Below are positions 1-64,000 of a stretch of 64,000 bases of DNA, piece by piece. This DNA is from Methylophilus sp. 14 (GTDB taxonomy: Bacteria > Pseudomonadota > Gammaproteobacteria > Burkholderiales > Methylophilaceae), in assembly GCF_015354345.1 (NCBI RefSeq), contig NZ_JADKYS010000002.1, positions 372,001-436,000 of the forward strand, given 5' to 3'. The position numbers were made by a program, and so were the translations under genes. The notes below the pieces were generated by a model, which saw only the letters and a program-made list of their open reading frames with translations, searched no databases and was not told the origin of the DNA. Numbering within the stretch: the stretch's first letter is position 1; every line of letters starts with the position of its first letter.

Positions 1-366
1 GACCAGACAGCCTTGGTTGCACGCAAAGTGCTGCAATGGTACGCGCAGCAAGCGCTGCCTGATTTCACTCGCCGGGTGGAGCTCATTGCCGCGCAAATGG
101 GTGAAAAAGTCAGTGCCGTGGGTCTTTCCAATGCCAAGTCACGCTGGGGCAGTTGTAACAGCCGCAAACAGATTCGCCTCAACTGGCGCTTGATTCAGGC
201 GCCGCCACATGTCATTCAATATGTGGTCTGCCATGAAATGGCGCACTTGAAAGAAATGAATCATTCGGCCAGGTTTTATGCCGTGCAGGAAAGTTTGTTT
301 CCCAACCACGTCCAGGCCGAAAAAGAGTTAAAGGCGTTGTCGTCGATCTTACATCGTATGGCTTAA
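1..366 (+). CDS. YgjP-like zinc metallopeptidase (M48-like, DUF45), 5' end outside window
   Basis: C-terminal part of a protein whose reading frame is open to the left edge, so the true start lies upstream. It carries the gluzincin-type motif [12 protein letters not shown] near residue 78 (two zinc-ligand histidines and the catalytic glutamate) and the upstream signature SRWGSC of the YgjP/DUF45 family. Family members are cytosolic putative metalloproteases whose substrates are poorly defined. The stop overlaps the stop of the convergent next gene by a few bases. The family call is firm; the function is only a predicted zinc peptidase. Confidence 0.85.
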
Positions 367-869
367 CGGTTTTTTTTGATCTCTGCGACCAGCTGATCCA
401 GTACGATACTCCAACCTTCCTGAAATCCCATGGCCTCGTGCCGTTGTTTAGACGCCGCATCGGCATGCAAGGCGTACGCTGTATATAAGGTCCCGCGCGC
501 TGTCGGCGTTAATACCATGCTGGCCGTCATCAGTAGTTCGGCACACTCGTGTCCTGGCGATTGCTCGGGCGTTTTTACCGGCCTGAAATCCGTTTGCAGG
601 GCATTGGTCCAACTCAGCTTTTGGTCGGGGATGATTTCCAGGTAGCAGCCGTTGTTAGGGAAGTTCTGCCCCTCCGGCGACTGCATCGTGGTGCGGAAAG
701 CGCCGCCTGGCCGCAGGTCAATGTCACAGGCTACGGTTTTCCACGGGCGTGGACAGAACCAGGTTTTGAGGTGTTCAGGCGTTGTCCATGCCTGCCAGAT
801 CTCCGCAGGTGAGACATCCACTTCTCTTTCCAGAACTAGGTCTAGTGCTGGATTCAGTGTTATCGACAT
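363..869 (-). CDS. SRPBCC / AHSA1-domain protein
   Basis: A 168-residue single-domain protein. It opens with the START-like AHSA1 pattern ([20 protein letters not shown], then WFCPRPW and DLRPGGAF) and ends with the helix [17 protein letters not shown]. Such helix-grip proteins bind hydrophobic ligands or act as Hsp90-cochaperone-like modules; the ligand cannot be inferred. The start is supported by a strong ribosome-binding site (AAGGAG, about 8 bases upstream). It lies 66 bp downstream of the EamA exporter gene on the same strand, so co-transcription is possible. Confidence 0.85.
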
Positions 870-935
870 TGCATCTCTCCTTGTGCGTAAAGAAGCGTCA
901 TCATCGGTCTATCAAGCGCAGATCTTGTATCAGGT

Positions 936-1859
936 TTAAAGTTTGGCCGGCGCTATGTTTCCCGGTCTGTTTGCTACCCAGATTCCGGAAAAAATGGTCA
1001 GCATGCCCATGAGTTGATAGCCGTGAAAAGGTTCTTTTAACAACAGGCTGGAAAGCAGCGAGCCAAAAATCGGCATAGCGTGAATAAACACGCTGGCGCG
1101 TACCGAGCCCACCAGGGTCACTGCCTTTGCATAGGCGAGGAAGGCAATCACTGAGGGAAAGATGCCGATATAGAGCAGTGCCCATAAGGTCTTTGTGTGT
1201 TCAATATGTACCTGGGTCGTGTGGCTTTCCCAAACGTAGAGCGGTAGCAGCAATGCTAAAGCGATGAGCACCTGGCATAACATCAACCCGGTACGGTCTA
1301 TCGTGGCCGGAATCTGTTTCAGCCATAAGGTGAACAGTGCCCAGCAAATCATGGCTAAAAAGATAATGATGTCGCCGGGGGCAAAGGCAAGTGTGAGTAG
1401 CACCTGCCAATCGCCATGAGACACGACGGTGAAGACACCGGCGAGCGATACCAATAGCCCGAGCAATTGATTGGACGGCAACTGCTGGCGGTAAAATAAA
1501 AAGCCAAAAATCGCCACTAAAAAAGGGATAAACGAATTCAGAATAATGCCATTGGTGGCGCTGGTGGTGTGTAAGCCCCAGTACACCAGCAAGTTAAATG
1601 CGGTGACGCCGGTGATCGCCGTGCCCAGCACATGCCAGCGATAAGTCAGGTAATGGGCGCGGTCTCGCAAAAAGGGTTTAAGCGCAAATGGCAGCAGGCA
1701 GAGCGTGGCTAGCCCCCAGCGGATCAGCGATAACGCGACGGGCGGCACATCGCTACTCACGGCACGTCCGGCGATAAAGTTACCGGCCCAGAACAGGGGC
1801 GGCAGCAGCAATAATATTAATATGCGCCAGTTTAGCGTGGTGCTTGAGGTGTTTGCCAT
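936..1859 (-). CDS. EamA-family (DMT superfamily) transporter
   Basis: A 307-residue, very hydrophobic protein with about ten predicted membrane segments arranged as two EamA repeats. The first contains FWAGNFIAGRAV and the second begins around FLAMICWALFTLWLKQ. These are inner-membrane exporters of amino acids or other metabolites, of RhaT/YdcZ type; the substrate is not deducible. The ribosome-binding site is weak. It is followed on the same strand by the AHSA1 protein. Confidence 0.85.
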   Translation of the reverse strand: MANTSSTTLNWRILILLLLPPLFWAGNFIAGRAVSSDVPPVALSLIRWGLATLCLLPFALKPFLRDRAHYLTYRWHVLGTAITGVTAFNLLVYWGLHTTSATNGIILNSFIPFLVAIFGFLFYRQQLPSNQLLGLLVSLAGVFTVVSHGDWQVLLTLAFAPGDIIIFLAMICWALFTLWLKQIPATIDRTGLMLCQVLIALALLLPLYVWESHTTQVHIEHTKTLWALLYIGIFPSVIAFLAYAKAVTLVGSVRASVFIHAMPIFGSLLSSLLLKEPFHGYQLMGMLTIFSGIWVANRPGNIAPAKL

Positions 1860-1934
1860 GCCTATGGATGAATGATGGGTCAGCCCAGATTGTAGTAGGC
1901 AATTCGGCTAGCCGCCAAGCATGTTTTCTACAAT

Positions 1935-1961
1935 AAAAAAGGGGCTGATCGCCCCTTTTTT
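1935..1961 (-). terminator. Rho-independent terminator downstream of bfd
   Basis: GGGGC and GCCCC form a stem around a five-base loop, flanked by A-tract and T-tract on either side. It sits just past the bfd stop in the leftward direction and could work on both strands. Confidence 0.7.
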
Positions 1962-1975
1962 GCAACTGGATATAC

Positions 1976-2203
1976 TCAGGCCGCGCCTAATTGTACGGGG
2001 GTTAACTGAATCAGTTTTTTCACCAGGCTGGGATGCTGTTCTGCGTGCGCTTCTTTCAGGCAGGCTTTCGCGCAGCTGGCACATTTGCCGCATTCCGCTC
2101 CAACGCCTAACTGTTCTTTCAAATGTTTCACGGTTTTTGCACCATTTCTCACCGCTTGGTGAACTTGACGCTCAGTGACTGCATTACACACGCAAACGTA
2201 CAT
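1976..2203 (-). CDS. bfd: Bacterioferritin-associated ferredoxin (Bfd)
   Basis: A 75-residue BFD-like [2Fe-2S] protein. It starts MYVCVCNAVTERQV and has the four-cysteine arrangement CVC...CGKC..C that binds the cluster. Bfd delivers electrons to bacterioferritin so that stored iron is released. The start at MYVCVC was chosen because GAGAGG lies 5-6 bases upstream and the family begins there; a longer in-frame start would run through the Fur box. It is separated from the bacterioferritin genes by a terminator, so it is probably its own Fur-controlled unit. Confidence 0.92.
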   Translation of the reverse strand: MYVCVCNAVTERQVHQAVRNGAKTVKHLKEQLGVGAECGKCASCAKACLKEAHAEQHPSLVKKLIQLTPVQLGAA

Positions 2204-2224
2204 ATTGCCTCTCATAAGATTACT

Positions 2225-2243
2225 AATGATAATTATTATCATT
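2225..2243. promoter_or_regulatory. Fur box (perfect 7-1-7 palindrome) upstream of bfd
   Basis: The 19 bases AATGATAATTATTATCATT are a perfect inverted repeat around one central base and contain the complete 7-1-7 Fur consensus TGATAAT-N-ATTATCA. It lies about 20 bp upstream of the bfd start codon, where bound Fur would block transcription. This fits iron-repressed bfd expression. Confidence 0.88.
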
Positions 2244-2285
2244 TATTGAGAGTTTGTCAAGGTGAAAATGGTTCCTGACAGCCAA

Positions 2286-2308
2286 GAAAAAAGCCGCTTT
2301 CGCGGCTT
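2286..2308 (-). terminator. Rho-independent terminator of the bacterioferritin operon
   Basis: AAGCCGC / GCGGCTT stem with a TTTC loop. Read leftward it is followed by a T-rich run. It lies about 30 bp past the second bacterioferritin stop and isolates bfd from that operon. Confidence 0.7.
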
Positions 2309-2337
2309 AATTCAACGGCTTAGTATGAATGCCGAGT

Positions 2338-2814
2338 TTATTCGGATTCAATCTGCGATTGCAGGTAGTTAGGCAAGGTCACGTCTGTGATCAGGCGTTG
2401 CTGGGTTTCCAGCCAGTCTACGGCTTCTTCGCAGGCTTCCAGTAGCTCAGTCAGCAAATCGCGGGTGACGTAGTCTTGCAGTTTTTCTGCTTCGGCAATC
2501 GCTTCTACCAATTGTGGATGTTGTACTTCTTTTTCAAAGCTGAGGTCGCCTTGCAGGCATTCCACCACGTCTTCGCCAATCAGCAATTTGCCCAGGTTTT
2601 GCAAATTAGGAAGGCCATCCAGAAACAGAATGCGCTCAATCACCTCATCCGCTTCTTTCATCACGCGGATAGATTGCTTGTACTGGTAATCGTTGAGTTT
2701 TTCCAGGCCCCATTTTTTAAACATGCGGGCATGTAAAAAATACTGGTTAATCGAGGTCAGCTGGTTTTTAAGCACCTTGTTCAAGGTGATGATGATTTGT
2801 TTGTCGCCTTTCAT
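2338..2814 (-). CDS. Bacterioferritin, haem-binding subunit with degenerate ferroxidase site
   Basis: A 158-residue bacterioferritin. By position against E. coli Bfr (from memory), the haem-ligand Met52 is kept (RVMKEAD). The di-iron ligands are mostly lost: Glu18 is Gln, Glu51 is Val, His54 is Glu, and the ExxH of the last helix is replaced (EACEEAVDW); only Glu94 remains. It should therefore bind haem at the subunit interface but not oxidise iron on its own. It follows the partner subunit by 9 bp with its own AGGAG site. This matches the two-subunit bacterioferritins of Neisseria and some Pseudomonas; the heteropolymer is inference. Confidence 0.9.
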
Positions 2815-2823
2815 GGCTGCTCC

Positions 2824-3312
2824 TTATCCTGCCGCCGGGCTGTTGTTCATTTGGCTTTGGCAATAGTTTTCCATGCCGACCAGTTTGATCAGGCTGAGTT
2901 GTTTTTCCAGCCAGTAGGCATGGTCCATTTCGGTGTCATCCAGTTGCACCAGCAACATTTCACGGCTGACAAAGTCCTGCGCTTGTTCACAGGCTTCAAT
3001 GGCTTTTTTCAGGTGTTTGACCACGGTATATTCGAGTGCCAGATCAGATTCCAGCATGGACTTCACATCTTTGCCAATATTGAGTGGGTCGCGCTTGGCT
3101 ACATTCGGTTTGCCTTCAAGGAACAAGATGCGCTGAATCAGTGCGCGGGCATGTTCACGTTCATGCAAAGATTCGTGCAGAATGCGCTCCGAGATCACAC
3201 CCAGACCCATGTCCGCATACATTTCACCGTGAATGAGGTATTGGTCGGTAGCGGACAACTCGCCCGCCAGCAGGTCATTCAAAATGTCTATGATTTTTTT
3301 ATCGCCTTTCAT
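2824..3312 (-). CDS. Bacterioferritin, ferroxidase subunit lacking the haem methionine
   Basis: A 162-residue bacterioferritin with an apparently complete ferroxidase centre: Glu18 (LAGELSA), Glu51 and His54 (HEREHAR), Glu94 (LALE) and the last-helix ExxH (TEMDH). The haem-ligand position 52 is Arg instead of Met, so this chain should not bind haem. It is the first gene of a two-gene operon with the haem-binding subunit; the start has AGGAG about 8 bases upstream. The upstream gap (3313-3481) holds only a weak, imperfect Fur-like stretch, so iron control at this promoter is uncertain. Confidence 0.92.
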   Translation of the reverse strand: MKGDKKIIDILNDLLAGELSATDQYLIHGEMYADMGLGVISERILHESLHEREHARALIQRILFLEGKPNVAKRDPLNIGKDVKSMLESDLALEYTVVKHLKKAIEACEQAQDFVSREMLLVQLDDTEMDHAYWLEKQLSLIKLVGMENYCQSQMNNSPAAG

Positions 3313-3481
3313 TTCCGGCTCCTGTTTGCATTTTTGATGCAGCCATCATACAGCAAAATAGAAATGATGCAATTAAAAATATAAATGTAAGTGTTTGATT
3401 TTAAATGGTATTTTAAATAAAAATATAAATGAAAATCGTTCTTGATGCGCGCTTTAAAGCAGCGATGATGTGATGTCGGCG

Positions 3482-4072
3482 TTACAGCAAAAGCTGCAAA
3501 TCATGCGCGATATTTTCCGGTTTTTCGCCGTAGCCTAGATAAATGCGCGGCGCCCCGGTTTTATCAAACACATATAAACCGGCGCTATGGTCCATGGTGT
3601 AGCCCGACTTGCCTGGTTCGCTGACCTTGGCCGCGTACACCTTGTACTCGCTGAGATTGGCTGCGACTTCGGCTTCGGTGCCGCGCAAGCCAATAAAGCG
3701 CGCGTCAAAGCCTGGCACAAATTGCGCCAGCACTTCCTGCGTATCGCGTTCAGGGTCTACCGTCACAAACAATACTTGCACGTCATTGGCTTTGTCGCCC
3801 AGCAGTTTCATGGTTTGCTTGAGGTCACTCATGGTGGTCGGGCAGACATCCGGGCAATGCGTGTAGCCAAAAAATAGCACCACGACCTTACCTTTAAAGT
3901 CATTCATGTTACGCAATTTGCCCGTGTGGTCAGTCAGTGACAGCGGTTTGCCAAACTGGGTGCCAGTTAAATCAGTGCCGATAAAACTGGCAGAACTGCC
4001 TTGCTGACAACTCGCCAATAGCCCAGTCATGACCAGGAATGCCAGATAAACCCACATTAAACGCAAACGCAT
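3482..4072 (-). CDS. SCO1/SenC copper chaperone, lipoprotein
   Basis: A 196-residue thioredoxin-fold protein with a lipoprotein signal (membrane stretch then LLASC lipobox), the copper-binding motif CPDVC and the downstream ligand histidine in DHSAGLYVFD. SCO proteins deliver or reduce copper for the CuA site of cytochrome oxidase from the periplasmic face of the membrane. The oxidase operon lies about 22 kb away in the same window and carries a second SCO-like gene. It is divergent from ilvE, sharing a 112-bp promoter region. Confidence 0.92.
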   Translation of the reverse strand: MRLRLMWVYLAFLVMTGLLASCQQGSSASFIGTDLTGTQFGKPLSLTDHTGKLRNMNDFKGKVVVLFFGYTHCPDVCPTTMSDLKQTMKLLGDKANDVQVLFVTVDPERDTQEVLAQFVPGFDARFIGLRGTEAEVAANLSEYKVYAAKVSEPGKSGYTMDHSAGLYVFDKTGAPRIYLGYGEKPENIAHDLQLLL

Positions 4073-4184
4073 GCAAAAAATCCTTGTAAATCATCACTGA
4101 AATGGATTCTAGCATAGGCGAAAAGGCACCAGATTAGTTTACAATACTGGTTTTTGATGATTGACGGATTAAAGGCGAGTTTAA

Positions 4185-5120
4185 ATGGCAATACCGAGTT
4201 CGATGGCAGACCGTGACGGCGTTATCTGGTACGACGGCAAAATGGTCAACTGGCGTGACGCCACCACCCATGTATTAACCCATACCCTGCATTACGGCAT
4301 GGGCGTGTTTGAAGGGGTGCGTGCCTACAAAACCGACAAAGGCACTGCTATTTTCCGCCTCAAAGAGCATACCGACCGCTTGTTCCGCAGCGCGCACATC
4401 CTGGGCATGAAAATGCCGTTTGATAAAGAGACTATCTCAGAAGCGCAAAAAGCCGCGGTACGTGAAAACAACCTGGAATCTGCCTACCTGCGCCCGATGG
4501 CGTTTTACGGTGCAGAAGCCATGGGTATTTCTGCCAAAACCTTGTCTACGCACGTGATTGTCGGCGCATGGAGCTGGGGCGCTTACATGGGCGAAGAAGC
4601 GATTACCAAAGGTATCCGCGTGAAAACGTCTTCATTTGCACGTCACCACGTCAATATCACCATGTGTAAAGCCAAAGCCAACGGCAACTACATGAACAGC
4701 ATTCTCGCGCACCAGGAAGCCGCACAAGACGGTTACCAGGAAGCCTTGTTGCTGGACGTAGATGGTTTCGTGGCTGAAGGTTCCGGTGAAAACATTTTCA
4801 TCATCCGTAACGGCAAACTGTATACGCCAGACCTGACCTCTGCACTGGAAGGCATCACCCGCGACACCATCATTCACTTGGCGAAAGAAGAGTTCGGCCT
4901 GGAAGTGATTGAAAAACGTATTACGCGTGATGAAGTGTATAGCGCTGATGAGGCGTTCTTCACTGGCACCGCGGCCGAAGTGACGCCTATCCGTGAACTG
5001 GATAACCGTGCGATTGGTGCTGGCACGCGTGGCCCGATCACCGAAAAACTGCAAAGCCTGTACTTTGATGTGGTGAAAGGCAGAAATGCCAAGTACGCAC
5101 ATTGGCTGACACTGGTTTAA
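4185..5120 (+). CDS. ilvE: Branched-chain amino acid aminotransferase
   Basis: A 311-residue fold-type IV PLP enzyme catalysing the last transamination to Leu, Ile and Val with glutamate as amino donor. Visible are the class IV features: HTLHYGMGVFEGVRAY, the PLP-lysine region MCKAKANGNYMNS, and the glycine-rich EGSGENIFII. Length is as usual for IlvE. The start is preceded by AAAGGCGAG. It probably shares a transcript with the small zinc-ribbon gene that follows 50 bp later, both ending at a strong terminator. Confidence 0.95.
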   Translation: MAIPSSMADRDGVIWYDGKMVNWRDATTHVLTHTLHYGMGVFEGVRAYKTDKGTAIFRLKEHTDRLFRSAHILGMKMPFDKETISEAQKAAVRENNLESAYLRPMAFYGAEAMGISAKTLSTHVIVGAWSWGAYMGEEAITKGIRVKTSSFARHHVNITMCKAKANGNYMNSILAHQEAAQDGYQEALLLDVDGFVAEGSGENIFIIRNGKLYTPDLTSALEGITRDTIIHLAKEEFGLEVIEKRITRDEVYSADEAFFTGTAAEVTPIRELDNRAIGAGTRGPITEKLQSLYFDVVKGRNAKYAHWLTLV

Positions 5121-5169
5121 TCGCTAGCGTTTAACTGATTGGTAACTGCCTGTTTGCTGGAGAGTTTGA

Positions 5170-5358
5170 ATGTCTGATGTCAAAGAGTTTGAAGTAGACG
5201 GCAAAGACTTGCCTTTGCACTGCCCAACCAAAGAAGTGGCGTTGTGGGCATCGCATCCACGCGTGTTTTTGGATGTCGCAAAAACGGGTGAGGTGTTATG
5301 CCCGTACTGCGGGACGAAATATAGATTGAAACCCGGGACGCAGGTGCATCATCATTAA
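5170..5358 (+). CDS. zf-CHCC zinc-finger protein
   Basis: A 62-residue protein of the zf-CHCC family, related to the zinc domain of the NDUFS6 complex I subunit. Conserved ligands are visible: Cys in LHCP, His in ASHPRVFLD and the CPYCG knuckle, followed by TKYRL. GGAGAG lies just upstream of the ATG. Its role is undefined in bacteria; the position after ilvE is common in betaproteobacteria as far as I recall. Confidence 0.88.
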   Translation: MSDVKEFEVDGKDLPLHCPTKEVALWASHPRVFLDVAKTGEVLCPYCGTKYRLKPGTQVHHH

Positions 5359-5362
5359 GTAG

Positions 5363-5389
5363 AAAACCCACGCAATGCGTGGGTTTTTT
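5363..5389 (+). terminator. Rho-independent terminator after ilvE/zf-CHCC
   Basis: A 12-base arm AAAACCCACGCA and its exact complement TGCGTGGGTTTT meet almost without a loop, followed by more T residues. It lies 5 bp after the stop codon. Confidence 0.88.
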
Positions 5390-5458
5390 GTTAGTGGATT
5401 TGAGATGCGTGGGTTTGGATAGCTTGAGAAAGTTATTCTTTCGATTATCTACTTCGTC

Positions 5459-5553
5459 ATTCCGGCATCGGCCGGAATCCAGGCGTGGTGAGATAGCAGT
5501 AAAAGGTCATTCTTTGGATTGTTCGTTGTAGGGTGGTCATTTTTGCCCACGCG
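5459..5553. repeat. Two short palindromic repeats heading hairpin element A
   Basis: A palindrome ATTCCGGC-ATCG-GCCGGAAT (5459-5478) resembles the widespread dRS3/REP-like 'CGTCATTCCGGC...' repeats. It is followed at 5528-5553 by GTAGGGTGG...GCCCACGCG, another common dispersed palindrome. The same two units, in the same order, precede the second large element near 11.06-11.12 kb. No coding sequence is evident here. Confidence 0.7.
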
Positions 5554-5576
5554 GTTGAGGATGTTTGTTAGGTTGC

Positions 5577-6125
5577 TTTTCGCCTTTTGGGCGAGTTACT
5601 TTTCTTTGCTTGCCCAAAGAATAAGTAACCAAAAGAAATGCACCCCAGCTTCCGCTTGTTTCCTGCGCTACTCGGCTTGCCGGGCGTCAATCAAAAACTC
5701 GTCCTGACAAGCCACACAGAACGTGGCTTGTTGCGGGACTCAAACAGTTGATTGCCGAAATCTCCCGCCAATCCTGCGTTGCTCGGCGCGGCAGATGGGG
5801 ACCCCGAACACCATGCGACTGCCACCGTAAGCGAACTGAAGAAAAAGAATCTGGTTTTTAGAACGTCCGCATTTATGAAATGTGAGTTTGGCGAGAATAA
5901 TCCCATTCCATCACGCTGAGTAGCGGAGACAAAATAAGAGTAGAGGGAGCGACTGTCTGAGCTCCGCGGCAGCTTGCGTAGTGTGCAAGCTGCTAGGGCG
6001 AGTTTCGTGACCGCTTATTTTGTTGAGTAACGCAAGGAAGCCGAAGGCCGTGATGGCTGGGTGCCCTCTTCTTTGGTTACTTTCTGAGGGGCAAGCATCA
6101 GAAAGTGACTCGCCTAAAGGCGAAA
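5577..6125. repeat. Long inverted-repeat element, copy A (non-coding, about 550 bp)
   Basis: The whole segment between the convergent zf-CHCC and murI genes folds as one imperfect hairpin. The left arm from 5577 (TTTTCGCC, then GCGAGTTACTTTTCTTTGC) matches the reverse complement of the right arm ending at 6125. The arms meet near 5840-5860. Each arm carries its own local stem-loop: 5707-5731 (ACAAGCCAC, 7-base loop, GTGGCTTGT) and 5969-5993 (GCAGCTTGC, 7-base loop, GCAAGCTGC). A related copy lies at 11141-11692. Short open frames inside resemble no protein. It may be a mobile palindromic unit or a structured transcript; which one is unknown. Confidence 0.85.
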
Positions 6126-6201
6126 GAAAAAGCGACAGAAATCTGCTAAAGCTGCAAAATACCGAAGAGTTTTTTTAATACTCTATCGTCGTATAAAAGG
6201 T

Positions 6202-6984
6202 CTAGCCAGTCAGTCCCCACAATTGCTGCATGACTAGCTCAGTCTCTTTCGACCCACTCGTCAAAAACACATAATCCCCAGCCTCTGTGGCTGCATTCAG
6301 CATTTTTTGTTGCTCCAGCACTTGCTGCAAACGCTTCGCCACCGCCGCACCAGTATCGATCAAGGTGACATTCGGCCCTACAATATCCTGAATATATTGC
6401 CGCACAAACGGGTAGTGCGTGCAGCCGAGTACGATGGTATCCGCGCCTGCCGCCATCAGCGGTTGGCAGTATTGTTGCAGCAAGGCTTGTGTCTGCGGCG
6501 CATCCAGTTGGCCTTGTTCTATGCATTCCACGAGGCCCACGCAGGCTTGGGTGACGACTTGCACGTTTTGGCCGTAATGCTCAAGCAGGGCGGCAAATTG
6601 CGCGCTTTGCAAGGTGCCTGTGGTGGCGAGTACGCCGATGATGCCGTTTTTGCTGGCGGCTGCCGCGGGTTTGACTGCGGGTTCCATGCCGATAATCGGC
6701 TGTGTGTAGTGTTGGCGCATGCTGCTGATGGCGGCAGCCGTGGCGGTGTTGCAGGCGACGACCAAGGCTTTGGCGCCTTGGGCGATCAGGGTGTCGGCGA
6801 TGATTTCGCAGCGTTGCTGGATTTCTGTGGCGGTTTTGTTGCCGTAAGGGGCGTGTGCACTGTCAGCAAAGTAGATGAAATGCTCGTGTGGCAGTTGGCG
6901 CGTGAGGTGCTTGAGCACGCTGAGGCCGCCGACCCCGGAATCCATCACCCCGATGGGGGCATTGACTGCAATCGCTGAGCACAT
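6202..6984 (-). CDS. murI: Glutamate racemase
   Basis: A 260-residue cytosolic enzyme interconverting L- and D-glutamate for peptidoglycan. Both catalytic cysteine loops are present: VACNTATA in the first half and VLGCTHYPF in the second, with the N-terminal DSGVGGLSVL signature. Length is normal. No clear ribosome-binding site precedes the chosen ATG. It is divergent from the cobalamin adenosyltransferase gene, 62 bp apart. Confidence 0.95.
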   Translation of the reverse strand: MCSAIAVNAPIGVMDSGVGGLSVLKHLTRQLPHEHFIYFADSAHAPYGNKTATEIQQRCEIIADTLIAQGAKALVVACNTATAAAISSMRQHYTQPIIGMEPAVKPAAAASKNGIIGVLATTGTLQSAQFAALLEHYGQNVQVVTQACVGLVECIEQGQLDAPQTQALLQQYCQPLMAAGADTIVLGCTHYPFVRQYIQDIVGPNVTLIDTGAAVAKRLQQVLEQQKMLNAATEAGDYVFLTSGSKETELVMQQLWGLTG

Positions 6985-7046
6985 CGAAATGGCACGGTAT
7001 GATTTATAATGACCGGATTATATCGGATTTTAGACAGGTGTCAGGC

Positions 7047-7598
7047 ATGGCCAACAGGCTGAGCAAGATTTACACGCGTACTGGTGATAGCGGTACCACC
7101 GGGTTGGGCGATGGCTCGCGCGTGGCAAAGTCTGACTTGCGTGTGGAGGCCATGGGCGATGTGGACGAGCTGAATGCGGTGCTCGGCATGTTGCTGGTCG
7201 AGGATGTTACGGATGATGTGCGTGACACTGTGCTGGCGATTCAGCATGATTTGTTCGACCTGGGTGGTGAGTTGTGCATGCCAGGACATCATTTTATCCA
7301 GGCCGGGCGGGTGACGTTTTTAGAGCTGACGTTGGATGCCTGGAATGAGGACCTTAGCCCGTTAAAAGAATTTATTTTACCGGGCGGCAGCCGCGCAGCC
7401 TCCGTCTGTCATTTGGCGCGTACGGTTTGCCGTCGCGCCGAGCGGGTGTTGCATGCCTTGCATACGCAATCGCCGGTGACGCCGGTGTCGTTGCAATACC
7501 TGAACCGCTTGTCTGATTTACTGTTTGTCCTCTGTCGCACGCTTAACCGGCAGGCTGGTGTGCCGGATGTATTGTGGAATAACCAACATAAACTGTAG
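7047..7598 (+). CDS. Cob(I)alamin adenosyltransferase, PduO type
   Basis: A 183-residue ATP:cob(I)alamin adenosyltransferase making adenosylcobalamin. The N-terminal ATP-binding signature IYTRTGDSGTTGLGDG and the C-terminal active-site helix SRAASVCHLARTVCRRAER are both complete. The start at MANRLSKIYTRTG was chosen because the family begins there; an in-frame ATG 48 bases upstream would add residues not typical of the family. It is followed closely by pcnB. Confidence 0.92.
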   Translation: MANRLSKIYTRTGDSGTTGLGDGSRVAKSDLRVEAMGDVDELNAVLGMLLVEDVTDDVRDTVLAIQHDLFDLGGELCMPGHHFIQAGRVTFLELTLDAWNEDLSPLKEFILPGGSRAASVCHLARTVCRRAERVLHALHTQSPVTPVSLQYLNRLSDLLFVLCRTLNRQAGVPDVLWNNQHKL

Positions 7599-7634
7599 CG
7601 CAGCCCAGGCTGGCGCTCGAAATGCAAAAAACGA

Positions 7635-8981
7635 ATGATTAAACAATTACTGCAAAAAGTATTCCGTCGTCGTGCCAACGCGAATACCCACACCCAACTG
7701 CCCGCGGCACAAATCATCCCGGTGGGCAAACACAAAATCAACCAGAAGCATATTAGCCAGGCGGCACTCAAGACCTGCGACCAACTGCAAAAGGCCGGTT
7801 TTCAGGCCTATATTGTCGGAGGTGCGGTGCGAGATTTGTTGCTTAATCATCCGCCCAAGGACTTCGACGTGGCGACCAATGCCACGCCTGAGCAGGTGCA
7901 CAAGGTATTCAGACGCTCGCGCATTATTGGCCGCCGCTTTAGGCTGGTGCATGTGTTGTGGGGGCATGAGACGATAGAAGTCTCGACGTTTCGCGGCCAT
8001 CACCTGAGTGATGGCGATGCTGAGACCAACGACAGTGGCCGCATCATTCGCGACAACGTGTTCGGCAGTATTGAAGAAGACTCGGTACGTCGTGACTTCA
8101 CTGCCAACGCCTTGTATTACGACCCCAAGCGCCAGGAAGTGCTGGATTTTCATCACGGCGTCGCCGATATCCGCGCCAAAACCTTGCGTATGATTGGCGA
8201 TCCGGTCACGCGTTACCAGGAAGACCCGGTGCGTATGCTGCGCGCGGTACGTTTGTCTGCCAAGTTGGGCCTGAAGCTGGAGCGCTCTACAGAGGCACCG
8301 ATACGCAAACTGGCCGACCTGCTCGAAGATGTGCCGCCTAGCCGCCTGTTTGATGAGATGCTCAAGCTGTTCTTGTCCGGCCATGCGATTGAGAGCATCA
8401 ATGCTTTGCGTGCGCAGCAGTTACATCATGGCTTACTGCCCTTGCTGGACGTCGTGCTCGAGCAGCCGTTGGGTGAGAAATTTGTGATGCTGGCGCTGAA
8501 GAATACCGACGAGCGTATTTTGTCCGGCAAGTCTTCCAATCCTAGCTTCCTGTTCGCCACCTTGCTGTGGCATGAGGTGTTGCAAGCCTGGCAAGAAAAC
8601 CAGAAGCGTGGCGAGCATATCATTCCTGCCTTGCATGAGGCGATGAATGAAGTGATCGATAAGCAGGCCGAAAAAATGGCGATTCATAATCGCTATACGG
8701 CGACCATGAAGGAAATCTGGGTGATGCAGCCGCGCTTTGAACAGCGTTCTGGCAAGCGTCCTTATGCCTTACTCACCAACCCGAAATACCGTGCGGGCTA
8801 TGACTTCCTGCTATTGCGCTGTGCTTCTGGCGAATTGCCGCAAGAGCTGGGCGACTGGTGGACACGTTTTGCCGATGCAGGTACCGATGAGCGTACAGAA
8901 ATGTTACTGCCAGAAAGCGGGCCGAAAAAACGTCGCCGCAAACCACGCAAGAAAAAGCCTGCGGGCGGGGAGTCTGCTTGA
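7635..8981 (+). CDS. pcnB: Poly(A) polymerase I
   Basis: A 448-residue class II nucleotidyltransferase that adds poly(A) tails to RNA and promotes decay. Visible are the catalytic signature GGAVRDLLL with DFDVATNATPEQV, the RRDFTANALYYD motif, and the RNA-binding helix EDPVRMLRAVRLSAKLG. The C-terminus is a lysine/arginine-rich tail (KKRRRKPRKKK), usual for PcnB rather than CCA-adding enzyme. Its stop overlaps the folK start by one base (TGATG), so the two are translationally coupled. Confidence 0.93.
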   Translation: MIKQLLQKVFRRRANANTHTQLPAAQIIPVGKHKINQKHISQAALKTCDQLQKAGFQAYIVGGAVRDLLLNHPPKDFDVATNATPEQVHKVFRRSRIIGRRFRLVHVLWGHETIEVSTFRGHHLSDGDAETNDSGRIIRDNVFGSIEEDSVRRDFTANALYYDPKRQEVLDFHHGVADIRAKTLRMIGDPVTRYQEDPVRMLRAVRLSAKLGLKLERSTEAPIRKLADLLEDVPPSRLFDEMLKLFLSGHAIESINALRAQQLHHGLLPLLDVVLEQPLGEKFVMLALKNTDERILSGKSSNPSFLFATLLWHEVLQAWQENQKRGEHIIPALHEAMNEVIDKQAEKMAIHNRYTATMKEIWVMQPRFEQRSGKRPYALLTNPKYRAGYDFLLLRCASGELPQELGDWWTRFADAGTDERTEMLLPESGPKKRRRKPRKKKPAGGESA

Positions 8982-9466
8982 TGGCGACTGCCCTGATTGC
9001 ACTGGGCAGCAATTTGCAGCAACCGGAAACGCAGGTCAGCAACGCCATTGCGGTATTAGCCAGCACGCCGGGCTTAAGCCTGATAAAAGCCTCCAGCCTG
9101 TATGCGACGGCGCCAGTGGGATATGACAACCAGCCTGACTTTATCAATGCCGTGGTGCAGGTGGCGACCGAGATACCGGCACCGCAATTGATGCAGTTGT
9201 TGCTGGAGATTGAACAGACTTTTGGTCGCGAACGCCCGTTTCCCAATGCGCCCCGCATTCTGGATCTCGACTTGCTGGATTATGACGGCATGCAACTGGA
9301 TACCGAGCTATTGAAATTGCCACATCCGCGTATGCATGAGCGGGGCTTTGTGATTTTGCCGCTGGCTGAAATTGTGCCTGACTTTATGCTGCCACAGCGA
9401 AAGACTGTTGTAGAATGGATAGCAGAACACCCGCACGATGACGTGCGCAAACTGGATTCGAATTGA
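8981..9466 (+). CDS. folK: 6-hydroxymethyl-7,8-dihydropterin pyrophosphokinase
   Basis: A 161-residue HPPK of folate biosynthesis, transferring pyrophosphate from ATP to the pterin. It has IALGSNLQ at the N-terminus, the substrate loop FINAVVQV, the signature FGRERPFPNAPRILDLDLL with metal-binding aspartates, and LPHPRMHERGFVLLPL-like sequence. ATG at 8981 is used; a TTG one codon earlier is also open. The pcnB-folK-kinase-panB order is common in betaproteobacteria. Confidence 0.94.
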   Translation: MATALIALGSNLQQPETQVSNAIAVLASTPGLSLIKASSLYATAPVGYDNQPDFINAVVQVATEIPAPQLMQLLLEIEQTFGRERPFPNAPRILDLDLLDYDGMQLDTELLKLPHPRMHERGFVILPLAEIVPDFMLPQRKTVVEWIAEHPHDDVRKLDSN

Positions 9467-9486
9467 ATTAGCTGAACGAGTGCACC

Positions 9487-10125
9487 ATGTTTACCCGCTT
9501 TCCTTATGTCGTCATTGAAGGTCCTATTGGCAGTGGCAAAACCACGCTAGCACGCATGCTGGCAGATAAGTTTTCGGTCGAGTTGTTATCCGAAAAAGCT
9601 GAGGCTAATCCGTTTCTGACCCGCTTTTACCAGGATGCACAACGGTATGCCTTGCCTACGCAGTTGTTCTTCCTGTTTCAGCGTTCACGCCAGATTGAAG
9701 ATATGGCCCAGCGCGATATGTTTGGCCAGCCCACCGTGTCAGATTTCTTTCTCGAGAAAGATCCACTATTTGCGCGCCTGAATCTGGATGAAGAAGAGTA
9801 TTCTTTGTATCACCAGATCTACCATCACTTGCAACTCAAAGCGCCCAAGCCGGATCTGGTCGTGTATCTGCAAACGCCGGTCGATGCGCTCATGGACCGC
9901 ATTGAAGAGCGCAATATCAGCTACGAGCAAGACATGCCGCGTGAGTATATTGCGCGCCTGGCTGAGGCTTATAGTGAATTTTTTCACGGCTACGATGCCT
10001 CACCGTTGCTGATCGTGAATAACGAAAAGCTCAATATTATTAAAGACCCAGAAGCGTTTAACTTGCTGATTGAGCGTATTGGCCAGATTAAGAGTAGCCG
10101 CGAGTACTTTAACCCCAATTTCTAA
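9487..10125 (+). CDS. Deoxynucleoside kinase (dAK/dGK family)
   Basis: A 212-residue P-loop kinase. It has Walker A GPIGSGKTT near residue 12, the hydrophobic LFFLFQRSRQ helix of deoxynucleoside kinases, SDFFLEKDPLFA, and a lid region with RIEERNISYEQ. It should phosphorylate deoxyadenosine or deoxyguanosine in nucleotide salvage. It is wedged between folK and panB and probably co-transcribed with them. The substrate is inferred from family resemblance. Confidence 0.88.
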   Translation: MFTRFPYVVIEGPIGSGKTTLARMLADKFSVELLSEKAEANPFLTRFYQDAQRYALPTQLFFLFQRSRQIEDMAQRDMFGQPTVSDFFLEKDPLFARLNLDEEEYSLYHQIYHHLQLKAPKPDLVVYLQTPVDALMDRIEERNISYEQDMPREYIARLAEAYSEFFHGYDASPLLIVNNEKLNIIKDPEAFNLLIERIGQIKSSREYFNPNF

Positions 10126-10163
10126 CACGGACGTCGGCTGTTTGATTAAAACGGTTGCCTTAC

Positions 10164-10973
10164 ATGCTAAATAACCTTATTTCCAAAGCGAAATCAGGCG
10201 AAAAAATCGCCATGCTCACCTGCTATGACGCCACGTTTGCCAAGTTGCTGGCATTGTCTGGTGTCGATGTATTACTGGTGGGGGATTCGCTGGGCATGGT
10301 CATGCAAGGTGCGACGACGACGTTGGGTGTGACCATGCAAGACATGCTTTACCACACGCGTATCGTCGCCAACGGTGCACCGCATACCATCATTATGAGC
10401 GATATGCCCGCAGGCAGTTACGAGTACGATAAAGCTGTAGCGCTGACCAATGCACGGGCACTGATAGACGCTGGTGCACATATCGTGAAAATCGAAGGCG
10501 GCGGCGACATGGTCGCTACAGCACAATACCTGGTTAATAACGGTGTGCCAGTCTGTGCGCATTTGGGTTTTACGCCACAATCGGTTGAAAAGCTCGGTGG
10601 CTATAAAATCCAGGGTAAAACGGAAGAAGGTGCCCACGCCATGCTGGCAGATGCGCAAGCCATGGCGCAAGCTGGCGCGAGCATGGTGCTGTTTGAAATG
10701 GTACCTGCGGCACTGGCTGAGCAAATTACGCTTGCGATCAATGTGCCGACCATAGGCATAGGCGCAGGGGCGGGTTGTAGTGGCCAGGTGCTGGTGTTAC
10801 AGGACTTGCTGGGGATTTATAGCGGCCCGGCGGATAAAACGCCGCAAGATTATAAAGCGCCCAGGTTTGCGCAAAACTTTTTGCAGCAATCGGGGAGCGT
10901 GCAGCAGGCGGTGGTTGAATATGTGAAAGCGGTCAAGGAAGGGCGCTTTCCGGAGGCTAAGCATAGCTATTAG
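10164..10973 (+). CDS. panB: 3-methyl-2-oxobutanoate hydroxymethyltransferase
   Basis: A 269-residue TIM-barrel enzyme transferring a hydroxymethyl group from methylene-tetrahydrofolate to ketoisovalerate, the first step of pantothenate synthesis. Recognisable are AMLTCYDATFAKL, LLVGDSLGMVMQG, VKIEGG, CAHLGFTPQS and GIGAGAGCSGQVLV. ATG at 10164 fits the family; a TTG three codons earlier is open. panC is not adjacent; hairpin element B follows instead. Confidence 0.94.
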   Translation: MLNNLISKAKSGEKIAMLTCYDATFAKLLALSGVDVLLVGDSLGMVMQGATTTLGVTMQDMLYHTRIVANGAPHTIIMSDMPAGSYEYDKAVALTNARALIDAGAHIVKIEGGGDMVATAQYLVNNGVPVCAHLGFTPQSVEKLGGYKIQGKTEEGAHAMLADAQAMAQAGASMVLFEMVPAALAEQITLAINVPTIGIGAGAGCSGQVLVLQDLLGIYSGPADKTPQDYKAPRFAQNFLQQSGSVQQAVVEYVKAVKEGRFPEAKHSY

Positions 10974-11057
10974 TTGAGTTGTTAGCGCCATGATGCTGGG
11001 GCGTTTTAGAAGGTCATTCTTTTCTCTATTTATTTCGTATACTCAATCTATCTTCGT

Positions 11058-11115
11058 CATTTCGGCGTCGGCGGGAGTCTAGGCAGTCGTAGGGTGGGCA
11101 TTGATGCCCACGCGG
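11058..11115. repeat. Two short palindromic repeats heading hairpin element B
   Basis: A decayed dRS3-like palindrome (about 11058-11080, CATTTCGGCGTCGGCGGGAG) is followed by GTAGGGTGGGCATTGATGCCCACGCGG at 11089-11115, whose core GTGGGCAT-TG-ATGCCCAC is a perfect palindrome. Same order and similar spacing as in front of element A. Confidence 0.65.
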
Positions 11116-11140
11116 GTTTTGTTGTTGTTTGTTAGGTTTC

Positions 11141-11692
11141 TTTTCGCTTTTTCGGCGAGTTACTTTTCTTTGCTTGCACAAAGAATAAGTAAACAAAAGA
11201 AAGTGCACCCCAGCTTCCGCTTGATTCCTGCGTTGCTCGTCAAAATAAGCGGTCACGAAACTCAACCTGGTAGCTCACACAGAACGTGAGCTACTGCGGG
11301 ATTCGAACAGTCGCTCCCTTTCTCCTTATTTTGCCTGCGCTACTCGGCGCGTCAGATGGGGACCCCGAACACCATACGACTGCCACCGCTCCTAAATTAA
11401 ACAAAGAAAAAAAGAATCTGGTTTTTAACCGTCCAAACTTTGGTGTCGCTACTTAAATGAGAATAATCCCATTCCATCACGCTGAGTAGCGGAAACAAAA
11501 TAAGAGTAGAGGGAGCGACTGTTTGAGCTCCGCAACAAGCCACGAAGTGTGTGGCTTGTCAGGGCGAGTTTCGTGACCGGCTTATTTTGTTGAGCAACGC
11601 AAGGGAGCCGAAGGCCGTGATGGCTGGGTGTCGTCCTCTTTGGTTACTTTCTGGGGGACAAGCACCAGAAAGTGACTCGCCGAGAGGCGAAA
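11141..11692. repeat. Long inverted-repeat element, copy B (non-coding, about 550 bp)
   Basis: Second copy of the element at 5577-6125, here between the convergent panB and PEP-CTERM genes. Terminal arms (TTTTCGC at 11141 and GGCGAAA at 11686-11692), the central ATGGGGACCCCGAACACCAT block and GAGAATAATCCCATTCCATC are shared with copy A. Local stem-loops are at 11271-11293 (TAGCTCAC, loop ACAGAAC, GTGAGCTA) and 11535-11559 (ACAAGCCAC, 7-base loop, GTGGCTTGT). Enclosing them are the arms CAAAATAAG and CTTATTTTG. No convincing reading frame. Confidence 0.85.
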
Positions 11693-11754
11693 CGAATCTC
11701 GACAAACCACTAGCGTCACACTCAAAGAATAACCTTACTCACGCATCAGGCAAC

Positions 11755-11802
11755 AAAAAAGGCGTCACCTCTCAGTATATTCACCGGAGGCAACGCCTTT
11801 TC
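11755..11802 (-). terminator. Terminator of the PEP-CTERM gene
   Basis: AAAAGGCGT and ACGCCTTTT pair around an inner loop that can itself pair (CCTC/GAGG). Read leftward the hairpin ends in T residues, 15 bp beyond the stop of the PEP-CTERM gene. Confidence 0.65.
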
Positions 11803-11816
11803 AGTCTTGCTAATGA

Positions 11817-12491
11817 TTATTTTTGCTTGCGACGGCTCACAACACCCATCAACAATAAACCAGCAGCCATCAATGCATAAGACTCTGGCTCTGGTACTGT
11901 AGAAATACTCACTGAGTCCAGGTCAAAACGCAGGTTGCTGCCACTAAAGCCTGCTGGCAAGCTGAGGCCTAGTTGTACGCGGCCAACTTCATCAAACACG
12001 GCATCAAACGATTGGCCAGAGAAGCTGGTGAATGCCGGGTTGGATGGATCGATGACCAGGTCGATGCGTGTCCAGGTGTTTGGTTGTACCCAGGTGGAGA
12101 CGATGGCACTCGCGCCAGGGTTGTTGCTTGGGGCGGCAATGCGGGCATAGGCTTGCAGTGCGATATCGGCATCGTGACGGAAATACCAGCTTAAGACCAC
12201 ATCATCGCGCCAGTCTCCCTGAAAGGCGCCATCGCTGCACGCTGCGCTCTCGCAACGGAACAGTACGGAGACTGCGCCAAATGCGCTGGCGGTGGGGCTG
12301 GCAGTGGTGCTCAGGTAGGCGCCGCCATCAGCACCGCCGCTTGCGACGATCTGGTTAGGGTTGGCGCCGGTGGTCCAGCCAGAAAGACCATCGGTGAATG
12401 TTTCTGTGTAAGGGGTGGTCAGCGCGGCAGCTTGCCCGGCAAACCCCATGGTTGCGATAAATGCCAGTGTGGCGAATAAATGACGATACAT
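11817..12491 (-). CDS. PEP-CTERM sorting-domain protein
   Basis: A 224-residue exported protein with a signal peptide ending near GQAAALTTP and a C-terminal sorting tag: VPEPESYALMAAGLLLMG, a membrane stretch, then VSRRKQK. PEP-CTERM proteins are processed by exosortase and are linked to extracellular matrix formation. The middle part looks like an all-beta jelly-roll; no known domain is named. The start at MYRHLF was chosen for the GGAGAGG site upstream. The AT-rich upstream region carries an inverted repeat. Confidence 0.88.
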   Translation of the reverse strand: MYRHLFATLAFIATMGFAGQAAALTTPYTETFTDGLSGWTTGANPNQIVASGGADGGAYLSTTASPTASAFGAVSVLFRCESAACSDGAFQGDWRDDVVLSWYFRHDADIALQAYARIAAPSNNPGASAIVSTWVQPNTWTRIDLVIDPSNPAFTSFSGQSFDAVFDEVGRVQLGLSLPAGFSGSNLRFDLDSVSISTVPEPESYALMAAGLLLMGVVSRRKQK

Positions 12492-12518
12492 GAACCTCTC
12501 CATAGAATATTTTTATTA

Positions 12519-12566
12519 AATAATAACAATCAATTTGATAATGAGATTGATTATTATTAATATTAT
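12519..12566 (-). promoter_or_regulatory. AT-rich inverted repeat, possible Fur-type operator
   Basis: AATAATAACAATCAAT at 12519-12534 and ATTGATTATTATT at 12546-12558 pair with one bulge around TTGATAATGAG. The stretch also reads as overlapping GATAAT/GATTAT-like hexamers, as in loose Fur arrays (10 of 14 bases against TGATAAT-N-ATTATCA at best). It lies directly upstream of the PEP-CTERM gene. Fur control is a guess. Confidence 0.35.
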
Positions 12567-12659
12567 CACAGTGAGGGTGTTGGTTCAAGGTTGGGCGATC
12601 GCAAGTAATCGCTGCATGAGGGACCCTCCTTATGGCAAAATAGCGGCTTGGCGCCCTCT

Positions 12660-13364
12660 ATGATGAAATTACTCGCACTCGAATCTTCCACCGAAACACT
12701 ATCGCTTGCCTTGCAAACCGAGGCCGGGCTCAGCACGTTTGATGAAGTCACCGGCCCGGCGGCGTCACAGCGCATCTTGCCGGAAATCCAGCGTCTGCTG
12801 GCTGCTGCAGGTGTGAAGTTATCTACGTTGGATGGTCTCGTTTATGGTACTGGCCCGGGCGCTTTTACCGGGGTGCGTGTCGCCGTGGGTGTGGCGCAGG
12901 GCTTGGCCTTTGGCGCCAACTTACCCGTGGTGGGCATTAGCTCAGTGCAGGCGGTGGCCGAGACTGCCTGGCAGGCATCGCAGGCGGAGAAAGTGCTGGT
13001 TTGCCTGGATGCACGCATGGGAGAGGTCTATCACGCCGCACTTGTTCGGCAGGCGAATGGCTGGCTGGAGGTATTGCCTCCCGCGGTGTGCAAGCCGCAC
13101 GATGTCCCTGTGGTTGAGGGAGCCGGCTGGGTAGGTGCCGGGTCTGGCTGGCGCGTCTTTGAGCAGGCCTTGTCTGAAAAATATGCCGGGCAACTTGTCA
13201 GCATGTTACCCGAGGTGATGCCGATGGCCAGCGCTATGTTGGCGTTGGCTCAGCCTGTGTTTACTGCAGGACACGCGCAAACTGCGCAGCAAGCTGCACC
13301 ATTGTATGTGCGTAACCGTGTGGCGTTGACTGCGGCCGAGCGTGCGCAAGGACAAACGCTGTAA
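12660..13364 (+). CDS. tsaB: tRNA threonylcarbamoyladenosine biosynthesis protein TsaB
   Basis: A 234-residue ASKHA-fold protein (M22 family, inactive paralogue of TsaD) that scaffolds t6A37 synthesis with TsaD and TsaE. The N-terminus MKLLALESSTETLSLAL and GTGPGAFTGVRVAVGVAQGLA are diagnostic. Two adjacent ATGs (12660 and 12663) are possible starts. rimI follows after 5 bp, the standard tsaB-rimI arrangement. Confidence 0.92.
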   Translation: MMKLLALESSTETLSLALQTEAGLSTFDEVTGPAASQRILPEIQRLLAAAGVKLSTLDGLVYGTGPGAFTGVRVAVGVAQGLAFGANLPVVGISSVQAVAETAWQASQAEKVLVCLDARMGEVYHAALVRQANGWLEVLPPAVCKPHDVPVVEGAGWVGAGSGWRVFEQALSEKYAGQLVSMLPEVMPMASAMLALAQPVFTAGHAQTAQQAAPLYVRNRVALTAAERAQGQTL

Positions 13365-13369
13365 GCGAT

Positions 13370-13831
13370 ATGAGCGCCTTGCCCCAACATCACGTGACAT
13401 TCCGCCCGATGTCTTATGACGATCTGGCCGCGATTAGCCGCATTGAGCCGACGATTTATAGTCACCCCTGGACGCTGGGGAATTTCAATGATTCGCTGAA
13501 TGCAGGCTACAGCGCCTGGGTGATGGAGATTGCCGGGGAAATTGTGGGTTACGGCCTGGTGATGATGGTGCTAGACGAAGCGCACCTGCTGAATGTAAGT
13601 GTGGCCAAGCCGTTTCAGGGGCAGGGCCTGGGGCGTATATTGCTGGCGCATATGATCACGGTTTCACAACGCCATCAGGCGGCCAATATGTTCCTTGAAG
13701 TGCGCATCAGTAATACCAAAGCGATTGCCTTGTATGAGTCTATGGGGTTTTGTGAGATGGGTATTCGCCGCAATTATTATCCAACCAACAGTGGTCGCGA
13801 AGATGCGGTCTTAATGGGGTTGGCCTTGTGA
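13370..13831 (+). CDS. rimI: Ribosomal protein alanine N-acetyltransferase
   Basis: A 153-residue GNAT enzyme. The acetyl-CoA loop VAKPFQGQGLGRILLAHM and the later NTKAIALYESMGF are visible. RimI acetylates the N-terminus of ribosomal protein S18. It is placed between tsaB and a HolD-like gene, all in one orientation and tightly spaced, so an operon is likely. Confidence 0.93.
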   Translation: MSALPQHHVTFRPMSYDDLAAISRIEPTIYSHPWTLGNFNDSLNAGYSAWVMEIAGEIVGYGLVMMVLDEAHLLNVSVAKPFQGQGLGRILLAHMITVSQRHQAANMFLEVRISNTKAIALYESMGFCEMGIRRNYYPTNSGREDAVLMGLAL

Positions 13832-13844
13832 ACGGGAGTGCCAG

Positions 13845-14498
13845 GTGAGTCTTAACCGCGAAGATATGTTGCGTGAATTAGAGTTGCTGCCAGTTTGGCG
13901 TGCGCGCTTGCCTGTGCCTGCAAGCTTGCAGGCGGCAACCGTTGTTGAATCAGTGGCGACGCCGTTGGTGGCTGAGGTCGCTGTAGAGGTGGTTGCTGAG
14001 CCGGTTGTCGAGGCTGCGGTGCCCGTAGTGGTTGAGCTGGAAGTGCCAGTCTCTATTGAATTTGAACAGGCACCACAGGCACCTTTGCCTGAGGTGAATG
14101 AGCCTCTGACTGAAGTCGCCGTCGAGCTGCTGGTGCAAACGCCATGGCTGCTCTATTGCCCGCAGGCCGAGGATGCGCAGGGCCAGCAGTTGCTGCACAA
14201 TATTTTGCGTGCCTTGCAACTGCCACTGGAAGTGGTGACGTTGTATCAGCAACAATTAGTCTCGGCGCAGGTAAGCAGCCGTTTTTGTGTGCTGTTTGGA
14301 TTGGATGCAGCTAACCGGTTTTTGGTAGCAGATCATCTTGAAATCGCTGCCGTTCGCGGAAAAATACTGACTGATGGCGATCGGCAGGTGGTGGTGACCC
14401 ATCATCCGCAGGCCATGCTGGAAAATCCTTTGTTAAAACGGGAAGTCTGGCAGGATCTGTGTTTGTTGCTGGCGAAATATGCGGAAGTGGCGGCTTGA
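13845..14498 (+). CDS. HolD-like (DNA polymerase III psi) or degenerate UDG-family protein
   Basis: A 217-residue protein. The N-terminus MSLNREDMLRELELLPVWRA resembles psi (QLQQLGITQW) and the leader of family-4 uracil-DNA glycosylases. Residues about 25-90 are a Val/Glu/Ala/Pro-rich linker. The last ~120 residues (LLYCPQAED, HNILRALQLPLEVV, AMLENPLLKREVWQDLC) align by eye with the C-terminal half of E. coli HolD. No glycosylase catalytic motif or iron-sulphur cysteines are present. E. coli holD is also next to rimI, which supports a psi role in the clamp-loader complex; that is inference. Confidence 0.6.
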   Translation: MSLNREDMLRELELLPVWRARLPVPASLQAATVVESVATPLVAEVAVEVVAEPVVEAAVPVVVELEVPVSIEFEQAPQAPLPEVNEPLTEVAVELLVQTPWLLYCPQAEDAQGQQLLHNILRALQLPLEVVTLYQQQLVSAQVSSRFCVLFGLDAANRFLVADHLEIAAVRGKILTDGDRQVVVTHHPQAMLENPLLKREVWQDLCLLLAKYAEVAA

Positions 14499-14576
14499 AG
14501 AAATCTGGCCTAGCCCGCATCTAGCAGATGAATAAGGTTTTTGTTTGAATTTAATGTTTTTTGACTGGAGTCTGAC

Positions 14577-15173
14577 ATGCGTCGATTATTAAACATGTTG
14601 TTGCTGGTAGCGACTTTAAGCCTTTCTGGCTGCGGCTATAACCAGTTTCAAAGTCTAGATGAAGAAACCAAGGCCAACTGGTCTGAAGTGTTAAACCAGT
14701 ATCAGCGCCGTGCAGATTTGGTGCCTAACCTGGTGTCTACGGTGAAAGGCTATGCCAGCCACGAAGAAAAAGTGCTGACCGAAGTAACCGAGGCGCGTGC
14801 CAAAGTGGGCAGCATGCAAGTGACACCTGAGTTACTCAATGACCCGGATGCGTTTGCCAAGTTTCAGGCGGCACAAGGCCAACTGACCAGTGCCTTGTCA
14901 CGTTTGATGGTGGTGTCCGAAAACTACCCTAACCTGAAGGCCGATGCCAGCTTCCGTGATTTGCAGGCGCAGCTCGAAGGCACTGAAAACCGTGTGACTG
15001 TTGCACGTAACCGTTATATTGAATCTGTGAAGCAATACAACGTGGCTGTGCGTAGTTTCCCGAACAATTTAACTGCCATGATGTTTGGTTACCAGCCCAA
15101 GCCTTCATTCTCGGTTGAAAACGAAAAAGCGATTTCAACTGCGCCTAAAGTGGATTTTGGTGATAGCAAGTAA
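14577..15173 (+). CDS. LemA family lipoprotein
   Basis: A 198-residue LemA protein. It has a signal peptide with lipobox LSGC, the LemA core WSEVLNQYQRRADLVPNLVSTVKGY and the long helices ending NRYIESVKQYNVAVRSFP. LemA proteins are helical envelope proteins of unclear role, frequently encoded with TPM-domain proteins as here. GGAG precedes the ATG. It is first of the lemA-TPM-TPM cluster. Confidence 0.92.
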   Translation: MRRLLNMLLLVATLSLSGCGYNQFQSLDEETKANWSEVLNQYQRRADLVPNLVSTVKGYASHEEKVLTEVTEARAKVGSMQVTPELLNDPDAFAKFQAAQGQLTSALSRLMVVSENYPNLKADASFRDLQAQLEGTENRVTVARNRYIESVKQYNVAVRSFPNNLTAMMFGYQPKPSFSVENEKAISTAPKVDFGDSK

Positions 15174-15182
15174 TCGCTAACC

Positions 15183-16055
15183 ATGGCTGTTCGCTGGAAA
15201 TCTTTATTGCTTGCCGGGTGCTTGCTGTTTGGCATTGCATCCAGCCAGGCAGCCGATGGCCTGGTCGATATTCCGCCACTGCAAACTGCGGTGACGGATT
15301 TGACGCAGACCTTGTCTGCCGGGGAGCAAGCGGCGCTCAACCAAAAGCTCAGCCAGTTTTCGCAACAGGCTGGCTCGCAAGTGGCCGTATTATTGTTGCC
15401 GAGTACTCAGCCAGAAGAAATCGCACAGTTTGGTATCCGGTTGGCCGACGCCTGGAAAATTGGCCGTGACAAAGAGGATGATGGCGTCATTATTATCGTC
15501 GCTAAAAACGACAGAAAAATGCGCATCGAAGTGGGTTATGGGTTGGAAGGCGCGATCCCCGATGCCATTGCCAAGCGTATTATCAGTGAGCAAATGACGC
15601 CCGCGTTTAAACAAGGTCAGTTCTACCAGGGCTTGAATCTGGCGACAGATACCTTGATTAAATTGATTCAAGGCGAGCAGTTGCCAGCCCCCACCAAACA
15701 AGCGCGTCAGGCACATGCTGATGACTGGATGAGCATGCTGCCTATTTTAATGTTTGCGGCGATTATCGGCGGGGCGATCTTTAAGGGGATGCTGGGCGAT
15801 TTTCCGGGGAGCCTGGTCACCGGCGGCTTACTTGGCGGCCTCGCTGGTTGGCTGGGTGCGACAGCATTGATCATGGGTCTGATTGGCTTGGCGGCCTTTG
15901 TGTTCACGTTGGCCATGGGCGGGCGTGGGGGTGGTTCAGGCTACGGTGCTTATCCCGGTGGTTTTGGCGGCTATTCCGGCGGCAGCCGCGGCCCGGATAT
16001 TTTCAGTGGCGGCGGCGGTGGCTTTGGTGGTGGCGGTGCCTCCGGGGATTGGTAA
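15183..16055 (+). CDS. TPM-domain (YgcG-like) membrane protein
   Basis: A 290-residue protein. A signal peptide (to about SSQAAD) is followed by a TPM domain (residues ~30-165: LNQKLSQFSQQAGSQVAVLLLPS, RLADAWKIGRDKEDDGVIIIVA, RIEVGYGLEGAIPDAIA), two or three membrane segments, and a glycine-rich tail (GGFGGYSGGSRG to GGGGGFGGGGASGDW). It matches the TPM_phosphatase family paired with LemA. The catalytic role is unproven. It starts 10 bp after lemA. Confidence 0.9.
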   Translation: MAVRWKSLLLAGCLLFGIASSQAADGLVDIPPLQTAVTDLTQTLSAGEQAALNQKLSQFSQQAGSQVAVLLLPSTQPEEIAQFGIRLADAWKIGRDKEDDGVIIIVAKNDRKMRIEVGYGLEGAIPDAIAKRIISEQMTPAFKQGQFYQGLNLATDTLIKLIQGEQLPAPTKQARQAHADDWMSMLPILMFAAIIGGAIFKGMLGDFPGSLVTGGLLGGLAGWLGATALIMGLIGLAAFVFTLAMGGRGGGSGYGAYPGGFGGYSGGSRGPDIFSGGGGGFGGGGASGDW

Positions 16056-16064
16056 CACATTATT

Positions 16065-16574
16065 ATGAAACCGACACATCCTTTAAAACGCTGGTTAAAG
16101 CATGCCTGGAGTCATCCAAGACATGTGAACGCGTTGTTCTCTCACCAGGCACTCGGGCACATAGAGCAAGCGATTGCGCAAAGCGAGCGTCACCACGCAG
16201 GTGAAATTCGCGTCGTGATTGAATCTGGTTTACCTGCGTATGCTATTCTTCGAGGCTTAAAACCGCGGCAACGCGCAATCAATTTGTTTGGCCATTTCAA
16301 TATCTGGGATACCGAACACAATAATGGCGTGCTGATTTATTTGTTGCTGGCTGACCACGATGTTGAAATTGTGGCCGACCGTGGCATACACCGGCACGTC
16401 GGAGACGCAGGCTGGCAACAAATCTGCCAGCAAATGGAAGGGATATTCAGAAGTGGGCAGTTTGAAGCAGGTGTGGTGCATGGCATACAAGCGATTGGCG
16501 AACAACTGGCTGCGCACTTTCCGCCCGAAGCCGTACCTCGTAACGAACTTTCCAACCGCGTCCTCATTCTCTAG
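16065..16574 (+). CDS. TPM-domain protein, short cytosolic-type paralogue
   Basis: A 169-residue protein with no signal peptide and one TPM domain: HIEQAIAQSERHHAGEIRVVIE, LFGHFNIWDTEHNNGVLIYLLLADHDVEIVADRGIH and FRSGQFEAGVVHGIQAIGEQL. It begins 10 bp after the larger TPM gene and completes the LemA-TPM-TPM cluster. No ribosome-binding site is visible, so translation may be coupled. Its 3' part overlaps the possible start region of the next frame. Confidence 0.87.
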   Translation: MKPTHPLKRWLKHAWSHPRHVNALFSHQALGHIEQAIAQSERHHAGEIRVVIESGLPAYAILRGLKPRQRAINLFGHFNIWDTEHNNGVLIYLLLADHDVEIVADRGIHRHVGDAGWQQICQQMEGIFRSGQFEAGVVHGIQAIGEQLAAHFPPEAVPRNELSNRVLIL

Positions 16575-17190
16575 CGCTCGCATACTCAGCTTGTTCGTGT
16601 GCCTGTTCATGGGCGCGCCAGCACACGCTGACCTGAATGATATCTACCGTATTTACCACACCAAGCCTGCGCTGACTGCCTTTGAGATTTGCCAGGGCGG
16701 AGGTTGTGTACAGTCCGACATCCTGCAACTGACCGAGGCAGAGTGGGACAATGTGGTGCAGATATTTTCGCCGCTGCCAGCCAATGCAGACGCCGAACGT
16801 GAGGCGATTTCAAAGGCCATCGGTGTGCTCGAAGACATGGTGGGCACCAAGATTGGGACCACCGCCGACCGTGCAGGCACCTTCAACAATAGTGACTACC
16901 TGCATCAGCAAGACTGCAACGACGAAGCCATCAATAGCACGACCTATATGCGCCTGATGCAACAGGCCGGTTTGATCCGCTTTCACGAGATTCTGGATAC
17001 CCGCACCCGCAAGTTCTTCTTTACCGGCTGGCCACACAGTACGGCCGCCATCCGTGAGCAAGCCACCAAGGCTGAATATGCCGTTGATAGCTGGTTCTAC
17101 GATAACGGCTTTCCAGCCACAGTCTTACCCATGGCAACATGGAAAGAGGGCTATATCCCGACCGACAGTCCCATCCTTGAGCGCAAATAA
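16480..17190 (+). CDS. Secreted protein of unknown function, start uncertain
   Basis: I do not recognise a named domain. The frame encodes a hydrophobic stretch (ARILSLFVCLFMGAPAHA) that looks like a signal peptide, then about 185 residues of mature protein with CQGGGC, a QQDC cysteine and TRKFFFTGWPH. The hydrophobic stretch begins just past the TPM stop at 16574, so the usual ATG is missing. ATG 16480 (overlapping TPM by 95 bp, giving a long leader) or TTG 16591 / GTG 16597 (very short leaders) are the options. The mature region is convincingly protein-like. Confidence 0.6.
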   Translation: MAYKRLANNWLRTFRPKPYLVTNFPTASSFSSARILSLFVCLFMGAPAHADLNDIYRIYHTKPALTAFEICQGGGCVQSDILQLTEAEWDNVVQIFSPLPANADAEREAISKAIGVLEDMVGTKIGTTADRAGTFNNSDYLHQQDCNDEAINSTTYMRLMQQAGLIRFHEILDTRTRKFFFTGWPHSTAAIREQATKAEYAVDSWFYDNGFPATVLPMATWKEGYIPTDSPILERK

Positions 17191-17226
17191 AAGCTGAACA
17201 AGTGGGCGGCGAGCAAGCCTTAAAAC

Positions 17227-18036
17227 CTAGCGGCGTGACCGCGCCAGCAACAAGCTTATCCCTGCCAGTAACAAAGCGACACTATCAGGCTCTGGCACCG
17301 CGCTAGGCACATCAACAGGAATAATCGATCCAGGACTCACTGCCCAGGCGAACCAGGTGGTAGCATTTTTCATATATACCTCCTGATAGCCATAAGTGGC
17401 GAAAAACTCGAATGCGCCACTGGTGTCTGTGATTAGCTCCGTACCAGTCCAGTAAAATGATTGTACGTTGTTGAATGGGCTACCTATACCATAGCCTGAG
17501 CTGTGTACGCCACCAAATGGCTCTAGTCCTAGCTCCTTATAATAAAGCTCTGCAAATTCATCGTTAGGTGTTGTTCCGTTAGTCGCAGAGCTGTATCCGC
17601 AGTCGGTGCCACCCAAACTCCAGTTGCAGCCATCATTGCCAATATCAGTCACCGTAGGTAAGCGCCATTCATCACTGCCTGCATAGTTGATGGTGTTTAG
17701 GTAGTGAACAAAGGCCATGGCGCCCCACCATGAGGTCTCGCCCACATTGCTAAAGTCAGCGTTTGAAAGCGTATAAGGTGTACTACCAAAAGTGACGCCC
17801 GTATTTGCCGTAAGAATTGCATCCACCACTGTGCTATAGCCGCTATTGGAAATCATGGTGGAGAGCAAGTTAGCATCTTTTGTCCAGGTGACGTCACTAA
17901 TGCTACTGTAAAAAAGCTCGGTGTCCTCTGAGGTGTAGCTGACCAGTGCTGCATTGGCCTGAGTGCTAAAAGACAGCACAGTTAGAAGGCTGGCTGAAAA
18001 GAGGATTGAAGATGTACGATGAGTGAGTGCCAACAT
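17227..18036 (-). CDS. PEP-CTERM protein with DUF1566/Lcl C-terminal-like region
   Basis: A 269-residue exported protein. It has a signal peptide ending around TQANAAL, a central region typical of DUF1566 (WTKDANLL, FVHYLNTINYAGSDEWRLPT, FYWTGTE, FFATYGYQEVYMK) and a C-terminal exosortase tag (VPEPDSVALLLAGISLLLA then RSRR). It is probably exported and anchored or released at the cell surface. It is convergent with the preceding unknown gene, 36 bp apart. Confidence 0.87.
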   Translation of the reverse strand: MLALTHRTSSILFSASLLTVLSFSTQANAALVSYTSEDTELFYSSISDVTWTKDANLLSTMISNSGYSTVVDAILTANTGVTFGSTPYTLSNADFSNVGETSWWGAMAFVHYLNTINYAGSDEWRLPTVTDIGNDGCNWSLGGTDCGYSSATNGTTPNDEFAELYYKELGLEPFGGVHSSGYGIGSPFNNVQSFYWTGTELITDTSGAFEFFATYGYQEVYMKNATTWFAWAVSPGSIIPVDVPSAVPEPDSVALLLAGISLLLARSRR

Positions 18037-18264
18037 AGTTAATGCCTTTCTGTTGTTTGAGTCGTTAATTCAAGGACTTCTATGACATGTTGCAGGCCAC
18101 GCCCGCAAGCGGCTAAGCGGCCGATAGTTAATGTATATTAGTTTTGTATAAATGTAAAATATTGAACTTGCTTATCAGTGAGCTGTGTAGCGGTGGTTTG
18201 TTACTGACTAAGTGCTGGTTTAAGGCTAAAATCCTGCCTTTAGATTTCAATTCAATTTACTTTT

Positions 18265-19974
18265 ATGCGCGCCTCACAATTTTTCATTGCCACCCAGAAA
18301 GAAGCTCCATCGGACGCTGAACTCATCAGTCATAAACTCATGGTGCGTGCCGGGCTGATCAAAAAGCTCGGTAGTGGCTTGTATAGCTGGATGCCGCTGG
18401 GCTTGCGTGTGTTGCGCAAGGTTGAAAACATTGTGCGGGATGAAATGAACAAAGCGGGCGCGCTGGAATTGCTGATGCCAGCCGTACAGCCAAAAGAGTT
18501 GTGGGAAGAAACTGGCCGCTGGGCGGTGTTTGGTCCGCAAATGCTCAAGATTCAAGACCGTCACGAGCGTGATTTCTGTTTTGGCCCCACGCATGAAGAA
18601 GTGATTACTGACATCGCGCGCAAGGAAATCAGCAGCTACAAGCAGTTACCGCTTAATTTCTACCAGATCCAGACCAAGTTTCGTGACGAGATTCGTCCGC
18701 GTTTTGGCGTCATGCGCGCGCGTGAGTTCTTGATGAAAGATGCCTACTCTTTCCACACTAGCGCGGATTGTCTGGTGAATACCTACAACACCATGCACAC
18801 GGCTTACAGCAATGTGTTTACGCGTTTGGGTTTGAAGTTTCGCGCAGTGAAGGCTGACTCTGGCGCGATTGGTGGTGACGGTTCGCAAGAATTTCATGTG
18901 CTGGCAGACAGCGGCGAAGACGCGCTGGCTTATTGCGAGCAATCTGATTACGCGGCTAACGTTGAGTTGGCTGAGGCGGTTGCTACGGGTAGCCGTGCGG
19001 CAGCGACTGAAACCATGCGTGAGGTCGATACGCCTAAACAAACCACCTGTGAAGACGTCGCCAAGTTGCTGGAGGTGCCAGTGAGCAAAACCGTGAAATC
19101 CGTCGCACTGATGGTGGATGATGTGTTCACACTGGCATTGTTGCGTGGCGATCATCAACTCAACGAAGTGAAATTTGGCAAGGTGGATGGCGTACAAGAT
19201 TTCCGTCTGGCAACCGAAGAAGAAATCCGCGCCAAATTAAGCTGCCCACCAGGGTTTATTGGCCCGGTCGGCGTCAACGCCAATGTGCGCGTGGTGGCAG
19301 ATAGAACCGTTGCCCTGATGAGTGACTTTGTTTGTGGCGCCAATAAACCTAAGTTTCACCTGGCCGGGGTCAATTTTGGCCGCGACTTGCCAGAGCCAGC
19401 CGTGGTCGCTGATATCCGCAATGTGGTGACTGGGGATGCCAGCCCGGACGGCAAAGGCACTTTGGATTTATGCCGCGGGATTGAAGTGGGCCATATTTTC
19501 CAATTGCGCACCAAATATTCTGAAGCCATGCAGGCGACGTATCTGGACGAAAATGGTCAGACGCAAGTGATGGAAATGGGCTGTTATGGCATTGGCGTGT
19601 CACGGATTGTCGGCGCGGCCATTGAGCAGGGCAATGATGAAAAAGGCATTGTGTTCCCATTGAGCATGGCGCCATTCTCTGTGGTCATCTGCCCGATTGG
19701 CCTCGATAAGAGTGAAGCCGTGAAACAGGCGGCGTTTGACCTTTACGGCCAATTGCAGCAAGCAGGCGTAGACGTGTTACTGGATGATCGTGGCGAGCGC
19801 CCGGGTGTGATGTTTGCCGAAAGCGATCTCATGGGCATCCCGCACCGGGTGGTGATCGGTGACCGTGGTTTGGCTGAGGGTAAAGTCGAATACAAAGGCC
19901 GTACTGACGCTGAGGCACAAAACTTGCAAGTGTCTGAATGCGTAGCGTTTTTACGTGACAAACTTGGTCAGTAA
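18265..19974 (+). CDS. proS: Prolyl-tRNA synthetase
   Basis: A 569-residue class II aminoacyl-tRNA synthetase of the bacterial type. Motif 1-2 regions ([59 protein letters not shown]-like) are followed by the YbaK-like editing insertion (about residues 240-385), motif 3 ([17 protein letters not shown]) and the anticodon-binding domain. It attaches proline to tRNA-Pro and edits mischarged alanine. No ribosome-binding site is evident before the ATG. Confidence 0.95.
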
Positions 19975-20038
19975 TTAGAGGGCGTTAATCCCTCTGTTTT
20001 GCGCTTCTGGCGCGTGCATTTTTCTTAGAATAGATGGG

Positions 20039-20680
20039 ATGAAAAAAGTATTCTTTTTCTCTTTTGTGTGTGTGCTGATTGGCCTGTGTGCTTGGTCAGC
20101 CCCCACCATGGCTGGCAACCAGAAAGAGGAGCCGCTGGCCAATAGTGTCAAGGCGCTGATGCAAAAGTCTGTCAGCGACCTGGCGGCGCCGCGCCTATTG
20201 TTCGATTCCGAGCAAGCGGCGCAACTTTGGTTGCAAGAGATGTCCGCACGCCTGACCAAGCGCATTCCCGACGCACAATACCGCGAGGACTTCCTGAAAT
20301 CGGTTCATTACGAAGCTACGCGTGCAGGTCTGGATCCGCAGATGGTACTGGGCCTGATCCAGGTCGAAAGTGGCTTCAAAAAATATGCGGTGTCCAGTGT
20401 GGGTGCACGTGGCTATATGCAAGTGATGCCGTTCTGGGTAAAGTCGATCGGCACCAATGAACATAACCTGTTTGATATGCGTTTAAACCTGCGCTATGGC
20501 TGCACGATTTTGCGGCATTATCTGGACATTGAGCGTGGCGATTATTACCGCGCGCTTGGGCGTTATAACGGCAGCCTGGGCAAACCTGAATATCCGAATC
20601 TGGTGGTTGGGGCCTGGCGCAATCACTGGCATTATGTGTCAGCGCCAGAAACGCTTAAGCTGAATGTGGCGAGCCAGTGA
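20039..20680 (+). CDS. Lytic transglycosylase (SLT domain)
   Basis: A 213-residue secreted peptidoglycan lyase. The signal peptide runs to about PTMAGN; the SLT domain has the catalytic glutamate in GLIQVESGFKKYAVSSVGARG, then MQVMPFW, LFDMRLNLRYGCTILRHY and ALGRYNGSLG. It cleaves the MurNAc-GlcNAc bond with 1,6-anhydro formation. It is 64 bp after proS, ends at a strong terminator and may be co-transcribed with proS. Confidence 0.92.
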   Translation: MKKVFFFSFVCVLIGLCAWSAPTMAGNQKEEPLANSVKALMQKSVSDLAAPRLLFDSEQAAQLWLQEMSARLTKRIPDAQYREDFLKSVHYEATRAGLDPQMVLGLIQVESGFKKYAVSSVGARGYMQVMPFWVKSIGTNEHNLFDMRLNLRYGCTILRHYLDIERGDYYRALGRYNGSLGKPEYPNLVVGAWRNHWHYVSAPETLKLNVASQ

Positions 20681-20695
20681 TGTATCAGCCAAAAT

Positions 20696-20723
20696 AAAAA
20701 ACCGCGCAATCGCGCGGTTTTTT
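20696..20723 (+). terminator. Rho-independent terminator, works in both directions
   Basis: AAAAACCGCGC and GCGCGGTTTTTT surround a short AAT loop, with A and T tracts on each side. It lies between the convergent transglycosylase and propeller-like genes. Confidence 0.88.
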
Positions 20724-20743
20724 ATGGCCTGTTGGGACTTTGC

Positions 20744-21616
20744 TTATTTGACGACTTTAAAGCCGTAATAGGTGCCAAACTCACCTTCTGGCTCATGGTA
20801 GATAAACAGCATGCCGTTGGTATAGCCCAAGCCATTGAAGTGGTTTTGCGAGCGTAGCTTTATGGTCGCAGGCAGTGCACTTTTGCCAACAAACTGGCCA
20901 TTCAGGTCAAAAATCAGCACGGCTTTATGGTCAACATCGAGCAGGGCTAACTCATTGCCCGCCACACCAGTAAACGCAATGTAATGATCACTCACGTCGT
21001 CATGTGCCACTTGGGCCTTGGCAAAGTCGAGTTTGATTTCTTGCAGTTTTTCACGCTGTTTGGCATCGACGACAAATACCAGGTTGCCTCTGTCCTGTTT
21101 GGCATAATAATGCTTGCTGGCCGGGTCGTAGCTAGGCATGGTGCCTGCATCGCCAAACGCAGGGTTAAACTGCGCCACCTCGCCCGAGGTCCCCAGCAGC
21201 TCGCCTTTGTCACCCACATCCAGACTGTAAATGCCGGTGTTAGGTGAAAAGCCTACGGCGCTGGAAATGTTATAGGTAATGGTTTCCAGCTTGCCGGAGT
21301 TGGGGTTGTAGTACAGCGAGCGGTTGTCGTAACCCGGTTTGGCCGAGTTGACGTAACTGCCGTCTGCCGCAAACGCATGCACCTCAGACTTTGAAATTGG
21401 CGCCTCGAACTCGCTGCCCATGGGGGCCAGACCACCATCGGCAATGTAATAGTGTTGATTGCTGGGCAGGTAGGCCACTGACATTGGGCGTGTGGTCGGT
21501 TTCTTTACCAGGGGTATTTTCACGCCGACTTCTGCCTCAGGCAGAATCTCAGCATGGGCGATGAGCGTCAGGCAAGAGAGTGCCAGTGCGCTCAGCGTTT
21601 TTGGGGTGAATTGCAT
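20744..21616 (-). CDS. Periplasmic beta-propeller-like protein of unknown function
   Basis: A 290-residue protein with a signal peptide (LSALALSCLTLIAHA). The rest is made of repeating strand-turn units such as HYYIADGG, HAFAADGSYV, IYSLDVGDKGEL, LVFVVDAKQREKL, LALLDVDHKAVLIFDLNGQFVG. This pattern suggests a YVTN/NHL-type propeller, but I cannot name the family. No catalytic residues are apparent. It is adjacent to queA without an obvious functional link. Confidence 0.7.
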   Translation of the reverse strand: MQFTPKTLSALALSCLTLIAHAEILPEAEVGVKIPLVKKPTTRPMSVAYLPSNQHYYIADGGLAPMGSEFEAPISKSEVHAFAADGSYVNSAKPGYDNRSLYYNPNSGKLETITYNISSAVGFSPNTGIYSLDVGDKGELLGTSGEVAQFNPAFGDAGTMPSYDPASKHYYAKQDRGNLVFVVDAKQREKLQEIKLDFAKAQVAHDDVSDHYIAFTGVAGNELALLDVDHKAVLIFDLNGQFVGKSALPATIKLRSQNHFNGLGYTNGMLFIYHEPEGEFGTYYGFKVVK

Positions 21617-21673
21617 ATCTCCGTCATCCTGTTTTTTATTGGTGATTGATAGATTCTATTTTAACGTGCAAGT

Positions 21674-22714
21674 TTAAGATTTTGCTGACGGCAAACGCGT
21701 AATCAGCATGGCATCGCCATAACTGAAAAAGCGGTAAGACTGATCAATCGCATGTGCATAAGCCTTACGCATCAAATCATAGCCGCCAAAGGCAGACACC
21801 AGCATCATCAAAGTGCTTTTCGGCAGGTGAAAGTTCGTGATCAGCCTGTCGACCAATTTGAACTCAAATCCTGGGGTGATGAAGATATTGGTATCGCCAT
21901 GATGCGCAAACAGTTTGCCCACATGCGCCGCACTTTCCAGCGTACGTAGCGAAGTGGTCCCCACAGCCGTCACGCGCTTGCCGTTGGCGCGCGCATGCAA
22001 AATCGTGCTAATGGTTTCTTCAGGCAAATGGTAAACCTCGCTATGCATATGATGCTCGGCAATATTGTCGACTTTCACCGGTTGAAACGTCCCAGCGCCC
22101 ACATGCAATGTCACGTAGCGTACATGCACGCCCTTGTTGATAAGCGCCTGTAACAAGGCTTCATCAAAATGCAGGCCTGCCGTTGGTGCCGCCACCGCGC
22201 CCGCGTGCTTGGCAAACACGGTTTGATAACGCGTATCATCTGCGGCATCCGCCTTGTGCTCAATATAAGGCGGCAATGGCAACTGACCATATTGTTCCAA
22301 AAAGTCATACCAGGACTCATTGCCCAACAGGCGGATATGGAACATGTCAGCATGCCTGCCTAACACCTCGGACTGATAATCGCCCGATAAGTGCAGCAAG
22401 CTACCCGCTTTGGGCGAACGTGAAGACTTGATTTGCGCATAAGCCTCATGCTCAGACAGCACGCGGTCTATCATCACCTCAATCTGGCCGCCGGTCGCCT
22501 TTTGCCCAAACAGCCTGGCTTTGATCACTTTAGTGTCATTAAGCACCAATACATCGCCTGCTTCAAAGTGATCGGCAATCTGGCGGAAATAATTATCCTG
22601 TATGCTTTGCCCTATCGCATTGACCTCGAGCAGGCGACTTTCTGAGCGATTCGGCAGTGGATGTTGTGCAATCAGGTGTTGTGGAAGATAAAAATCGAAA
22701 TCTAGAGTTTTCAT
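21674..22714 (-). CDS. queA: S-adenosylmethionine:tRNA ribosyltransferase-isomerase
   Basis: A 346-residue enzyme transferring and isomerising the ribosyl group of SAM to preQ1-tRNA in queuosine synthesis. Signatures include DFDFYLPQHLIAQHP, RSESRLL, LVLNDTKVIKARLFG, AAPTAGLHFDEALL, YVTLHVGAGTFQPV and TNFHLPKSTLMMLVSAF. Length is typical. It is divergent from tRNA-Leu. Confidence 0.95.
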   Translation of the reverse strand: MKTLDFDFYLPQHLIAQHPLPNRSESRLLEVNAIGQSIQDNYFRQIADHFEAGDVLVLNDTKVIKARLFGQKATGGQIEVMIDRVLSEHEAYAQIKSSRSPKAGSLLHLSGDYQSEVLGRHADMFHIRLLGNESWYDFLEQYGQLPLPPYIEHKADAADDTRYQTVFAKHAGAVAAPTAGLHFDEALLQALINKGVHVRYVTLHVGAGTFQPVKVDNIAEHHMHSEVYHLPEETISTILHARANGKRVTAVGTTSLRTLESAAHVGKLFAHHGDTNIFITPGFEFKLVDRLITNFHLPKSTLMMLVSAFGGYDLMRKAYAHAIDQSYRFFSYGDAMLITRLPSAKS

Positions 22715-22770
22715 AAATCAAAATTATGGTTATAATAGCTGTCTTTGAGATGTCCAACATTATATCCCAT

Positions 22771-22855
22771 GCCGGGATGGCGGAACTGGTAGACGCACTG
22801 GACTCAAAATCCAGCGCCGCAAGGCGTGCCGGTTCGATTCCGGCTCCCGGCACCA
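22771..22855 (+). tRNA. tRNA-Leu (anticodon CAA)
   Basis: An 85-nt class II tRNA with encoded CCA. Acceptor GCCGGGA pairs with TCCCGGC. The anticodon stem CTGGA/TCCAG holds loop CTCAAAA with anticodon CAA at 22805-22807. A long variable arm (GCGCCGCAAGGCGT) and the T-loop GGTTCGATTCC follow. It reads UUG leucine codons. Followed by a terminator hairpin that is duplicated 1.3 kb downstream. Confidence 0.97.
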
Positions 22856-22876
22856 AAAAGTACTTTAAATAGTACC

Positions 22877-22938
22877 GAAAAGACTCAAAACAGAATAAAT
22901 TTTAAAGGCTTAGATGAAAATCTAGGCCTTTTTTCATA
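22877..22938 (+). repeat. Left imperfect direct repeat with tRNA terminator
   Basis: Starts GAAAAGACTCAAA and continues into a terminator hairpin (AAGGCTTAGAT / ATCTAGGCCTT at 22904-22934, then T-run). The same layout with close sequence recurs at 24170-24230. It is the natural terminator of tRNA-Leu; the duplication suggests a target-site or attachment-site repeat. Confidence 0.75.
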
Positions 22939-23104
22939 TCGTACGGTCGCTTGATGTCCCCCGATTTACAAGGAGTGCTTAGGCGATAACAAAACTTACC
23001 CTCTTCTATCAGTATTGATAAACTTGTATTTGCAAAGTAAGCTACATGAAAATCAATATATTTTATTAGAAATATAGTTTTATTTAGGTTATAGGGGGAG
23101 GCGA

Positions 23105-23227
23105 ATGCGATATCTTTTGTTAGCTGCCATCTTTATTTCTTCTATAGATTGCTACGCTCACTCGGGTGGTGCCGACAAGAACGGTTGTCACCACGACAGG
23201 AAAATCGGCGGTTATCACTGCCACTAA
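23105..23227 (+). CDS. Small exported YHYH-type peptide
   Basis: A 40-residue frame preceded by a very strong site (GGGGGAGG). It has a short signal-like segment (MRYLLLAAIFISSIDCYA) followed by HSGGADKNGCHHDRKIGGYHCH, the His/Cys-rich motif found as a C-terminal module in secreted nuclease-like and YHYH-domain proteins. Here the motif stands alone. Metal binding is plausible from the His and Cys spacing. It lies inside the putative tRNA-linked insertion; base composition is AT-richer than the flanks. Confidence 0.7.
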   Translation: MRYLLLAAIFISSIDCYAHSGGADKNGCHHDRKIGGYHCH

Positions 23228-23346
23228 ACAACTTATATAGCTTTCTAGATACCCGCTAATTAGCCGGTATCTGTTCACTTGTGACATAAGGTATTTAAAA
23301 AAGGCAGGACTCACTATTCATAATTAGTTTCAGCAAGGGGAGAGGT

Positions 23347-24111
23347 ATGGCACTACCAAAGAAAGTAGTTGAGCGTTTAACACTAAACCTGAAGCGTTAC
23401 CAAACTATTCTGGCCGATGCCAAAAATCGCGACATCAGCGAATCAGATACCGTCGTGATCCTTGCTGACATGCTTGCTGAGTTGCTTGGTTATAAAAAAT
23501 ATCTGGAAATTACAACTGAGTTCGCAATACGCGGTACCTATGTTGATTTGGCTGTTAAGGTTGGGGATGATGTTAGGTTTTTAGTTGAAGTCAAAGCTAT
23601 CAACATTGATCTAAAAGAAAACCATGTTAAACAAGCTATTGATTACGGAGCGAACCACGGCATTGAGTGGGTGGTATTAACCAATGGCGCCGTCTGGCAG
23701 TTTTACAAGATTCACTTTGATAAGCCGATTGATAAATCATTAATCTTTGAAGTTGATCTTCTTCAAACCACAGCAAAAAATACACAGTTAATTGAGTGCT
23801 TTGGTAACCTAAGCCGTGAAGGTTTTACTCAGTCCAGCATGACCGCCTTCTATCAACAACAGCAAGCAACAAGCAAATATTCAATCGGCGCATTACTTAC
23901 TACAGAGGCTGTGCTATTAACCATCAAAAAAGAACTCAAGAAATTAAGTCCGACTTCAAAAATTGAAGATGATTTCTTAAAGAACCTCTTGCTGACGGAT
24001 GTGATTAAAAGAGAGTTGATCGAAGGGGAGCAAGCTACGGCAGCTATCGAACTAATTAAGAAATGTGCGAGGGCGCAGGCTCGTTTAAAAGCTAAGGCTG
24101 TTATCCAGTAA
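23347..24111 (+). CDS. HsdR-N-like PD-(D/E)XK nuclease-fold protein, stand-alone
   Basis: A 254-residue protein. Residues about 1-150 match the type I restriction R-subunit N-terminal fold: SDTVVILADMLAELLGYKKYLEITTEFAIR, then Asp67 in TYVDLAV and Glu81-Val-Lys83 in FLVEVKAI, giving an intact D...ExK active site, followed by QAIDYGANHGIEWVVLTNG. There is no helicase domain and no modification or specificity gene beside it. The C-terminal ~100 residues are helical. GGGGAGAGG lies just upstream. It could be a defence or mobile-element nuclease or a DNA-binding remnant. Confidence 0.8.
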   Translation: MALPKKVVERLTLNLKRYQTILADAKNRDISESDTVVILADMLAELLGYKKYLEITTEFAIRGTYVDLAVKVGDDVRFLVEVKAINIDLKENHVKQAIDYGANHGIEWVVLTNGAVWQFYKIHFDKPIDKSLIFEVDLLQTTAKNTQLIECFGNLSREGFTQSSMTAFYQQQQATSKYSIGALLTTEAVLLTIKKELKKLSPTSKIEDDFLKNLLLTDVIKRELIEGEQATAAIELIKKCARAQARLKAKAVIQ

Positions 24112-24169
24112 AGTGAGTGTGTTGAGAGGAGTATTGTTAGAGCAATTGTAGTGCTCTCAAGACAATGCG

Positions 24170-24230
24170 GAAAAGACTCAAAGTATAAGTAATTCAAAGG
24201 CCTAGATTTCCATCTAGGCTTTTTTATATG
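24170..24230 (+). repeat. Right imperfect direct repeat with terminator
   Basis: Second copy of the tRNA-Leu downstream sequence: GAAAAGACTCAAA, then a perfect hairpin AAGGCCTAGAT / ATCTAGGCTT (24196-24225) and a T-run. Together with 22877-22938 it brackets about 1.23 kb holding the two small genes above. Confidence 0.75.
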
Positions 24231-24271
24231 ATTCCGCGGTTGAGCTTGAGTTGCCTATTACTAGGCCCGAG

Positions 24272-25057
24272 CTAATTCTTAATAGCGATGAGATCTCGAT
24301 AGACATGCCAACTAGCATGCCCAACCACTGGCATGGTTAAGATCAATCCCAAGAAGTTGGTCGCCAGGCCAAAACCCACCAGGACGACAATACAGAATGC
24401 CCATAGCAGCATGGGTGCCGGGTTATGGGCGCAGGTGCGCAGGCTGGTGATGGCGGCTGTCCAGGCACTGGCGTTGCGGTCTAGCATGAGGGGCATGGCG
24501 ATGACGCTGATGCTGAAAATAAATGCGGCAAACACGGCGCCAGCAGAAAAATAAACGAATAGAAATGTAGGTTGTTTAAACGTGAATACGTTAATGACTA
24601 CGTCGGCAAAGGTTGGCAATGCACCGCTGAAATAATGCGCAAAGATGCTCATGGACAGGCGTGCCCAGGCTAAAAACACGAACACCAATAACACCGTGAA
24701 TAGCATCACGTTAAGCAGGTTGGGCATCCAGGCTGTTAGCGTCGGGCGTAAGGCGGGTGGCTCACCGGCTTCCAGGCGTCTGCTTAGGTCGTACAGGCCC
24801 ATTGCCAAAAAGGGGCCAAGCAGAAAGAAGCCAGTGGTTGACCCGGCCAGTAGCCAGTAGTTTTCGGCAAATATTGCATGGATGATGACACCCGTGGCGG
24901 CAAAGATGATGCCGTAAAAAAGGCTGGCGCGGCCGCCGAGGTGGATGTCAGTCACGCCTGCGTGTAGCCAGTCGAGAATGATATTGGCGTTGACATGGCG
25001 GATGGAGATGTCATCGTCAGCGCTGATTTTTGTTGCGCGTAGGTTGTGAATGCTCAT
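24272..25057 (-). CDS. DUF2189 membrane protein
   Basis: A 261-residue inner-membrane protein with about six hydrophobic segments. It matches DUF2189: WLHAGVTDIHLGGRASLFYG near the N-terminus, FFLLGPFLAMGLYDLSRRLEAGEPP in the middle, and PVVGHASWHVYRDLI at the end. Function unknown; it is often found near cytochrome oxidase genes in proteobacteria. It is divergent from the oxidase operon. Confidence 0.85.
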   Translation of the reverse strand: MSIHNLRATKISADDDISIRHVNANIILDWLHAGVTDIHLGGRASLFYGIIFAATGVIIHAIFAENYWLLAGSTTGFFLLGPFLAMGLYDLSRRLEAGEPPALRPTLTAWMPNLLNVMLFTVLLVFVFLAWARLSMSIFAHYFSGALPTFADVVINVFTFKQPTFLFVYFSAGAVFAAFIFSISVIAMPLMLDRNASAWTAAITSLRTCAHNPAPMLLWAFCIVVLVGFGLATNFLGLILTMPVVGHASWHVYRDLIAIKN

Positions 25058-25595
25058 GTGGTTAGCCCCCGGTTAAATTACGGCCACGATTAATTACTTG
25101 CCAGTAATGACTTCAAGTAGCGCGATTAACCGGCCTGGGCACGCGAATCGTGTGCTTTTTTAACAGGGCCAATCGTGACTACTGTCTTTTTTACATCGAT
25201 CTACACAAACACTTTTCAACTAGCATACCACCTAAATTTCATGCTTACGAGTGATGTCTCGCATGTCATTTGCATGGCTTTTTTAAAATCTACCACAAAA
25301 AATCTGCGCTGGCAGACGTCTGTTTTCGCGCTTGATTTTGCGCTTTTTTGTCCGCAATAAAACGGCCGGACTGGGCTGTTTTGCTGGGTTGGCATGTGTG
25401 TGTCAGGCCATATTTGATGACACAAATCACGCCATGCATTTTTACTTCAGGTCACCATAAATTTACATTAATGACAGGATCAATCCCAACTTTTTGTCTT
25501 GTCACTAGGATTGTCTTGTGCTAATTTACAACATGTAACAAATTTGTAACTAAGCGTCATTTAGTTGCTACAGGTTGAATTCTGGGTTGGCAAAT
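25058..25595. other. Intergenic region upstream of the oxidase operon
   Basis: About 540 bp without a convincing gene, AT-richer than neighbours. A 61-codon frame at 25175 lacks a ribosome-binding site and family features. The region must hold the divergent promoters for the DUF2189 gene and the oxidase operon, but I cannot assign -35/-10 boxes or operators with confidence. Confidence 0.6.
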
Positions 25596-26057
25596 ATGTT
25601 AGCGATTTGTGAAACACAGTGCATCACCAGGCCAAATGCATCTGCTTCTAAACAAAGTGTGTTTAAGCTGCTGTTAAGTCTGGGGGTGTTTTCAGGACTG
25701 ATTGCCATGGCTTTTTTGCATGTCGGTGCCTGGATGGTGTTGCCGTTTGCTGGCCTGGAGTTGGTGTTGGTGGTTCTGGCGTTTGTGGTGGTATTACGTC
25801 ACAGCGGTGATTACGAAAAAATCACTTTCGTTGAGAATCATGTTGAAATCGAACAAAGTGTGCTGGGAAAAATAAAACACGTTCGCTTTCAATGCTATTG
25901 GACCCGGATAACGCTCAGGGAAGGTGAGAACGGTAAAACATCACTGTGGATTGGGTCCCATGATCAAGAAGTTGAGTTTGGTCGAGATACCATGGATAAC
26001 GCGCAACGCGAACAAGTGGCATCTCATCTCAAGCGGGTACTTCTAAAAACTAAATAA
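25596..26057 (+). CDS. DUF2244 membrane protein
   Basis: A 153-residue protein with two closely spaced membrane segments (SLGVFSGLIAMAFLHVGAW and FAGLELVLVVLAFVVVL) followed by the DUF2244 pattern HSGDYEKITFVENHVEIEQ...WTRITL and SHDQEVEFGR. It is the first gene of the cytochrome oxidase group, 20 bp before coxB. Family role unknown, with a recurrent link to aa3/caa3 oxidase. A TTG at 25575 in frame is an alternative start; neither has a clear ribosome-binding site. Confidence 0.85.
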   Translation: MLAICETQCITRPNASASKQSVFKLLLSLGVFSGLIAMAFLHVGAWMVLPFAGLELVLVVLAFVVVLRHSGDYEKITFVENHVEIEQSVLGKIKHVRFQCYWTRITLREGENGKTSLWIGSHDQEVEFGRDTMDNAQREQVASHLKRVLLKTK

Positions 26058-26077
26058 CTGGATTTTGGAGCGATTAG

Positions 26078-27244
26078 ATGCAAGGGATGAAGAAACTCGG
26101 GGTTGGTGCGTTTGCATTGTTCTTGTCTTTAAGTGCACGTGCTGATTTCACCTGGAATTTTCCAGAGCCGGTCACACCAATGGCTTTGGATACCCTCCAC
26201 GTACATAACAAATTTATGCTGATTACTGCCGTGATTTTTGTGGCAGTGCTGGCAATCATGATTTACTCCATTGTGACTCACCGTCACAGCAAGGGCTACA
26301 AACCTGTGGCCGATAAAGCGCCTTCAACCGCGGTTGAAATTTTCTGGACGCTGATTCCGTTTGCGATTTTGCTGCTGATCGACTTTGTCATCATGGGCAT
26401 TCCGGCTTACCACAGTGTGGTGATGATGGAGGATACACGTGACCAGTCGACCATGGTGATCAAGATCACGGGTTCACAGTGGCGCTGGCAGTATGAATAC
26501 TTGGACGGTGATGCCAAAGGCATCAAGTTCGTCAGCAACCTGGCGACCACCAATGACCAGATGCATAACGAAGCAGATAAAGGCGAGCACTACTTGCTGG
26601 AAGTTGATAATCCGCTGGTGCTGCCTGTCGGTGAAAAGGTACGCATTCTGATGACAGCTTCTGACGTATTACACAACTGGTGGGTGCCGCAGTTTGGCTC
26701 CTCACGCGTGGCGGTGCCTGGCTTTATCCGTGAAACCTGGGTGCAGGTGGAGAAGGCCGGTGTGTATCGTGGCCAATGTAAAGAGCTTTGCGGTAAAGGC
26801 CATGGTTATATGCCGGTGGTGGTGAACGCCGTGTCTAAAGAAGAGTTCGCACAATGGGCAACCAAAAAACAAGGTGAGCAACAAGCCGCTAACGATGTGA
26901 AAGAAATGACCAAAGACGAGTTGCTGGCGCAAGGTAAGGTGGTTTATGAGAAAAACTGTGCTGTGTGCCATCAGGTCACTGGTGCTGGCTTGCCGCCGGC
27001 TTTCCCTGCACTCACTGGCAGCAAAATTGCCACTGGCCCGATTTTTGGCGCCGATGGTAAATATCAAAAAGACAGTCATCTGGACCGTGTGCTGAATGGT
27101 AAAGGCGTAATGCCGGCTTGGAAAGCGACATTGAACGATACGGAAATTGCCGCAGTGATCACCTATGAGCGCAATGCGCTGGGTAATACTGCAGCAGTCG
27201 ATGCAGTCGTGCAGCCAGCGCAAGTTAAAGCTGCACGCGAATAA
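26078..27244 (+). CDS. coxB: Cytochrome c oxidase subunit II with fused cytochrome c domain
   Basis: A 388-residue CoxB of caa3 type. Signal peptide, two membrane helices, then a cupredoxin domain with CuA ligands in DVLHNWW and GQCKELCGKGHGYMP. A C-terminal c-type cytochrome domain (about residue 285 on) has the haem site CAVCH and an axial-Met candidate in GKGVMPAW. The fused domain receives electrons directly from soluble cytochrome c. TGGAGC precedes the ATG. Confidence 0.96.
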   Translation: MQGMKKLGVGAFALFLSLSARADFTWNFPEPVTPMALDTLHVHNKFMLITAVIFVAVLAIMIYSIVTHRHSKGYKPVADKAPSTAVEIFWTLIPFAILLLIDFVIMGIPAYHSVVMMEDTRDQSTMVIKITGSQWRWQYEYLDGDAKGIKFVSNLATTNDQMHNEADKGEHYLLEVDNPLVLPVGEKVRILMTASDVLHNWWVPQFGSSRVAVPGFIRETWVQVEKAGVYRGQCKELCGKGHGYMPVVVNAVSKEEFAQWATKKQGEQQAANDVKEMTKDELLAQGKVVYEKNCAVCHQVTGAGLPPAFPALTGSKIATGPIFGADGKYQKDSHLDRVLNGKGVMPAWKATLNDTEIAAVITYERNALGNTAAVDAVVQPAQVKAARE

Positions 27245-27270
27245 TATTTGAGCGATTTTAGGAGAGCACT

Positions 27271-28866
27271 ATGAGTACTACAACCGTAGCACATCATGAT
27301 GAGCATCACGACGACCATCCGACCGGGATTATGCGTTGGTTAACGACGACCAACCATAAAGATATCGGCACCATGTATTTAACGTTTTCACTGGTGATGT
27401 TTTTGGTCGGTGGCTCGATGATTCTGGGCATCCGTGCCGAACTATTCAAACCAGGCTTGCAGTTAATGAATCCTGAGTTTTTTAACCAGTTGATCGGCGT
27501 GCATGCGCTGATTATGATTTTTGCTGCCTTGATGCCTGCCGCGACGGGTTTTGCCAACTGGATGCTGCCATTGCAAATCGGCGCGCCTGATATGGCTTTG
27601 CCGCGTTTGAATAACTGGGGGTTCTGGATTCTGCCACCTTCAGCAATCCTGTTAACGCTGCCGTTCACGCTGGCACTGTTCGGTGTCGGTGATGGTGCAC
27701 TGGCCACGGGCTGGACATTCTATCCGCCGCTCTCTGTGCAAGGTGGTATCGGCGTTGACTTTGCTATTTTTGCCGTGCACTTGCTGGGTATCTCGTCAGT
27801 ATTGGGTTCTATCAATATTATTGTGACGATTTACAATATGCGCGCACCTGGCATGACCTTGATGAAAATGCCAATGTTTGCCTGGGGCTGGTTGATTACT
27901 GCATTCTTGTTGATTGCAACGATTCCAGTGCTGGCTGGTGCGGTCACCATGTTGCTGACTGACCGTCACTTTGGTACCCACTTTTTTGACGCAGCTGGTG
28001 GCGGTGACCCGATTATGTTCCAGCACTTGTTCTGGTTCTTTGGTCACCCTGAGGTTTATATTCTGTTGCTGCCGGTGTGGGGTTTCATTCCTCAGATTTT
28101 GCAAACATTCAGCCGTAAACCGATGTATGGCTACAAAGCGCAAGTCTATTCACTGTGGGCGATTGGCGCTTTAGCTGTGGTTGTTTGGGCGCACCATTTC
28201 TTTACGGCGGGTATGCCGGTGCCTGCATTGCTATACTTTATGTATAGCACCATGGCGATTTCCTTGCCATTGGCCGTGCTGTTCTACTGCTGGATCCGCA
28301 CCATGTGGAAAGGCTCCATGAGCTTTGAAACTCCGATGCTGTTTACTGTTGGCTGGATTATTTTGTTCGGTATCGGCGGTTTGACCGGCTTGGTGCTGGC
28401 TGACGTGGCGGCGGATGCGCAATACCACAACAGCTACTTCGTGGTGGCGCACTTCCACTACACCCTGTTCGCGGGTGGCATCATGGGCATTATGGCGGGC
28501 GTGTACTATTGGCTGCCAAAAATGACTGGCCATATGTATAACGAGAAGTTGGGTAAAACACACTTCTGGCTCACTGCCATCTCATTTAACGTGACCTTTA
28601 TTCCACAGTTCTTTGTCGGCCTGGCCGGGATGCCGCGTCGTATTCCAGACTACGCCTTACAGTTTGCCGAGTTCAACATGATTTCGACGGTGGGCGCGTT
28701 TGTACTGGGTCTGTCACAACTGCTGTTTGTGTACATCATTATCAGCTGTGTCAAAGGCGGTAAAAAAGCCACTGACAAAGTGTGGGAAGGTGCGCAAGGA
28801 CTTGAGTGGACATTGTCCTCACCGCCTCCATACCACAGCTTTACTGAGCAGCCTGTTGTTAAGTAA
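27271..28866 (+). CDS. coxA: Cytochrome c oxidase subunit I
   Basis: A 531-residue haem-copper oxidase catalytic subunit with twelve membrane helices. Seen are the low-spin haem ligand region IGVHALIMIF, the CuB/cross-linked Tyr site FWFFGHPEVYILLLP, HHFFTAGMP, and HFHYTLFAGG with ligands to both haems. It reduces oxygen to water and pumps protons. RBS AGGAGAG is 8 bases upstream. The N-terminal HHDEHHDDH run is unusual but near the variable end. Confidence 0.97.
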   Translation: MSTTTVAHHDEHHDDHPTGIMRWLTTTNHKDIGTMYLTFSLVMFLVGGSMILGIRAELFKPGLQLMNPEFFNQLIGVHALIMIFAALMPAATGFANWMLPLQIGAPDMALPRLNNWGFWILPPSAILLTLPFTLALFGVGDGALATGWTFYPPLSVQGGIGVDFAIFAVHLLGISSVLGSINIIVTIYNMRAPGMTLMKMPMFAWGWLITAFLLIATIPVLAGAVTMLLTDRHFGTHFFDAAGGGDPIMFQHLFWFFGHPEVYILLLPVWGFIPQILQTFSRKPMYGYKAQVYSLWAIGALAVVVWAHHFFTAGMPVPALLYFMYSTMAISLPLAVLFYCWIRTMWKGSMSFETPMLFTVGWIILFGIGGLTGLVLADVAADAQYHNSYFVVAHFHYTLFAGGIMGIMAGVYYWLPKMTGHMYNEKLGKTHFWLTAISFNVTFIPQFFVGLAGMPRRIPDYALQFAEFNMISTVGAFVLGLSQLLFVYIIISCVKGGKKATDKVWEGAQGLEWTLSSPPPYHSFTEQPVVK

Positions 28867-28959
28867 GTGCTGAGACTTAAGTCTATACAGGCTGAAGTAA
28901 ATTTGAAGCAAAAGCCAATCAGTCGGTGATTGATTGGCTTGTTTAAAGGTTGACGTATT

Positions 28960-29061
28960 TTGAGTGATCCCAAGCAGTCAAATAATAGGAAAATTGCCTG
29001 GCTGTTAGCTGCAGTGGCCATTATCTGGTACCTGATTTCGATGTTTACGATTTGGAAGTAA
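28960..29061 (+). CDS. Small membrane protein, cytochrome oxidase small assembly protein type
   Basis: A 33-residue frame starting with TTG and preceded by AAAGG. A charged start (SDPKQSNNRK) leads to one membrane segment (IAWLLAAVAIIWYLISMFTIW). Single-helix proteins in precisely this position, between coxA and ctaG, are annotated in betaproteobacteria as cytochrome oxidase small assembly proteins; the assignment rests on position and topology, as the sequence is too short for motifs. Confidence 0.65.
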   Translation: MSDPKQSNNRKIAWLLAAVAIIWYLISMFTIWK

Positions 29062-29079
29062 GCGGCGTTTGCGACGGTT

Positions 29080-29616
29080 ATGGCATTAGAACAAACGCAG
29101 GCAGCGGCCAATAAGAAGTTGGCGTTGAAATTAGTGTGGATTATCGCAGGGGCGTTGCTGTTTGCATTTGCGCTGGTGCCTTTATATGACGTGATTTGCT
29201 CGGTCACCGGCTTGAATGGCAAAACCAAGAATACTGCCGAGAGTGCGAGCAAAGCTGTTGTCGATTTGCAGCGCGAAGTCACGGTGCAGTTTGTGTCGTC
29301 GGTGATGCCGGGCTTGGGTTGGAACTTTTATCCCAAGCAGGCAAGCATGGTGGTGCATCCGGGCCAGGTTACGACGGTGATGTTTGAAGCAAAAAACATC
29401 ACCAGTGTGGAGGTGGCCGGGCAGGCGATTCCAAGCGTGACGCCGGGTAAAGCCTCTGCGCATTTGAAGAAAATCGAGTGCTTCTGTTTTGTCAGGCAGA
29501 CACTCAAACCTGGGGAAGTAAAGGCCTTGCCACTGCGGTTTTTTGTCAGTGCCGAGTTGCCTAAAGATGTACAAGAAATGACCTTGTCGTATTCGTTTTT
29601 TCCGGCAAGTCAGTAA
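29080..29616 (+). CDS. ctaG: Cytochrome c oxidase assembly protein CtaG/Cox11
   Basis: A 178-residue protein anchored by one N-terminal helix with a periplasmic immunoglobulin-like domain. It inserts copper into the CuB site of CoxA. The copper-binding motif ECFCF is intact (KKIECFCFVRQTLKPGE), as are PLYDVICSVTGLNGKT and the FFVSAELP strand. It sits between the small membrane protein and coxC. Confidence 0.95.
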   Translation: MALEQTQAAANKKLALKLVWIIAGALLFAFALVPLYDVICSVTGLNGKTKNTAESASKAVVDLQREVTVQFVSSVMPGLGWNFYPKQASMVVHPGQVTTVMFEAKNITSVEVAGQAIPSVTPGKASAHLKKIECFCFVRQTLKPGEVKALPLRFFVSAELPKDVQEMTLSYSFFPASQ

Positions 29617-29661
29617 ACACAATAATTACGAGCAATAAGTTAAAGGATAGGGAGTTAATGC

Positions 29662-30594
29662 ATGGCTAGTCATTCAGAGAATCACTATTTTGTCCCGCAT
29701 GGCAGTATTTATCCGGCGCTGATTTCTGTCGGATTGCTGTCTATGGCCAGTGGTTTTGTTTTTAATGTGACCGGTTCGGATACGCGTCTGGATGGCTCTA
29801 TCAAGAACCCGGCGTTGTCCTACCTGGCAACCCCAGGCAAGTACATGATGTATCTGGGCCTGGCGATTATCCTGACCATGATGTTCAAATGGTTAAGCAC
29901 GGTGGTGACAGAAAGCATCACTGGCCAATATAAAAAATGGGAAGATAAATCTTTCCGCATTGGCATGATCGTGTTCATCTGTTCTGAGGTGGCTTTTTTT
30001 GCGGCGTTCTTTGGCGCGTTGTTCTACATGCGCGTGCTGTCGGTGCCTGACCTGGCTTCGTATGCGCCGGATATTACCCCGTATAAAGACTTTTTGAGTG
30101 CGTGGCCGTCACAAGGGCCGGGCGGTACGGTGCTCGGCGAGGCTTACAAACCCAACCCCGATTTCCATCCGATGTCCTGGAGCGGTTTGCCGCTAATTAA
30201 CACCTTGCTGTTGCTGAGTTCCGGCGCAACCATTACCTGGGCGCATTGGGGCTTGATTAAAAATAACCGCAAGCAATTGATTATTGGCCTGTTTTTGACC
30301 ATTGCCCTTGGCGTGACTTTCCTCTGCTGCCAAGCCGCTGAGTACCATCATGCGTATACAGAAATGGGCCTGACCCTGAAATCTGGGGCTTATGGTGCCA
30401 CCTTCTTTATGTTGACCGGTTTTCACGGTTTTCATGTGACGATTGGTACGCTGATGCTGATTGTAATCTGGTTGCGTAGTATCAAAGGTCACTTTACGCC
30501 CGAGCATCACTTTGGCTTTGAAGGCGTGGCCTGGTACTGGCACTTTGTGGATGTGGTGTGGTTGGGCCTGTACATTTTTGTCTACATGCTCTGA
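29662..30594 (+). CDS. coxC: Cytochrome c oxidase subunit III
   Basis: A 310-residue, seven-helix subunit with SYHDVTR-like core features: FICSEVAFFAAFFGALFYMR, LLLSSGATITWAHW, GFHGFHVTIGTLMLIV and GVAWYWHFVDVVWLGLYIFVY. It stabilises the catalytic core. RBS GGATAGGGAG. A terminator follows immediately and separates it from the assembly genes downstream. Confidence 0.96.
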   Translation: MASHSENHYFVPHGSIYPALISVGLLSMASGFVFNVTGSDTRLDGSIKNPALSYLATPGKYMMYLGLAIILTMMFKWLSTVVTESITGQYKKWEDKSFRIGMIVFICSEVAFFAAFFGALFYMRVLSVPDLASYAPDITPYKDFLSAWPSQGPGGTVLGEAYKPNPDFHPMSWSGLPLINTLLLLSSGATITWAHWGLIKNNRKQLIIGLFLTIALGVTFLCCQAAEYHHAYTEMGLTLKSGAYGATFFMLTGFHGFHVTIGTLMLIVIWLRSIKGHFTPEHHFGFEGVAWYWHFVDVVWLGLYIFVYML

Positions 30595-30600
30595 TCAACA

Positions 30601-30628
30601 AAAAAAGGGCGCATTGAGCGCCCTTTTT
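30601..30628 (+). terminator. Rho-independent terminator after coxC
   Basis: AAAAAAGGGCGC and GCGCCCTTTTT around ATTGA, 6 bp after coxC. With A and T tracts on both sides it can also end the facing DUF2909 transcript. Confidence 0.88.
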
Positions 30629-30644
30629 AGCAGAAATGTCTTTG

Positions 30645-30845
30645 TTACAGTGTGTGGCCGATATAGCCGAAATGGGCTGCAAGGATCAAAGCCAAAAACA
30701 GGAAAATGGATAAGCCGATACGCATGGTCAGGGCTTTCACGGTGCGATCGGAACCACTTTTGTCTTTGAGCAGAAACAGCAGGGCAGAAAACAGGCTGCC
30801 AACAATGACAATCAGTATCAAAATGGTGACAATTTTAATGAACAT
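30645..30845 (-). CDS. DUF2909 twin transmembrane protein
   Basis: A 66-residue protein with two membrane helices (IKIVTILILIVIVGSLFSALLFLL and RIGLSIFLFLALILAAHFG) joined by a short charged loop (KDKSGSDRTVKAL), the DUF2909 family pattern. It is encoded against the direction of the oxidase operon, between coxC and SURF1. The start MFIKIV was preferred to an upstream in-frame GTG-type start. Role unknown, presumably oxidase-related. Confidence 0.82.
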   Translation of the reverse strand: MFIKIVTILILIVIVGSLFSALLFLLKDKSGSDRTVKALTMRIGLSIFLFLALILAAHFGYIGHTL

Positions 30846-30894
30846 GATGTGATCTCGCGTTAAGTTGGTCACATTATGGGCTGTAAGCTGGAAA

Positions 30895-31620
30895 ATGCAA
30901 ATACCCTTGGGAAATTATGTCGTTCGTGTGCGCTGGCTGGTGGTGTGTGTCATGGTAGTCGCAATCTGGGGTTGTGTCCGGCTTGGTTTGTGGCAATGGC
31001 ACAAAGCGGAACAGAAGCAGGAGATTACGCGCGCCTTGGCACATCATGGCGAGGCGATTCAGCCGCAACCGCAGGATCTGGATAGTTTTGCTAAGGTGGA
31101 AGCATTGCATTTGCAGACCGTTGAATTCAAAGGCCATTACCTGCCTCAATACGCTTTTTTTCTTGATAATCAGGTCGAACAAGGGCAAGCCGGATTTCAT
31201 GTGATCACCCCTTTTTTACTCAGTGACCAACTGCACGTGATCTGGGTGAATCGTGGCTGGGTGGCCGGGTTTGCCGACCATCAACAAACTCCCAAAATTA
31301 CCACAACTCAGACTGAGCAAGTGATACAGGGCTTGTTCTGGCAGCAAACAAAAGTAGGTTTCAGGCTGGATAAACCTGGCAAAGCCTGGCAGCTGGTGCA
31401 GCCCGTACTCGATTTTGCTTATTTACGTCAGCATGTTCCTTATACTTTCCCGAATGTGATTCTCAAGCTCGCCCCTGCGGTGGGTGACGGCTATGTGCGG
31501 CATTGGGATGTCCCTGCCGGGCAGGTGGAGAAACATCTTAGTTATGCTTATCAATGGTTTGGGTTTGCGGTGGCAAGCCTGGTGCTTGGATTGACTCAAA
31601 TGGTGGAGAAACGGGCTTGA
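30895..31620 (+). CDS. SURF1-family oxidase assembly protein
   Basis: A 241-residue protein with one helix at each end and a periplasmic domain between: LGLWQWHKAEQKQ, GHYLPQYAFFLDNQVEQGQAGFHVITPF, VWVNRGWV, and YAYQWFGFAVASLVL at the C-terminus, all SURF1 hallmarks. SURF1 helps place haem A in CoxA. ATG 30895 was preferred to a TTG ten codons earlier. Its stop is 2 bp before the next gene. Confidence 0.92.
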   Translation: MQIPLGNYVVRVRWLVVCVMVVAIWGCVRLGLWQWHKAEQKQEITRALAHHGEAIQPQPQDLDSFAKVEALHLQTVEFKGHYLPQYAFFLDNQVEQGQAGFHVITPFLLSDQLHVIWVNRGWVAGFADHQQTPKITTTQTEQVIQGLFWQQTKVGFRLDKPGKAWQLVQPVLDFAYLRQHVPYTFPNVILKLAPAVGDGYVRHWDVPAGQVEKHLSYAYQWFGFAVASLVLGLTQMVEKRA

Positions 31621-31622
31621 AT

Positions 31623-32243
31623 ATGACCCATGAAGAACTAAATCCTTTGGTGCCGCTGGATCCGGTGCAGCAGCGCAAAGGGCGCATGATCTTTTTATTG
31701 CTGGCGATCTTTTTTACTGTGCCTTTGTTGGTGGTGGTGGCGATGATCAAGTTTGACTGGCGCCCGACTGGCAAAAGCTATGGTCAATTGATTCAACCAC
31801 CCGCGTCTATGGCGCATATGACACATTGGGTGAGCGATCAGCAGCAGGCATTGCCCGCATTCTGGCAGGATAAATGGAACATCGCCCTGATCGCGCGCGA
31901 GTGTGATCCCGCTTGTATGCAGCGTTTGTATGACATGCGGCAGATTTATGTCTCGTTATATAAAGACATGATACGCGTGCAGCGCGTGTTGATTACCCAG
32001 CAGGCCGACACGACTGCCATTCGTGCCCGCTACCCAGATTTGCTGATTATTAATGGCGAGTCTGAGCAGGTGGCAACATTAGGCAGCATGTTGAGTGGTG
32101 GTGGCCAGAATACACTGGATGCGCAACGCGTTTATTTCATCGATCCGCTAGGCAACATCATGATGCAGTATGGCCCCGAGATGGAAGCCAAGTGGATACG
32201 CAAGGACTTGGTGAAATTGTTAAAGGCCTCCTGGGCAGGGTAA
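31623..32243 (+). CDS. SCO-like thioredoxin-fold membrane protein in oxidase operon
   Basis: A 206-residue protein with an N-terminal membrane helix (GRMIFLLLAIFFTVPLLVVVAMI) and a domain of SCO/thioredoxin type carrying CDPAC (a CxxxC) in the position of the SCO copper site, followed by LYDMRQIYVSLYKD and RVYFIDPLGNIMMQYGPEM. Homologues between SURF1 and ctaA in betaproteobacteria are generally unnamed. A copper or thiol role in oxidase assembly is inferred. Confidence 0.78.
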   Translation: MTHEELNPLVPLDPVQQRKGRMIFLLLAIFFTVPLLVVVAMIKFDWRPTGKSYGQLIQPPASMAHMTHWVSDQQQALPAFWQDKWNIALIARECDPACMQRLYDMRQIYVSLYKDMIRVQRVLITQQADTTAIRARYPDLLIINGESEQVATLGSMLSGGGQNTLDAQRVYFIDPLGNIMMQYGPEMEAKWIRKDLVKLLKASWAG

Positions 32244-32246
32244 ACC

Positions 32247-33230
32247 ATGTTTAAAGCGTTAAGTGTTTTGGCTGCAATGGTAGCTTTTTGTGTGGTCGTG
32301 CTGGGCTCCTATGTGCGATTGTCGGACGCTGGTTTGGGTTGCCCGGATTGGCCGGGTTGTTATGGTGCCCTGACCGTGCCACAGAGTGAGTCGGCGATCC
32401 TGTCGGCGCAGCAGGCTTATCCTGATAAGCCAGTTGTGCATGCCAAAGCCTGGAAAGAAATGGCGCACCGCTATCTGGCGGGCAGCCTGGGGTTGCTGGT
32501 GGTCGCATTGGCTGTGCTGGCTTATCGTCAACGTCATGCGCTTAAAACTGCCTGGCAGTTGTCGGCCGGGCTCGTCGTACTGATTATTCTGCAAGCCTTG
32601 CTGGGGATGTGGACGGTGACCTTGTTATTGAAGCCGGTGATCGTGACTTTGCATTTACTGGGCGGCATGACGACTTTAGCCTTGCTTAGCTGGATTGCGT
32701 TTCGTCATAGCAGCGCGCAGGATATTGCCTTGCCAGCCGGTCAACAATGGTGGCTGCGTGTTGCGCTGTTAGTCTGGATTGCACAGGTGTTGTTGGGTGG
32801 CTGGACCAGTAGTAACTATGCGGCCTTGGCCTGTACGGATTTTCCGACCTGTCATGGCTTGTGGTGGCCGGACATGGATATTGGCGAGGCATTTCATTTG
32901 ACGCGCGCCCTGGGCGAAAGCCGTGATGGCGGACAGTTGCATTTGAATGCACTGACAGCCATTCAATGGATACATCGTCTGGGTGCTTTTGTGGTGCTGG
33001 CCTGGATGCTGGTGAGCGTGAGGTTGTTGCTGCAAAGACCAGTTGCGCGCGGCTTGGCATGGGGGCTGCTGGTAATTGTATTGTGCCAGGTGGCGATTGG
33101 GGTTGGTAACCTGCTGTTGCAGCTGCCGTTGGTGCTGGCGGTGCTGCATAACGCAGGGGCGGCGTTACTGGGTGTATGGCTGGTCGCCATGAATGCCCGC
33201 GTGTTGAATACATCATCATATAAAAAATAG
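32247..33230 (+). CDS. ctaA: Haem A synthase (CtaA/COX15)
   Basis: A 327-residue, eight-helix enzyme that oxidises the C8 methyl of haem O to the formyl of haem A. Visible: GSYVRLSDAGLGCPDWPGCYG, KEMAHRYLAGSLGL, LLGGWTSSNYAALACTDFP and IQWIHRLGAFVVL, giving the conserved histidines and the cysteine pairs. It starts 3 bp after the SCO-like gene and 9 bp before ctaB. Confidence 0.95.
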   Translation: MFKALSVLAAMVAFCVVVLGSYVRLSDAGLGCPDWPGCYGALTVPQSESAILSAQQAYPDKPVVHAKAWKEMAHRYLAGSLGLLVVALAVLAYRQRHALKTAWQLSAGLVVLIILQALLGMWTVTLLLKPVIVTLHLLGGMTTLALLSWIAFRHSSAQDIALPAGQQWWLRVALLVWIAQVLLGGWTSSNYAALACTDFPTCHGLWWPDMDIGEAFHLTRALGESRDGGQLHLNALTAIQWIHRLGAFVVLAWMLVSVRLLLQRPVARGLAWGLLVIVLCQVAIGVGNLLLQLPLVLAVLHNAGAALLGVWLVAMNARVLNTSSYKK

Positions 33231-33239
33231 GGGGACAGT

Positions 33240-34136
33240 ATGCAAGCAGCATGGATGACACAGTTGGCTTCAGCCAGCATGGGGATGCGCAGTTTTTATG
33301 CGCTTTGCAAGCCGCGCGTCACGGCATTGATCGTGTTTACCGCCATCATTGGCATGTTGATGGCCACGCCTGGTATGGTGCCGCTTTCGATATTGCTGGC
33401 CGCGACGGTAGGGATTGCCTTTGCGTCTGGAGCGGCGGCGGCGTTTAACTGCCTCATCGAGCATAAGATTGATGCCATGATGGCGCGTACGCGTGCGCGC
33501 CCGTTGCCCACTGGTCAGTTGTCGCAGATGGAAACGCTGCTGTTTGCCAGCGTGCTCGGTGGCATTGGTTTGAGCATTCTGTATTACTGGGTGAATCCGC
33601 TGACCATGTGGCTCACGCTGGGCACATTTGTCGGCTATGCGGTGATTTATACCGTATTTTTAAAGCCTGCCACGCCGATGAATATTGTGATTGGTGGGGC
33701 TTCTGGTGCCATGCCGCCGATTTTGGGCTGGGCGGCAGTCAATAATACGGTGTCACCAGAGTCGCTGGTGATGTTCCTGGTTATTTTCGCCTGGACGCCG
33801 CCACACTTCTGGGCGCTGGCCTTATACCGCCGCGAAGAATATGCCAAAGTCGGCATGCCGATGTTGCCGGTCACGCATGGCGAGCAATTCACCTTGCTGC
33901 ACATCGTACTGTACACCGTGATTCTGGTGGTCGTCTCCATGATGCCTTATGGCCTGGGCATGAGTGGCTGGCTGTACCTGGCATCGGCCGCCGTGTTGAA
34001 TCTTGTGTTTATGTATTATGTGGTCAGTTTGTATCGCCACTATTCAGATGCGCTGGCCAAAACTACCTTCAAATATTCTATTCTTTACTTAAGCCTGATC
34101 TTTGCCGCCCTGTTGCTGGATCATTACCTGGTATAG
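33240..34136 (+). CDS. ctaB: Protohaem IX farnesyltransferase (haem O synthase)
   Basis: A 298-residue UbiA-family prenyltransferase converting haem B to haem O, the substrate of CtaA. It has the aspartate-rich motif in [39 protein letters not shown] and the second motif [28 protein letters not shown] precedes the ATG. Last gene of the oxidase assembly set; a terminator follows. Confidence 0.95.
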
Positions 34137-34167
34137 TCGAGTCGTGGTCTGCTGAATAATGAGAACC

Positions 34168-34195
34168 AGGTAGCGCATCTGCGCTACCTTTTTTT
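34168..34195 (+). terminator. Rho-independent terminator after ctaB
   Basis: GGTAGCGCA and TGCGCTACC around TC, followed by a run of seven T residues. Confidence 0.9.
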
Positions 34196-34200
34196 CTGCC

Positions 34201-35793
34201 CTAGTGTTTGGTTTCACTGCTCATCAGGCTATGCACGCGTTGGTGGGCGGTCTGCTGATACACCTGCTCTAGCAGTGAGCTGAACAGCGCAGGTTTGCCA
34301 TGTAAAAAGCCCTGGATAAAGTCGCAGTTGATTACCTTGAGAATGCTCTCCTGACGCGCATTTTCTACGCCCTCTGCAATCAGTTTGATATTCAATTCAT
34401 GCGCCATCTGAATGATGGACCGGCAAAGAATAAAGTCATAATTATCGACCTCCAGATTTTTAATGAATGACTTATCAATTTTGACGTAATCAATCTGGTA
34501 TTTTTTCAGGTAACCAAGCGCGGAGTAGCCGGTGCCGAAGTCATCTATCGAGAGCTTGATGCCTGCCTGCTTCACGTTCTTTAAAGTGTCTTGCGTGACT
34601 CTGGATGGTTCGAGTAACAGGCCCTCTGTGATCTCGAAACAGAAGCGTTCACAAGGGATGTTGGAGTGTTGCAGGCGCTTGATAAAGGCCATCAGGTGCT
34701 GCGGATGCGCAAATTGTACCGGCGAAATATTAAGGCTGATTTGCGTGCCTCGCAGGCGCAGCAGGTCGATGGCTGACAAATCGTGTAGCACCTCATCAAA
34801 AATCCATTTGCCTATCTCAATAATCACGCCGGACTCTTCTGCTAGCGGAATAAATACATCAGGCGGGATGGCGCCGCGTGTGGGATGTAGCCAGCGGATC
34901 AGCGCCTCAGCTTTAATCAGGCATAAATCACTCAGGCGATAAATGGGTTGATAAACCAGGTGCAGTTCACCGTTGGCAACGGCCGAGCGCAAATCATGGG
35001 TCAGCGAAATACGGTCACGTATTTCTCGTTGCATGGTTTGCGTGAAAAACTGATATTGATTTTTGCCTGCACGTTTGGCGGCATAGAGTGCCTGATCGGC
35101 GAACATCATTAATTCTTCGCCGGATTTGCTGTGTTCAGGGAACACGGCGATGCCGATACTGGCAGTGACAAAGTATTGGTTGTCTTCAATGTAAAACGGT
35201 GAGCGTATGGTATCTACAATCTTGGCGCCAATTTCGTGCAATACCTGTATATCCCGCAGTTTGGGAATCACCACCACAAACTCATCTCCGCCCAGTTTGG
35301 CTGTTGTGTTGCCACTGCGTGCGCAAGACTGTATGCGTAACGCGGCATTTTGCAGCAGGCGATCACCCACGGCATGACCGGCAATGTCATTCACATCCTT
35401 AAACCCATCGAGGTCAATCAGTAACAAGCCCAGCTGTTGCTGCGATTGCTGGCACTCGATAATCGCTTCTTCCAGACTTTTTTGCAGCAGATAGCGGTTG
35501 GGGAGTTGCGTCAGATAGTCATAGTTCGCCTGCCGCCAAAGTTGCTGGCGAATATCGGCTTCCCTGCGCTGCGCGCGTTGATAGAAGCGCCAGAATTGAT
35601 ACAGCAGTAATACGCACACGATAGAAAATGCCGTGATGCTGGTGGTCACCATCATATGGTTAAACGAGCTGTTGTGCGTGGATGCCGCATGGACTGGCAC
35701 GGCGACCGCAGTCTGGAGCATCAGCGCCGCAACGGCGGGAATCAGTTTGCCTGCCAGTTTTTTGCGAGCCAGTGGATTGATTGTGGTGTTCAT
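34201..35793 (-). CDS. GGDEF-EAL cyclic-di-GMP protein
   Basis: A 530-residue protein. One N-terminal membrane segment with a short periplasmic part (residues ~1-75), a GGDEF domain with intact KLGGDEFVVV (~180), and an EAL domain with KAEALIRW (~310) and EGVENARQ. Both active-site motifs look intact, so it could make or degrade c-di-GMP or do both. The start at MNTTINPLARKK is chosen over an upstream ATG 84 bases earlier; the ribosome-binding site is weak in both. No recognisable sensor domain besides the membrane part. Confidence 0.9.
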   Translation of the reverse strand: MNTTINPLARKKLAGKLIPAVAALMLQTAVAVPVHAASTHNSSFNHMMVTTSITAFSIVCVLLLYQFWRFYQRAQRREADIRQQLWRQANYDYLTQLPNRYLLQKSLEEAIIECQQSQQQLGLLLIDLDGFKDVNDIAGHAVGDRLLQNAALRIQSCARSGNTTAKLGGDEFVVVIPKLRDIQVLHEIGAKIVDTIRSPFYIEDNQYFVTASIGIAVFPEHSKSGEELMMFADQALYAAKRAGKNQYQFFTQTMQREIRDRISLTHDLRSAVANGELHLVYQPIYRLSDLCLIKAEALIRWLHPTRGAIPPDVFIPLAEESGVIIEIGKWIFDEVLHDLSAIDLLRLRGTQISLNISPVQFAHPQHLMAFIKRLQHSNIPCERFCFEITEGLLLEPSRVTQDTLKNVKQAGIKLSIDDFGTGYSALGYLKKYQIDYVKIDKSFIKNLEVDNYDFILCRSIIQMAHELNIKLIAEGVENARQESILKVINCDFIQGFLHGKPALFSSLLEQVYQQTAHQRVHSLMSSETKH

Positions 35794-35929
35794 ACCGTTC
35801 TGTCCCAGTATTTGGAGCACATCGTTTGTGGCCTGGTATGTGCACGCCAGCGATGACGATATTGGCGGCGACAACAAGGGCTAACTCAATTAACGGCCGA
35901 ATATAAAGAAACTTTAGAGCGGTTTTGAA

Positions 35930-35969
35930 AAAATAATAAAAAATCGCCTGTTGCGGGACAGCAGGCGAT
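35930..35969 (-). terminator. Rho-independent terminator after psiF
   Basis: ATCGCCTG / CAGGCGAT stem at 35943-35969. Read leftward it is followed by a long T-rich run. It lies 25 bp past the psiF-like stop. Confidence 0.78.
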
Positions 35970-35993
35970 GCATGGTGTGAGGGGTTGCTGAGG

Positions 35994-36281
35994 TTACTTG
36001 GCTGACAAGCAGGACTTCATAAAGGCTTTGCGTTCATCACCGGCGAGTGCTTTGGTTTTTGCATCGGCATTACAGGTCTTCATTTTGTTTTGCTGTGCGG
36101 TCAGGCCAGCGCTGGCACCGTCCGCAGACAGGCATTCTTTCATAAAGGCTTTGCGCTCATCGCCTGCCAGCGCTTTGGTTTTCGCATCGGCATTACAGGT
36201 CTTCATTTTTTCCTGCTGCGGGCCCGCATTGACAGAGATACAGACGCAAGACAACAACAAGGCAATCACCAGTTTATTCAT
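35994..36281 (-). CDS. PsiF-repeat exported protein
   Basis: A 95-residue protein with a signal peptide (MNKLVIALLLSCVCISVNA) and two almost identical PsiF repeats (KMKTCNADAKTKALAGDERK ending in FMK-CLS). E. coli psiF is phosphate-starvation inducible, function unknown. The two repeats are also close at DNA level, suggesting recent internal duplication. The start at MNKLV was chosen for the signal peptide. Confidence 0.88.
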   Translation of the reverse strand: MNKLVIALLLSCVCISVNAGPQQEKMKTCNADAKTKALAGDERKAFMKECLSADGASAGLTAQQNKMKTCNADAKTKALAGDERKAFMKSCLSAK

Positions 36282-36383
36282 GAAAGTCTCCAAACAAAAA
36301 AGATAAGTATTTTTCGAGTGCAGGCTGCCACTTGGCAGGCCTGTGCCTGGCATTGTGACATAGAGATACGCCGTTGGGTGAAT

Positions 36384-36412
36384 AAAAAAGCCCGGTGCTG
36401 GACCGGGCTTTA
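36384..36412 (-). terminator. Rho-independent terminator after the propeller protein
   Basis: AAAGCCCGGT and ACCGGGCTTT around GCTGG, with an A-tract on the left that becomes the U-run for leftward transcription. Confidence 0.82.
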
Positions 36413-36433
36413 TTGCCAATGATAGCGCTGTGA

Positions 36434-38377
36434 TTAATGAATCGGTACGATATGTAAAGTGCCCGCTTTCATATCAGGAACCAACAGGGATTTACCGTCT
36501 GCGGACAGGCTGATATCTGCGGCAGACTGGTAGCCCTGGATAATGCGTTGCGGTGTGGCTTTAGGTTCTGTCAGTTGCCAGACGTTACCGCCTGCCCAGT
36601 CGCTGACATACAGCATGCCATTGGCATCCCGTACCAGGCCGTCGGCGCCGCCAAAGCCCTGGTTCAGCAAGGTGACACTGGTTTTCTTGCCACCGATTTG
36701 CACACTGAACAATTTGCCTGTGCCAAAGTCAGCTACCAGCAAACGGTCAGGGCCATCCATCAGCAAACCATTCGGGCGCTTGATGCCTGCTTTGGCTTTG
36801 AGCACTTGCGTGACTTTGCCATCCGCTGCAATTTTGAAAATACCTGCGCCATTGCCTTGCTCGTCGCCGCTGTCAGACACATACACATTGCCCAGGCCGT
36901 CGATTTCAATGTCATTTAAAAACACTGGTTTTTGCGGGAAAGCACTGGCCGCAGCAATCACGGTTTGTGCACCGCTACTGGCATCAATGCGCACGACGCG
37001 GTCCATATCGGCGACATACAACTGGCCATCAAACAGATCCAGGCCTTTTGGGTCATTCAGGCCATCGGCCAAGGAGGTGCGTGTGCCGTCGGCGGCAATA
37101 CGGGTGATTTTGCCATCGCCCAGTTTGCCAAATTCGCCAATTTCAGACATGTAAGTCACGCCTTGCGGAGTCGCAAACACAGATTCCGGCATCACAAAAC
37201 CGCTCAAGGTGTTGGCTTCGCTGGCAGTGGTCGCTGCTGCGCTATGGGTTTTGCCATCATAGCTGACACGGTAAATCACACCATTGTAGTCATCTGAGAC
37301 CAGCAGGGAGCCGTCCGGCAATTGCAGGACATCATTCGGTCGGCCCCAGACTTCGCCTTCGGCGCTCAGCCAGCCATCAATAAACGGTTTGGTTTCCTTG
37401 ACCTGATGTTGCGCGTCAAACGTCACGCGTACCAACTGGTAGCCGACAGGGACTTTGCGGTTCCATGAACCATGTTGGGCAATCACGGCATTGCCCTGAT
37501 ATTCGGCCGGGAACTGTTTGCCAGTATAAAACTTAAAGCCCAGGTTGGCGCTATGCGCCTGAAACTCAGCGACAGGCTTGGTGACTTCTGCAGGCGGCGT
37601 TTTGTTTTTCCAGTTCGGGTCGCGCGCATCGCCACCGGCATAATAAGGAAAGCCAAAATGCAAACCGGCTTTAGGCGCCGCATTGAGTTCGTCATGAGGT
37701 ACATCGGCGCCCAGCAGGTCTACACCGTTGTCAGTGAAAAACAGGGTGTTGGTACCTGGCTGAAAGTCCATGCCGACGGAGTTACGCACGCCTTTGGCAA
37801 AGGTTTCTACCTGACTGCCATCTGTATTCATGCGGATAATGGAGGCTTCAATCCCGACCGGGTCACAAATATTGCACGGTGCACCCAGGGTGACGTAAAG
37901 CTTGTTGTCCGGACCTGCGGCCAGGTAGCGCCAGCCGTGGTGCGCCTTGTCTGGCAATTTGTCGTAAATGACTTCACGCATGGCCTTGAACGGCAGGGTT
38001 AAATCGAAATCGGGGGCGGCATAACGCGTGATGCGATGCTGCTCTGCCACATATAAATGACCATCTACCATGGCCACGCCATTGCCTACGTTCAGGTCAT
38101 CCAGAATGGTGACGACCTGGTCGGCTTTATGGTCTTTGTTTTTATCAACCACGGCATACACTTTGCTGCCGCGCGTGCCAACGTACACATTACCATTGGT
38201 GCCCAACGCCATTTGGCGCGCACCGGGCACTTCTGCGTAGACCTCTACATGAAAGCCTTCAGGTACATGCAGTTTGCTTAAATTGGCGCGTACATCGTTA
38301 ATATCTGCCCAGGCAGCGGTGGCCAGTGTGGCGAACATGGCGCTGACCAGGCCTGTGATCAGTGGATTCTTTTTCAT
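36434..38377 (-). CDS. Double-propeller sorbosone/sugar dehydrogenase-like protein
   Basis: A 647-residue exported protein. Signal peptide to about ATAAWADI. Residues ~35-390 match L-sorbosone dehydrogenase/soluble PQQ-glucose dehydrogenase-like propellers (LPDKAHHGWRYLAAGPDN, FFTDNGVDLLGADVPHDEL, AQHGSWNRKVPVGYQLVRV, DVLQLPDGSLLVSDDYNGVIYR). Residues ~400-647 form a second NHL/SMP-30-like propeller (PKGLDLFDGQLYVADMDRVVRID, RPNGLLMDGPDRLLVADFGTG). PQQ use is plausible in a methylotroph but not shown. Start MKKNPL has GGAGAAAGGG upstream. Confidence 0.8.
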   Translation of the reverse strand: MKKNPLITGLVSAMFATLATAAWADINDVRANLSKLHVPEGFHVEVYAEVPGARQMALGTNGNVYVGTRGSKVYAVVDKNKDHKADQVVTILDDLNVGNGVAMVDGHLYVAEQHRITRYAAPDFDLTLPFKAMREVIYDKLPDKAHHGWRYLAAGPDNKLYVTLGAPCNICDPVGIEASIIRMNTDGSQVETFAKGVRNSVGMDFQPGTNTLFFTDNGVDLLGADVPHDELNAAPKAGLHFGFPYYAGGDARDPNWKNKTPPAEVTKPVAEFQAHSANLGFKFYTGKQFPAEYQGNAVIAQHGSWNRKVPVGYQLVRVTFDAQHQVKETKPFIDGWLSAEGEVWGRPNDVLQLPDGSLLVSDDYNGVIYRVSYDGKTHSAAATTASEANTLSGFVMPESVFATPQGVTYMSEIGEFGKLGDGKITRIAADGTRTSLADGLNDPKGLDLFDGQLYVADMDRVVRIDASSGAQTVIAAASAFPQKPVFLNDIEIDGLGNVYVSDSGDEQGNGAGIFKIAADGKVTQVLKAKAGIKRPNGLLMDGPDRLLVADFGTGKLFSVQIGGKKTSVTLLNQGFGGADGLVRDANGMLYVSDWAGGNVWQLTEPKATPQRIIQGYQSAADISLSADGKSLLVPDMKAGTLHIVPIH

Positions 38378-38529
38378 TGGTATCCCTTTCTCCAAAAGTA
38401 TTGCAATCAATCCAATTGCAATAAGTCCAGTGTAAGCAGTTGCATCCATCGTGAAAAGTTAAAAAATATGAAATGATTGCCTAATTCTATGGTGGTGGTG
38501 ATGCTTATTGCTCATTTGGCGTAATATAA

Positions 38530-39528
38530 ATGCCTAATTATTTTATTCGCACTTATATTATGAATAATAACGAATGCTGGCATGCGCACGACAAAGACCG
38601 CACGATTGCGCTGCTTTCAGCCTTGACGCCGACTGAGGGCTTTACGCTGACTGCGCTGGATGGCGTCAAACTCATGCGCTGGAACCGCGCCATTCCGCGT
38701 AGCCCGGTGTTTTATGAGCCCAGTATTGTCTTTGTTTGCCAGGGTCGCAAAGTGGGCTATCTGGGCGGTGAGGTCTATCAATATAATCCGCAGCAGTTCC
38801 TCATTTTGTCGGTGCCGTTGCCATTTGAAAGTGAAACCATTGCCTCGGCCGAAGAGCCCTTGCTGGCCATTTCCATCCGCATCAACCTGTCCATGGTGTC
38901 TGAGCTGTTATTAAGTGTGGCGCATGATGCGCCCATGAATATCAATGGCAGAAGCGGCATCAGTTCTACGCCTTTGGATAAGCAACTTTCGAATGCCGTG
39001 GTGCGGTTGCTGGAATGTCTGCAATCCAAGGTCGAGGCTTCTGTGCTCGGTCAGTCGATTATTCGCGAGATTCATTACCGCATCCTGCAGTCTTCGCAGG
39101 CGTCAGCGATTTTGGCCGCCCATAGCACGCACAACAATATGGGCAAAATCAGCAAAGCGTTACGCTTGATTCACGCTGAATATGCCAATGAACTCAATGT
39201 CGATACGCTGGCGGCGGTGTCTGCTATGAGCGTGCCGTCTTTTCATGCCGCCTTCAGAGATGTGACGGCCACCTCGCCGATTCAATATTTGAAGAAAACC
39301 CGTTTGCATAAGGCGCGCTTGCTCATGGTACAAGACGGCATTAATGCCACCTTGGCCGCCACCAAAGTGGGCTACGAGAGTGCCTCGCAATTCAGTCGTG
39401 AGTTCAAGCGCATGTTTGGCAAAAGCCCGATGGAAGAGGTGAGTGCCGTGCGTAGTGCGTTGATTACCTCGCCCGGTGAGTTTGCGGCCAGTCAGCGGGT
39501 TGACCAGTATGTGACTGTGCAACAGTAA
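38530..39528 (+). CDS. AraC-family regulator with AraC_N (YqhC-like) domain
   Basis: A 332-residue protein. An N-terminal AraC_N-type cupin-like domain (FYEPSIVFVCQGRKVGYLGGEVYQYNPQQFLILSVPLPFE) and a C-terminal double helix-turn-helix (LAAVSAMSVPSFHAAFRDVTATSPIQYLKKTRLHKAR, AATKVGYESASQFSREFKRMFG). This architecture is that of E. coli YqhC, which senses aldehydes and activates yqhD. Here too it precedes an alcohol dehydrogenase gene, 173 bp downstream, so local activation is likely. ATG 38560 is an alternative start. Confidence 0.88.
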   Translation: MPNYFIRTYIMNNNECWHAHDKDRTIALLSALTPTEGFTLTALDGVKLMRWNRAIPRSPVFYEPSIVFVCQGRKVGYLGGEVYQYNPQQFLILSVPLPFESETIASAEEPLLAISIRINLSMVSELLLSVAHDAPMNINGRSGISSTPLDKQLSNAVVRLLECLQSKVEASVLGQSIIREIHYRILQSSQASAILAAHSTHNNMGKISKALRLIHAEYANELNVDTLAAVSAMSVPSFHAAFRDVTATSPIQYLKKTRLHKARLLMVQDGINATLAATKVGYESASQFSREFKRMFGKSPMEEVSAVRSALITSPGEFAASQRVDQYVTVQQ

Positions 39529-39701
39529 GCGCGTCATGATGGCAAGTCAGCAATAGGTGGCAGGTCTGTATCAAAGAGAATTAGGCAAGCATTTGATAAA
39601 AGCAGGCAAGCACTTTTGAGTGAGCTTGTTTAGACTGTCTGACGATACAGTGGCGCGGTTTTGCCACTGGTTAACACGTAACAACAGATGATGGAGATGC
39701 T

Positions 39702-40745
39702 ATGAAAACTGCCGCCTATGGTGTACAAAATGCGACCTCACCGGTCGCGCCCATGCGTATTGATCGCCGTGAAACGGGCCCGCACGACGTCCTGATCGAC
39801 ATCGAATACTGTGGTATTTGCCACTCGGATATTCACCAGGCCCGCAACGAGTGGGGCGGCGGTTCCCTGTATCCCATGGTGCCCGGCCACGAAATTGTTG
39901 GCCGCGTAAAAAGTGTCGGCAGTCATGTCACCAAGTTCAAGCTGGGGCAACTGGTTGGAGTCGGCTGTATGGTCGACTCCTGCCGCCACTGCGAAGACTG
40001 TCACGCCGGTGAAGAACAATATTGCGATCATTCGGTGTTTACCTACAACGCCAAAGATCCCAAACATGGCGGCCTGACTTTTGGTGGTTATGCCGAGCGC
40101 ATTACTGTCGATGAGAACTTCGTTGTCAGCGTACCGGAAAACCTGGATACCAAAGCCGTGGCGCCATTATTGTGTGCGGGCATTACCTTGTATTCGCCAC
40201 TCAAGCACTGGAATGTGCAGCCTGGCCAGAAAGTTGGCATCATCGGCCTCGGTGGCTTGGGCCATATGGGCGTCAAACTGGCTGCCGCCATGGGCGCGCA
40301 TGTGGTGATGATTACCACATCAGCGGGCAAGGCTGCCGATGCCACCCGCTTGGGTGCGCATGAAGTGCTAATCTCAAAAGACGCCGATAATATGGCCAAG
40401 CATGCCGCCAGTTTTGACCTGATTATTGATACTGTGCCGGTGGCGCATGACCTCAACCCCTACATCGGCCTGCTCAAACGCGATAAAACCATTGTGCTGG
40501 TCGGCCCGCTGGATCCAGTTGAGGTGCATGGCGCTAACCTGATCACCAACCGCCGTCAGGTGGCTGGTTCATTGATCGGCGGCATTGCCGAAACGCAGGA
40601 AATGCTGGATTTCTGTGGCAAACATAATATTGTCAGCGATGTGGAAATGATCGATGCCAACTACATTAATGATGCTTACGAGCGCATGCTCAAGAGTGAT
40701 GTGAAATATCGCTTTGTGATTGATATCAACTCAATGAAAGCGTAA
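39702..40745 (+). CDS. Zinc-dependent NAD(P) alcohol dehydrogenase (CAD/YahK type)
   Basis: A 347-residue medium-chain dehydrogenase. Catalytic zinc ligands are in YCGICHSDIHQARNEWG and GHEIVGRVKSVG, the structural zinc loop is CRHCEDCHAGEEQYC, and the Rossmann motif is GLGGLGHMG. The residue after the second strand (ITTSAGK) is Ser rather than Asp, which favours NADPH. Broad aldehyde reduction is the usual activity of this clade. A good terminator follows. Confidence 0.9.
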   Translation: MKTAAYGVQNATSPVAPMRIDRRETGPHDVLIDIEYCGICHSDIHQARNEWGGGSLYPMVPGHEIVGRVKSVGSHVTKFKLGQLVGVGCMVDSCRHCEDCHAGEEQYCDHSVFTYNAKDPKHGGLTFGGYAERITVDENFVVSVPENLDTKAVAPLLCAGITLYSPLKHWNVQPGQKVGIIGLGGLGHMGVKLAAAMGAHVVMITTSAGKAADATRLGAHEVLISKDADNMAKHAASFDLIIDTVPVAHDLNPYIGLLKRDKTIVLVGPLDPVEVHGANLITNRRQVAGSLIGGIAETQEMLDFCGKHNIVSDVEMIDANYINDAYERMLKSDVKYRFVIDINSMKA

Positions 40746-40757
40746 GCAAGCGCTTAC

Positions 40758-40790
40758 CAAAAGCCCTGTTCGGTTGAGCAGGGCTTTTTT
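40758..40790 (+). terminator. Rho-independent terminator between adh and ABC genes
   Basis: AAAAGCCCTG and CAGGGCTTTTTT around TTCGGTTGAG, ending in a T-run. It can serve both the dehydrogenase gene and the facing ABC exporter gene. Confidence 0.85.
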
Positions 40791-40821
40791 ATTTTGCGTG
40801 CTTATTGGGGGCGATTGTGAC

Positions 40822-42618
40822 TCATTGATCAAGACTATTGGCCTGTAAATTCCAGGCCTCAGCGAACGGCCCCCCATTCGCACGCAACACTTCTGGCGGG
40901 CCATCTTCAATAATCTTCCCATGTTTCAACACGATAATTCTATCGAAGGTGGCCAGGGTAGACAGCCGGTGCGCGATCGCCAACACAGTACGGCCTTGCA
41001 TCAGCGAGGCGAGTGCAGATTGGATTTCCTGTTCCGACTCAGAGTCCAGGGCCGAGGTCGCTTCATCCAGTATCAAAATCGGCGCATCTTTTACAAAGGC
41101 CCTGGCAATCCCCAGGCGTTGCCGTTGGCCGCCAGACAAGCGGACGCCTTTTTCACCAACGATGGTGCGATAGCCTTTGGGCAGGCTGCGAATAAACGCA
41201 TCACAATAGGCATTGCGCGCCGCGGTATACACCTCCTCGTTTGAAGCGTCTGGCCTGCCGTAGCGGATGTTCTCAAACACCGAGCGGTGGAACAGCGCAA
41301 TATCTTGCGGGACCACGGAGATATTTGCCCGCAAGCTGTCTTGCGAGACCTGGTCAATCGGCTGGCCATCAATCAGGATGCGGCCATCCTGAAGATCATC
41401 CAGGCGTTGAATCAGGCCGATCAAGGTTGATTTTCCGGCGCCTGAAGCGCCTACCAGCCCGACTCTCTCTCCCGCTTTGATCTCAAATGACAGCTGATCA
41501 AACACCTTGTGGCCATCCGGATAGGTATAAGACACTTGTTCAAACACGATATGGCCACTTTTCGCGGCCAGCGCCGATGGCGCATCTGGATCTTTGACTG
41601 AGTGGGGCTGGGCAATCACCTTGAGCGTTTCGTTGATGATGCCGAATTGTTGGGCCGTGCCGACCAAGGCCAGCGCCAAGTCTCTTGAACCATGCAATAT
41701 CCTGAAGGTGAGGGTGCTAACGATGACCACATCGCCGGTGCTAATGCTGCTGGCACGCCATAGTAAGATGGACCAGATCAACATGCCTGCGCCAGTGGCG
41801 ACCAGGCACAGGTCATGAATCACACGCGCCAGTTCTACATACATCCAGCTACGGCGGTGCGCTTTGGCCTCGCGGTTCAACTCGCGCGACAAGCGGCTTT
41901 TTTCGCGATAGCGGGCAGAGAAGGCTTTCACCGTCCATACATTACTCACCACATCAATCATTTTGCCGCTGGCATCGGAGGAGAGCCTGGCGTAGTGATC
42001 ATGCACCCTGCGGCCACGAATGCCGAAGAGGATCAGCAAGCCCGCGACAAATATCACAGAGCACATCAAGCCTAGACTCATTTGCCAACGGATAGTGGTC
42101 AACACGATGATGGCGCCAAGAAAGTCGGTGATCGGCGGCAGGATGCGCCAGAACATGGTGGCAAATATCTCACCCGTGGCGGAGGCGGTAGACGTGATGC
42201 GGTTGCCTAGCGCCCCTGAAAAGTGCTGGTTGAAATAACGCATCGAATGGCCGGTCAGATGCTCGAACAGATCTAGCCGGAGATCTACCCCGCTGGCCAC
42301 AATCGCGCGAGAACCTTGCCAGCCGCCTAGCCGCCACAATAGGTTCTCGACCGTGATCAGTGCCAGAAACAGGGCTAAAGGCCACCAGACATTGGCGCTT
42401 GATCGTACGGTATTGTCCATGGCATCTACCAGCAGCTTCATGGCATATTGCACGCCCACCGCTGCGCTGGCGGCGCCGATAATGATGAGAAATACAGAGC
42501 CGAACAACCAGGGGCGGCGCTGGATATATAAACACAGAAAAGAGAAAGCTTTCTGCGGGAGAGGGTGGTTTTTCACGTTCACAAGCGAGGGTGGGGCAGT
42601 ATTAAAGTTGAGGGGCAC
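40822..42618 (-). CDS. ABC exporter, fused membrane and ATPase domains
   Basis: A 598-residue half-transporter. A six-helix ABC membrane domain (residues ~30-330) is followed by an ATPase with Walker A GASGAGKST, signature LSGGQRQRLG, Walker B PILILDEATSALD and switch IAHRLSTL. It would act as a homodimer exporting a lipid, peptide or drug. The first codon is GTG with no clear ribosome-binding site; GTG 13 codons later is possible. It is divergent from a MarR gene, 94-106 bp away, so it may share the operator there. Confidence 0.9.
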   Translation of the reverse strand: MPLNFNTAPPSLVNVKNHPLPQKAFSFLCLYIQRRPWLFGSVFLIIIGAASAAVGVQYAMKLLVDAMDNTVRSSANVWWPLALFLALITVENLLWRLGGWQGSRAIVASGVDLRLDLFEHLTGHSMRYFNQHFSGALGNRITSTASATGEIFATMFWRILPPITDFLGAIIVLTTIRWQMSLGLMCSVIFVAGLLILFGIRGRRVHDHYARLSSDASGKMIDVVSNVWTVKAFSARYREKSRLSRELNREAKAHRRSWMYVELARVIHDLCLVATGAGMLIWSILLWRASSISTGDVVIVSTLTFRILHGSRDLALALVGTAQQFGIINETLKVIAQPHSVKDPDAPSALAAKSGHIVFEQVSYTYPDGHKVFDQLSFEIKAGERVGLVGASGAGKSTLIGLIQRLDDLQDGRILIDGQPIDQVSQDSLRANISVVPQDIALFHRSVFENIRYGRPDASNEEVYTAARNAYCDAFIRSLPKGYRTIVGEKGVRLSGGQRQRLGIARAFVKDAPILILDEATSALDSESEQEIQSALASLMQGRTVLAIAHRLSTLATFDRIIVLKHGKIIEDGPPEVLRANGGPFAEAWNLQANSLDQ

Positions 42619-42698
42619 AGGTGAATTAAACCAGAAAAATCACAGCCATGACGTGAACGTTCTTTTGCTGACGATGATTTTTTACTTGCATTTGGTTT

Positions 42699-42726
42699 GA
42701 TTCCATACTATATTGATCCGTACTAT
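42699..42726. promoter_or_regulatory. Direct-repeat operator/promoter at the MarR gene
   Basis: GATTCCATACTAT at 42699 and GATCCGTACTAT at 42715 are direct repeats 16 bp apart. A related pair with the same spacing lies before the efflux operon. The arrangement can also be read as a promoter (TTGATT, 18 bp, TACTAT). The second repeat runs into the ATG used for the MarR gene, so the real start may be further in. Confidence 0.55.
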
Positions 42727-43228
42727 GTTGCTACTTAAAGAATTACCCACCTCTAAAAGCCTGGAAAAGTTTGTGACGCGCTATCCCGGCACAGACATTT
42801 CCGCCATCTCTGACTTTGTGAGCATTTTGCGCGCGGCCTCGGATATTTCGTCGGCGTTGGATGCCTTGTTGGCTCAGCATGGCTTATTGCAAGGCCGCTG
42901 GTGGGTGCTGGTGTTGCTGATGCGCCAGGAAGACCTGACTTCGTCGCCTTCGGATCTGGCCGAAAAGGCGGGCGTCACCAAGGCAACCATGACGGGCTTT
43001 ATTGATGGGTTGGAGCGGGAAGGGTTGGTGTCACGCTTTATGGATACCAATGACAGACGCAAATTCCTGATCCGTTTATCGATGGCCGGGCAGCAAAAGC
43101 TGGATGCAGTGATGCCGGTTTATATTCAATGTGTCACACAGTTTATGGATGTGTTGGCCAAGCCGCAAAGAAATACCCTGATTGCAGATTTGACGACCTT
43201 GGCCAGTCGGGTGGATTTAATTAAGTAA
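42725..43228 (+). CDS. MarR-family regulator
   Basis: A winged-helix regulator of 167 residues from this ATG. The DNA-binding part is LTSSPSDLAEKAGVTKATMTGFIDGLEREGLVSRFMDTNDRRKFLIRL-like, with the dimerisation helices on each side. The ATG lies inside an operator-like repeat without a ribosome-binding site. A GTG at 42773, with GGAAAAG upstream, is a credible alternative that keeps all conserved parts. It likely represses itself and the adjoining efflux operon. Confidence 0.9.
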   Translation: MLLLKELPTSKSLEKFVTRYPGTDISAISDFVSILRAASDISSALDALLAQHGLLQGRWWVLVLLMRQEDLTSSPSDLAEKAGVTKATMTGFIDGLEREGLVSRFMDTNDRRKFLIRLSMAGQQKLDAVMPVYIQCVTQFMDVLAKPQRNTLIADLTTLASRVDLIK

Positions 43229-43262
43229 CACGATGCTTTAAAATTTTTTATTCATTTAGTTT

Positions 43263-43290
43263 GATCCCATACTATCAATAACCATACTTT
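43263..43290. promoter_or_regulatory. Direct-repeat operator/promoter at the efflux operon
   Basis: GATCCCATACTAT at 43263 repeats the MarR-gene motif almost exactly. A weaker second unit (TAACCATACTTT at 43279) keeps the same 16-bp spacing and abuts the annotated ATG at 43291. As a promoter it reads TTGATC, 18 bp, TACTTT. Confidence 0.55.
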
Positions 43291-44769
43291 ATGTTGATGC
43301 CATTGATTTTAAGTCTGACTAGCCTGCGTTTGCACCGGGGTTCTCACCGCACACCTTGGGCGGTCTGGGTGTTAGCCTTGCTGTTAAATGGCTGTATCAG
43401 CTCTAAAGGCATCGCCCCGACGTCGCAACCGCTGGCGCAGGACAAGCTGGCACTGGGGAAGGCGATAGCGGATGCTGCTGCCATCGCCTGGCCGACCGAG
43501 CATTGGTGGCAGGCGTATCAGGATGCGCAGTTGGACCGCCTGGTAGAGAAAAGCCTGCATGATCATCCTGACCTGAAAAAAGCCACTGCACGGATTGCAT
43601 TATCGACCGCCATGGCCGAGCAGGCGCATGCGTCTACCTTGCCCAATATCGGCGGCAAAGTGAGTTCTTCCCGCGAGCGTTTTACTGAGTTGAGTTTTAT
43701 CCCCAAACCCTGGGCAGGCCGTTTTAACTGGAATAACCAGGCAACGGTAGATATGTCTTACAACCTGGATTTGTGGAAACAGCAAAAGTCGGCCTGGCTG
43801 GCGGCGCTGGATGAGACACATGTGGCCGAAGCGGAAATGCAACAAGTAAAAATTGAACTGACTGCGGCGATGGTGAAAAGTTATATCCGCCTGGCGGCCG
43901 AGTACCAATGGCGTGACCTGGCAGAAGAGGAGCTGGATGATCTGCGCCATGAGATTGCCATCGCTAAAAAAGCGCTGGCAGCCGGGCTGAATACCCAACT
44001 CAACCTGAGCCGCCTCGAAGCAAAATTGCCAGCGGCACAAAACAAACTGGTGCAAATTGAATTACACCTCACTTTACTCAAAAACCAGATGGCGGCACTC
44101 AGTGGTGAAGGGCCGGGCGCAGGTGAGGGCATTACACGCCCAGGCTTGCATTTGTCGGCCAGTATTGGCCTGCCTGATCAGCTACCTGCTAATCTGGTCG
44201 GCCGTCGCCCGGATATTGTGGCCGCCAGATGGCGCGTCGAGGCCTCGCAGAAACATATCCAAAGTGCCAAGGCTGCGTTTTACCCGAATATCAATTTGCT
44301 CGGCTATATCGGCTTTCAGGCGTTGGCATTTTCTGGCTTGTTTTCGAGTGCCGGTCTGGTGGGCAACCTGGGTCCGGCCATGTCACTGCCGATGTTTGAT
44401 GGCGGCAAACGCCGGGCTAACCTGTCAGCAGAAACCGCCCTTTATGATATGGCGGTGGAAGATTACAACGCTACCATCCTCAAGGCGCTGGAGGGGATTT
44501 CCAACCAGTTGTCCGTATTGAATACCGTGGCCACTGAAACCAACCATACGCAACAGGCGCTGCAAAAAAGCGAACAGGCACATAGACTGGCGGTCAAGAA
44601 CTACCGCGCAGGCCTGAGTAACCTGATTGAAAGCCTGCAAACCAATGCGCTGGTGTTGCAACAAAAAAGCATACTGGTGGAGCACGAAGCCGTACGGCTG
44701 GAGGCTTATGCGACGCTGATGCTGGCGCTAGGCGGAGGCGTGATGGATGCTGAACATGCCGCGCATTAA
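43291..44769 (+). CDS. Outer-membrane efflux lipoprotein (NodT/OprM family)
   Basis: A 492-residue TolC-type channel. A lipobox (LLLNGC) follows a hydrophobic stretch. OEP repeats follow: WWQAYQDAQLDRLVEKSL, KKATARIALSTAMAEQA, LPANLVGRRPDIVAARWRVEASQKHIQSAKAAFYPNINL-type motif, and SEQAHRLAVKNYRAGLSNLIE. It gives the operon its outer-membrane exit duct. The ATG lies directly after the operator repeat with no ribosome-binding site; a later start such as TTG 43330 region is possible. It overlaps the FUSC gene by 23 bp. Confidence 0.9.
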   Translation: MLMPLILSLTSLRLHRGSHRTPWAVWVLALLLNGCISSKGIAPTSQPLAQDKLALGKAIADAAAIAWPTEHWWQAYQDAQLDRLVEKSLHDHPDLKKATARIALSTAMAEQAHASTLPNIGGKVSSSRERFTELSFIPKPWAGRFNWNNQATVDMSYNLDLWKQQKSAWLAALDETHVAEAEMQQVKIELTAAMVKSYIRLAAEYQWRDLAEEELDDLRHEIAIAKKALAAGLNTQLNLSRLEAKLPAAQNKLVQIELHLTLLKNQMAALSGEGPGAGEGITRPGLHLSASIGLPDQLPANLVGRRPDIVAARWRVEASQKHIQSAKAAFYPNINLLGYIGFQALAFSGLFSSAGLVGNLGPAMSLPMFDGGKRRANLSAETALYDMAVEDYNATILKALEGISNQLSVLNTVATETNHTQQALQKSEQAHRLAVKNYRAGLSNLIESLQTNALVLQQKSILVEHEAVRLEAYATLMLALGGGVMDAEHAAH

Positions 44770-46894
44770 TCATGGCGTGCGGCTGGCTGTTGCGTGCATG
44801 CAGCAAGCGGGTGCTGACTGGTATCGACAGGACTTTCCGCTGATTGGCTATTTGTTTAAATACCTGTTGGCGGCATGGCTGGCGTTGTGGGTGGCCTTGA
44901 AAATGGAGATGGACCAACCGGCCACAGCGCTGCTGACGGTGGTGATTGTGATGCATTTCCGTTCCGGCATGGTGATGACCAAAAGTTATTACCGCCTGAT
45001 CGGCACCGTGATCGGTATTTTGTTTTCCATGCTGCTGGTAGCTTGGTTCGCTCAGGACCGCTTTCCCTTTTTTATCGCTGCAGCACTCTGGATAGGCTTG
45101 TGCACGGCGGGTTCGCTGGTGACGCGCAATTTCCAGTCATATGGCTTTGTGCTGGCTGGCTATACCTTGTGCATCGTCGGTCTGCCGGCCACGCTCACGC
45201 CTTGGCACACCTTTCAAATTGCGTCGACCCGCTTGTCTGAAATTGGCGTGGGGCTGTTAAGCGCGACTTTGGTCAGTGAGCTGGTTTTGCCACAGCGCCT
45301 GTGGGAAAACATCCAGGCGGTGGTGCGCAGCAAGTTCCGCGATTTCAGTCAATTGCTCGGTACCGGCGCACCCGCGGGCCTCAACCAGCCTTTTCTCAAG
45401 TTTATGCAGGACCTGTATCAACTGGAGTCTTTCCGCGCATCGGTGCAGTTTGAAACCGATGATGCACGCGTGCACAGCACGACGATCAATCAGCTCAATG
45501 TGCGGTTTACAGCGGTGTCTACCACGTATGTGGTGTTTCAGCGCCTTGTGCAGCGATTGCAGGCGCGCGGCCGCAGCGCAGAAGCAGAGGCTTTGCTGGC
45601 CTTGATGCAGCCGTTGGCTGAGGCGGTTTTAATTGATGGGCGTCCGGCCAGCGATGCCCAGGGGCTGGCGGGTTTGCAGCAGGCAGTGACTGATTTTCAG
45701 CTCGGCTTTACTGCCTTATTCAGCCGACAGTTGCAGGCGTTGGCCTCGCTACCTGATGTGAATCGCCTGGAGGTGGAAACCGGGGCCGAACTGTTACAAC
45801 GTCTGGCCACTGAGTTGGCATCGTATCTGCAAACCTATGTGTTGCTGGTGGCGCATCCACGCGCGCGCCAGGTCGATCGCCGTGAATTTACCGCTGACCA
45901 ATTGCATATGCACATCGATTGGCTGCCGGTGTCCATTGCAGCGATCCGTGGGGCGCTCACCTTACTAATCCTGGCGGCCATCTGGATGACCATAGACTGG
46001 CCTTCAGGCATCCTGGCCATGACCCTGGGGGTGATTACCAGCACGCTGTTTGCGGCCAGTCCGGCGCCGATGGCGACAATTCGTCAGTTTGCGGTGGGCG
46101 TGTTGTTGGGCATTGCGCTGGTGTATGTGAGCAATGTGTTCTGGCTCACGGCGGCGCACGACTATGTGATGCTCTGTATTGTGATTGCCCCGGCCATTTT
46201 GCTCACCGCCTGGTTAAGTGGCAGACCCACAACGGCCTTGGTGGGTGCGGGGTTGGGCATTGCCTACTTTTTAATGGTTGGCTTTAACCAGGCACTGGGG
46301 GATAACCCGGTGAAATACTTCAACGACTCGATTGCCCTCATGATTGCGCTGGTGGTGTCCGGCATCATGTTCAGCCTGACTGACTATGCCGCCAGCCCGT
46401 GGGCCAAAGCGCGCGTGTTTGCCCAGTTGCGTCAACTGGTGGTCGATGCTTGCCGCAACCCCGACATGACCGCCACCGCCTTTGAAATGCGCGCGCGCGA
46501 CCTGATCCAGCGTTCTGGCAATGTACACCGGCCACAGGATGCCGACAGTGTACGCATGGTGGAGGCTTTGTGTGCCACGCTGGAAATCGGCCATGCCGTG
46601 ATTGCCTTGCGCACTGCCGCGGCAGAGTTGTCGACGCAGCCATTGCTGCAACATACCATTGCGCAGGTGGCGCACTATTACAAACAGCCTGTGCACAGCA
46701 ATCAGCAGCAGGCTTTGCAGTGGCTGGACCATTTCCTGGCCTGGTTGCAGGGCGGTGAGTATGGTCAGGCATTGGCACCGTTGCAGGCGCAAAAGCTCAC
46801 CACCCAATTGCATTTTATTCGGCTGGTGATCGCGGCGGAAACACCGGAGGGCCAGCATCCGCCTTTGAATAGGGAGGTGAGTCATGTTGCATGA
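44747..46894 (+). CDS. FUSC-family inner-membrane exporter (AaeB-like)
   Basis: A 715-residue protein with two blocks of about six membrane helices (residues ~25-180 and ~400-560) separated by helical cytosolic regions, as in FUSC/AaeB p-hydroxybenzoic acid efflux proteins. Seen: KMEMDQPATALLTVVIVMHFRSGMVMTKSYYRLIGT and the repeat RGALTLLILAAIWMTIDWPSG. With the OMF, DUF1656 and HlyD genes it forms a complete tripartite pump for aromatic acids or similar compounds. Confidence 0.9.
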   Translation: MLNMPRINHGVRLAVACMQQAGADWYRQDFPLIGYLFKYLLAAWLALWVALKMEMDQPATALLTVVIVMHFRSGMVMTKSYYRLIGTVIGILFSMLLVAWFAQDRFPFFIAAALWIGLCTAGSLVTRNFQSYGFVLAGYTLCIVGLPATLTPWHTFQIASTRLSEIGVGLLSATLVSELVLPQRLWENIQAVVRSKFRDFSQLLGTGAPAGLNQPFLKFMQDLYQLESFRASVQFETDDARVHSTTINQLNVRFTAVSTTYVVFQRLVQRLQARGRSAEAEALLALMQPLAEAVLIDGRPASDAQGLAGLQQAVTDFQLGFTALFSRQLQALASLPDVNRLEVETGAELLQRLATELASYLQTYVLLVAHPRARQVDRREFTADQLHMHIDWLPVSIAAIRGALTLLILAAIWMTIDWPSGILAMTLGVITSTLFAASPAPMATIRQFAVGVLLGIALVYVSNVFWLTAAHDYVMLCIVIAPAILLTAWLSGRPTTALVGAGLGIAYFLMVGFNQALGDNPVKYFNDSIALMIALVVSGIMFSLTDYAASPWAKARVFAQLRQLVVDACRNPDMTATAFEMRARDLIQRSGNVHRPQDADSVRMVEALCATLEIGHAVIALRTAAAELSTQPLLQHTIAQVAHYYKQPVHSNQQQALQWLDHFLAWLQGGEYGQALAPLQAQKLTTQLHFIRLVIAAETPEGQHPPLNREVSHVA

Positions 46895-47096
46895 GTGGAT
46901 TCCGCGTGAGTTGGCGTTTCTGGATGCGCATGTGCCGACTTTGTTTCTGGCGTTTTTATTGGCCGCGGGGGCGATATGGTTGCTGGATAAATGGCTGGCC
47001 GCGTGGAATCTCTACGACCTGGTCTGGTACCCGGCGCTGCTGCGCGTCGCGCTGTTTTTTAGCTTGTTTTCCGTGTTTGGTTTAATGGTGTATTGA
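46884..47096 (+). CDS. DUF1656 small membrane protein (AaeX-like)
   Basis: A 70-residue protein with two membrane helices (LFLAFLLAAGAIWLLDKW and LLRVALFFSLFSVFGLMVY) and the family feature DLVWYPALLRVALF. It overlaps the FUSC stop by 11 bp and precedes the HlyD gene by 10 bp. It corresponds to AaeX in enterobacterial aaeXAB, although here it lies after the FUSC gene. Function unknown. Confidence 0.88.
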   Translation: MLHEWIPRELAFLDAHVPTLFLAFLLAAGAIWLLDKWLAAWNLYDLVWYPALLRVALFFSLFSVFGLMVY

Positions 47097-47106
47097 AAGG
47101 CTGCTT

Positions 47107-47994
47107 ATGCAAACGCAACACCTCTGGTTTAGGGCCACAAAAGGCATCCTTAGAGTAGGCATTACGCTGGCGATTGCCGTCGCCGCCGGGCTATTGGCAT
47201 ACAAGTTATGGGTGCGCTATACCGATTACCCGTGGACGCGCGATGGCCGCGTGCGTGCCGATGTGGTGAATATTGCGCCGGATGTGGCGGGCCTGGTGAC
47301 GGCGGTGCCCGTGCGCGATAACCAGTATGTGCATCAAGGTGACGTACTGTTTCGCATAGACACCATGCATTACCAGCATGCACTGGCGGAAGCGACGGCG
47401 GTGGCCCAGCAAAGAAAGTCAGTCTGGGAGATGAAAAAACAGCAATCTGCGCGCCGCGCGCATCTGGACGATGAAGTCATTTCGCGCGAAAACCGGGAAG
47501 ATACCGATCTTTCTGCGGTGGCAGCCAAAGCCGAATACGAGGCGGCTGTGGCACAGGTCGAAAAAATCAAACTCGACCTGGAGCGTACGGTGGTGCGCTC
47601 GCCAGTCGATGGTTGGGTATCCAACCTGTTGGTACGTCCCGGGGATTTTGCCCAGGTGGGTGCCGCCAAGCTGGCGGTGATCGACCAGCATTCATTCTGG
47701 GTGTATGGCTATTTTGAAGAGCACAAACTGGGCATGATCAAGGTGGGGGATGCCGCTGAAGTACAGTTGCTGGGCAGCCACACCACGCTCAAAGGCCATG
47801 TCGAAAGCATAGCGCATGGCATTACCGACCGAGATAACCCGACCGATATCCGCCTGCTGGCCAATGTGAACCCGACGTTTAACTGGGTGCGCCTGGCGCA
47901 GCGTATTCCGGTGCGTATCCATTTGGACCAGATGCCGACCGAGCTGCCGTTGGTGGCGGGCATGACCTGTTCGGTGGTGATCAGCCACGGCTAA
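47107..47994 (+). CDS. HlyD-family membrane-fusion protein (AaeA/EmrA-like)
   Basis: A 295-residue periplasmic adaptor. N-terminal membrane helix, biotinyl-lipoyl halves (VRADVVNIAPDVAGLVTAVPVRDNQYVHQGDVLFRID and VRSPVDGWVSNLLVRPGDF) flanking a coiled-coil hairpin rich in A, E and Q, then a beta-barrel (YFEEHKLGMIKVGDAAEVQ). It links the FUSC exporter to the outer-membrane channel. Last gene of the MarR-linked operon. Confidence 0.92.
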   Translation: MQTQHLWFRATKGILRVGITLAIAVAAGLLAYKLWVRYTDYPWTRDGRVRADVVNIAPDVAGLVTAVPVRDNQYVHQGDVLFRIDTMHYQHALAEATAVAQQRKSVWEMKKQQSARRAHLDDEVISRENREDTDLSAVAAKAEYEAAVAQVEKIKLDLERTVVRSPVDGWVSNLLVRPGDFAQVGAAKLAVIDQHSFWVYGYFEEHKLGMIKVGDAAEVQLLGSHTTLKGHVESIAHGITDRDNPTDIRLLANVNPTFNWVRLAQRIPVRIHLDQMPTELPLVAGMTCSVVISHG

Positions 47995-48065
47995 GCAGGT
48001 GGCCTATGCAGCAGAATCAGGCTGTCTCTGTTAAGATGGTTATTCATTGATCACAATCTAAGCGC

Positions 48066-49154
48066 ATGCTTACCGAAAAACCGCCCGCGGGACTGCTGTC
48101 CCTGATTATTTCAATTATCGCCTACCTGGCATTGGCGCAAGCCGACAAAGTCATGCATATCGGCCAGCCCGAATCACTGGCCATCTCTATCCTGTTTGTG
48201 CTGCTGATTATTAACCTGGCTTTCCAGTTGTCGTTTCAGGTCGAATACGTGGCCGAGCAGCTCAAAGAGCCTTATGGCACCATGATACTGACCATCAGTG
48301 CTGTCATTATTGAGGTGGTGATTATTGTCATGATGCTTAGCCATACGTCTTCGACCACGCTGGCCAGGGATGCGATTTATTCGGCGGTGATGCTGGATAT
48401 CAACGGCATTCTTGGCTTGTGTGCCATTGTCGGTGGCATCAAATATGGCGAGGTCGAATACAACGTCAACTCCGGCAATACATATATTGTCATGATCATG
48501 ACCGCACTGGGCATCTCCATGGCCTTGCCCGCGTTTTTGCCGCCCGAGCACTGGCGTTTGTATTCGATGTTTACCATCGTCACCATGAGCGTGTTTTATG
48601 CCTTGTTCCTCAAAATGCAAACCGGGCGCCACCGTAACTACTTCAGTTACCGCGACCAGCATCAGGCGCAAAGCGGGCAGCCAGCGGGCGTGATGAACGC
48701 GGATGTCAGATTTTCCATTCTTTACATGTTGGCAGGCATCATTACCATCGGTTTCCTGTCTGAGGAGATGAGCATGCATATGGATGCCGGTTTAACTGGC
48801 AGCGGCGTGCCCCCGATTGTGGCTGCGATTGTAGTGGCGATTATTGCCGCCAGCCCGGAAGTACTCACAGCGTTAAAGGCGGCGGTGAATGACCGCATGC
48901 AAACGGTAGTGAATATTTCACTGGGGGCCACTTTGTCGACTGTGATCCTGACCGTGCCGGTGATTGAAGCCATTGCCCTGATCGAAGACAGGCCGCTGAT
49001 AGTTGGTTTGTCGCCGACGCAGATGGTGATGACCTTCCTCACCTTGATTGTCGCGACGATTAATCTGCATGATGGTGAAACCAATGCGATTGAAGGCATG
49101 ACACATTTTGTCTTGTTTATGGCTTTTGCCATGTTGGCCGCGTTGGGGATGTAG
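48066..49154 (+). CDS. Ca2+/H+ antiporter-like protein (ChaA/CaCA family)
   Basis: A 362-residue protein with about eleven helices. The two alpha-repeats of the cation exchanger superfamily are present: TMILTISAVIIEVVIIVMML (first) and IVVAIIAASPEVLTALKAAVN (second), with the conserved acidic residues in E-V and S-P-E. ChaA-type exchangers expel Ca2+ or Na+. Alone in its orientation block, with 71-bp and 41-bp gaps on its sides. Confidence 0.88.
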   Translation: MLTEKPPAGLLSLIISIIAYLALAQADKVMHIGQPESLAISILFVLLIINLAFQLSFQVEYVAEQLKEPYGTMILTISAVIIEVVIIVMMLSHTSSTTLARDAIYSAVMLDINGILGLCAIVGGIKYGEVEYNVNSGNTYIVMIMTALGISMALPAFLPPEHWRLYSMFTIVTMSVFYALFLKMQTGRHRNYFSYRDQHQAQSGQPAGVMNADVRFSILYMLAGIITIGFLSEEMSMHMDAGLTGSGVPPIVAAIVVAIIAASPEVLTALKAAVNDRMQTVVNISLGATLSTVILTVPVIEAIALIEDRPLIVGLSPTQMVMTFLTLIVATINLHDGETNAIEGMTHFVLFMAFAMLAALGM

Positions 49155-49195
49155 GGTTGTTTTTTTGAGTGTTTGTCGCGAAATAGTCTGCCTTT

Positions 49196-50146
49196 ATGAA
49201 TACCGTTCTTGAATTGATACAGCACTATGGCTTGCTGATTGTGTTTGCCAGTGTGTTCCTCGAGCAAATGGGCTTGCCGCTGCCAGCTTACCCGACCCTG
49301 TTACTGGCAGGCGTGTTGATTGGCAATGGCCAGTATTCCTGGGCCGCAATGTTGCTGGTGGCGATGGTCGCTGCCTTGCTTGCCGACTCGATCTGGTACC
49401 GCGCCGGACGCAAATATGGCAAGCGTGTCATGGGCAAATTGTGCAAGATATCCTTGTCGCCTGATACCTGTGTGCGCCAAACCGAAGCCCTGTACTTAAA
49501 ATTCGGCCCGCCTGCCTTGCTGGTGTGCAAGTTTATTCCCGGTTTTGCTTCTATCTCCAGTGCGCTGGCAGGCTCTTCCGGCACGCGCTACTGGCTGTTT
49601 GCACTCATGGATGGCCTGGGGGCCTTGTTGTGGGCTGGGTCTGCATTGTGGCTGGGCAATTTGTTCAGCTCTGCGATTGATGAACTCATGCTCACCCTGG
49701 TTGAAATGGGCAAGTGGGGCACCTTGCTGGTGCTGGTCCTGATCACGGTATTTATTGCCGCCAAATGGTGGGACAGGCAGCGCTTTATCAAAAGCCTGCG
49801 CATGGCACGTATCAGCGTAGATGAATTAAACACCTTGTTGACTAGCGGCGCGGCACCAGTGATTCTCGATACGCGTGCCAAACACCTGGTCGACGATGGC
49901 TGGATTCCGGGTGCGCAGTTTGTCACTCTGGATGAAGTGGATCAGTTGGTGTTGGACATCGATGAGGATGCGCCGGTGGTACTGTATTGCTCTTGCCCGA
50001 ATGAGGTGACGGCGGCCAAAGTCGCCAAAAAACTTATCGGCCGCGGCTACCGAAATATCCGTCCGCTGACGGGCGGCATCGATGCCTGGCGGGATGCTGG
50101 TTTTGAGGTCAGCATGACAGCCGTGGAGAAAACGTTAGATGTTTAA
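49196..50146 (+). CDS. DedA membrane protein fused to a rhodanese domain
   Basis: A 316-residue protein. Residues 1-195 are a DedA/VTT-type domain (VFLEQMGLPLPAYPTLLLAG, SIWYRAGRKYGKRV, FIPGFASISSALAGSSGTRYWLF). Residues ~205-305 are a rhodanese domain with PVILDTRAKHLVDDGWIPGAQFV, active-site loop YCSCPNEVTAAKVA (Cys in place) and LTGGIDAWRDAGFEV. DedA proteins move lipids such as undecaprenyl phosphate or sustain proton-motive force; rhodanese carries sulphur. Its 3' end overlaps the RND permease start by 8 bp. Confidence 0.9.
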   Translation: MNTVLELIQHYGLLIVFASVFLEQMGLPLPAYPTLLLAGVLIGNGQYSWAAMLLVAMVAALLADSIWYRAGRKYGKRVMGKLCKISLSPDTCVRQTEALYLKFGPPALLVCKFIPGFASISSALAGSSGTRYWLFALMDGLGALLWAGSALWLGNLFSSAIDELMLTLVEMGKWGTLLVLVLITVFIAAKWWDRQRFIKSLRMARISVDELNTLLTSGAAPVILDTRAKHLVDDGWIPGAQFVTLDEVDQLVLDIDEDAPVVLYCSCPNEVTAAKVAKKLIGRGYRNIRPLTGGIDAWRDAGFEVSMTAVEKTLDV

Positions 50147-53100
50147 CGTGGTCGGTATTGCGCTCAAGCGGCCTTATACCTTTGTGGTGATGGCCTTGCT
50201 GATTTTAATTTTCGGCACGCTGTCTGCCATACGCAGTCCGGTCGATATTTTTCCTGAAATCCGTATCCCGGTGGTGGCCGTGGCCTGGCAATATACCGGC
50301 CTGCCGCCTGATGATATGGCGGGGCGCATCACCACGCTGTACCAGCGCAGCTTAACCACGACCGTCAACGATATTGAACATATTGAAGCTAATTCTTATA
50401 ACGGCTTCGCCATCGTGAAGATCTTTTTCCATGCCGGGGTCAATATCGCTACGGCCAATGCGCAGGTGTCGGCCATCTCGCAAACGGTGACGCGGCAAAT
50501 GCCGCCTGGCACCACGCCGCCGCTGATCCTGAATTACAACGCTTCTACGGTGCCTATTTTGCAGATTGCCCTGTCCGGCAAAGGTCTGACTGAGCAAAAC
50601 CTGGCCGACCTCGGCCTGAACGCTGTGCGTATCCGCCTGGTGACGGTGCCCGGGGCAGGCGTGCCTTTCCCTTATGGCGGTAAAAGCCGTCAAATCCAGA
50701 TCGACCTCAATCCGGCCGCCTTGCAGGCCCGCGGCTTGTCGGCACAGGATATTGCCAATGCGCTGGCGGCCCATAATATGGTGGTGCCAATCGGCACGCA
50801 AAAAATCGGCAGCATTGAATACACCTTAAACCTCAATAATGCCGCGGCGGCGATTGAAGACCTGGCCAATATTCCGGTGAAGGTAGTCAACGGCGCCACC
50901 GTCTATATGCGTGATGTCGGCCAGGTACGCGACGGCAACCCGCCGCAAACCAACATCGTGCATGTGGATGGTAACCGTTCTGTGCTCATGACCATCCTCA
51001 AGAATGGTGCGATTTCGACGCTGGCCATTGTCGACGGCATTAAAGCCAAGCTGGAGGAAATCAAACCTGGATTGCCAGATACACTGGTGGCTACACCGAT
51101 CAATGACCAGTCTATTTTTGTGCGCGCTGCGATTGATGGTGTGGTGTTTGAAGGCGTGTTGGCGGCAATTTTAACCAGTCTGATGATTTTGCTGTTTTTG
51201 GGTAGCTGGCGCTCGTCGCTGATTATCGCCACCTCGATTCCGCTGTCTATTTTGGGCGCGATTATTGGGTTATCAGCCATCGGCGAAACGCTGAATATTA
51301 TGACCTTGGGTGGCCTGGCGCTGGCGGTAGGTTTGCTGGTGGATGAGGCGACCGTCACCATCGAAAACATCAACTGGCACCTGGAGCAGGGCAAGCCGGT
51401 TGAGCAGTCTATCCTCGATGGCGCAGCACAAATCGTCACGCCCGCGTTTGTGTCGCTGCTGTGTATTTGTATCGTGTTTGTGCCGATGTTTTTCCTCGAA
51501 GGTGTGTCGCGTTACCTGTTTGTGCCGATGGCCGAAGCCGTGATGTTTGCCATGGTCAGCTCGTTTATTTTGTCGCGTACGCTGGTGCCCACCATGGCCA
51601 ATTACCTGCTTAAACCGCACTTGCCTAGCGACGAGCACAAGCCAGTCAGCCGCAATCCGCTGGTGCGCTTTCAACAATGGTTTGAGGCTGGATTTGAGCG
51701 CATCCGTCATGGCTATAAAGCCGTGCTGATCCTGGCTGTCGGCCATGGCCGCGTGTTTATGCTTGGCTTTATGGCCGTGGTCATGCTGTCGTTTTTATTA
51801 TTGCCCATGTTGGGCAGTAACTTCTTCCCCAGTGTCGATAGCGGGCAAATTCTCATGCATGCACGCGTGCCGGTGGGGACGCGTATTGAAGATACCGCCA
51901 ACCGTTTTGCCCATATCCAGGCAGCGATTAAACAAGTGATTCCGGCAGATGAAATCCTGACGATTGTCGACAACATCGGCATGCCGATCAGCAGCATCAA
52001 CATGACCTATAACAATACTGGCCTGACCGGTGCGCATGATGGCGATATCCAGATTGCGCTTAAAGCACATCATGCACCGACTGCCAGCTATATTCGCACC
52101 CTGCGCGAAGTATTGCCCAAGCAGTTTCCGGATACGACCTTTTCGTTCCCCCCAGCCGATATTGTTAGCCAGATCCTGAATTTTGGTTCGCCTGCGCCGA
52201 TTGATATCCAGATTCGTGGCGGTAAACTGGCGGATGACTTTGCTTACGCCAACCAGTTGCTGGCCAAAGTACGCACCGTGCCTGGCGTGGTCGATGCCCG
52301 TATCCAGCAGTCACGCAGCCGGCCGTCATTTGATATCGCCATTGATAAAACCCGCGCGCAAGAGATTGGCATTAGTACGCGCGATGTGACCAATAGCATG
52401 GTGATTAATATGGCGGGTAGCTCGCAGGTGTCACCCACCTATTGGCTCAATCCGGCCAATGGCGTCACTTATCCTATTGTGTTGCAAACGCCGCAATACC
52501 AACTGGATAGCCTGAGTGCACTGGCCAATTTGCCGATCAGCGGTAGCGATGGCCCGTTGCAGACCCTGGGTGGAATTGCCACCTTTAAGCGCAGTGTCGG
52601 TAATGCGGTGGTCAGTCAGTATGATATCCAGCCTATGGTGCAAGTACATGCCAGCACGCAGGACCGAGACCTCGGTGCCGTGGCGGCCGATATCCGCAAG
52701 ATACTGGACGAGACCAAGGACCAGGTACCCAAAGCGGCGACTGTGGTGATGCTGGGCCAGGCTTACACCATGGACCATGCGTTCACTGGCCTGTTTTTTG
52801 GCTTGCTGGGGGCGATTGTGCTGATTTACCTGCTGATTGTAGTCAACCTGCAATCCTGGAGTGACCCGTTTGTGATTATCTCTGCCTTGCCTGCGGCACT
52901 GGCAGGCATCGTCTGGATGCTATTTGTGACTTACACCCCCTTATCAGTGCCTGCCCTGACGGGTGCGATTATGTGTATGGGCGTGGCGACGGCCAACAGT
53001 GTGCTGGTGATCAGCTTTGCCCGTGAACGCCTGGCCGAGTTGCAAGATGCCACCGCGGCGGCGATTGATGCCGGGTTTGTGCGGTTCCGTCCGGTGTTGA

Positions 53101-53315
53101 TGACGGCGCTGGCAATGGTGATCGGCATGACGCCGATGGCCTTGGGCCTGGGGGAGGGCGGTGAGCAGAACGCCCCCTTGGGCCGTGCCGTGATTGGGGG
53201 CTTGTTATTTGCGACGGTGGCGACGCTGCTGTTTGTGCCGGTGGTGTTTAACGCTATCCACAAAAAGCACTACCCAGGCCCTGTCAGTGATTCTAGCGGA
53301 GATTTAAATGCATAA
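50139..53315 (+). CDS. RND efflux permease
   Basis: A 1058-residue HAE-type RND transporter with twelve helices in two halves and large periplasmic loops. Visible are the N-terminal ALKRPYTFVVMALLILIFGTL, SPVDIFPEIRIPVVAVAW, GLALAVGLLVDEATVTIEN (helix 4 acidic residue), and the second-half GAIMCMGVATANSVLVISFARE. It exports small molecules by proton antiport. The gene order permease then adaptor is reversed from the usual. No outer-membrane channel is adjacent. Confidence 0.93.
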   Translation: MFNVVGIALKRPYTFVVMALLILIFGTLSAIRSPVDIFPEIRIPVVAVAWQYTGLPPDDMAGRITTLYQRSLTTTVNDIEHIEANSYNGFAIVKIFFHAGVNIATANAQVSAISQTVTRQMPPGTTPPLILNYNASTVPILQIALSGKGLTEQNLADLGLNAVRIRLVTVPGAGVPFPYGGKSRQIQIDLNPAALQARGLSAQDIANALAAHNMVVPIGTQKIGSIEYTLNLNNAAAAIEDLANIPVKVVNGATVYMRDVGQVRDGNPPQTNIVHVDGNRSVLMTILKNGAISTLAIVDGIKAKLEEIKPGLPDTLVATPINDQSIFVRAAIDGVVFEGVLAAILTSLMILLFLGSWRSSLIIATSIPLSILGAIIGLSAIGETLNIMTLGGLALAVGLLVDEATVTIENINWHLEQGKPVEQSILDGAAQIVTPAFVSLLCICIVFVPMFFLEGVSRYLFVPMAEAVMFAMVSSFILSRTLVPTMANYLLKPHLPSDEHKPVSRNPLVRFQQWFEAGFERIRHGYKAVLILAVGHGRVFMLGFMAVVMLSFLLLPMLGSNFFPSVDSGQILMHARVPVGTRIEDTANRFAHIQAAIKQVIPADEILTIVDNIGMPISSINMTYNNTGLTGAHDGDIQIALKAHHAPTASYIRTLREVLPKQFPDTTFSFPPADIVSQILNFGSPAPIDIQIRGGKLADDFAYANQLLAKVRTVPGVVDARIQQSRSRPSFDIAIDKTRAQEIGISTRDVTNSMVINMAGSSQVSPTYWLNPANGVTYPIVLQTPQYQLDSLSALANLPISGSDGPLQTLGGIATFKRSVGNAVVSQYDIQPMVQVHASTQDRDLGAVAADIRKILDETKDQVPKAATVVMLGQAYTMDHAFTGLFFGLLGAIVLIYLLIVVNLQSWSDPFVIISALPAALAGIVWMLFVTYTPLSVPALTGAIMCMGVATANSVLVISFARERLAELQDATAAAIDAGFVRFRPVLMTALAMVIGMTPMALGLGEGGEQNAPLGRAVIGGLLFATVATLLFVPVVFNAIHKKHYPGPVSDSSGDLNA

Positions 53316-54471
53316 TGCGACAACGGGGACTGCCCGTGGACTCAAACTGGGCGGCTTGCTGCTCGCCCTGGCCGCGATTGGGATCGTGGTCATTGGCGTC
53401 ACCAGCCGTGCTGGCAACCACGAAAAACTCAAAGCGTGGACCGACAAGCAGGCAGTGGCTACTGTGAGCGTCAGCCAGCCTGACCAGGGTGCAGAAGCGG
53501 GCAGCCTCAACCTGCCTGGCCGCTTTGAGGCCTATGCTCGCGCGCCCATTTACGCGCGCGTCAGTGGCTATTTAAAACACTGGAAAGTGGATATCGGCGG
53601 CAGTGTTAAAAGCGGCCAACTGCTGGCAGAAATCGAAACGCCGGACCTCGACCAGGAGTTGTTGCAGGCCAAGGCAGACCTAGCCAGTGCCCAAGCTAAT
53701 GTCGCGCTGGCCGAGACCACTGCCAAACGCTGGCAGGAGATGCTGAAAACGCAGTCGATTGCCCGGCAGGAAGTGGATGAGAAGGTCGGTGATTACCAGA
53801 GCAAACAGGCGATTGTCAAAGCAGCTGAGGCCAATGTGAACCGCTTGCTTGCACTCAAGAGCTTTGCCAAAATCTTGGCGCCTTTTGATGGTTCGGTGAC
53901 TGCGCGTAATACGGATACCGGTGCCCTGATTAATGCAGGCAATAGTGGCACCACGGCGCAGCCATTGTTTGAAGTGTCCAATACGCGCAAATTGCGTTTG
54001 TATATCAATGTGCCGCAAAACTATGTCGGCCAGATCAAACCCGGCGGCAAAGCCCAGTTTACGGTACCAGATTCGCCAGATGCCGTGTTTGAGGCCACCA
54101 TACAGTCGACCTCGGGCGCCATCAATGCGTCATCTGGAACGACCTTGGTACAGTTGCTGGTGGATAATGCAGCTGGTCGTTTCCTGCCAGGTGGTTTTGC
54201 CAATGTAAACCTGGTGCTCAATGATGCCGCTGGCCGCTTGAGTATCCCCGCCAGTGCACTGATTTTTGACCAGAATGGGCTGAAAGTCGCCACCGTCGGC
54301 CAGGATCACAAAGTGGTATTAAAGACGATTACCATTGCCCGTGACCTCGGCAAAACGCTGGAAGTGCAGTCTGGTCTGACCAGTCAGGATCAGGTGATTG
54401 AGAATCCGCCAGATGGTGTGACGGATGGTGTGCTGGTGAATATCGCCGCAGGCGCAGATGCACCCAAGTAA
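53308..54471 (+). CDS. RND periplasmic adaptor (MFP)
   Basis: A 387-residue HlyD/AcrA-type adaptor with an N-terminal membrane helix (GGLLLALAAIGIVVIGVTS). It shows YARVSGYLKHWKVDIGGSVKSGQLLAEIETPDLDQEL-like lipoyl motif, a coiled-coil hairpin and FDGSVTARNTDTGALINAG. It overlaps the permease stop by 8 bp, so translation is coupled. It partners the permease just upstream; the channel must be encoded elsewhere. Confidence 0.93.
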   Translation: MHNATTGTARGLKLGGLLLALAAIGIVVIGVTSRAGNHEKLKAWTDKQAVATVSVSQPDQGAEAGSLNLPGRFEAYARAPIYARVSGYLKHWKVDIGGSVKSGQLLAEIETPDLDQELLQAKADLASAQANVALAETTAKRWQEMLKTQSIARQEVDEKVGDYQSKQAIVKAAEANVNRLLALKSFAKILAPFDGSVTARNTDTGALINAGNSGTTAQPLFEVSNTRKLRLYINVPQNYVGQIKPGGKAQFTVPDSPDAVFEATIQSTSGAINASSGTTLVQLLVDNAAGRFLPGGFANVNLVLNDAAGRLSIPASALIFDQNGLKVATVGQDHKVVLKTITIARDLGKTLEVQSGLTSQDQVIENPPDGVTDGVLVNIAAGADAPK

Positions 54472-54489
54472 GGAAATGGGGGCGTTTCG

Positions 54490-54861
54490 TTAGCGGGTGA
54501 GTATCAGCCAGCCGCTTAAGGCCACCGCAGTGGCGGCCAGAAACAGGTTGACCGCAGGCGGCAACCACAGCACATGGCCGCGCGGTTTTTCCTGGATGTT
54601 CAGCGACTGGCAAAAGACCAGGAACTGCACCGCAGACAATAAGGCCGTACAGGCACCCATCAGAATAAAGCCGACCCCGATATACAGCGACAATGCACTT
54701 TGCGCATGCGGCAGCGGGTGGTCGTGTGCCACCAGCTGCATAAACAGGCCAAAGCGCTCAATCACAAAACCCAGCCCCATCAGGGCAATCGCTGAGCGTT
54801 GCCAAGCCAGCATGGTGCGTTCAGCAGCGAAATAAACACGGGGGTCATCAAGGTAAGACAT
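54490..54861 (-). CDS. DUF202 (YidH-like) membrane protein
   Basis: A 123-residue protein with three membrane helices. It carries the DUF202 opener DPRVYFAAERTMLAWQRSAIALMGLGFVIERFG. Function unknown. It lies 17 bp downstream of relA on the same strand, so it is probably the second gene of that transcript, and converges on the RND adaptor gene. Confidence 0.85.
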   Translation of the reverse strand: MSYLDDPRVYFAAERTMLAWQRSAIALMGLGFVIERFGLFMQLVAHDHPLPHAQSALSLYIGVGFILMGACTALLSAVQFLVFCQSLNIQEKPRGHVLWLPPAVNLFLAATAVALSGWLILTR

Positions 54862-54878
54862 AGGGTTTATTTCCTCTT

Positions 54879-57083
54879 TTAGGTTTTTCGTTGTGCCGAA
54901 ATCACGCCTGGCACCTGCTGCAGCCGCAGCAGCAAGTGCTGCAACTGGTCAATATCGGTGAGCTCTACCGTAAACTGCATCAAGGCCACATGGTTGCGGC
55001 TCAGTGTGTTGGCCTTGGTGGTATTGATTTTTTCACGTGCAAACAACTCGCTGATGTCACGCAGCAAGCCCTGCCTGTCGTTGGCTTCCAGCACAATATC
55101 CACTTCTGATAAGCCTGATTGGCTGTTGCCCCATTGTGCCGCCAGCAACCGGTTTTGGCGAACCTCGGCCAGACGGCTAATAAAGGTGCAGGCCTGGCGG
55201 TGGATGGTGACGCTGTGGTTGCGTGTCAGGTAGCCAACGATGGGCTCGGGCGACACCGGTTTGCAGCATCTGGCCATGGTGGTTTGCACGTTGCCTATGC
55301 CTTCAATGGTGACGCCCGCATGGTTGACCTGCGAGGCGGTTGGACGTTTGACCAGTGGCGGTGCGGGTGCCGGTTCGGCAGGGGCGATTTCGCCCTGGAT
55401 GGTAATGGCAATCTGGTGCTCGCTAATGTCACCGCGCCCAATCGCCGCCAGGCAGTCTTCCAGTTTCTGAAATTGCAATTTTTGTGCAATGCGCTCCAGC
55501 GGCAGGCTGCTGGCGCCAGCTCTATGCAATTCTTTATCTAGCTTGGCGCGGCCCTGTGCGACATTCTCGTCAAAGTGCTGGTATTTAAACCAGTGCCTGA
55601 CCTTGGCGCGCGCACTCGGGCTTTGCAAAAAGCCCAATGATGCATTCAGCCAGTCGCGGCTAGGGGCGCCCTGTTTTGCGGTGAGAATCTCTACGCGTTG
55701 CCCGTTCTCCAGCCGTGTGTGCAGTGGCACGATTTGACCATTGATTTTGGCGCCCTTGGTTCTATGGCCGAGGTCGGTGTGCAAGGCATAGGCAAAATCA
55801 ATCGGCGTGGCGCCATGCGGCAAATCAATCACCTTGCCTTGCGGGGTTAACACATACACTTTGTCCTGGAACAGTTCGCTATTAAATTGTTCCAGCAAAT
55901 CGCCATGGTCGGCCACGTCGTCTTTCCAGGAAAGAATCTGGCGTAACCAGGCAATTTTTTCATCAAACCTGGCATCGGACTTGGCGCCTTCTTTGTAACG
56001 CCAGTGTGCCGCCACGCCCAACTCCGAATGCTGGTGCATTTCAAAGGTGCGGATTTGCACTTCCAGCGCCAGGCCGCGCGGGCCACTCACTGCCGTATGC
56101 AATGAACGGTAATTGTTGCTTTTCGGGCGTGCGATATAGTCGTCAAACTCACCCGGAATCGGCTGCCACAGATGATGCACCAGGCCGAGTGCGGTATAGC
56201 AGTCCTTGATATCATCGACCATAATGCGCACGGCACGCACGTCATACAGCTGGTTAAACTGCAAATGCTTGCTCTTCATTTTTTTGACGATGCTGGAGAT
56301 ATGCTTGGGCCGACCGCTGACTTCCGCCTTGACGCCCGCCAGCGTGAGTTCGTGTTGCAGTTGGGCGACCACGTCTGCAATATATTGTTCGCGATCCACG
56401 CGCCGCTCGTCCAGCATCTTCGCCACTTCTTTATACAACTGTGGCTCCAGGTAGCGCAGCGATAAATCTTCCAGCTCCCATTTCAATTGCCATACGCCCA
56501 GCCTGTTGGCCAGCGGGGCAAAAATACTCTGGTTCTCGCGGGCCACCTGCGCCTGTACCTCGGGACTGGCCCCAGCGAGGTGTCGCAGCAATTGCGTGCG
56601 TTCTGCCAGCTTGATCAGGACCACGCGGATATCCTGCACCATGGCCAGCAGCATTTTGCGCAGCGCTTCCAGCTGTTGTGCACGGTCATGCTGTGCGCTA
56701 TCGACCTCACTCAAGGCCTGGATCTGTGACATCCGGGCGATGCCCTCGACCAAATTCACCACCGTTGGACCGAACTGGCTGGATAACTCAGCTGGCCAGT
56801 CGCTTAAGCAGTCAGGCGTTGCCTGTAAGATCGCAGCCACCAGGCTATCTGCATCCATATTCATCTCAGCCAGGATGGCGGCAGTTTCCAGCGCATGTTG
56901 CAGCAAGGGGCTGCTGTTTATGGCGCATTTTTCACGATATAGCGTGGCTGCCAGCTCACCTGCCTGGCGAATCTGCGCTAATTCATGCGGGCTAAAACGG
57001 GACGGTAAAGACGCAATCCATGCGGTGAGCGCCTGAGGATCGTTGGCAATAGGAGTGTGTGCGGGGCGACTGACTGAAACCAT
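54879..57083 (-). CDS. relA: (p)ppGpp synthetase, RelA type
   Basis: A 734-residue RelA/SpoT homologue. The N-terminal hydrolase domain is degenerate: the HD motif position reads AILQATPDCLSDW, without the paired His-Asp. The synthetase domain (about 240-400) carries GEFDDYIARPKSNNYRSLHT; the E-x-D-D form is typical of monofunctional RelA, not the R-x-K-D of SpoT. TGS (VYVLTPQGKVIDLPHGATPIDFAYALH), a zinc-finger region with ARCCKP and a C-terminal ACT domain follow. It makes the stringent-response alarmone at the ribosome. Confidence 0.94.
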   Translation of the reverse strand: MVSVSRPAHTPIANDPQALTAWIASLPSRFSPHELAQIRQAGELAATLYREKCAINSSPLLQHALETAAILAEMNMDADSLVAAILQATPDCLSDWPAELSSQFGPTVVNLVEGIARMSQIQALSEVDSAQHDRAQQLEALRKMLLAMVQDIRVVLIKLAERTQLLRHLAGASPEVQAQVARENQSIFAPLANRLGVWQLKWELEDLSLRYLEPQLYKEVAKMLDERRVDREQYIADVVAQLQHELTLAGVKAEVSGRPKHISSIVKKMKSKHLQFNQLYDVRAVRIMVDDIKDCYTALGLVHHLWQPIPGEFDDYIARPKSNNYRSLHTAVSGPRGLALEVQIRTFEMHQHSELGVAAHWRYKEGAKSDARFDEKIAWLRQILSWKDDVADHGDLLEQFNSELFQDKVYVLTPQGKVIDLPHGATPIDFAYALHTDLGHRTKGAKINGQIVPLHTRLENGQRVEILTAKQGAPSRDWLNASLGFLQSPSARAKVRHWFKYQHFDENVAQGRAKLDKELHRAGASSLPLERIAQKLQFQKLEDCLAAIGRGDISEHQIAITIQGEIAPAEPAPAPPLVKRPTASQVNHAGVTIEGIGNVQTTMARCCKPVSPEPIVGYLTRNHSVTIHRQACTFISRLAEVRQNRLLAAQWGNSQSGLSEVDIVLEANDRQGLLRDISELFAREKINTTKANTLSRNHVALMQFTVELTDIDQLQHLLLRLQQVPGVISAQRKT

Positions 57084-57167
57084 GAAGTATTATCGCCGCG
57101 ATTGCGCATGAGCGTAAAGCTAAAACGCGCCATGACCATGGTCAGGGCGCGTGATCTGGATCAGCGG

Positions 57168-57341
57168 TTATGCAAACAGGCTGATACCCAACACTGCAGC
57201 CAGGGCAATACCAATCGCCAGCAGCAGGAAAATAAAGAAGAACACTTTTGAGATCGTGGCGGCACCAGACTCAATGCCCCTGAAACCCAGTAAACCAGCC
57301 ACAAAAGAGATCACAAGAAACAGCAATGCATAATAAAGCAT
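57168..57341 (-). CDS. DUF1328 (YtjA-like) small membrane protein
   Basis: A 57-residue protein with two helices: [19 protein letters not shown], the loop [12 protein letters not shown], and [20 protein letters not shown]. This matches DUF1328/YtjA. AAAGGT lies just upstream of the ATG. It lies upstream of relA in the same direction, 85 bp away. Stress-induced in other bacteria; function unknown. Confidence 0.85.
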
Positions 57342-57566
57342 AGGTCTGACCTTTCGTTTTAGACAGGGAAGATGTTGGCATCTTAAAAGGCCAGGCAGGC
57401 TTGCCCTATCGGTGCTTCGCTAAATTGCTGGTCAGAATTTACCTACGGCCTCGCGTTTTACAAAGGTTAATCCTCTTCGCCTGTTCACCAAATGCGCTAT
57501 ATTGGCAGAGGTCAGATGTCATCTGCCCATTTAAATAAAAAGCATCCTCAATGAAGGGAGCGTGCC

Positions 57567-58058
57567 ATGCGTTCGACCATCATCCCTGCCAGCGTTCGCC
57601 TGGCTTGCTCGCTCATGATGCTGCCATGTCTGTTGCCAGCGTTGGTGTTGGCCGCCAGTGACAGTGCCAAAGTGATACATGCACCGCTGCCTGGCAGCAA
57701 AGCCGCGGCCAAACCGGCAGTTGTTGCGCTCGTCAGCATGGATGAAGTGTTACCTGATTGCCAGCAGCAAGTCACGGTGACGACCGTGAAAACCGTGGCT
57801 TACAGCGAGAGTGGCATGACGCCGGAGAAAATTGGCGTTGACTGGCGGGGGCGTCAGCTCGATATTGCGACCAACGTCGGCGAGAACCCGGTGCTGTCGC
57901 TGGAGGAAATCCAGGCCGCGCACCAGTTTATCAAGATCGGCAAACGCTACCTGATTCATTTTCAGTCGTGTGGTGACGGTAGTGGCCAGCGTAGCCTGAT
58001 TAATATGTACGCTGAACACATGACACCTGCGCGCCCCTCGCGCAAAATTAAAACCTAG
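57567..58058 (+). CDS. Exported protein of unknown function
   Basis: A 163-residue protein with a signal peptide (LACSLMMLPCLLPALVLAASD) and two cysteines in the mature part (LPDCQQQV and FQSCGDGSG) that could form a disulphide. I do not recognise a family. The ATG has AGGGAG upstream. It stands between the DUF1328 gene (divergent, 225-bp gap) and tatA. Confidence 0.65.
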   Translation: MRSTIIPASVRLACSLMMLPCLLPALVLAASDSAKVIHAPLPGSKAAAKPAVVALVSMDEVLPDCQQQVTVTTVKTVAYSESGMTPEKIGVDWRGRQLDIATNVGENPVLSLEEIQAAHQFIKIGKRYLIHFQSCGDGSGQRSLINMYAEHMTPARPSRKIKT

Positions 58059-58224
58059 TCACCTGTGCCGCGCAGGCCTGATGTGTTGCATTGCCAAGTT
58101 GCGCTTGGTTTTATGCGCCAGGCAGAAGCGCGGGTGAAGGTTATGCCAGTTTTTACTAACTCAAGCGCTTGTTATGGCGGATGATTGCAGCAACCATCTA
58201 TGAACATATAACAGGGGATTTGAC

Positions 58225-58398
58225 ATGGGCAGTTTTAGTATTTGGCATTGGGTCATTGTGTTGGCAGTGGTGACCATGGTGTTTGGCACCAAGCGGTTGC
58301 GTAACCTGGGGGGCGATGTGGGTGGCGCGGTGAAAAGTTTTAAAGAAGCCATGAACGAGCAACCCGCTGCCATCGAGGATCAATCCAAGCATGTTTGA
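58225..58398 (+). CDS. tatA: Sec-independent translocase subunit TatA
   Basis: A 57-residue TatA: one membrane helix ([17 protein letters not shown]), the [24 protein letters not shown] amphipathic helix and a short acidic tail. TatA oligomers form the twin-arginine pore. AGGGGA precedes the ATG. Its end overlaps the tatB start by 8 bp. Confidence 0.94.
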
Positions 58399-58720
58399 GG
58401 TCGGGTTTTCTGAAATCATCGTCATCGTCGTGGTGGCGTTGATTGTGATCGGCCCCGACAAACTGCCAAAGCTGGCCAGAACCTATGGCCTGCTTTATGG
58501 TAGGGCGCAACGCTATATCTCTGGCGTGAAGCAGGATATTGACCGCCAGGTGGCGCTGGATACCATGAAGAAAGCCACGGCAGATGCGCAGCAGAAGTTG
58601 TTGTCCATGCAATCTACCTTGATTGATGTGCATACAGAAATTGAGGATATGGTACTGCCACCAGCTGCTGCGAAACCGGCACCACCGGTGCCAGTTGCCG
58701 AGCCAGTCGCTTTAAAGTAA
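58391..58720 (+). CDS. tatB: Sec-independent translocase subunit TatB
   Basis: A 109-residue Tat[32 protein letters not shown] is the family opener with membrane helix and GPDKLP hinge, then a longer amphipathic helix and a Pro/Ala-rich tail. With TatC it recognises twin-arginine signal peptides. Confidence 0.94.
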
Positions 58721-58727
58721 AACCAAG

Positions 58728-59474
58728 ATGGAACACACCGATACCCTCAGCCATTTTTACGAGTTACGCACGCGTTTTATCCGCATCTTGCTTGGCCTGT
58801 TGCTGGCCGCATGCGTGACCGTGCCATTCGCCAATGAGTTGCATCAGTTTTTTGTGGCGCCTTTGCTGAGCCAGTTGCCAGCAGGGGGTAAGATGATTGC
58901 CACTTCTGTCACGTCTCCTTTCATGATTCCACTCAAGATTGCCTTGTATGTGGCATTTGTATTAAGCCTGCCGCACACTTTGTACCAACTGTGGAAATTT
59001 GTGCAGCCAGGGCTGTATCCAAAAGAAAAATTCATGAGCGTGCTGGGCGTATTGGCCAGTTTATCGCTCTTTATGCTGGGCGCCTGTTTTGCCTTTTATG
59101 TGGTAATCCCGGTGGTGTTCAAATTTATTATCGGCAGCGCACCGGCCGGGGTGGCAGTGATGACCGAGATCGGTAATTACCTGGATTTTCTCATTTCTAT
59201 CACACTGGCGTTTGGGGTGTCTTTTCAAACGCCGATCATCGTGGTGGCGATTGCCTACATGGGACTGGTCGAATTACAGACTTTGAAAGAAAGCCGTGGC
59301 TATGTGATTGTCGGCGCATTTGTCGTGGGGGCGATCTTTACCCCGCCGGACATCATTTCGCAATGCATGCTGGCCATTCCGCTGTGGTTGTTATATGAGC
59401 TTGGCTTGCTGGTGGCGCGTGTATTAATTTACCGCCGCAATCGCGCAGAAATGGCGCTGCTGCCAAACCATTAA
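58728..59474 (+). CDS. tatC: Sec-independent translocase subunit TatC
   Basis: A 248-residue six-helix protein. It opens with LSHFYELRTRFIRIL, has PLKIALYVAFVLSLPHTLYQLWKFVQPGLYPKEK in the first loops, FGVSFQTPIIVV, and AIFTPPDIISQCMLAIPLWLLYE. TatC is the receptor of the twin-arginine pathway that exports folded cofactor proteins, for example some PQQ or haem enzymes of methylotrophs. Confidence 0.96.
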   Translation: MEHTDTLSHFYELRTRFIRILLGLLLAACVTVPFANELHQFFVAPLLSQLPAGGKMIATSVTSPFMIPLKIALYVAFVLSLPHTLYQLWKFVQPGLYPKEKFMSVLGVLASLSLFMLGACFAFYVVIPVVFKFIIGSAPAGVAVMTEIGNYLDFLISITLAFGVSFQTPIIVVAIAYMGLVELQTLKESRGYVIVGAFVVGAIFTPPDIISQCMLAIPLWLLYELGLLVARVLIYRRNRAEMALLPNH

Positions 59475-59495
59475 GAATGAAATGATGGATAGTGT

Positions 59496-59521
59496 AAAAA
59501 AGAGGCCTACTTCAGGCCTCT
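59496..59521 (-). terminator. Terminator at the AraC/EutR-like gene end
   Basis: AGAGGCCT and AGGCCTCT around ACTTC. Read leftward it runs into a T-tract; the hairpin includes the last codons and stop of the regulator gene. It lies between it and the convergent tatC. Confidence 0.75.
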
Positions 59522-60517
59522 TGCTCTTTGCAGGGTGTCTATCGGGCATTCCCCAAACAGTTCACGGTAATAGCGCGAGAACAGGCTCATATGCCAGAAA
59601 CCCCACTTGCTGGCCACGTGCGCAATGCTGGAAACATCTTTGGACGCATTGAGCAATTCAATGCGGATGCGTTGCAGGCGCACATTGCGCATATAGGTGA
59701 CGGGAGTAATGCCCAGCACTCGGATAAACGCATGGTTCAGGGTTCTACGGCTGACTTTTAAAGCCTTGCACAGCTCTTCAATGGTGAGCGGGAAGCTCGG
59801 GTTGGTTAAGGTTGAGCTCCTGACGCGATTCACAATATAGCGCGGAATGCGGTGATCAAAGTGCGGATGCGTGTTTTCACTGGCATGGAACAGCGCATGC
59901 AGACAGGCCGACATCAGGTCCTCTTCAAAGCTTTCCCATTTTTGCCTGTTATCCAGCTGTTGCTCCTGCTCAGCGCCAAATTGCAAACCATATTGCAGTG
60001 CGCTGAGTAATAGCCTGGCGACATTCGCAGGCAGTAACTCTACCGGTTTGATCGCCCCCATCACTTGGCTGAAGTTCATCCAGTCTATTTTCTCTGCATA
60101 GGCTTCGAGTCGTTTGGCCGGGATGACTGCCACGGTGATTTCTGAAATGGTCGATGTCCTGAAGTACAGCTCGGCATTTTTATCCAGGGTGATCAGCGAG
60201 TTGACGCGCACCGGCAACAATCCCCAACTGGCTTCGCCTTCGACCACCGTGGTGAGGCCGATGACATAAGAGTCTTGCGGCGCACTGGCAATTTGGTCCA
60301 CCGCCCGGTTCATGGTTTCAGTGAAGATTTGGATGCCGTTACAGCTCACACTGTTCACGGTGCCAGAAAACACACCTTTACTCAACTGCGTATAGTCCTG
60401 TGACCAAAACGGCAAAGCATCTGCCTGTTCCAGCACATCGCCGGTGTTGCGTTTGACTAGGTGAAAGTCAGGGCTGACCAGCTGGTCCAGCCCCAGTATC
60501 GTTTCTCTAAACCCCAT
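59507..60517 (-). CDS. AraC-family regulator (EutR/FeaR-like) next to the mau operon
   Basis: A 336-residue regulator. The N-terminal ~210 residues resemble the sensor part of EutR/FeaR-type AraC proteins (DFHLVKRNTGDV, GIQIFTETMNRAVDQ, NSLITLDKNAELYFRTS). The C-terminal helix-turn-helix is LTIEELCKALKVSRRTLNHAFIRVLGITPVTYMRNVRL with FSRYYRELFGECPIDTLQRARG. EutR and FeaR respond to amine catabolism. Its nearness to the methylamine operon makes it a candidate mau regulator, but that is inference. Confidence 0.85.
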   Translation of the reverse strand: MGFRETILGLDQLVSPDFHLVKRNTGDVLEQADALPFWSQDYTQLSKGVFSGTVNSVSCNGIQIFTETMNRAVDQIASAPQDSYVIGLTTVVEGEASWGLLPVRVNSLITLDKNAELYFRTSTISEITVAVIPAKRLEAYAEKIDWMNFSQVMGAIKPVELLPANVARLLLSALQYGLQFGAEQEQQLDNRQKWESFEEDLMSACLHALFHASENTHPHFDHRIPRYIVNRVRSSTLTNPSFPLTIEELCKALKVSRRTLNHAFIRVLGITPVTYMRNVRLQRIRIELLNASKDVSSIAHVASKWGFWHMSLFSRYYRELFGECPIDTLQRARGLK

Positions 60518-61020
60518 TTTAATCGCTCCTGATATTCACCGCTTTAGAGAGTGCGGTTGGGATATCCATGAAAGTCCATTTATATAAATATTCGGACTAA
60601 ATTCATTGTTTTTTATTATTTTTATTGCTTTTTAGGCCTTAAACACCCGGTTTTATTATTTTTTATGGCAGAAAAACTGCCTATGAATGCCACTTTAGAG
60701 TGGAAATCTCCAGATGGATAGCAATAAACGGCAAAACACGCAGGCTTTTTCTGCATTTTTCCGCAGCTTTGCCAATTCTTGCTACATCGCTTTCTGCATC
60801 GTCGCTATTGTCACATCGCTTCAAATTGAAATGAATCAACTGGCTGCTAGTGCCAGGCAGGGGGTAATCATGGGGGACCGCGGTGTTTGCATCATGACAA
60901 ACAATGTTGCAAAACACCAGTCATGACAGGCGGTTTTACGCCTGAATTTCCTTGCCTTTCTTTCTAGCCTGGTTGATGCATCAACACTAAAAAATGAAAG
61001 AGCGATGAGAGAGGAAATCT
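60518..61020. other. Intergenic region between the AraC regulator and the TorF gene
   Basis: About 500 bp, AT-rich to the left. CTTTAGAG occurs in two small inverted contexts, near 60543 (CCGCTTTAGAGAGTGCGG) and 60691 (CCACTTTAGAGTGG), which might be regulator sites. A 70-codon plus-strand frame at 60714 has no ribosome-binding site or family likeness and is not called. Otherwise I see nothing clear. Confidence 0.5.
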
Positions 61021-61860
61021 ATGCACGAGGAAAGAAAGCGCCTGTTTGGCGCATGGTTGTTATTTGCCCTGCTTGCCAGCCAGGCTCAGGCAGAGGAAGT
61101 AGGCCTTGATAAGGGCGTGCAGTCTGAGCCCGTTGGGTCTCCGCACCACATCAATGGCAATGTCGGCATCTATAGTGATTATCTGTTCAGGGGCATTTCG
61201 TATGGACGTGGCCGCGGTGCTTTCCAGGCGGCCATTGATTATTCACATGAGAGTGGCTGGTTTTTAGGGCTGGGGTATACCAATGTTAATAAAGATGCGA
61301 TTTATGGCAATACCTATGAGGTCGACTTGTATGGCGGATTAAAAAAGACCTTTGCGAACGATGCCACCGTGACGGCTGGGTTTATCGAATATTACTACCC
61401 GCAAAACCGGCACTATGTGGGCCAGCATCCACATGTGGCAGAGGCCAATATCGCGGTGGATTACCATCAGTTCAATCTCAAATATTCACATTCACTCACA
61501 GACTGGTTTGGCGTCAATACGGTGTCTATGGGGCATGCCATGGTAGGCAATCACGAGATGGGTGAGGGCGGCTCCAAAGGCAGCCATTATGTCGAGGCCA
61601 GTTACACCACGCCATTAGCGAATACTGGCATCAACTGTGTGTTCCATGTCGGCCACCAGGTGGTGAAAAACTATTACATCGGCAATTACACCGATTACTC
61701 GGTGGGCCTCAATAAAGACTTCAGCATTGGCAGCTTGAAAGGCTGGAACGCCGGGATAAGTTATGTCGCCATTGACGCCAATGATGACTGGTACACGGCT
61801 GCAGATGGCTATAAAACCGCCCAAAACAAGTTCTTTGGCTATATCCGCCTGAGTATGTAG
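61021..61860 (+). CDS. TorF-family outer-membrane protein
   Basis: A 279-residue protein. Signal peptide (GAWLLFALLASQAQAEE), then a beta-barrel-like body with INGNVGIYSDYLFRGISYGRGRGAFQAAIDYSHESGWFLGLGYTNV, the TorF/Gcw_chp signature, and alternating strands to the C-terminal FFGYIRLSM with terminal hydrophobic residue. TorF proteins are putative porins of unknown substrate. GAGAGGAA precedes the ATG. Its nearness to mau may mean amine passage, unproven. Confidence 0.87.
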   Translation: MHEERKRLFGAWLLFALLASQAQAEEVGLDKGVQSEPVGSPHHINGNVGIYSDYLFRGISYGRGRGAFQAAIDYSHESGWFLGLGYTNVNKDAIYGNTYEVDLYGGLKKTFANDATVTAGFIEYYYPQNRHYVGQHPHVAEANIAVDYHQFNLKYSHSLTDWFGVNTVSMGHAMVGNHEMGEGGSKGSHYVEASYTTPLANTGINCVFHVGHQVVKNYYIGNYTDYSVGLNKDFSIGSLKGWNAGISYVAIDANDDWYTAADGYKTAQNKFFGYIRLSM

Positions 61861-61914
61861 TCGCGGATTTTGCACCTGCCAGCTGGCTCGCCGGGCCAGC
61901 TGCTCCCGGTTTAT

Positions 61915-61967
61915 AGCCCCTTCCAGATATCTCCAACATGTCCTTCACAAAGAAGGGGCTTTTTTTC
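61915..61967 (+). terminator. Rho-independent terminator after the TorF gene
   Basis: AGCCCCTTC at 61915 pairs with GAAGGGGCT at 61952, followed by TTTTTT. The loop is long (28 bases). A second short stem CAGCTGGC/GCCAGCTG lies before it at 61880-61902. Confidence 0.7.
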
Positions 61968-62110
61968 AATAGTAAAAACTGGCATGACTTGGCCTTCATA
62001 AAACGTGCATAAAAGGGATATGCCGATTTTTGCTAAAGCCCGCTAATCAAGGCCGCTATATTCATGCTTCATTCAAAACAAAGCTTAGGCCAGCAGGCCA
62101 AGGAGGAAAT

Positions 62111-62968
62111 ATGAGTATGAACATGGGGGCAACTGCTATCAGCCGTTCGTCCCAACCTTACGCGGCCGAGACCTGTGTCCCTGATGCGTATCATTTTTCA
62201 AAAGCGCAATCGACTGGTACGCGCTTCATCATGATGCTGACCGCAGTTGCCAGCGGTGTGTTTGCTGGCCGCGTCATGCATAGCGCAATGTCGGTAGAGA
62301 TGGCGCTTACTGGTTTGTTTGTGCTGTTGGCCTTTGTGGGCGGATTGCTGTCTACCTGGTCGCCTTGTGGCTATTCCAGCCTGAGTTTGCTCAGACCGGC
62401 TGGCCGTTATTCATTAGGCGCTGTCACCCGTTGGGCACCTACCTTCTTCACCCATGCCGTGGGGTATGCCATCGGTGCCGTTGTGTTGGGTGGTGCGCTC
62501 GGTGGCATCAGCTGGCTGCTGTTTGCCGAAGTGCCATTGCAGTATTCGGTGATCGGCCTGGCAACGCTGGCGATTGGTTACGGTTTGCACCAGTTTGGCT
62601 TTTTGAAAATGCCTTATCCGCAACGCCGTGCGCAAGTGCCGCATGACGCACGCTTCCGCTTTCGTTCATCCGTGATTGGTCTTTTGTATGGCTTTTCACT
62701 GGGCATGAACTATCTCACCTACGTGCAAACACCGATGCTGTACATCGTCACCGGTGTGGCTTTGCTTAGTGGTGGCGTCAAGGCAGGTATTGCCGTGATT
62801 GCCTTATTTAATATCGGCCGCTGTTTGCCAGTGGCAGTTAACTTCTTACCTGTTAAGGATCAGTCAGTTCAAGCCTGGTTGGCCCGTTGGCAGGAAAGTG
62901 CAGTTGAAGTTGATGGTTTCCTGTTATTGGCGATTGCTTCAGCAGCTTTAATGCTGGTGATGTTGTAA
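62111..62968 (+). CDS. mauF: Methylamine utilization protein MauF
   Basis: A 285-residue integral membrane protein needed for methylamine dehydrogenase maturation. It has about six to seven helices and the conserved LSTWSPCGYSSLSLLRPAGR, a CcdA-like Ser-Pro-Cys segment. The ATG at 62111 with AGGAGG upstream was preferred over a longer open frame. In known mau clusters mauF precedes mauB, as here. The promoter must lie in 61968-62110; I do not assign its boxes. Confidence 0.9.
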   Translation: MSMNMGATAISRSSQPYAAETCVPDAYHFSKAQSTGTRFIMMLTAVASGVFAGRVMHSAMSVEMALTGLFVLLAFVGGLLSTWSPCGYSSLSLLRPAGRYSLGAVTRWAPTFFTHAVGYAIGAVVLGGALGGISWLLFAEVPLQYSVIGLATLAIGYGLHQFGFLKMPYPQRRAQVPHDARFRFRSSVIGLLYGFSLGMNYLTYVQTPMLYIVTGVALLSGGVKAGIAVIALFNIGRCLPVAVNFLPVKDQSVQAWLARWQESAVEVDGFLLLAIASAALMLVML

Positions 62969-63029
62969 GCCAGTAGCAACACCAGACGCAATAGCAAGTT
63001 CTATCCATTTAAAAATATTAGGAGGATTT

Positions 63030-64000
63030 ATGACAACATTCGATCATCCATCGATGATTCGTCAAGCCAAGCCGACAAGCTTGGCGGGGGGGCTGGTTTT
63101 GGCAGCACTCATGCTATCCAGCAGCCTGGCCATGGCGGATGCAACGCCTAACCAGCTCGGTTCAGAAATTACGGCCAAGTTGCAGGACGAGACTTCTATC
63201 GCGATTGCACCCGCAAGCGATTCCAAGCGCGTGTATGTGTTGGATCCAGGTAACTTTCATATGACCTCTACCGTGTATACGATAGATGGCAAATCCAGCA
63301 AATTACTGGGCATGACCGATGCCGGTAAATTGCCTAACGTCATGATGGCTTCAGATGGCAAGTTTTTGGCTATCGCTAACACCATGTACTCCCGCGTGGC
63401 GCGTGGCAAGCGTGATGACTACCTGGAATTGATCGACACCAAAACGCATCAACCTATCGCTGATATCGATATTCCTGAAGGTCGTTTTTTGACCGGTGTG
63501 TTTGAGCGTACGGCTGGCTTGAGTGTGGATGACAAGCACTTGTTGTTCCAGCAGTTCTCACCGTCACCAGGCGTAGGCTTGGTCGATCTGCAACAAAAGG
63601 CTTTCGTGAAAATCATGAACGTGCCTGACTGTTACCATATTTTCCCCACGGCCAATCAGAACTTCTTTATGCACTGTAGAGACGGTTCTTTGATGCAGTT
63701 CACCTATGACAGCAAGGGCAATACCAAGCAGAAACCCACCAAGGTATTCCATGCCGAGAAAGAGTATCTGCTGAATAACCCTTATTACTCAAACTCTAAT
63801 AACCACCTGGCCTGGCCGACTTATGAAGGCAAGATTTTTCAGGCGAAATTATCTGAGAGCGGCGCCGAGTTCCTCAAGCCAATCGAAGTGTTCACCGACA
63901 AGGAAAAAGCCGACAAATGGCGTCCGGGTGGCTGGCAGACCATCGCCTTCCACAAAGCGCGTAACGAGCTCTATTTGCTAGCAGACCAACGTGAAAAATG
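63030..64000 (+). CDS. mauB: Methylamine dehydrogenase heavy (beta) chain, 3' end outside window
   Basis: First 323 codons of a frame that stays open to the right edge. A signal peptide (LAGGLVLAALMLSSSLAMADA) is followed by a seven-bladed propeller: KRVYVLDPGNFHMTSTVYTI, VMMASDGKFLAIANTMYSRV, GRFLTGVFERTAG, NVPDCYHIFPTANQNFFMHCRDGS and WRPGGWQTIAFHKARNELYLLADQ. These match MauB rather than a generic propeller. With the TTQ-containing light chain it oxidises methylamine to formaldehyde and ammonia in the periplasm. AGGAGG lies upstream; 62 bp follow mauF. Confidence 0.92.
   Translation, partial: MTTFDHPSMIRQAKPTSLAGGLVLAALMLSSSLAMADATPNQLGSEITAKLQDETSIAIAPASDSKRVYVLDPGNFHMTSTVYTIDGKSSKLLGMTDAGKLPNVMMASDGKFLAIANTMYSRVARGKRDDYLELIDTKTHQPIADIDIPEGRFLTGVFERTAGLSVDDKHLLFQQFSPSPGVGLVDLQQKAFVKIMNVPDCYHIFPTANQNFFMHCRDGSLMQFTYDSKGNTKQKPTKVFHAEKEYLLNNPYYSNSNNHLAWPTYEGKIFQAKLSESGAEFLKPIEVFTDKEKADKWRPGGWQTIAFHKARNELYLLADQREK

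Follow-up and report, generated by a model that had tools for sequence, protein, structure and literature searches.

The window, a stretch of 64,000 nucleotides from Methylophilus sp. 14 (contig NZ_JADKYS010000002.1, positions 372,001 to 436,000), holds two copies of an inverted hairpin repeat, elements A (5578-6125, ~548 bp, ends TTTCGCC...GGCGAAA) and B (11142-11692), neither of which is assigned a strand. Element A lies between two genes that converge on it, which we take to be murI and a small zinc-finger-like gene, and comprises a left, L-type arm (5578-5788, + strand) and a right, R-type arm (5914-6125, - strand) around a centre (5789-5913, +) of the compact type, without a cargo gene, across which GATGG and CCATC could pair. 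The sequence-only reading had set the structure at 5707-5993, which is too small an extent, and had missed the element boundaries, the cargo-bearing relatives described below and the outer hairpin H1, the strongest structural signal. To the left of element A, at 5528-5554, is a separate palindrome (GTAGGGTGGTCA...TGCCCACGCGG); TGCCCACGCGG-like sequence flanks the L arm in many copies in this genome, and the palindrome resembles the GTAGGG palindromes beside the genome's own RAYT-like gene (L061). Further left, at 5363-5387 and 3' of the zinc-finger-like gene, stands a perfect 12-bp inverted repeat (AAAACCCACGCA/TGCGTGGGTTTT), probably the terminator of that gene; similar sequence persists in relatives that carry no element at the site.

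Read from its end inward, an arm begins with a small CGCC/GGCG hairpin. Next come H1, itself a hairpin (~10-14 bp) whose short loop reads CTTGCC, CTTCGC, CGTCGC or otherwise, a linker of purines with an ACCC tail, and then P3. In P3 an outer stem is followed by a bulge on the 3' side and by an inner stem; beyond these are two conserved joints, AACTC and TCRRACAG, and the tip stem. H1 of the left arm of element A occupies 5595-5629 (+; stem GTTACTT..AAGTAAC, loop CTTGCC) and is followed by its tail at 5630-5646 (+; purine linker and TGCACCCC), with loop-tail pairing that is only partial; H1 of the right arm occupies 6076-6109 (-; loop TGCTTGCCCC), where the tail GGGCA complements the loop TGCCC. 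The left P3 hairpin (5677-5771, +) has its outer stem at 5677-5684/5764-5771, its inner stem at 5688-5694/5748-5754 and its tip hairpin at 5707-5731 (+; ACAAGCCAC at 5707-5715, loop ACAGAAC, GTGGCTTGT at 5723-5731). The right P3 hairpin (5930-6022, -) has the outer stem CAAAATAAG (5930-5938) / CTTATTTTG (6014-6022) and its tip hairpin at 5969-5993 (-; in + strand letters GCAGCTTGC at 5969-5977, a 7-nt loop and GCAAGCTGC at 5985-5993). The P3 cores of element B were located at 11258-11310 (left, +, stem TAGCTCAC) and 11519-11571 (right, -, stem ACAAGCCAC).

All four tip hairpins of A and B were thus found where the sequence-only reading had placed them, with 7-nt loops that start with ACA in arm orientation, and one stem, ACAAGCCAC, is common to the left arm of A and the right arm of B, as it had reported. 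Its description of the tips as always perfectly complementary does not extend to other copies: among the 55 arms of this genome with a 27-nt tip segment, 37 pair at 9/9 positions, 15 at 8 and 3 at 7, and some loops start with AAA or ATA. It had also noticed that the surrounding stem changed as a pair in the left arm of A, which is correct, although the letters that it compared, CAATCAA/TTGATTG, are in the wrong register and belong to the inner helix (5688-5694/5748-5754); the counterpart of CAAAATAAG/CTTATTTTG in register is TTGcCGGG/CCCGcCAA (5677-5684/5764-5771), and this too changed as a pair.

A DNA search of the window's genome gave 60 matches, from which 27 distinct full elements of 524-627 bp (~550 bp) were parsed, after removal of one duplicate locus from 28 parsed rows. 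Each combines one L-type with one R-type arm (~210 nt each), inverted around a short centre; in L030, by exception, both arms are of the L type, and L028 consists of one arm only. Most tips have a 9-bp stem and a 7-nt loop, the middle of which varies greatly; some other arms show a stem of 4-5 bp closed by a 3-nt loop, and the left arms of L007 and L014 have only a short 5-bp tip. An insert of ~35 bp (TTAGGACTTTCGTCC...GGACTTAGG) occurs in the R-type arms of L005, L007, L008, L010 and L024, where it takes the place of the 5' side of the outer P3 stem, the 3' strand being retained; L025 has a related shorter insert and L023 another one. By a rough ORF rule, the longest ORFs on either side converge on the element in 16 of 27 cases and diverge from it in 2 of 27. 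No cargo gene was seen between the arms in this genome, so cargo is inferred from relatives. Direct repeats of at least 5 nt, as expected of a target-site duplication, were found at the ends of 0/27 elements, and 4-nt direct repeats at those of 2/27 (mean with re-paired flanks 0.53), which does not exclude transposition without target-site duplication. No Rfam family reached its gathering score for the element in a search of the whole window, which matched only a tRNA, and a permissive search of 5300-6250 gave 12 matches, all under the gathering score.

The P3 fold was assessed by scoring the named structure on a MAFFT alignment of 47 arms from the window's genome, 7 of 54 arms having been dropped for insertions. 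Across 32 pairs, 94.3% of cells were paired and 22 of the 32 pairs had changed on both sides; shuffled partners gave 75.3% (sd 0.7) and partners slid by 1-3 columns 35-49%. With relatives included (65 arms, 23 pairs) the corresponding values were 93.1% and 20/23, against 72.3% for shuffled and 31-45% for slid partners; 3 of 68 arms were dropped from this set as length variants (L018 right, L024 left and L046), and 10 cores without clear boundaries, duplicates and over-long cores were also left out. Stem changes that preserve pairing, the mark of a folded nucleic-acid element, were therefore found. Stem halves that mutate independently in other copies, which the sequence-only reading had named as contrary evidence, proved rare, with 96.4% of P3 tip cells paired across the 65 arms including relatives; one stem class has a fixed C.A mismatch, which leaves 16/65 arms unpaired at that pair.

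These controls ignore relatedness, and the P3 structure was read from the same sequences as were scored, so an independent test was made on tip segments outside the window's genus (116 distinct segments drawn from 148 loci). A closing stem of at least 4 bp was present in 52/116 and absent, by this strict rule, from 64/116, compared with a mean of 10.6 and a maximum of 19 when the 3' ends were dealt anew; the 52 closing stems use 11 different 4-mers, with GCGC common. The two arms of one element are alike at a mean of only 4.65 of 9 tip positions (26 elements), and since the stem is kept within an arm but not between arms, ordinary inverted-repeat complementarity gives no explanation. The whole element folds strongly on both strands (z -10.8 and -9.5), which is expected of any inverted repeat and was not counted as evidence. 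Alignment columns 134/172 were considered as a tertiary pair and rejected, as in other clades they look like the closing pair of the P3 tip stem.

For H1, the loop region and the tail can form at least 5 Watson-Crick pairs in a row in 98 of 123 distinct H1-like candidates, a set that retains at least two, one each from L180 and L190, which on inspection do not look like H1; tails dealt anew gave a mean of 47.3 and a maximum of 56. The loop/tail pairs vary by clade (TGCCC/GGGCA, TCGCC/GGCGA, GTCGCC/GGCGAC, and GTGGCC/GGCCAC in Aeromonas). This comparison shows a predicted pseudoknot, formed by the H1 loop with its 3' tail. Over 72 distinct pairs, the linker matched the mirror of the purine strand of the stem with a mean longest run of 6.89 (shuffled 5.93, sd 0.09) and the direct-order strand with 6.32 (shuffled 6.15, sd 0.11); the H1 controls ignore descent. 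Simple duplication gives no mirror copy, while a purine third strand lying in the stem groove would demand one, and the result suggests that the linker is a candidate third strand in a triple helix with the stem. H1-like single arms also occur on records of Aeromonas, Pseudoalteromonas and Ilyobacter, with no inverted partner in the stretches examined; by eye, the single-arm relatives L294, L295 and L293 show H1 followed by one long species-specific hairpin.

The murI site provides an orthologous position at which these changes can be followed. murI was present in 21 of 22 genomes of the genus, and both arms follow it in 8 of the 21 (G000, G020 with two murI copies, G013, G009, G007, G004, G021 and G014). 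Contig ends with partial arm motifs occupy the site in G003 and G006, only 51-79 bp are found there in G017, G008 and G002, and no L- or R-arm motif was detected at murI by the patterns used in the remaining genomes of the genus, one of which is cut after 54 bp and one of which has a lone H1-like motif. In congeneric species the element sits in the same place and orientation with different whole stems in the same arm (AGCAGCTTGC, AGCGGGCTGC, GGCAGCTCAC, AGCGGCTTGC), and orthologous R arms carry differing complete tip stems. Stem classes are common to L and R arms and to separate sites, and in the right arm of L004 the stem of one class stands within flanking letters typical of another. Stems thus appear to travel as modules, most simply via gene conversion between copies, and much of the change on both sides of a stem may reflect the copying of modules from element to element instead of independent compensatory mutation; a simple covariation count overstates the number of events. 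Of the two options offered by the sequence-only reading, a maintained fold is upheld and an exchange of cassettes is borne out by the differing whole stems at murI, with the qualification that the double changes which it took for compensation may in part be modules.

Elements or arms were found in 46/101 genomes by DNA search, in 68/300 genomes of the order by a P3 covariance model and in 11/369 genomes of a class sample by the same model, the window's genome being included each time. A pattern scan of named genomes gave at least 120 stretches, and among the 80 stretches listed are records of Gallionella, Sideroxydans, Ferrigenium, Thauera, Azoarcus, Aromatoleum and Aquabacterium. Twenty-five related genomes, picked for having matches, contain 2 to 23 arm matches each. 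No arm match was found in E. coli genomes with a 111-base query, and no element match in phages; the plasmid collection gave only short H1-like matches, in Pseudoalteromonas, Aeromonas and Ilyobacter, to which an Aeromonas query adds a match in Pasteurella. The arms in L121, L122 and L123 are open in several frames, and the resulting ORFs of ~80-120 aa (e.g. ...RRLRNSRFALRQSSP...) follow the fold yet might be annotated as genes.

The 25 genomes yielded 236 P3 matches, which form 56 neighbouring pairs less than 6 kb apart, 52 of them inward-inverted and 4 otherwise arranged. Arm spacing in the 52 inverted pairs is 82-269 bp in 44 and 839-1832 bp in eight, and named records add eleven inverted pairs with ~0.8-2.0 kb between the arms. 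In Gallionella-type relatives, 17/17 cargo units hold one ORF of at least 110 aa (163-519 aa), and the GC content of the cargo is below that of the flanks in all 17 (closest 0.53 vs 0.56); L123, with two ORFs, and L145, with a third, weak arm, were left out of this set. The records concerned are titled Gallionella, Sideroxydans, Sideroxyarcus, Ferrigenium, Gallionellales/-aceae, Nitrosomonadales or Proteobacteria, and some genomes hold several units (three in G335, two in G211). Cargo families include RelA_SpoT with PADLOC PDC-S33, PDC-S67, KilA-N with BstA, Mrr_N, DUF3800 and PD40, together with a DUF2971 match just under the cut-off and several ORFs without any match; no pair among 22 cargo proteins compared reaches E 0.01, and no recombinase or transposase was recognised among the cargo proteins of the two-armed units scanned. 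Enrichment of the cargo in defence genes was considered and dropped, as PADLOC matches at E <1e-9 are no commoner in cargo ORFs (3/23) than in flanking ORFs (4/30); the four flanking matches comprise two MutY-type proteins, one that is NUDIX/ThiE by Pfam and one that matches mad2.

By blastn, 13 of the 17 cargo units fall into five groups of 2-3 with homologous flanking DNA: L121 and L180 beside lnt (both flanks match); L122, L196 and L205 beside mutY (both flanks match for L196/L205, otherwise one flank); L188, L204 and L243 (one flank); L175 and L136 (one flank); and L182, L137 and L213 (one flank, with L182 and L213 joined only via L137). Within every group the cargo differs between members. 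The mutY side was followed in 60 genomes of the family of G335, all of which have a mutY-like match at E 0.001, some of these matches being partial and that of G211 weak. P3 matches were found downstream of mutY in 7 of 20 loci that were examined with 6 kb from among the best 30. Three further cargos came from this slot, namely L333, L335 (a HEPN_RiboL-PSP protein) and L338 (one arm by H1 motif only), which makes six unrelated cargos in six genomes; compact pairs are present in L339, L347 and L351 (one arm by H1 motif only). L336:1271-1813 (G084) is a RAYT-like gene in the mutY slot, adjoining a single arm. In L334, L341 and L346 a convergent gene, presumably UbiX-like, ends 44-114 bp after mutY. 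At the lnt site, arms and cargo are present in G211 and another gene in G335, while lnt directly adjoins a GIY-YIG gene in G084, G130, G173, G305 and G276. These same sites could be insertion hot spots that were hit repeatedly, instead of single slots with cargo turnover; 65 nt of intergenic sequence shared at 80% beside the lnt slot favour turnover over repeated insertion in this one case.

Comparison of genomes shows that folds are kept while stems change, that the same sites carry unrelated genes and that some relatives are without the element; between the arms of Gallionella-type relatives there are either ~80-270 bp or one foreign-looking gene. On balance, we consider it probable that the elements are folded-arm slots which exchange stems and cargo by recombination between arms, with new slots arising, more rarely, when a pair of arms is inserted. 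One folded arm, present in two inverted copies, would frame the centre and supply the homology for exchange, and stems and cargo would be swapped between the arms of separate elements through homologous recombination or gene conversion. The insertion that makes a new slot would be catalysed in trans by a putative activity which recognises the single strand in its folded form, whether ssDNA or RNA, in which case structure would be conserved and not stem sequence. We infer both recombination and transposition from the comparison of genomes and have observed neither directly. More tentatively, the elements might constitute a gene-exchange system of a new kind, in which inverted triple-helix pseudoknot arms are read as a folded single strand and single genes and stems are swapped as cassettes between sites and species, without a recombinase encoded by the element; the H1 fold, found on single arms in Aeromonas, Pseudoalteromonas and Ilyobacter, would then be old. 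We found no published description of the element in searches of open-licence PMC literature. If the preferred reading holds, the repeat would prove to be a genetic slot, conserved in structure, whose single gene is changed from one genome to another, with H1 a candidate triple-helix pseudoknot and murI, mutY and lnt as orthologous sites where exchange can be watched in strain collections. That apparent compensatory mutation may partly be module exchange calls for caution in covariation tests on multi-copy elements.

The arms could instead be large REP/BIME-type sequences moved by RAYT, an IS200/IS605-like Y1 transposase that reads ssDNA hairpins, which we regard as unlikely. The many-copy inverted hairpin pairs do resemble BIMEs, the window's genome has a RAYT-like gene (Y1_Tnp 20.5-20.9 bits, under the cut-off of 23), and the protein beside one arm in the mutY slot of G084 is 50% identical over 165 residues to the RAYT-like protein of the window's genome. 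In Nunvar et al. (PMC2817692) a REP is defined as a GC-rich imperfect palindrome preceded by a GT(A/G)G head; all REPs detected there have that head, and those listed are short. By this definition the arms are not REPs, as the arm alignment shows no GT(A/G)G head and a length of ~210 nt. The RAYT-like gene of the window's genome is itself flanked by GTAGGG... palindromes, a different repeat. Y1_Tnp matches occurred in 8 of 12 genomes searched, with none in G009 and G007 (14 and 15 element matches), G767 and G305; absence from these four is a weak argument, since the RAYT-like protein in the mutY slot likewise escapes Pfam. Some involvement of RAYT is possible.

Less likely still, in our view, is a structured RNA transcribed from the arms that serves the host at the 3' ends of genes, as terminator, RNA stabiliser or regulator, with cargo and swapping as side effects. 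The pseudoknot and the covarying third strand would suit a functional RNA, as would retention at the orthologous murI site and the convergent placement of 16/27 elements, but intergenic tolerance would account for that placement too, and the failure of any Rfam family to reach its gathering score, the patchy presence in relatives, the foreign-looking cargo between arms and the 27 distinct copies in one genome all tell against it. That the arms are ordinary terminal inverted repeats of a MITE or mobile insertion cassette, with hairpins as a by-product, is very improbable: inverted ends around passenger DNA were indeed found, and cargo lies between them, but no target-site duplication was, the tip stems differ between arms while each arm keeps its own hairpin, and the stems covary, as do the loop-tail and the mirror strand.

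In integron attC sites, RYYYAAC (R'') and GTTRRRY (R') boxes pair at the base of the site. That the arms are attC sites and the cargo integron gene cassettes can be largely ruled out, despite the folded sites, the single-gene low-GC cargo and an integron integrase (TIGR02249 over its cut-off) in 5/8 genomes including the window's own, because the RYYYAAC/GTTRRRY pair is missing from all arms tested (0/57 arm cores of the window's genome, 55 of them distinct, and 0/20 Gallionella-type arms), the integrase over cut-off is absent from G335, G211 and G767, all with cargo units, and no arm match was found in the stretches around intI of G000, G760 and G747. As a positive control, the attC rule recovered a 78-nt attC-like array beside intI in G760 (L354) and none beside the G000 and G747 hits. 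The integrase of the window's genome lies at G000:C9:68313-69245, and the simple rule found no attC-like site around it (L353).

Set beside known systems, the proposed folded-arm slots share with REP/BIME sequences and RAYT the many intergenic inverted hairpin pairs per genome, and differ from them in the missing GT(A/G)G head, the ~210-nt arms and the predicted pseudoknot. Defence-gene exchange hot spots likewise have different cargo at the same site, and some of the cargo here resembles PADLOC families; the slots differ in that each is bounded by the same portable folded arms and that the cargo is not PADLOC-enriched over the flanks. Integron cassettes with attC are alike in having one gene per unit, low GC and a structure-conserved site with changing stems, whereas the element has two inverted arms per unit, no R''/R' boxes, and dispersed slots in place of an array. 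Mobile insertion cassettes and MITEs are alike in their inverted ends around passenger DNA or nothing, but here each end folds as a module, its stems covary without a fixed sequence, and it has both a loop-tail pairing and a mirror strand. In outline the element works as a mobile insertion cassette does, and in its cargo it is akin to integron cassettes; on the tests made, it is neither an attC site nor a REP.
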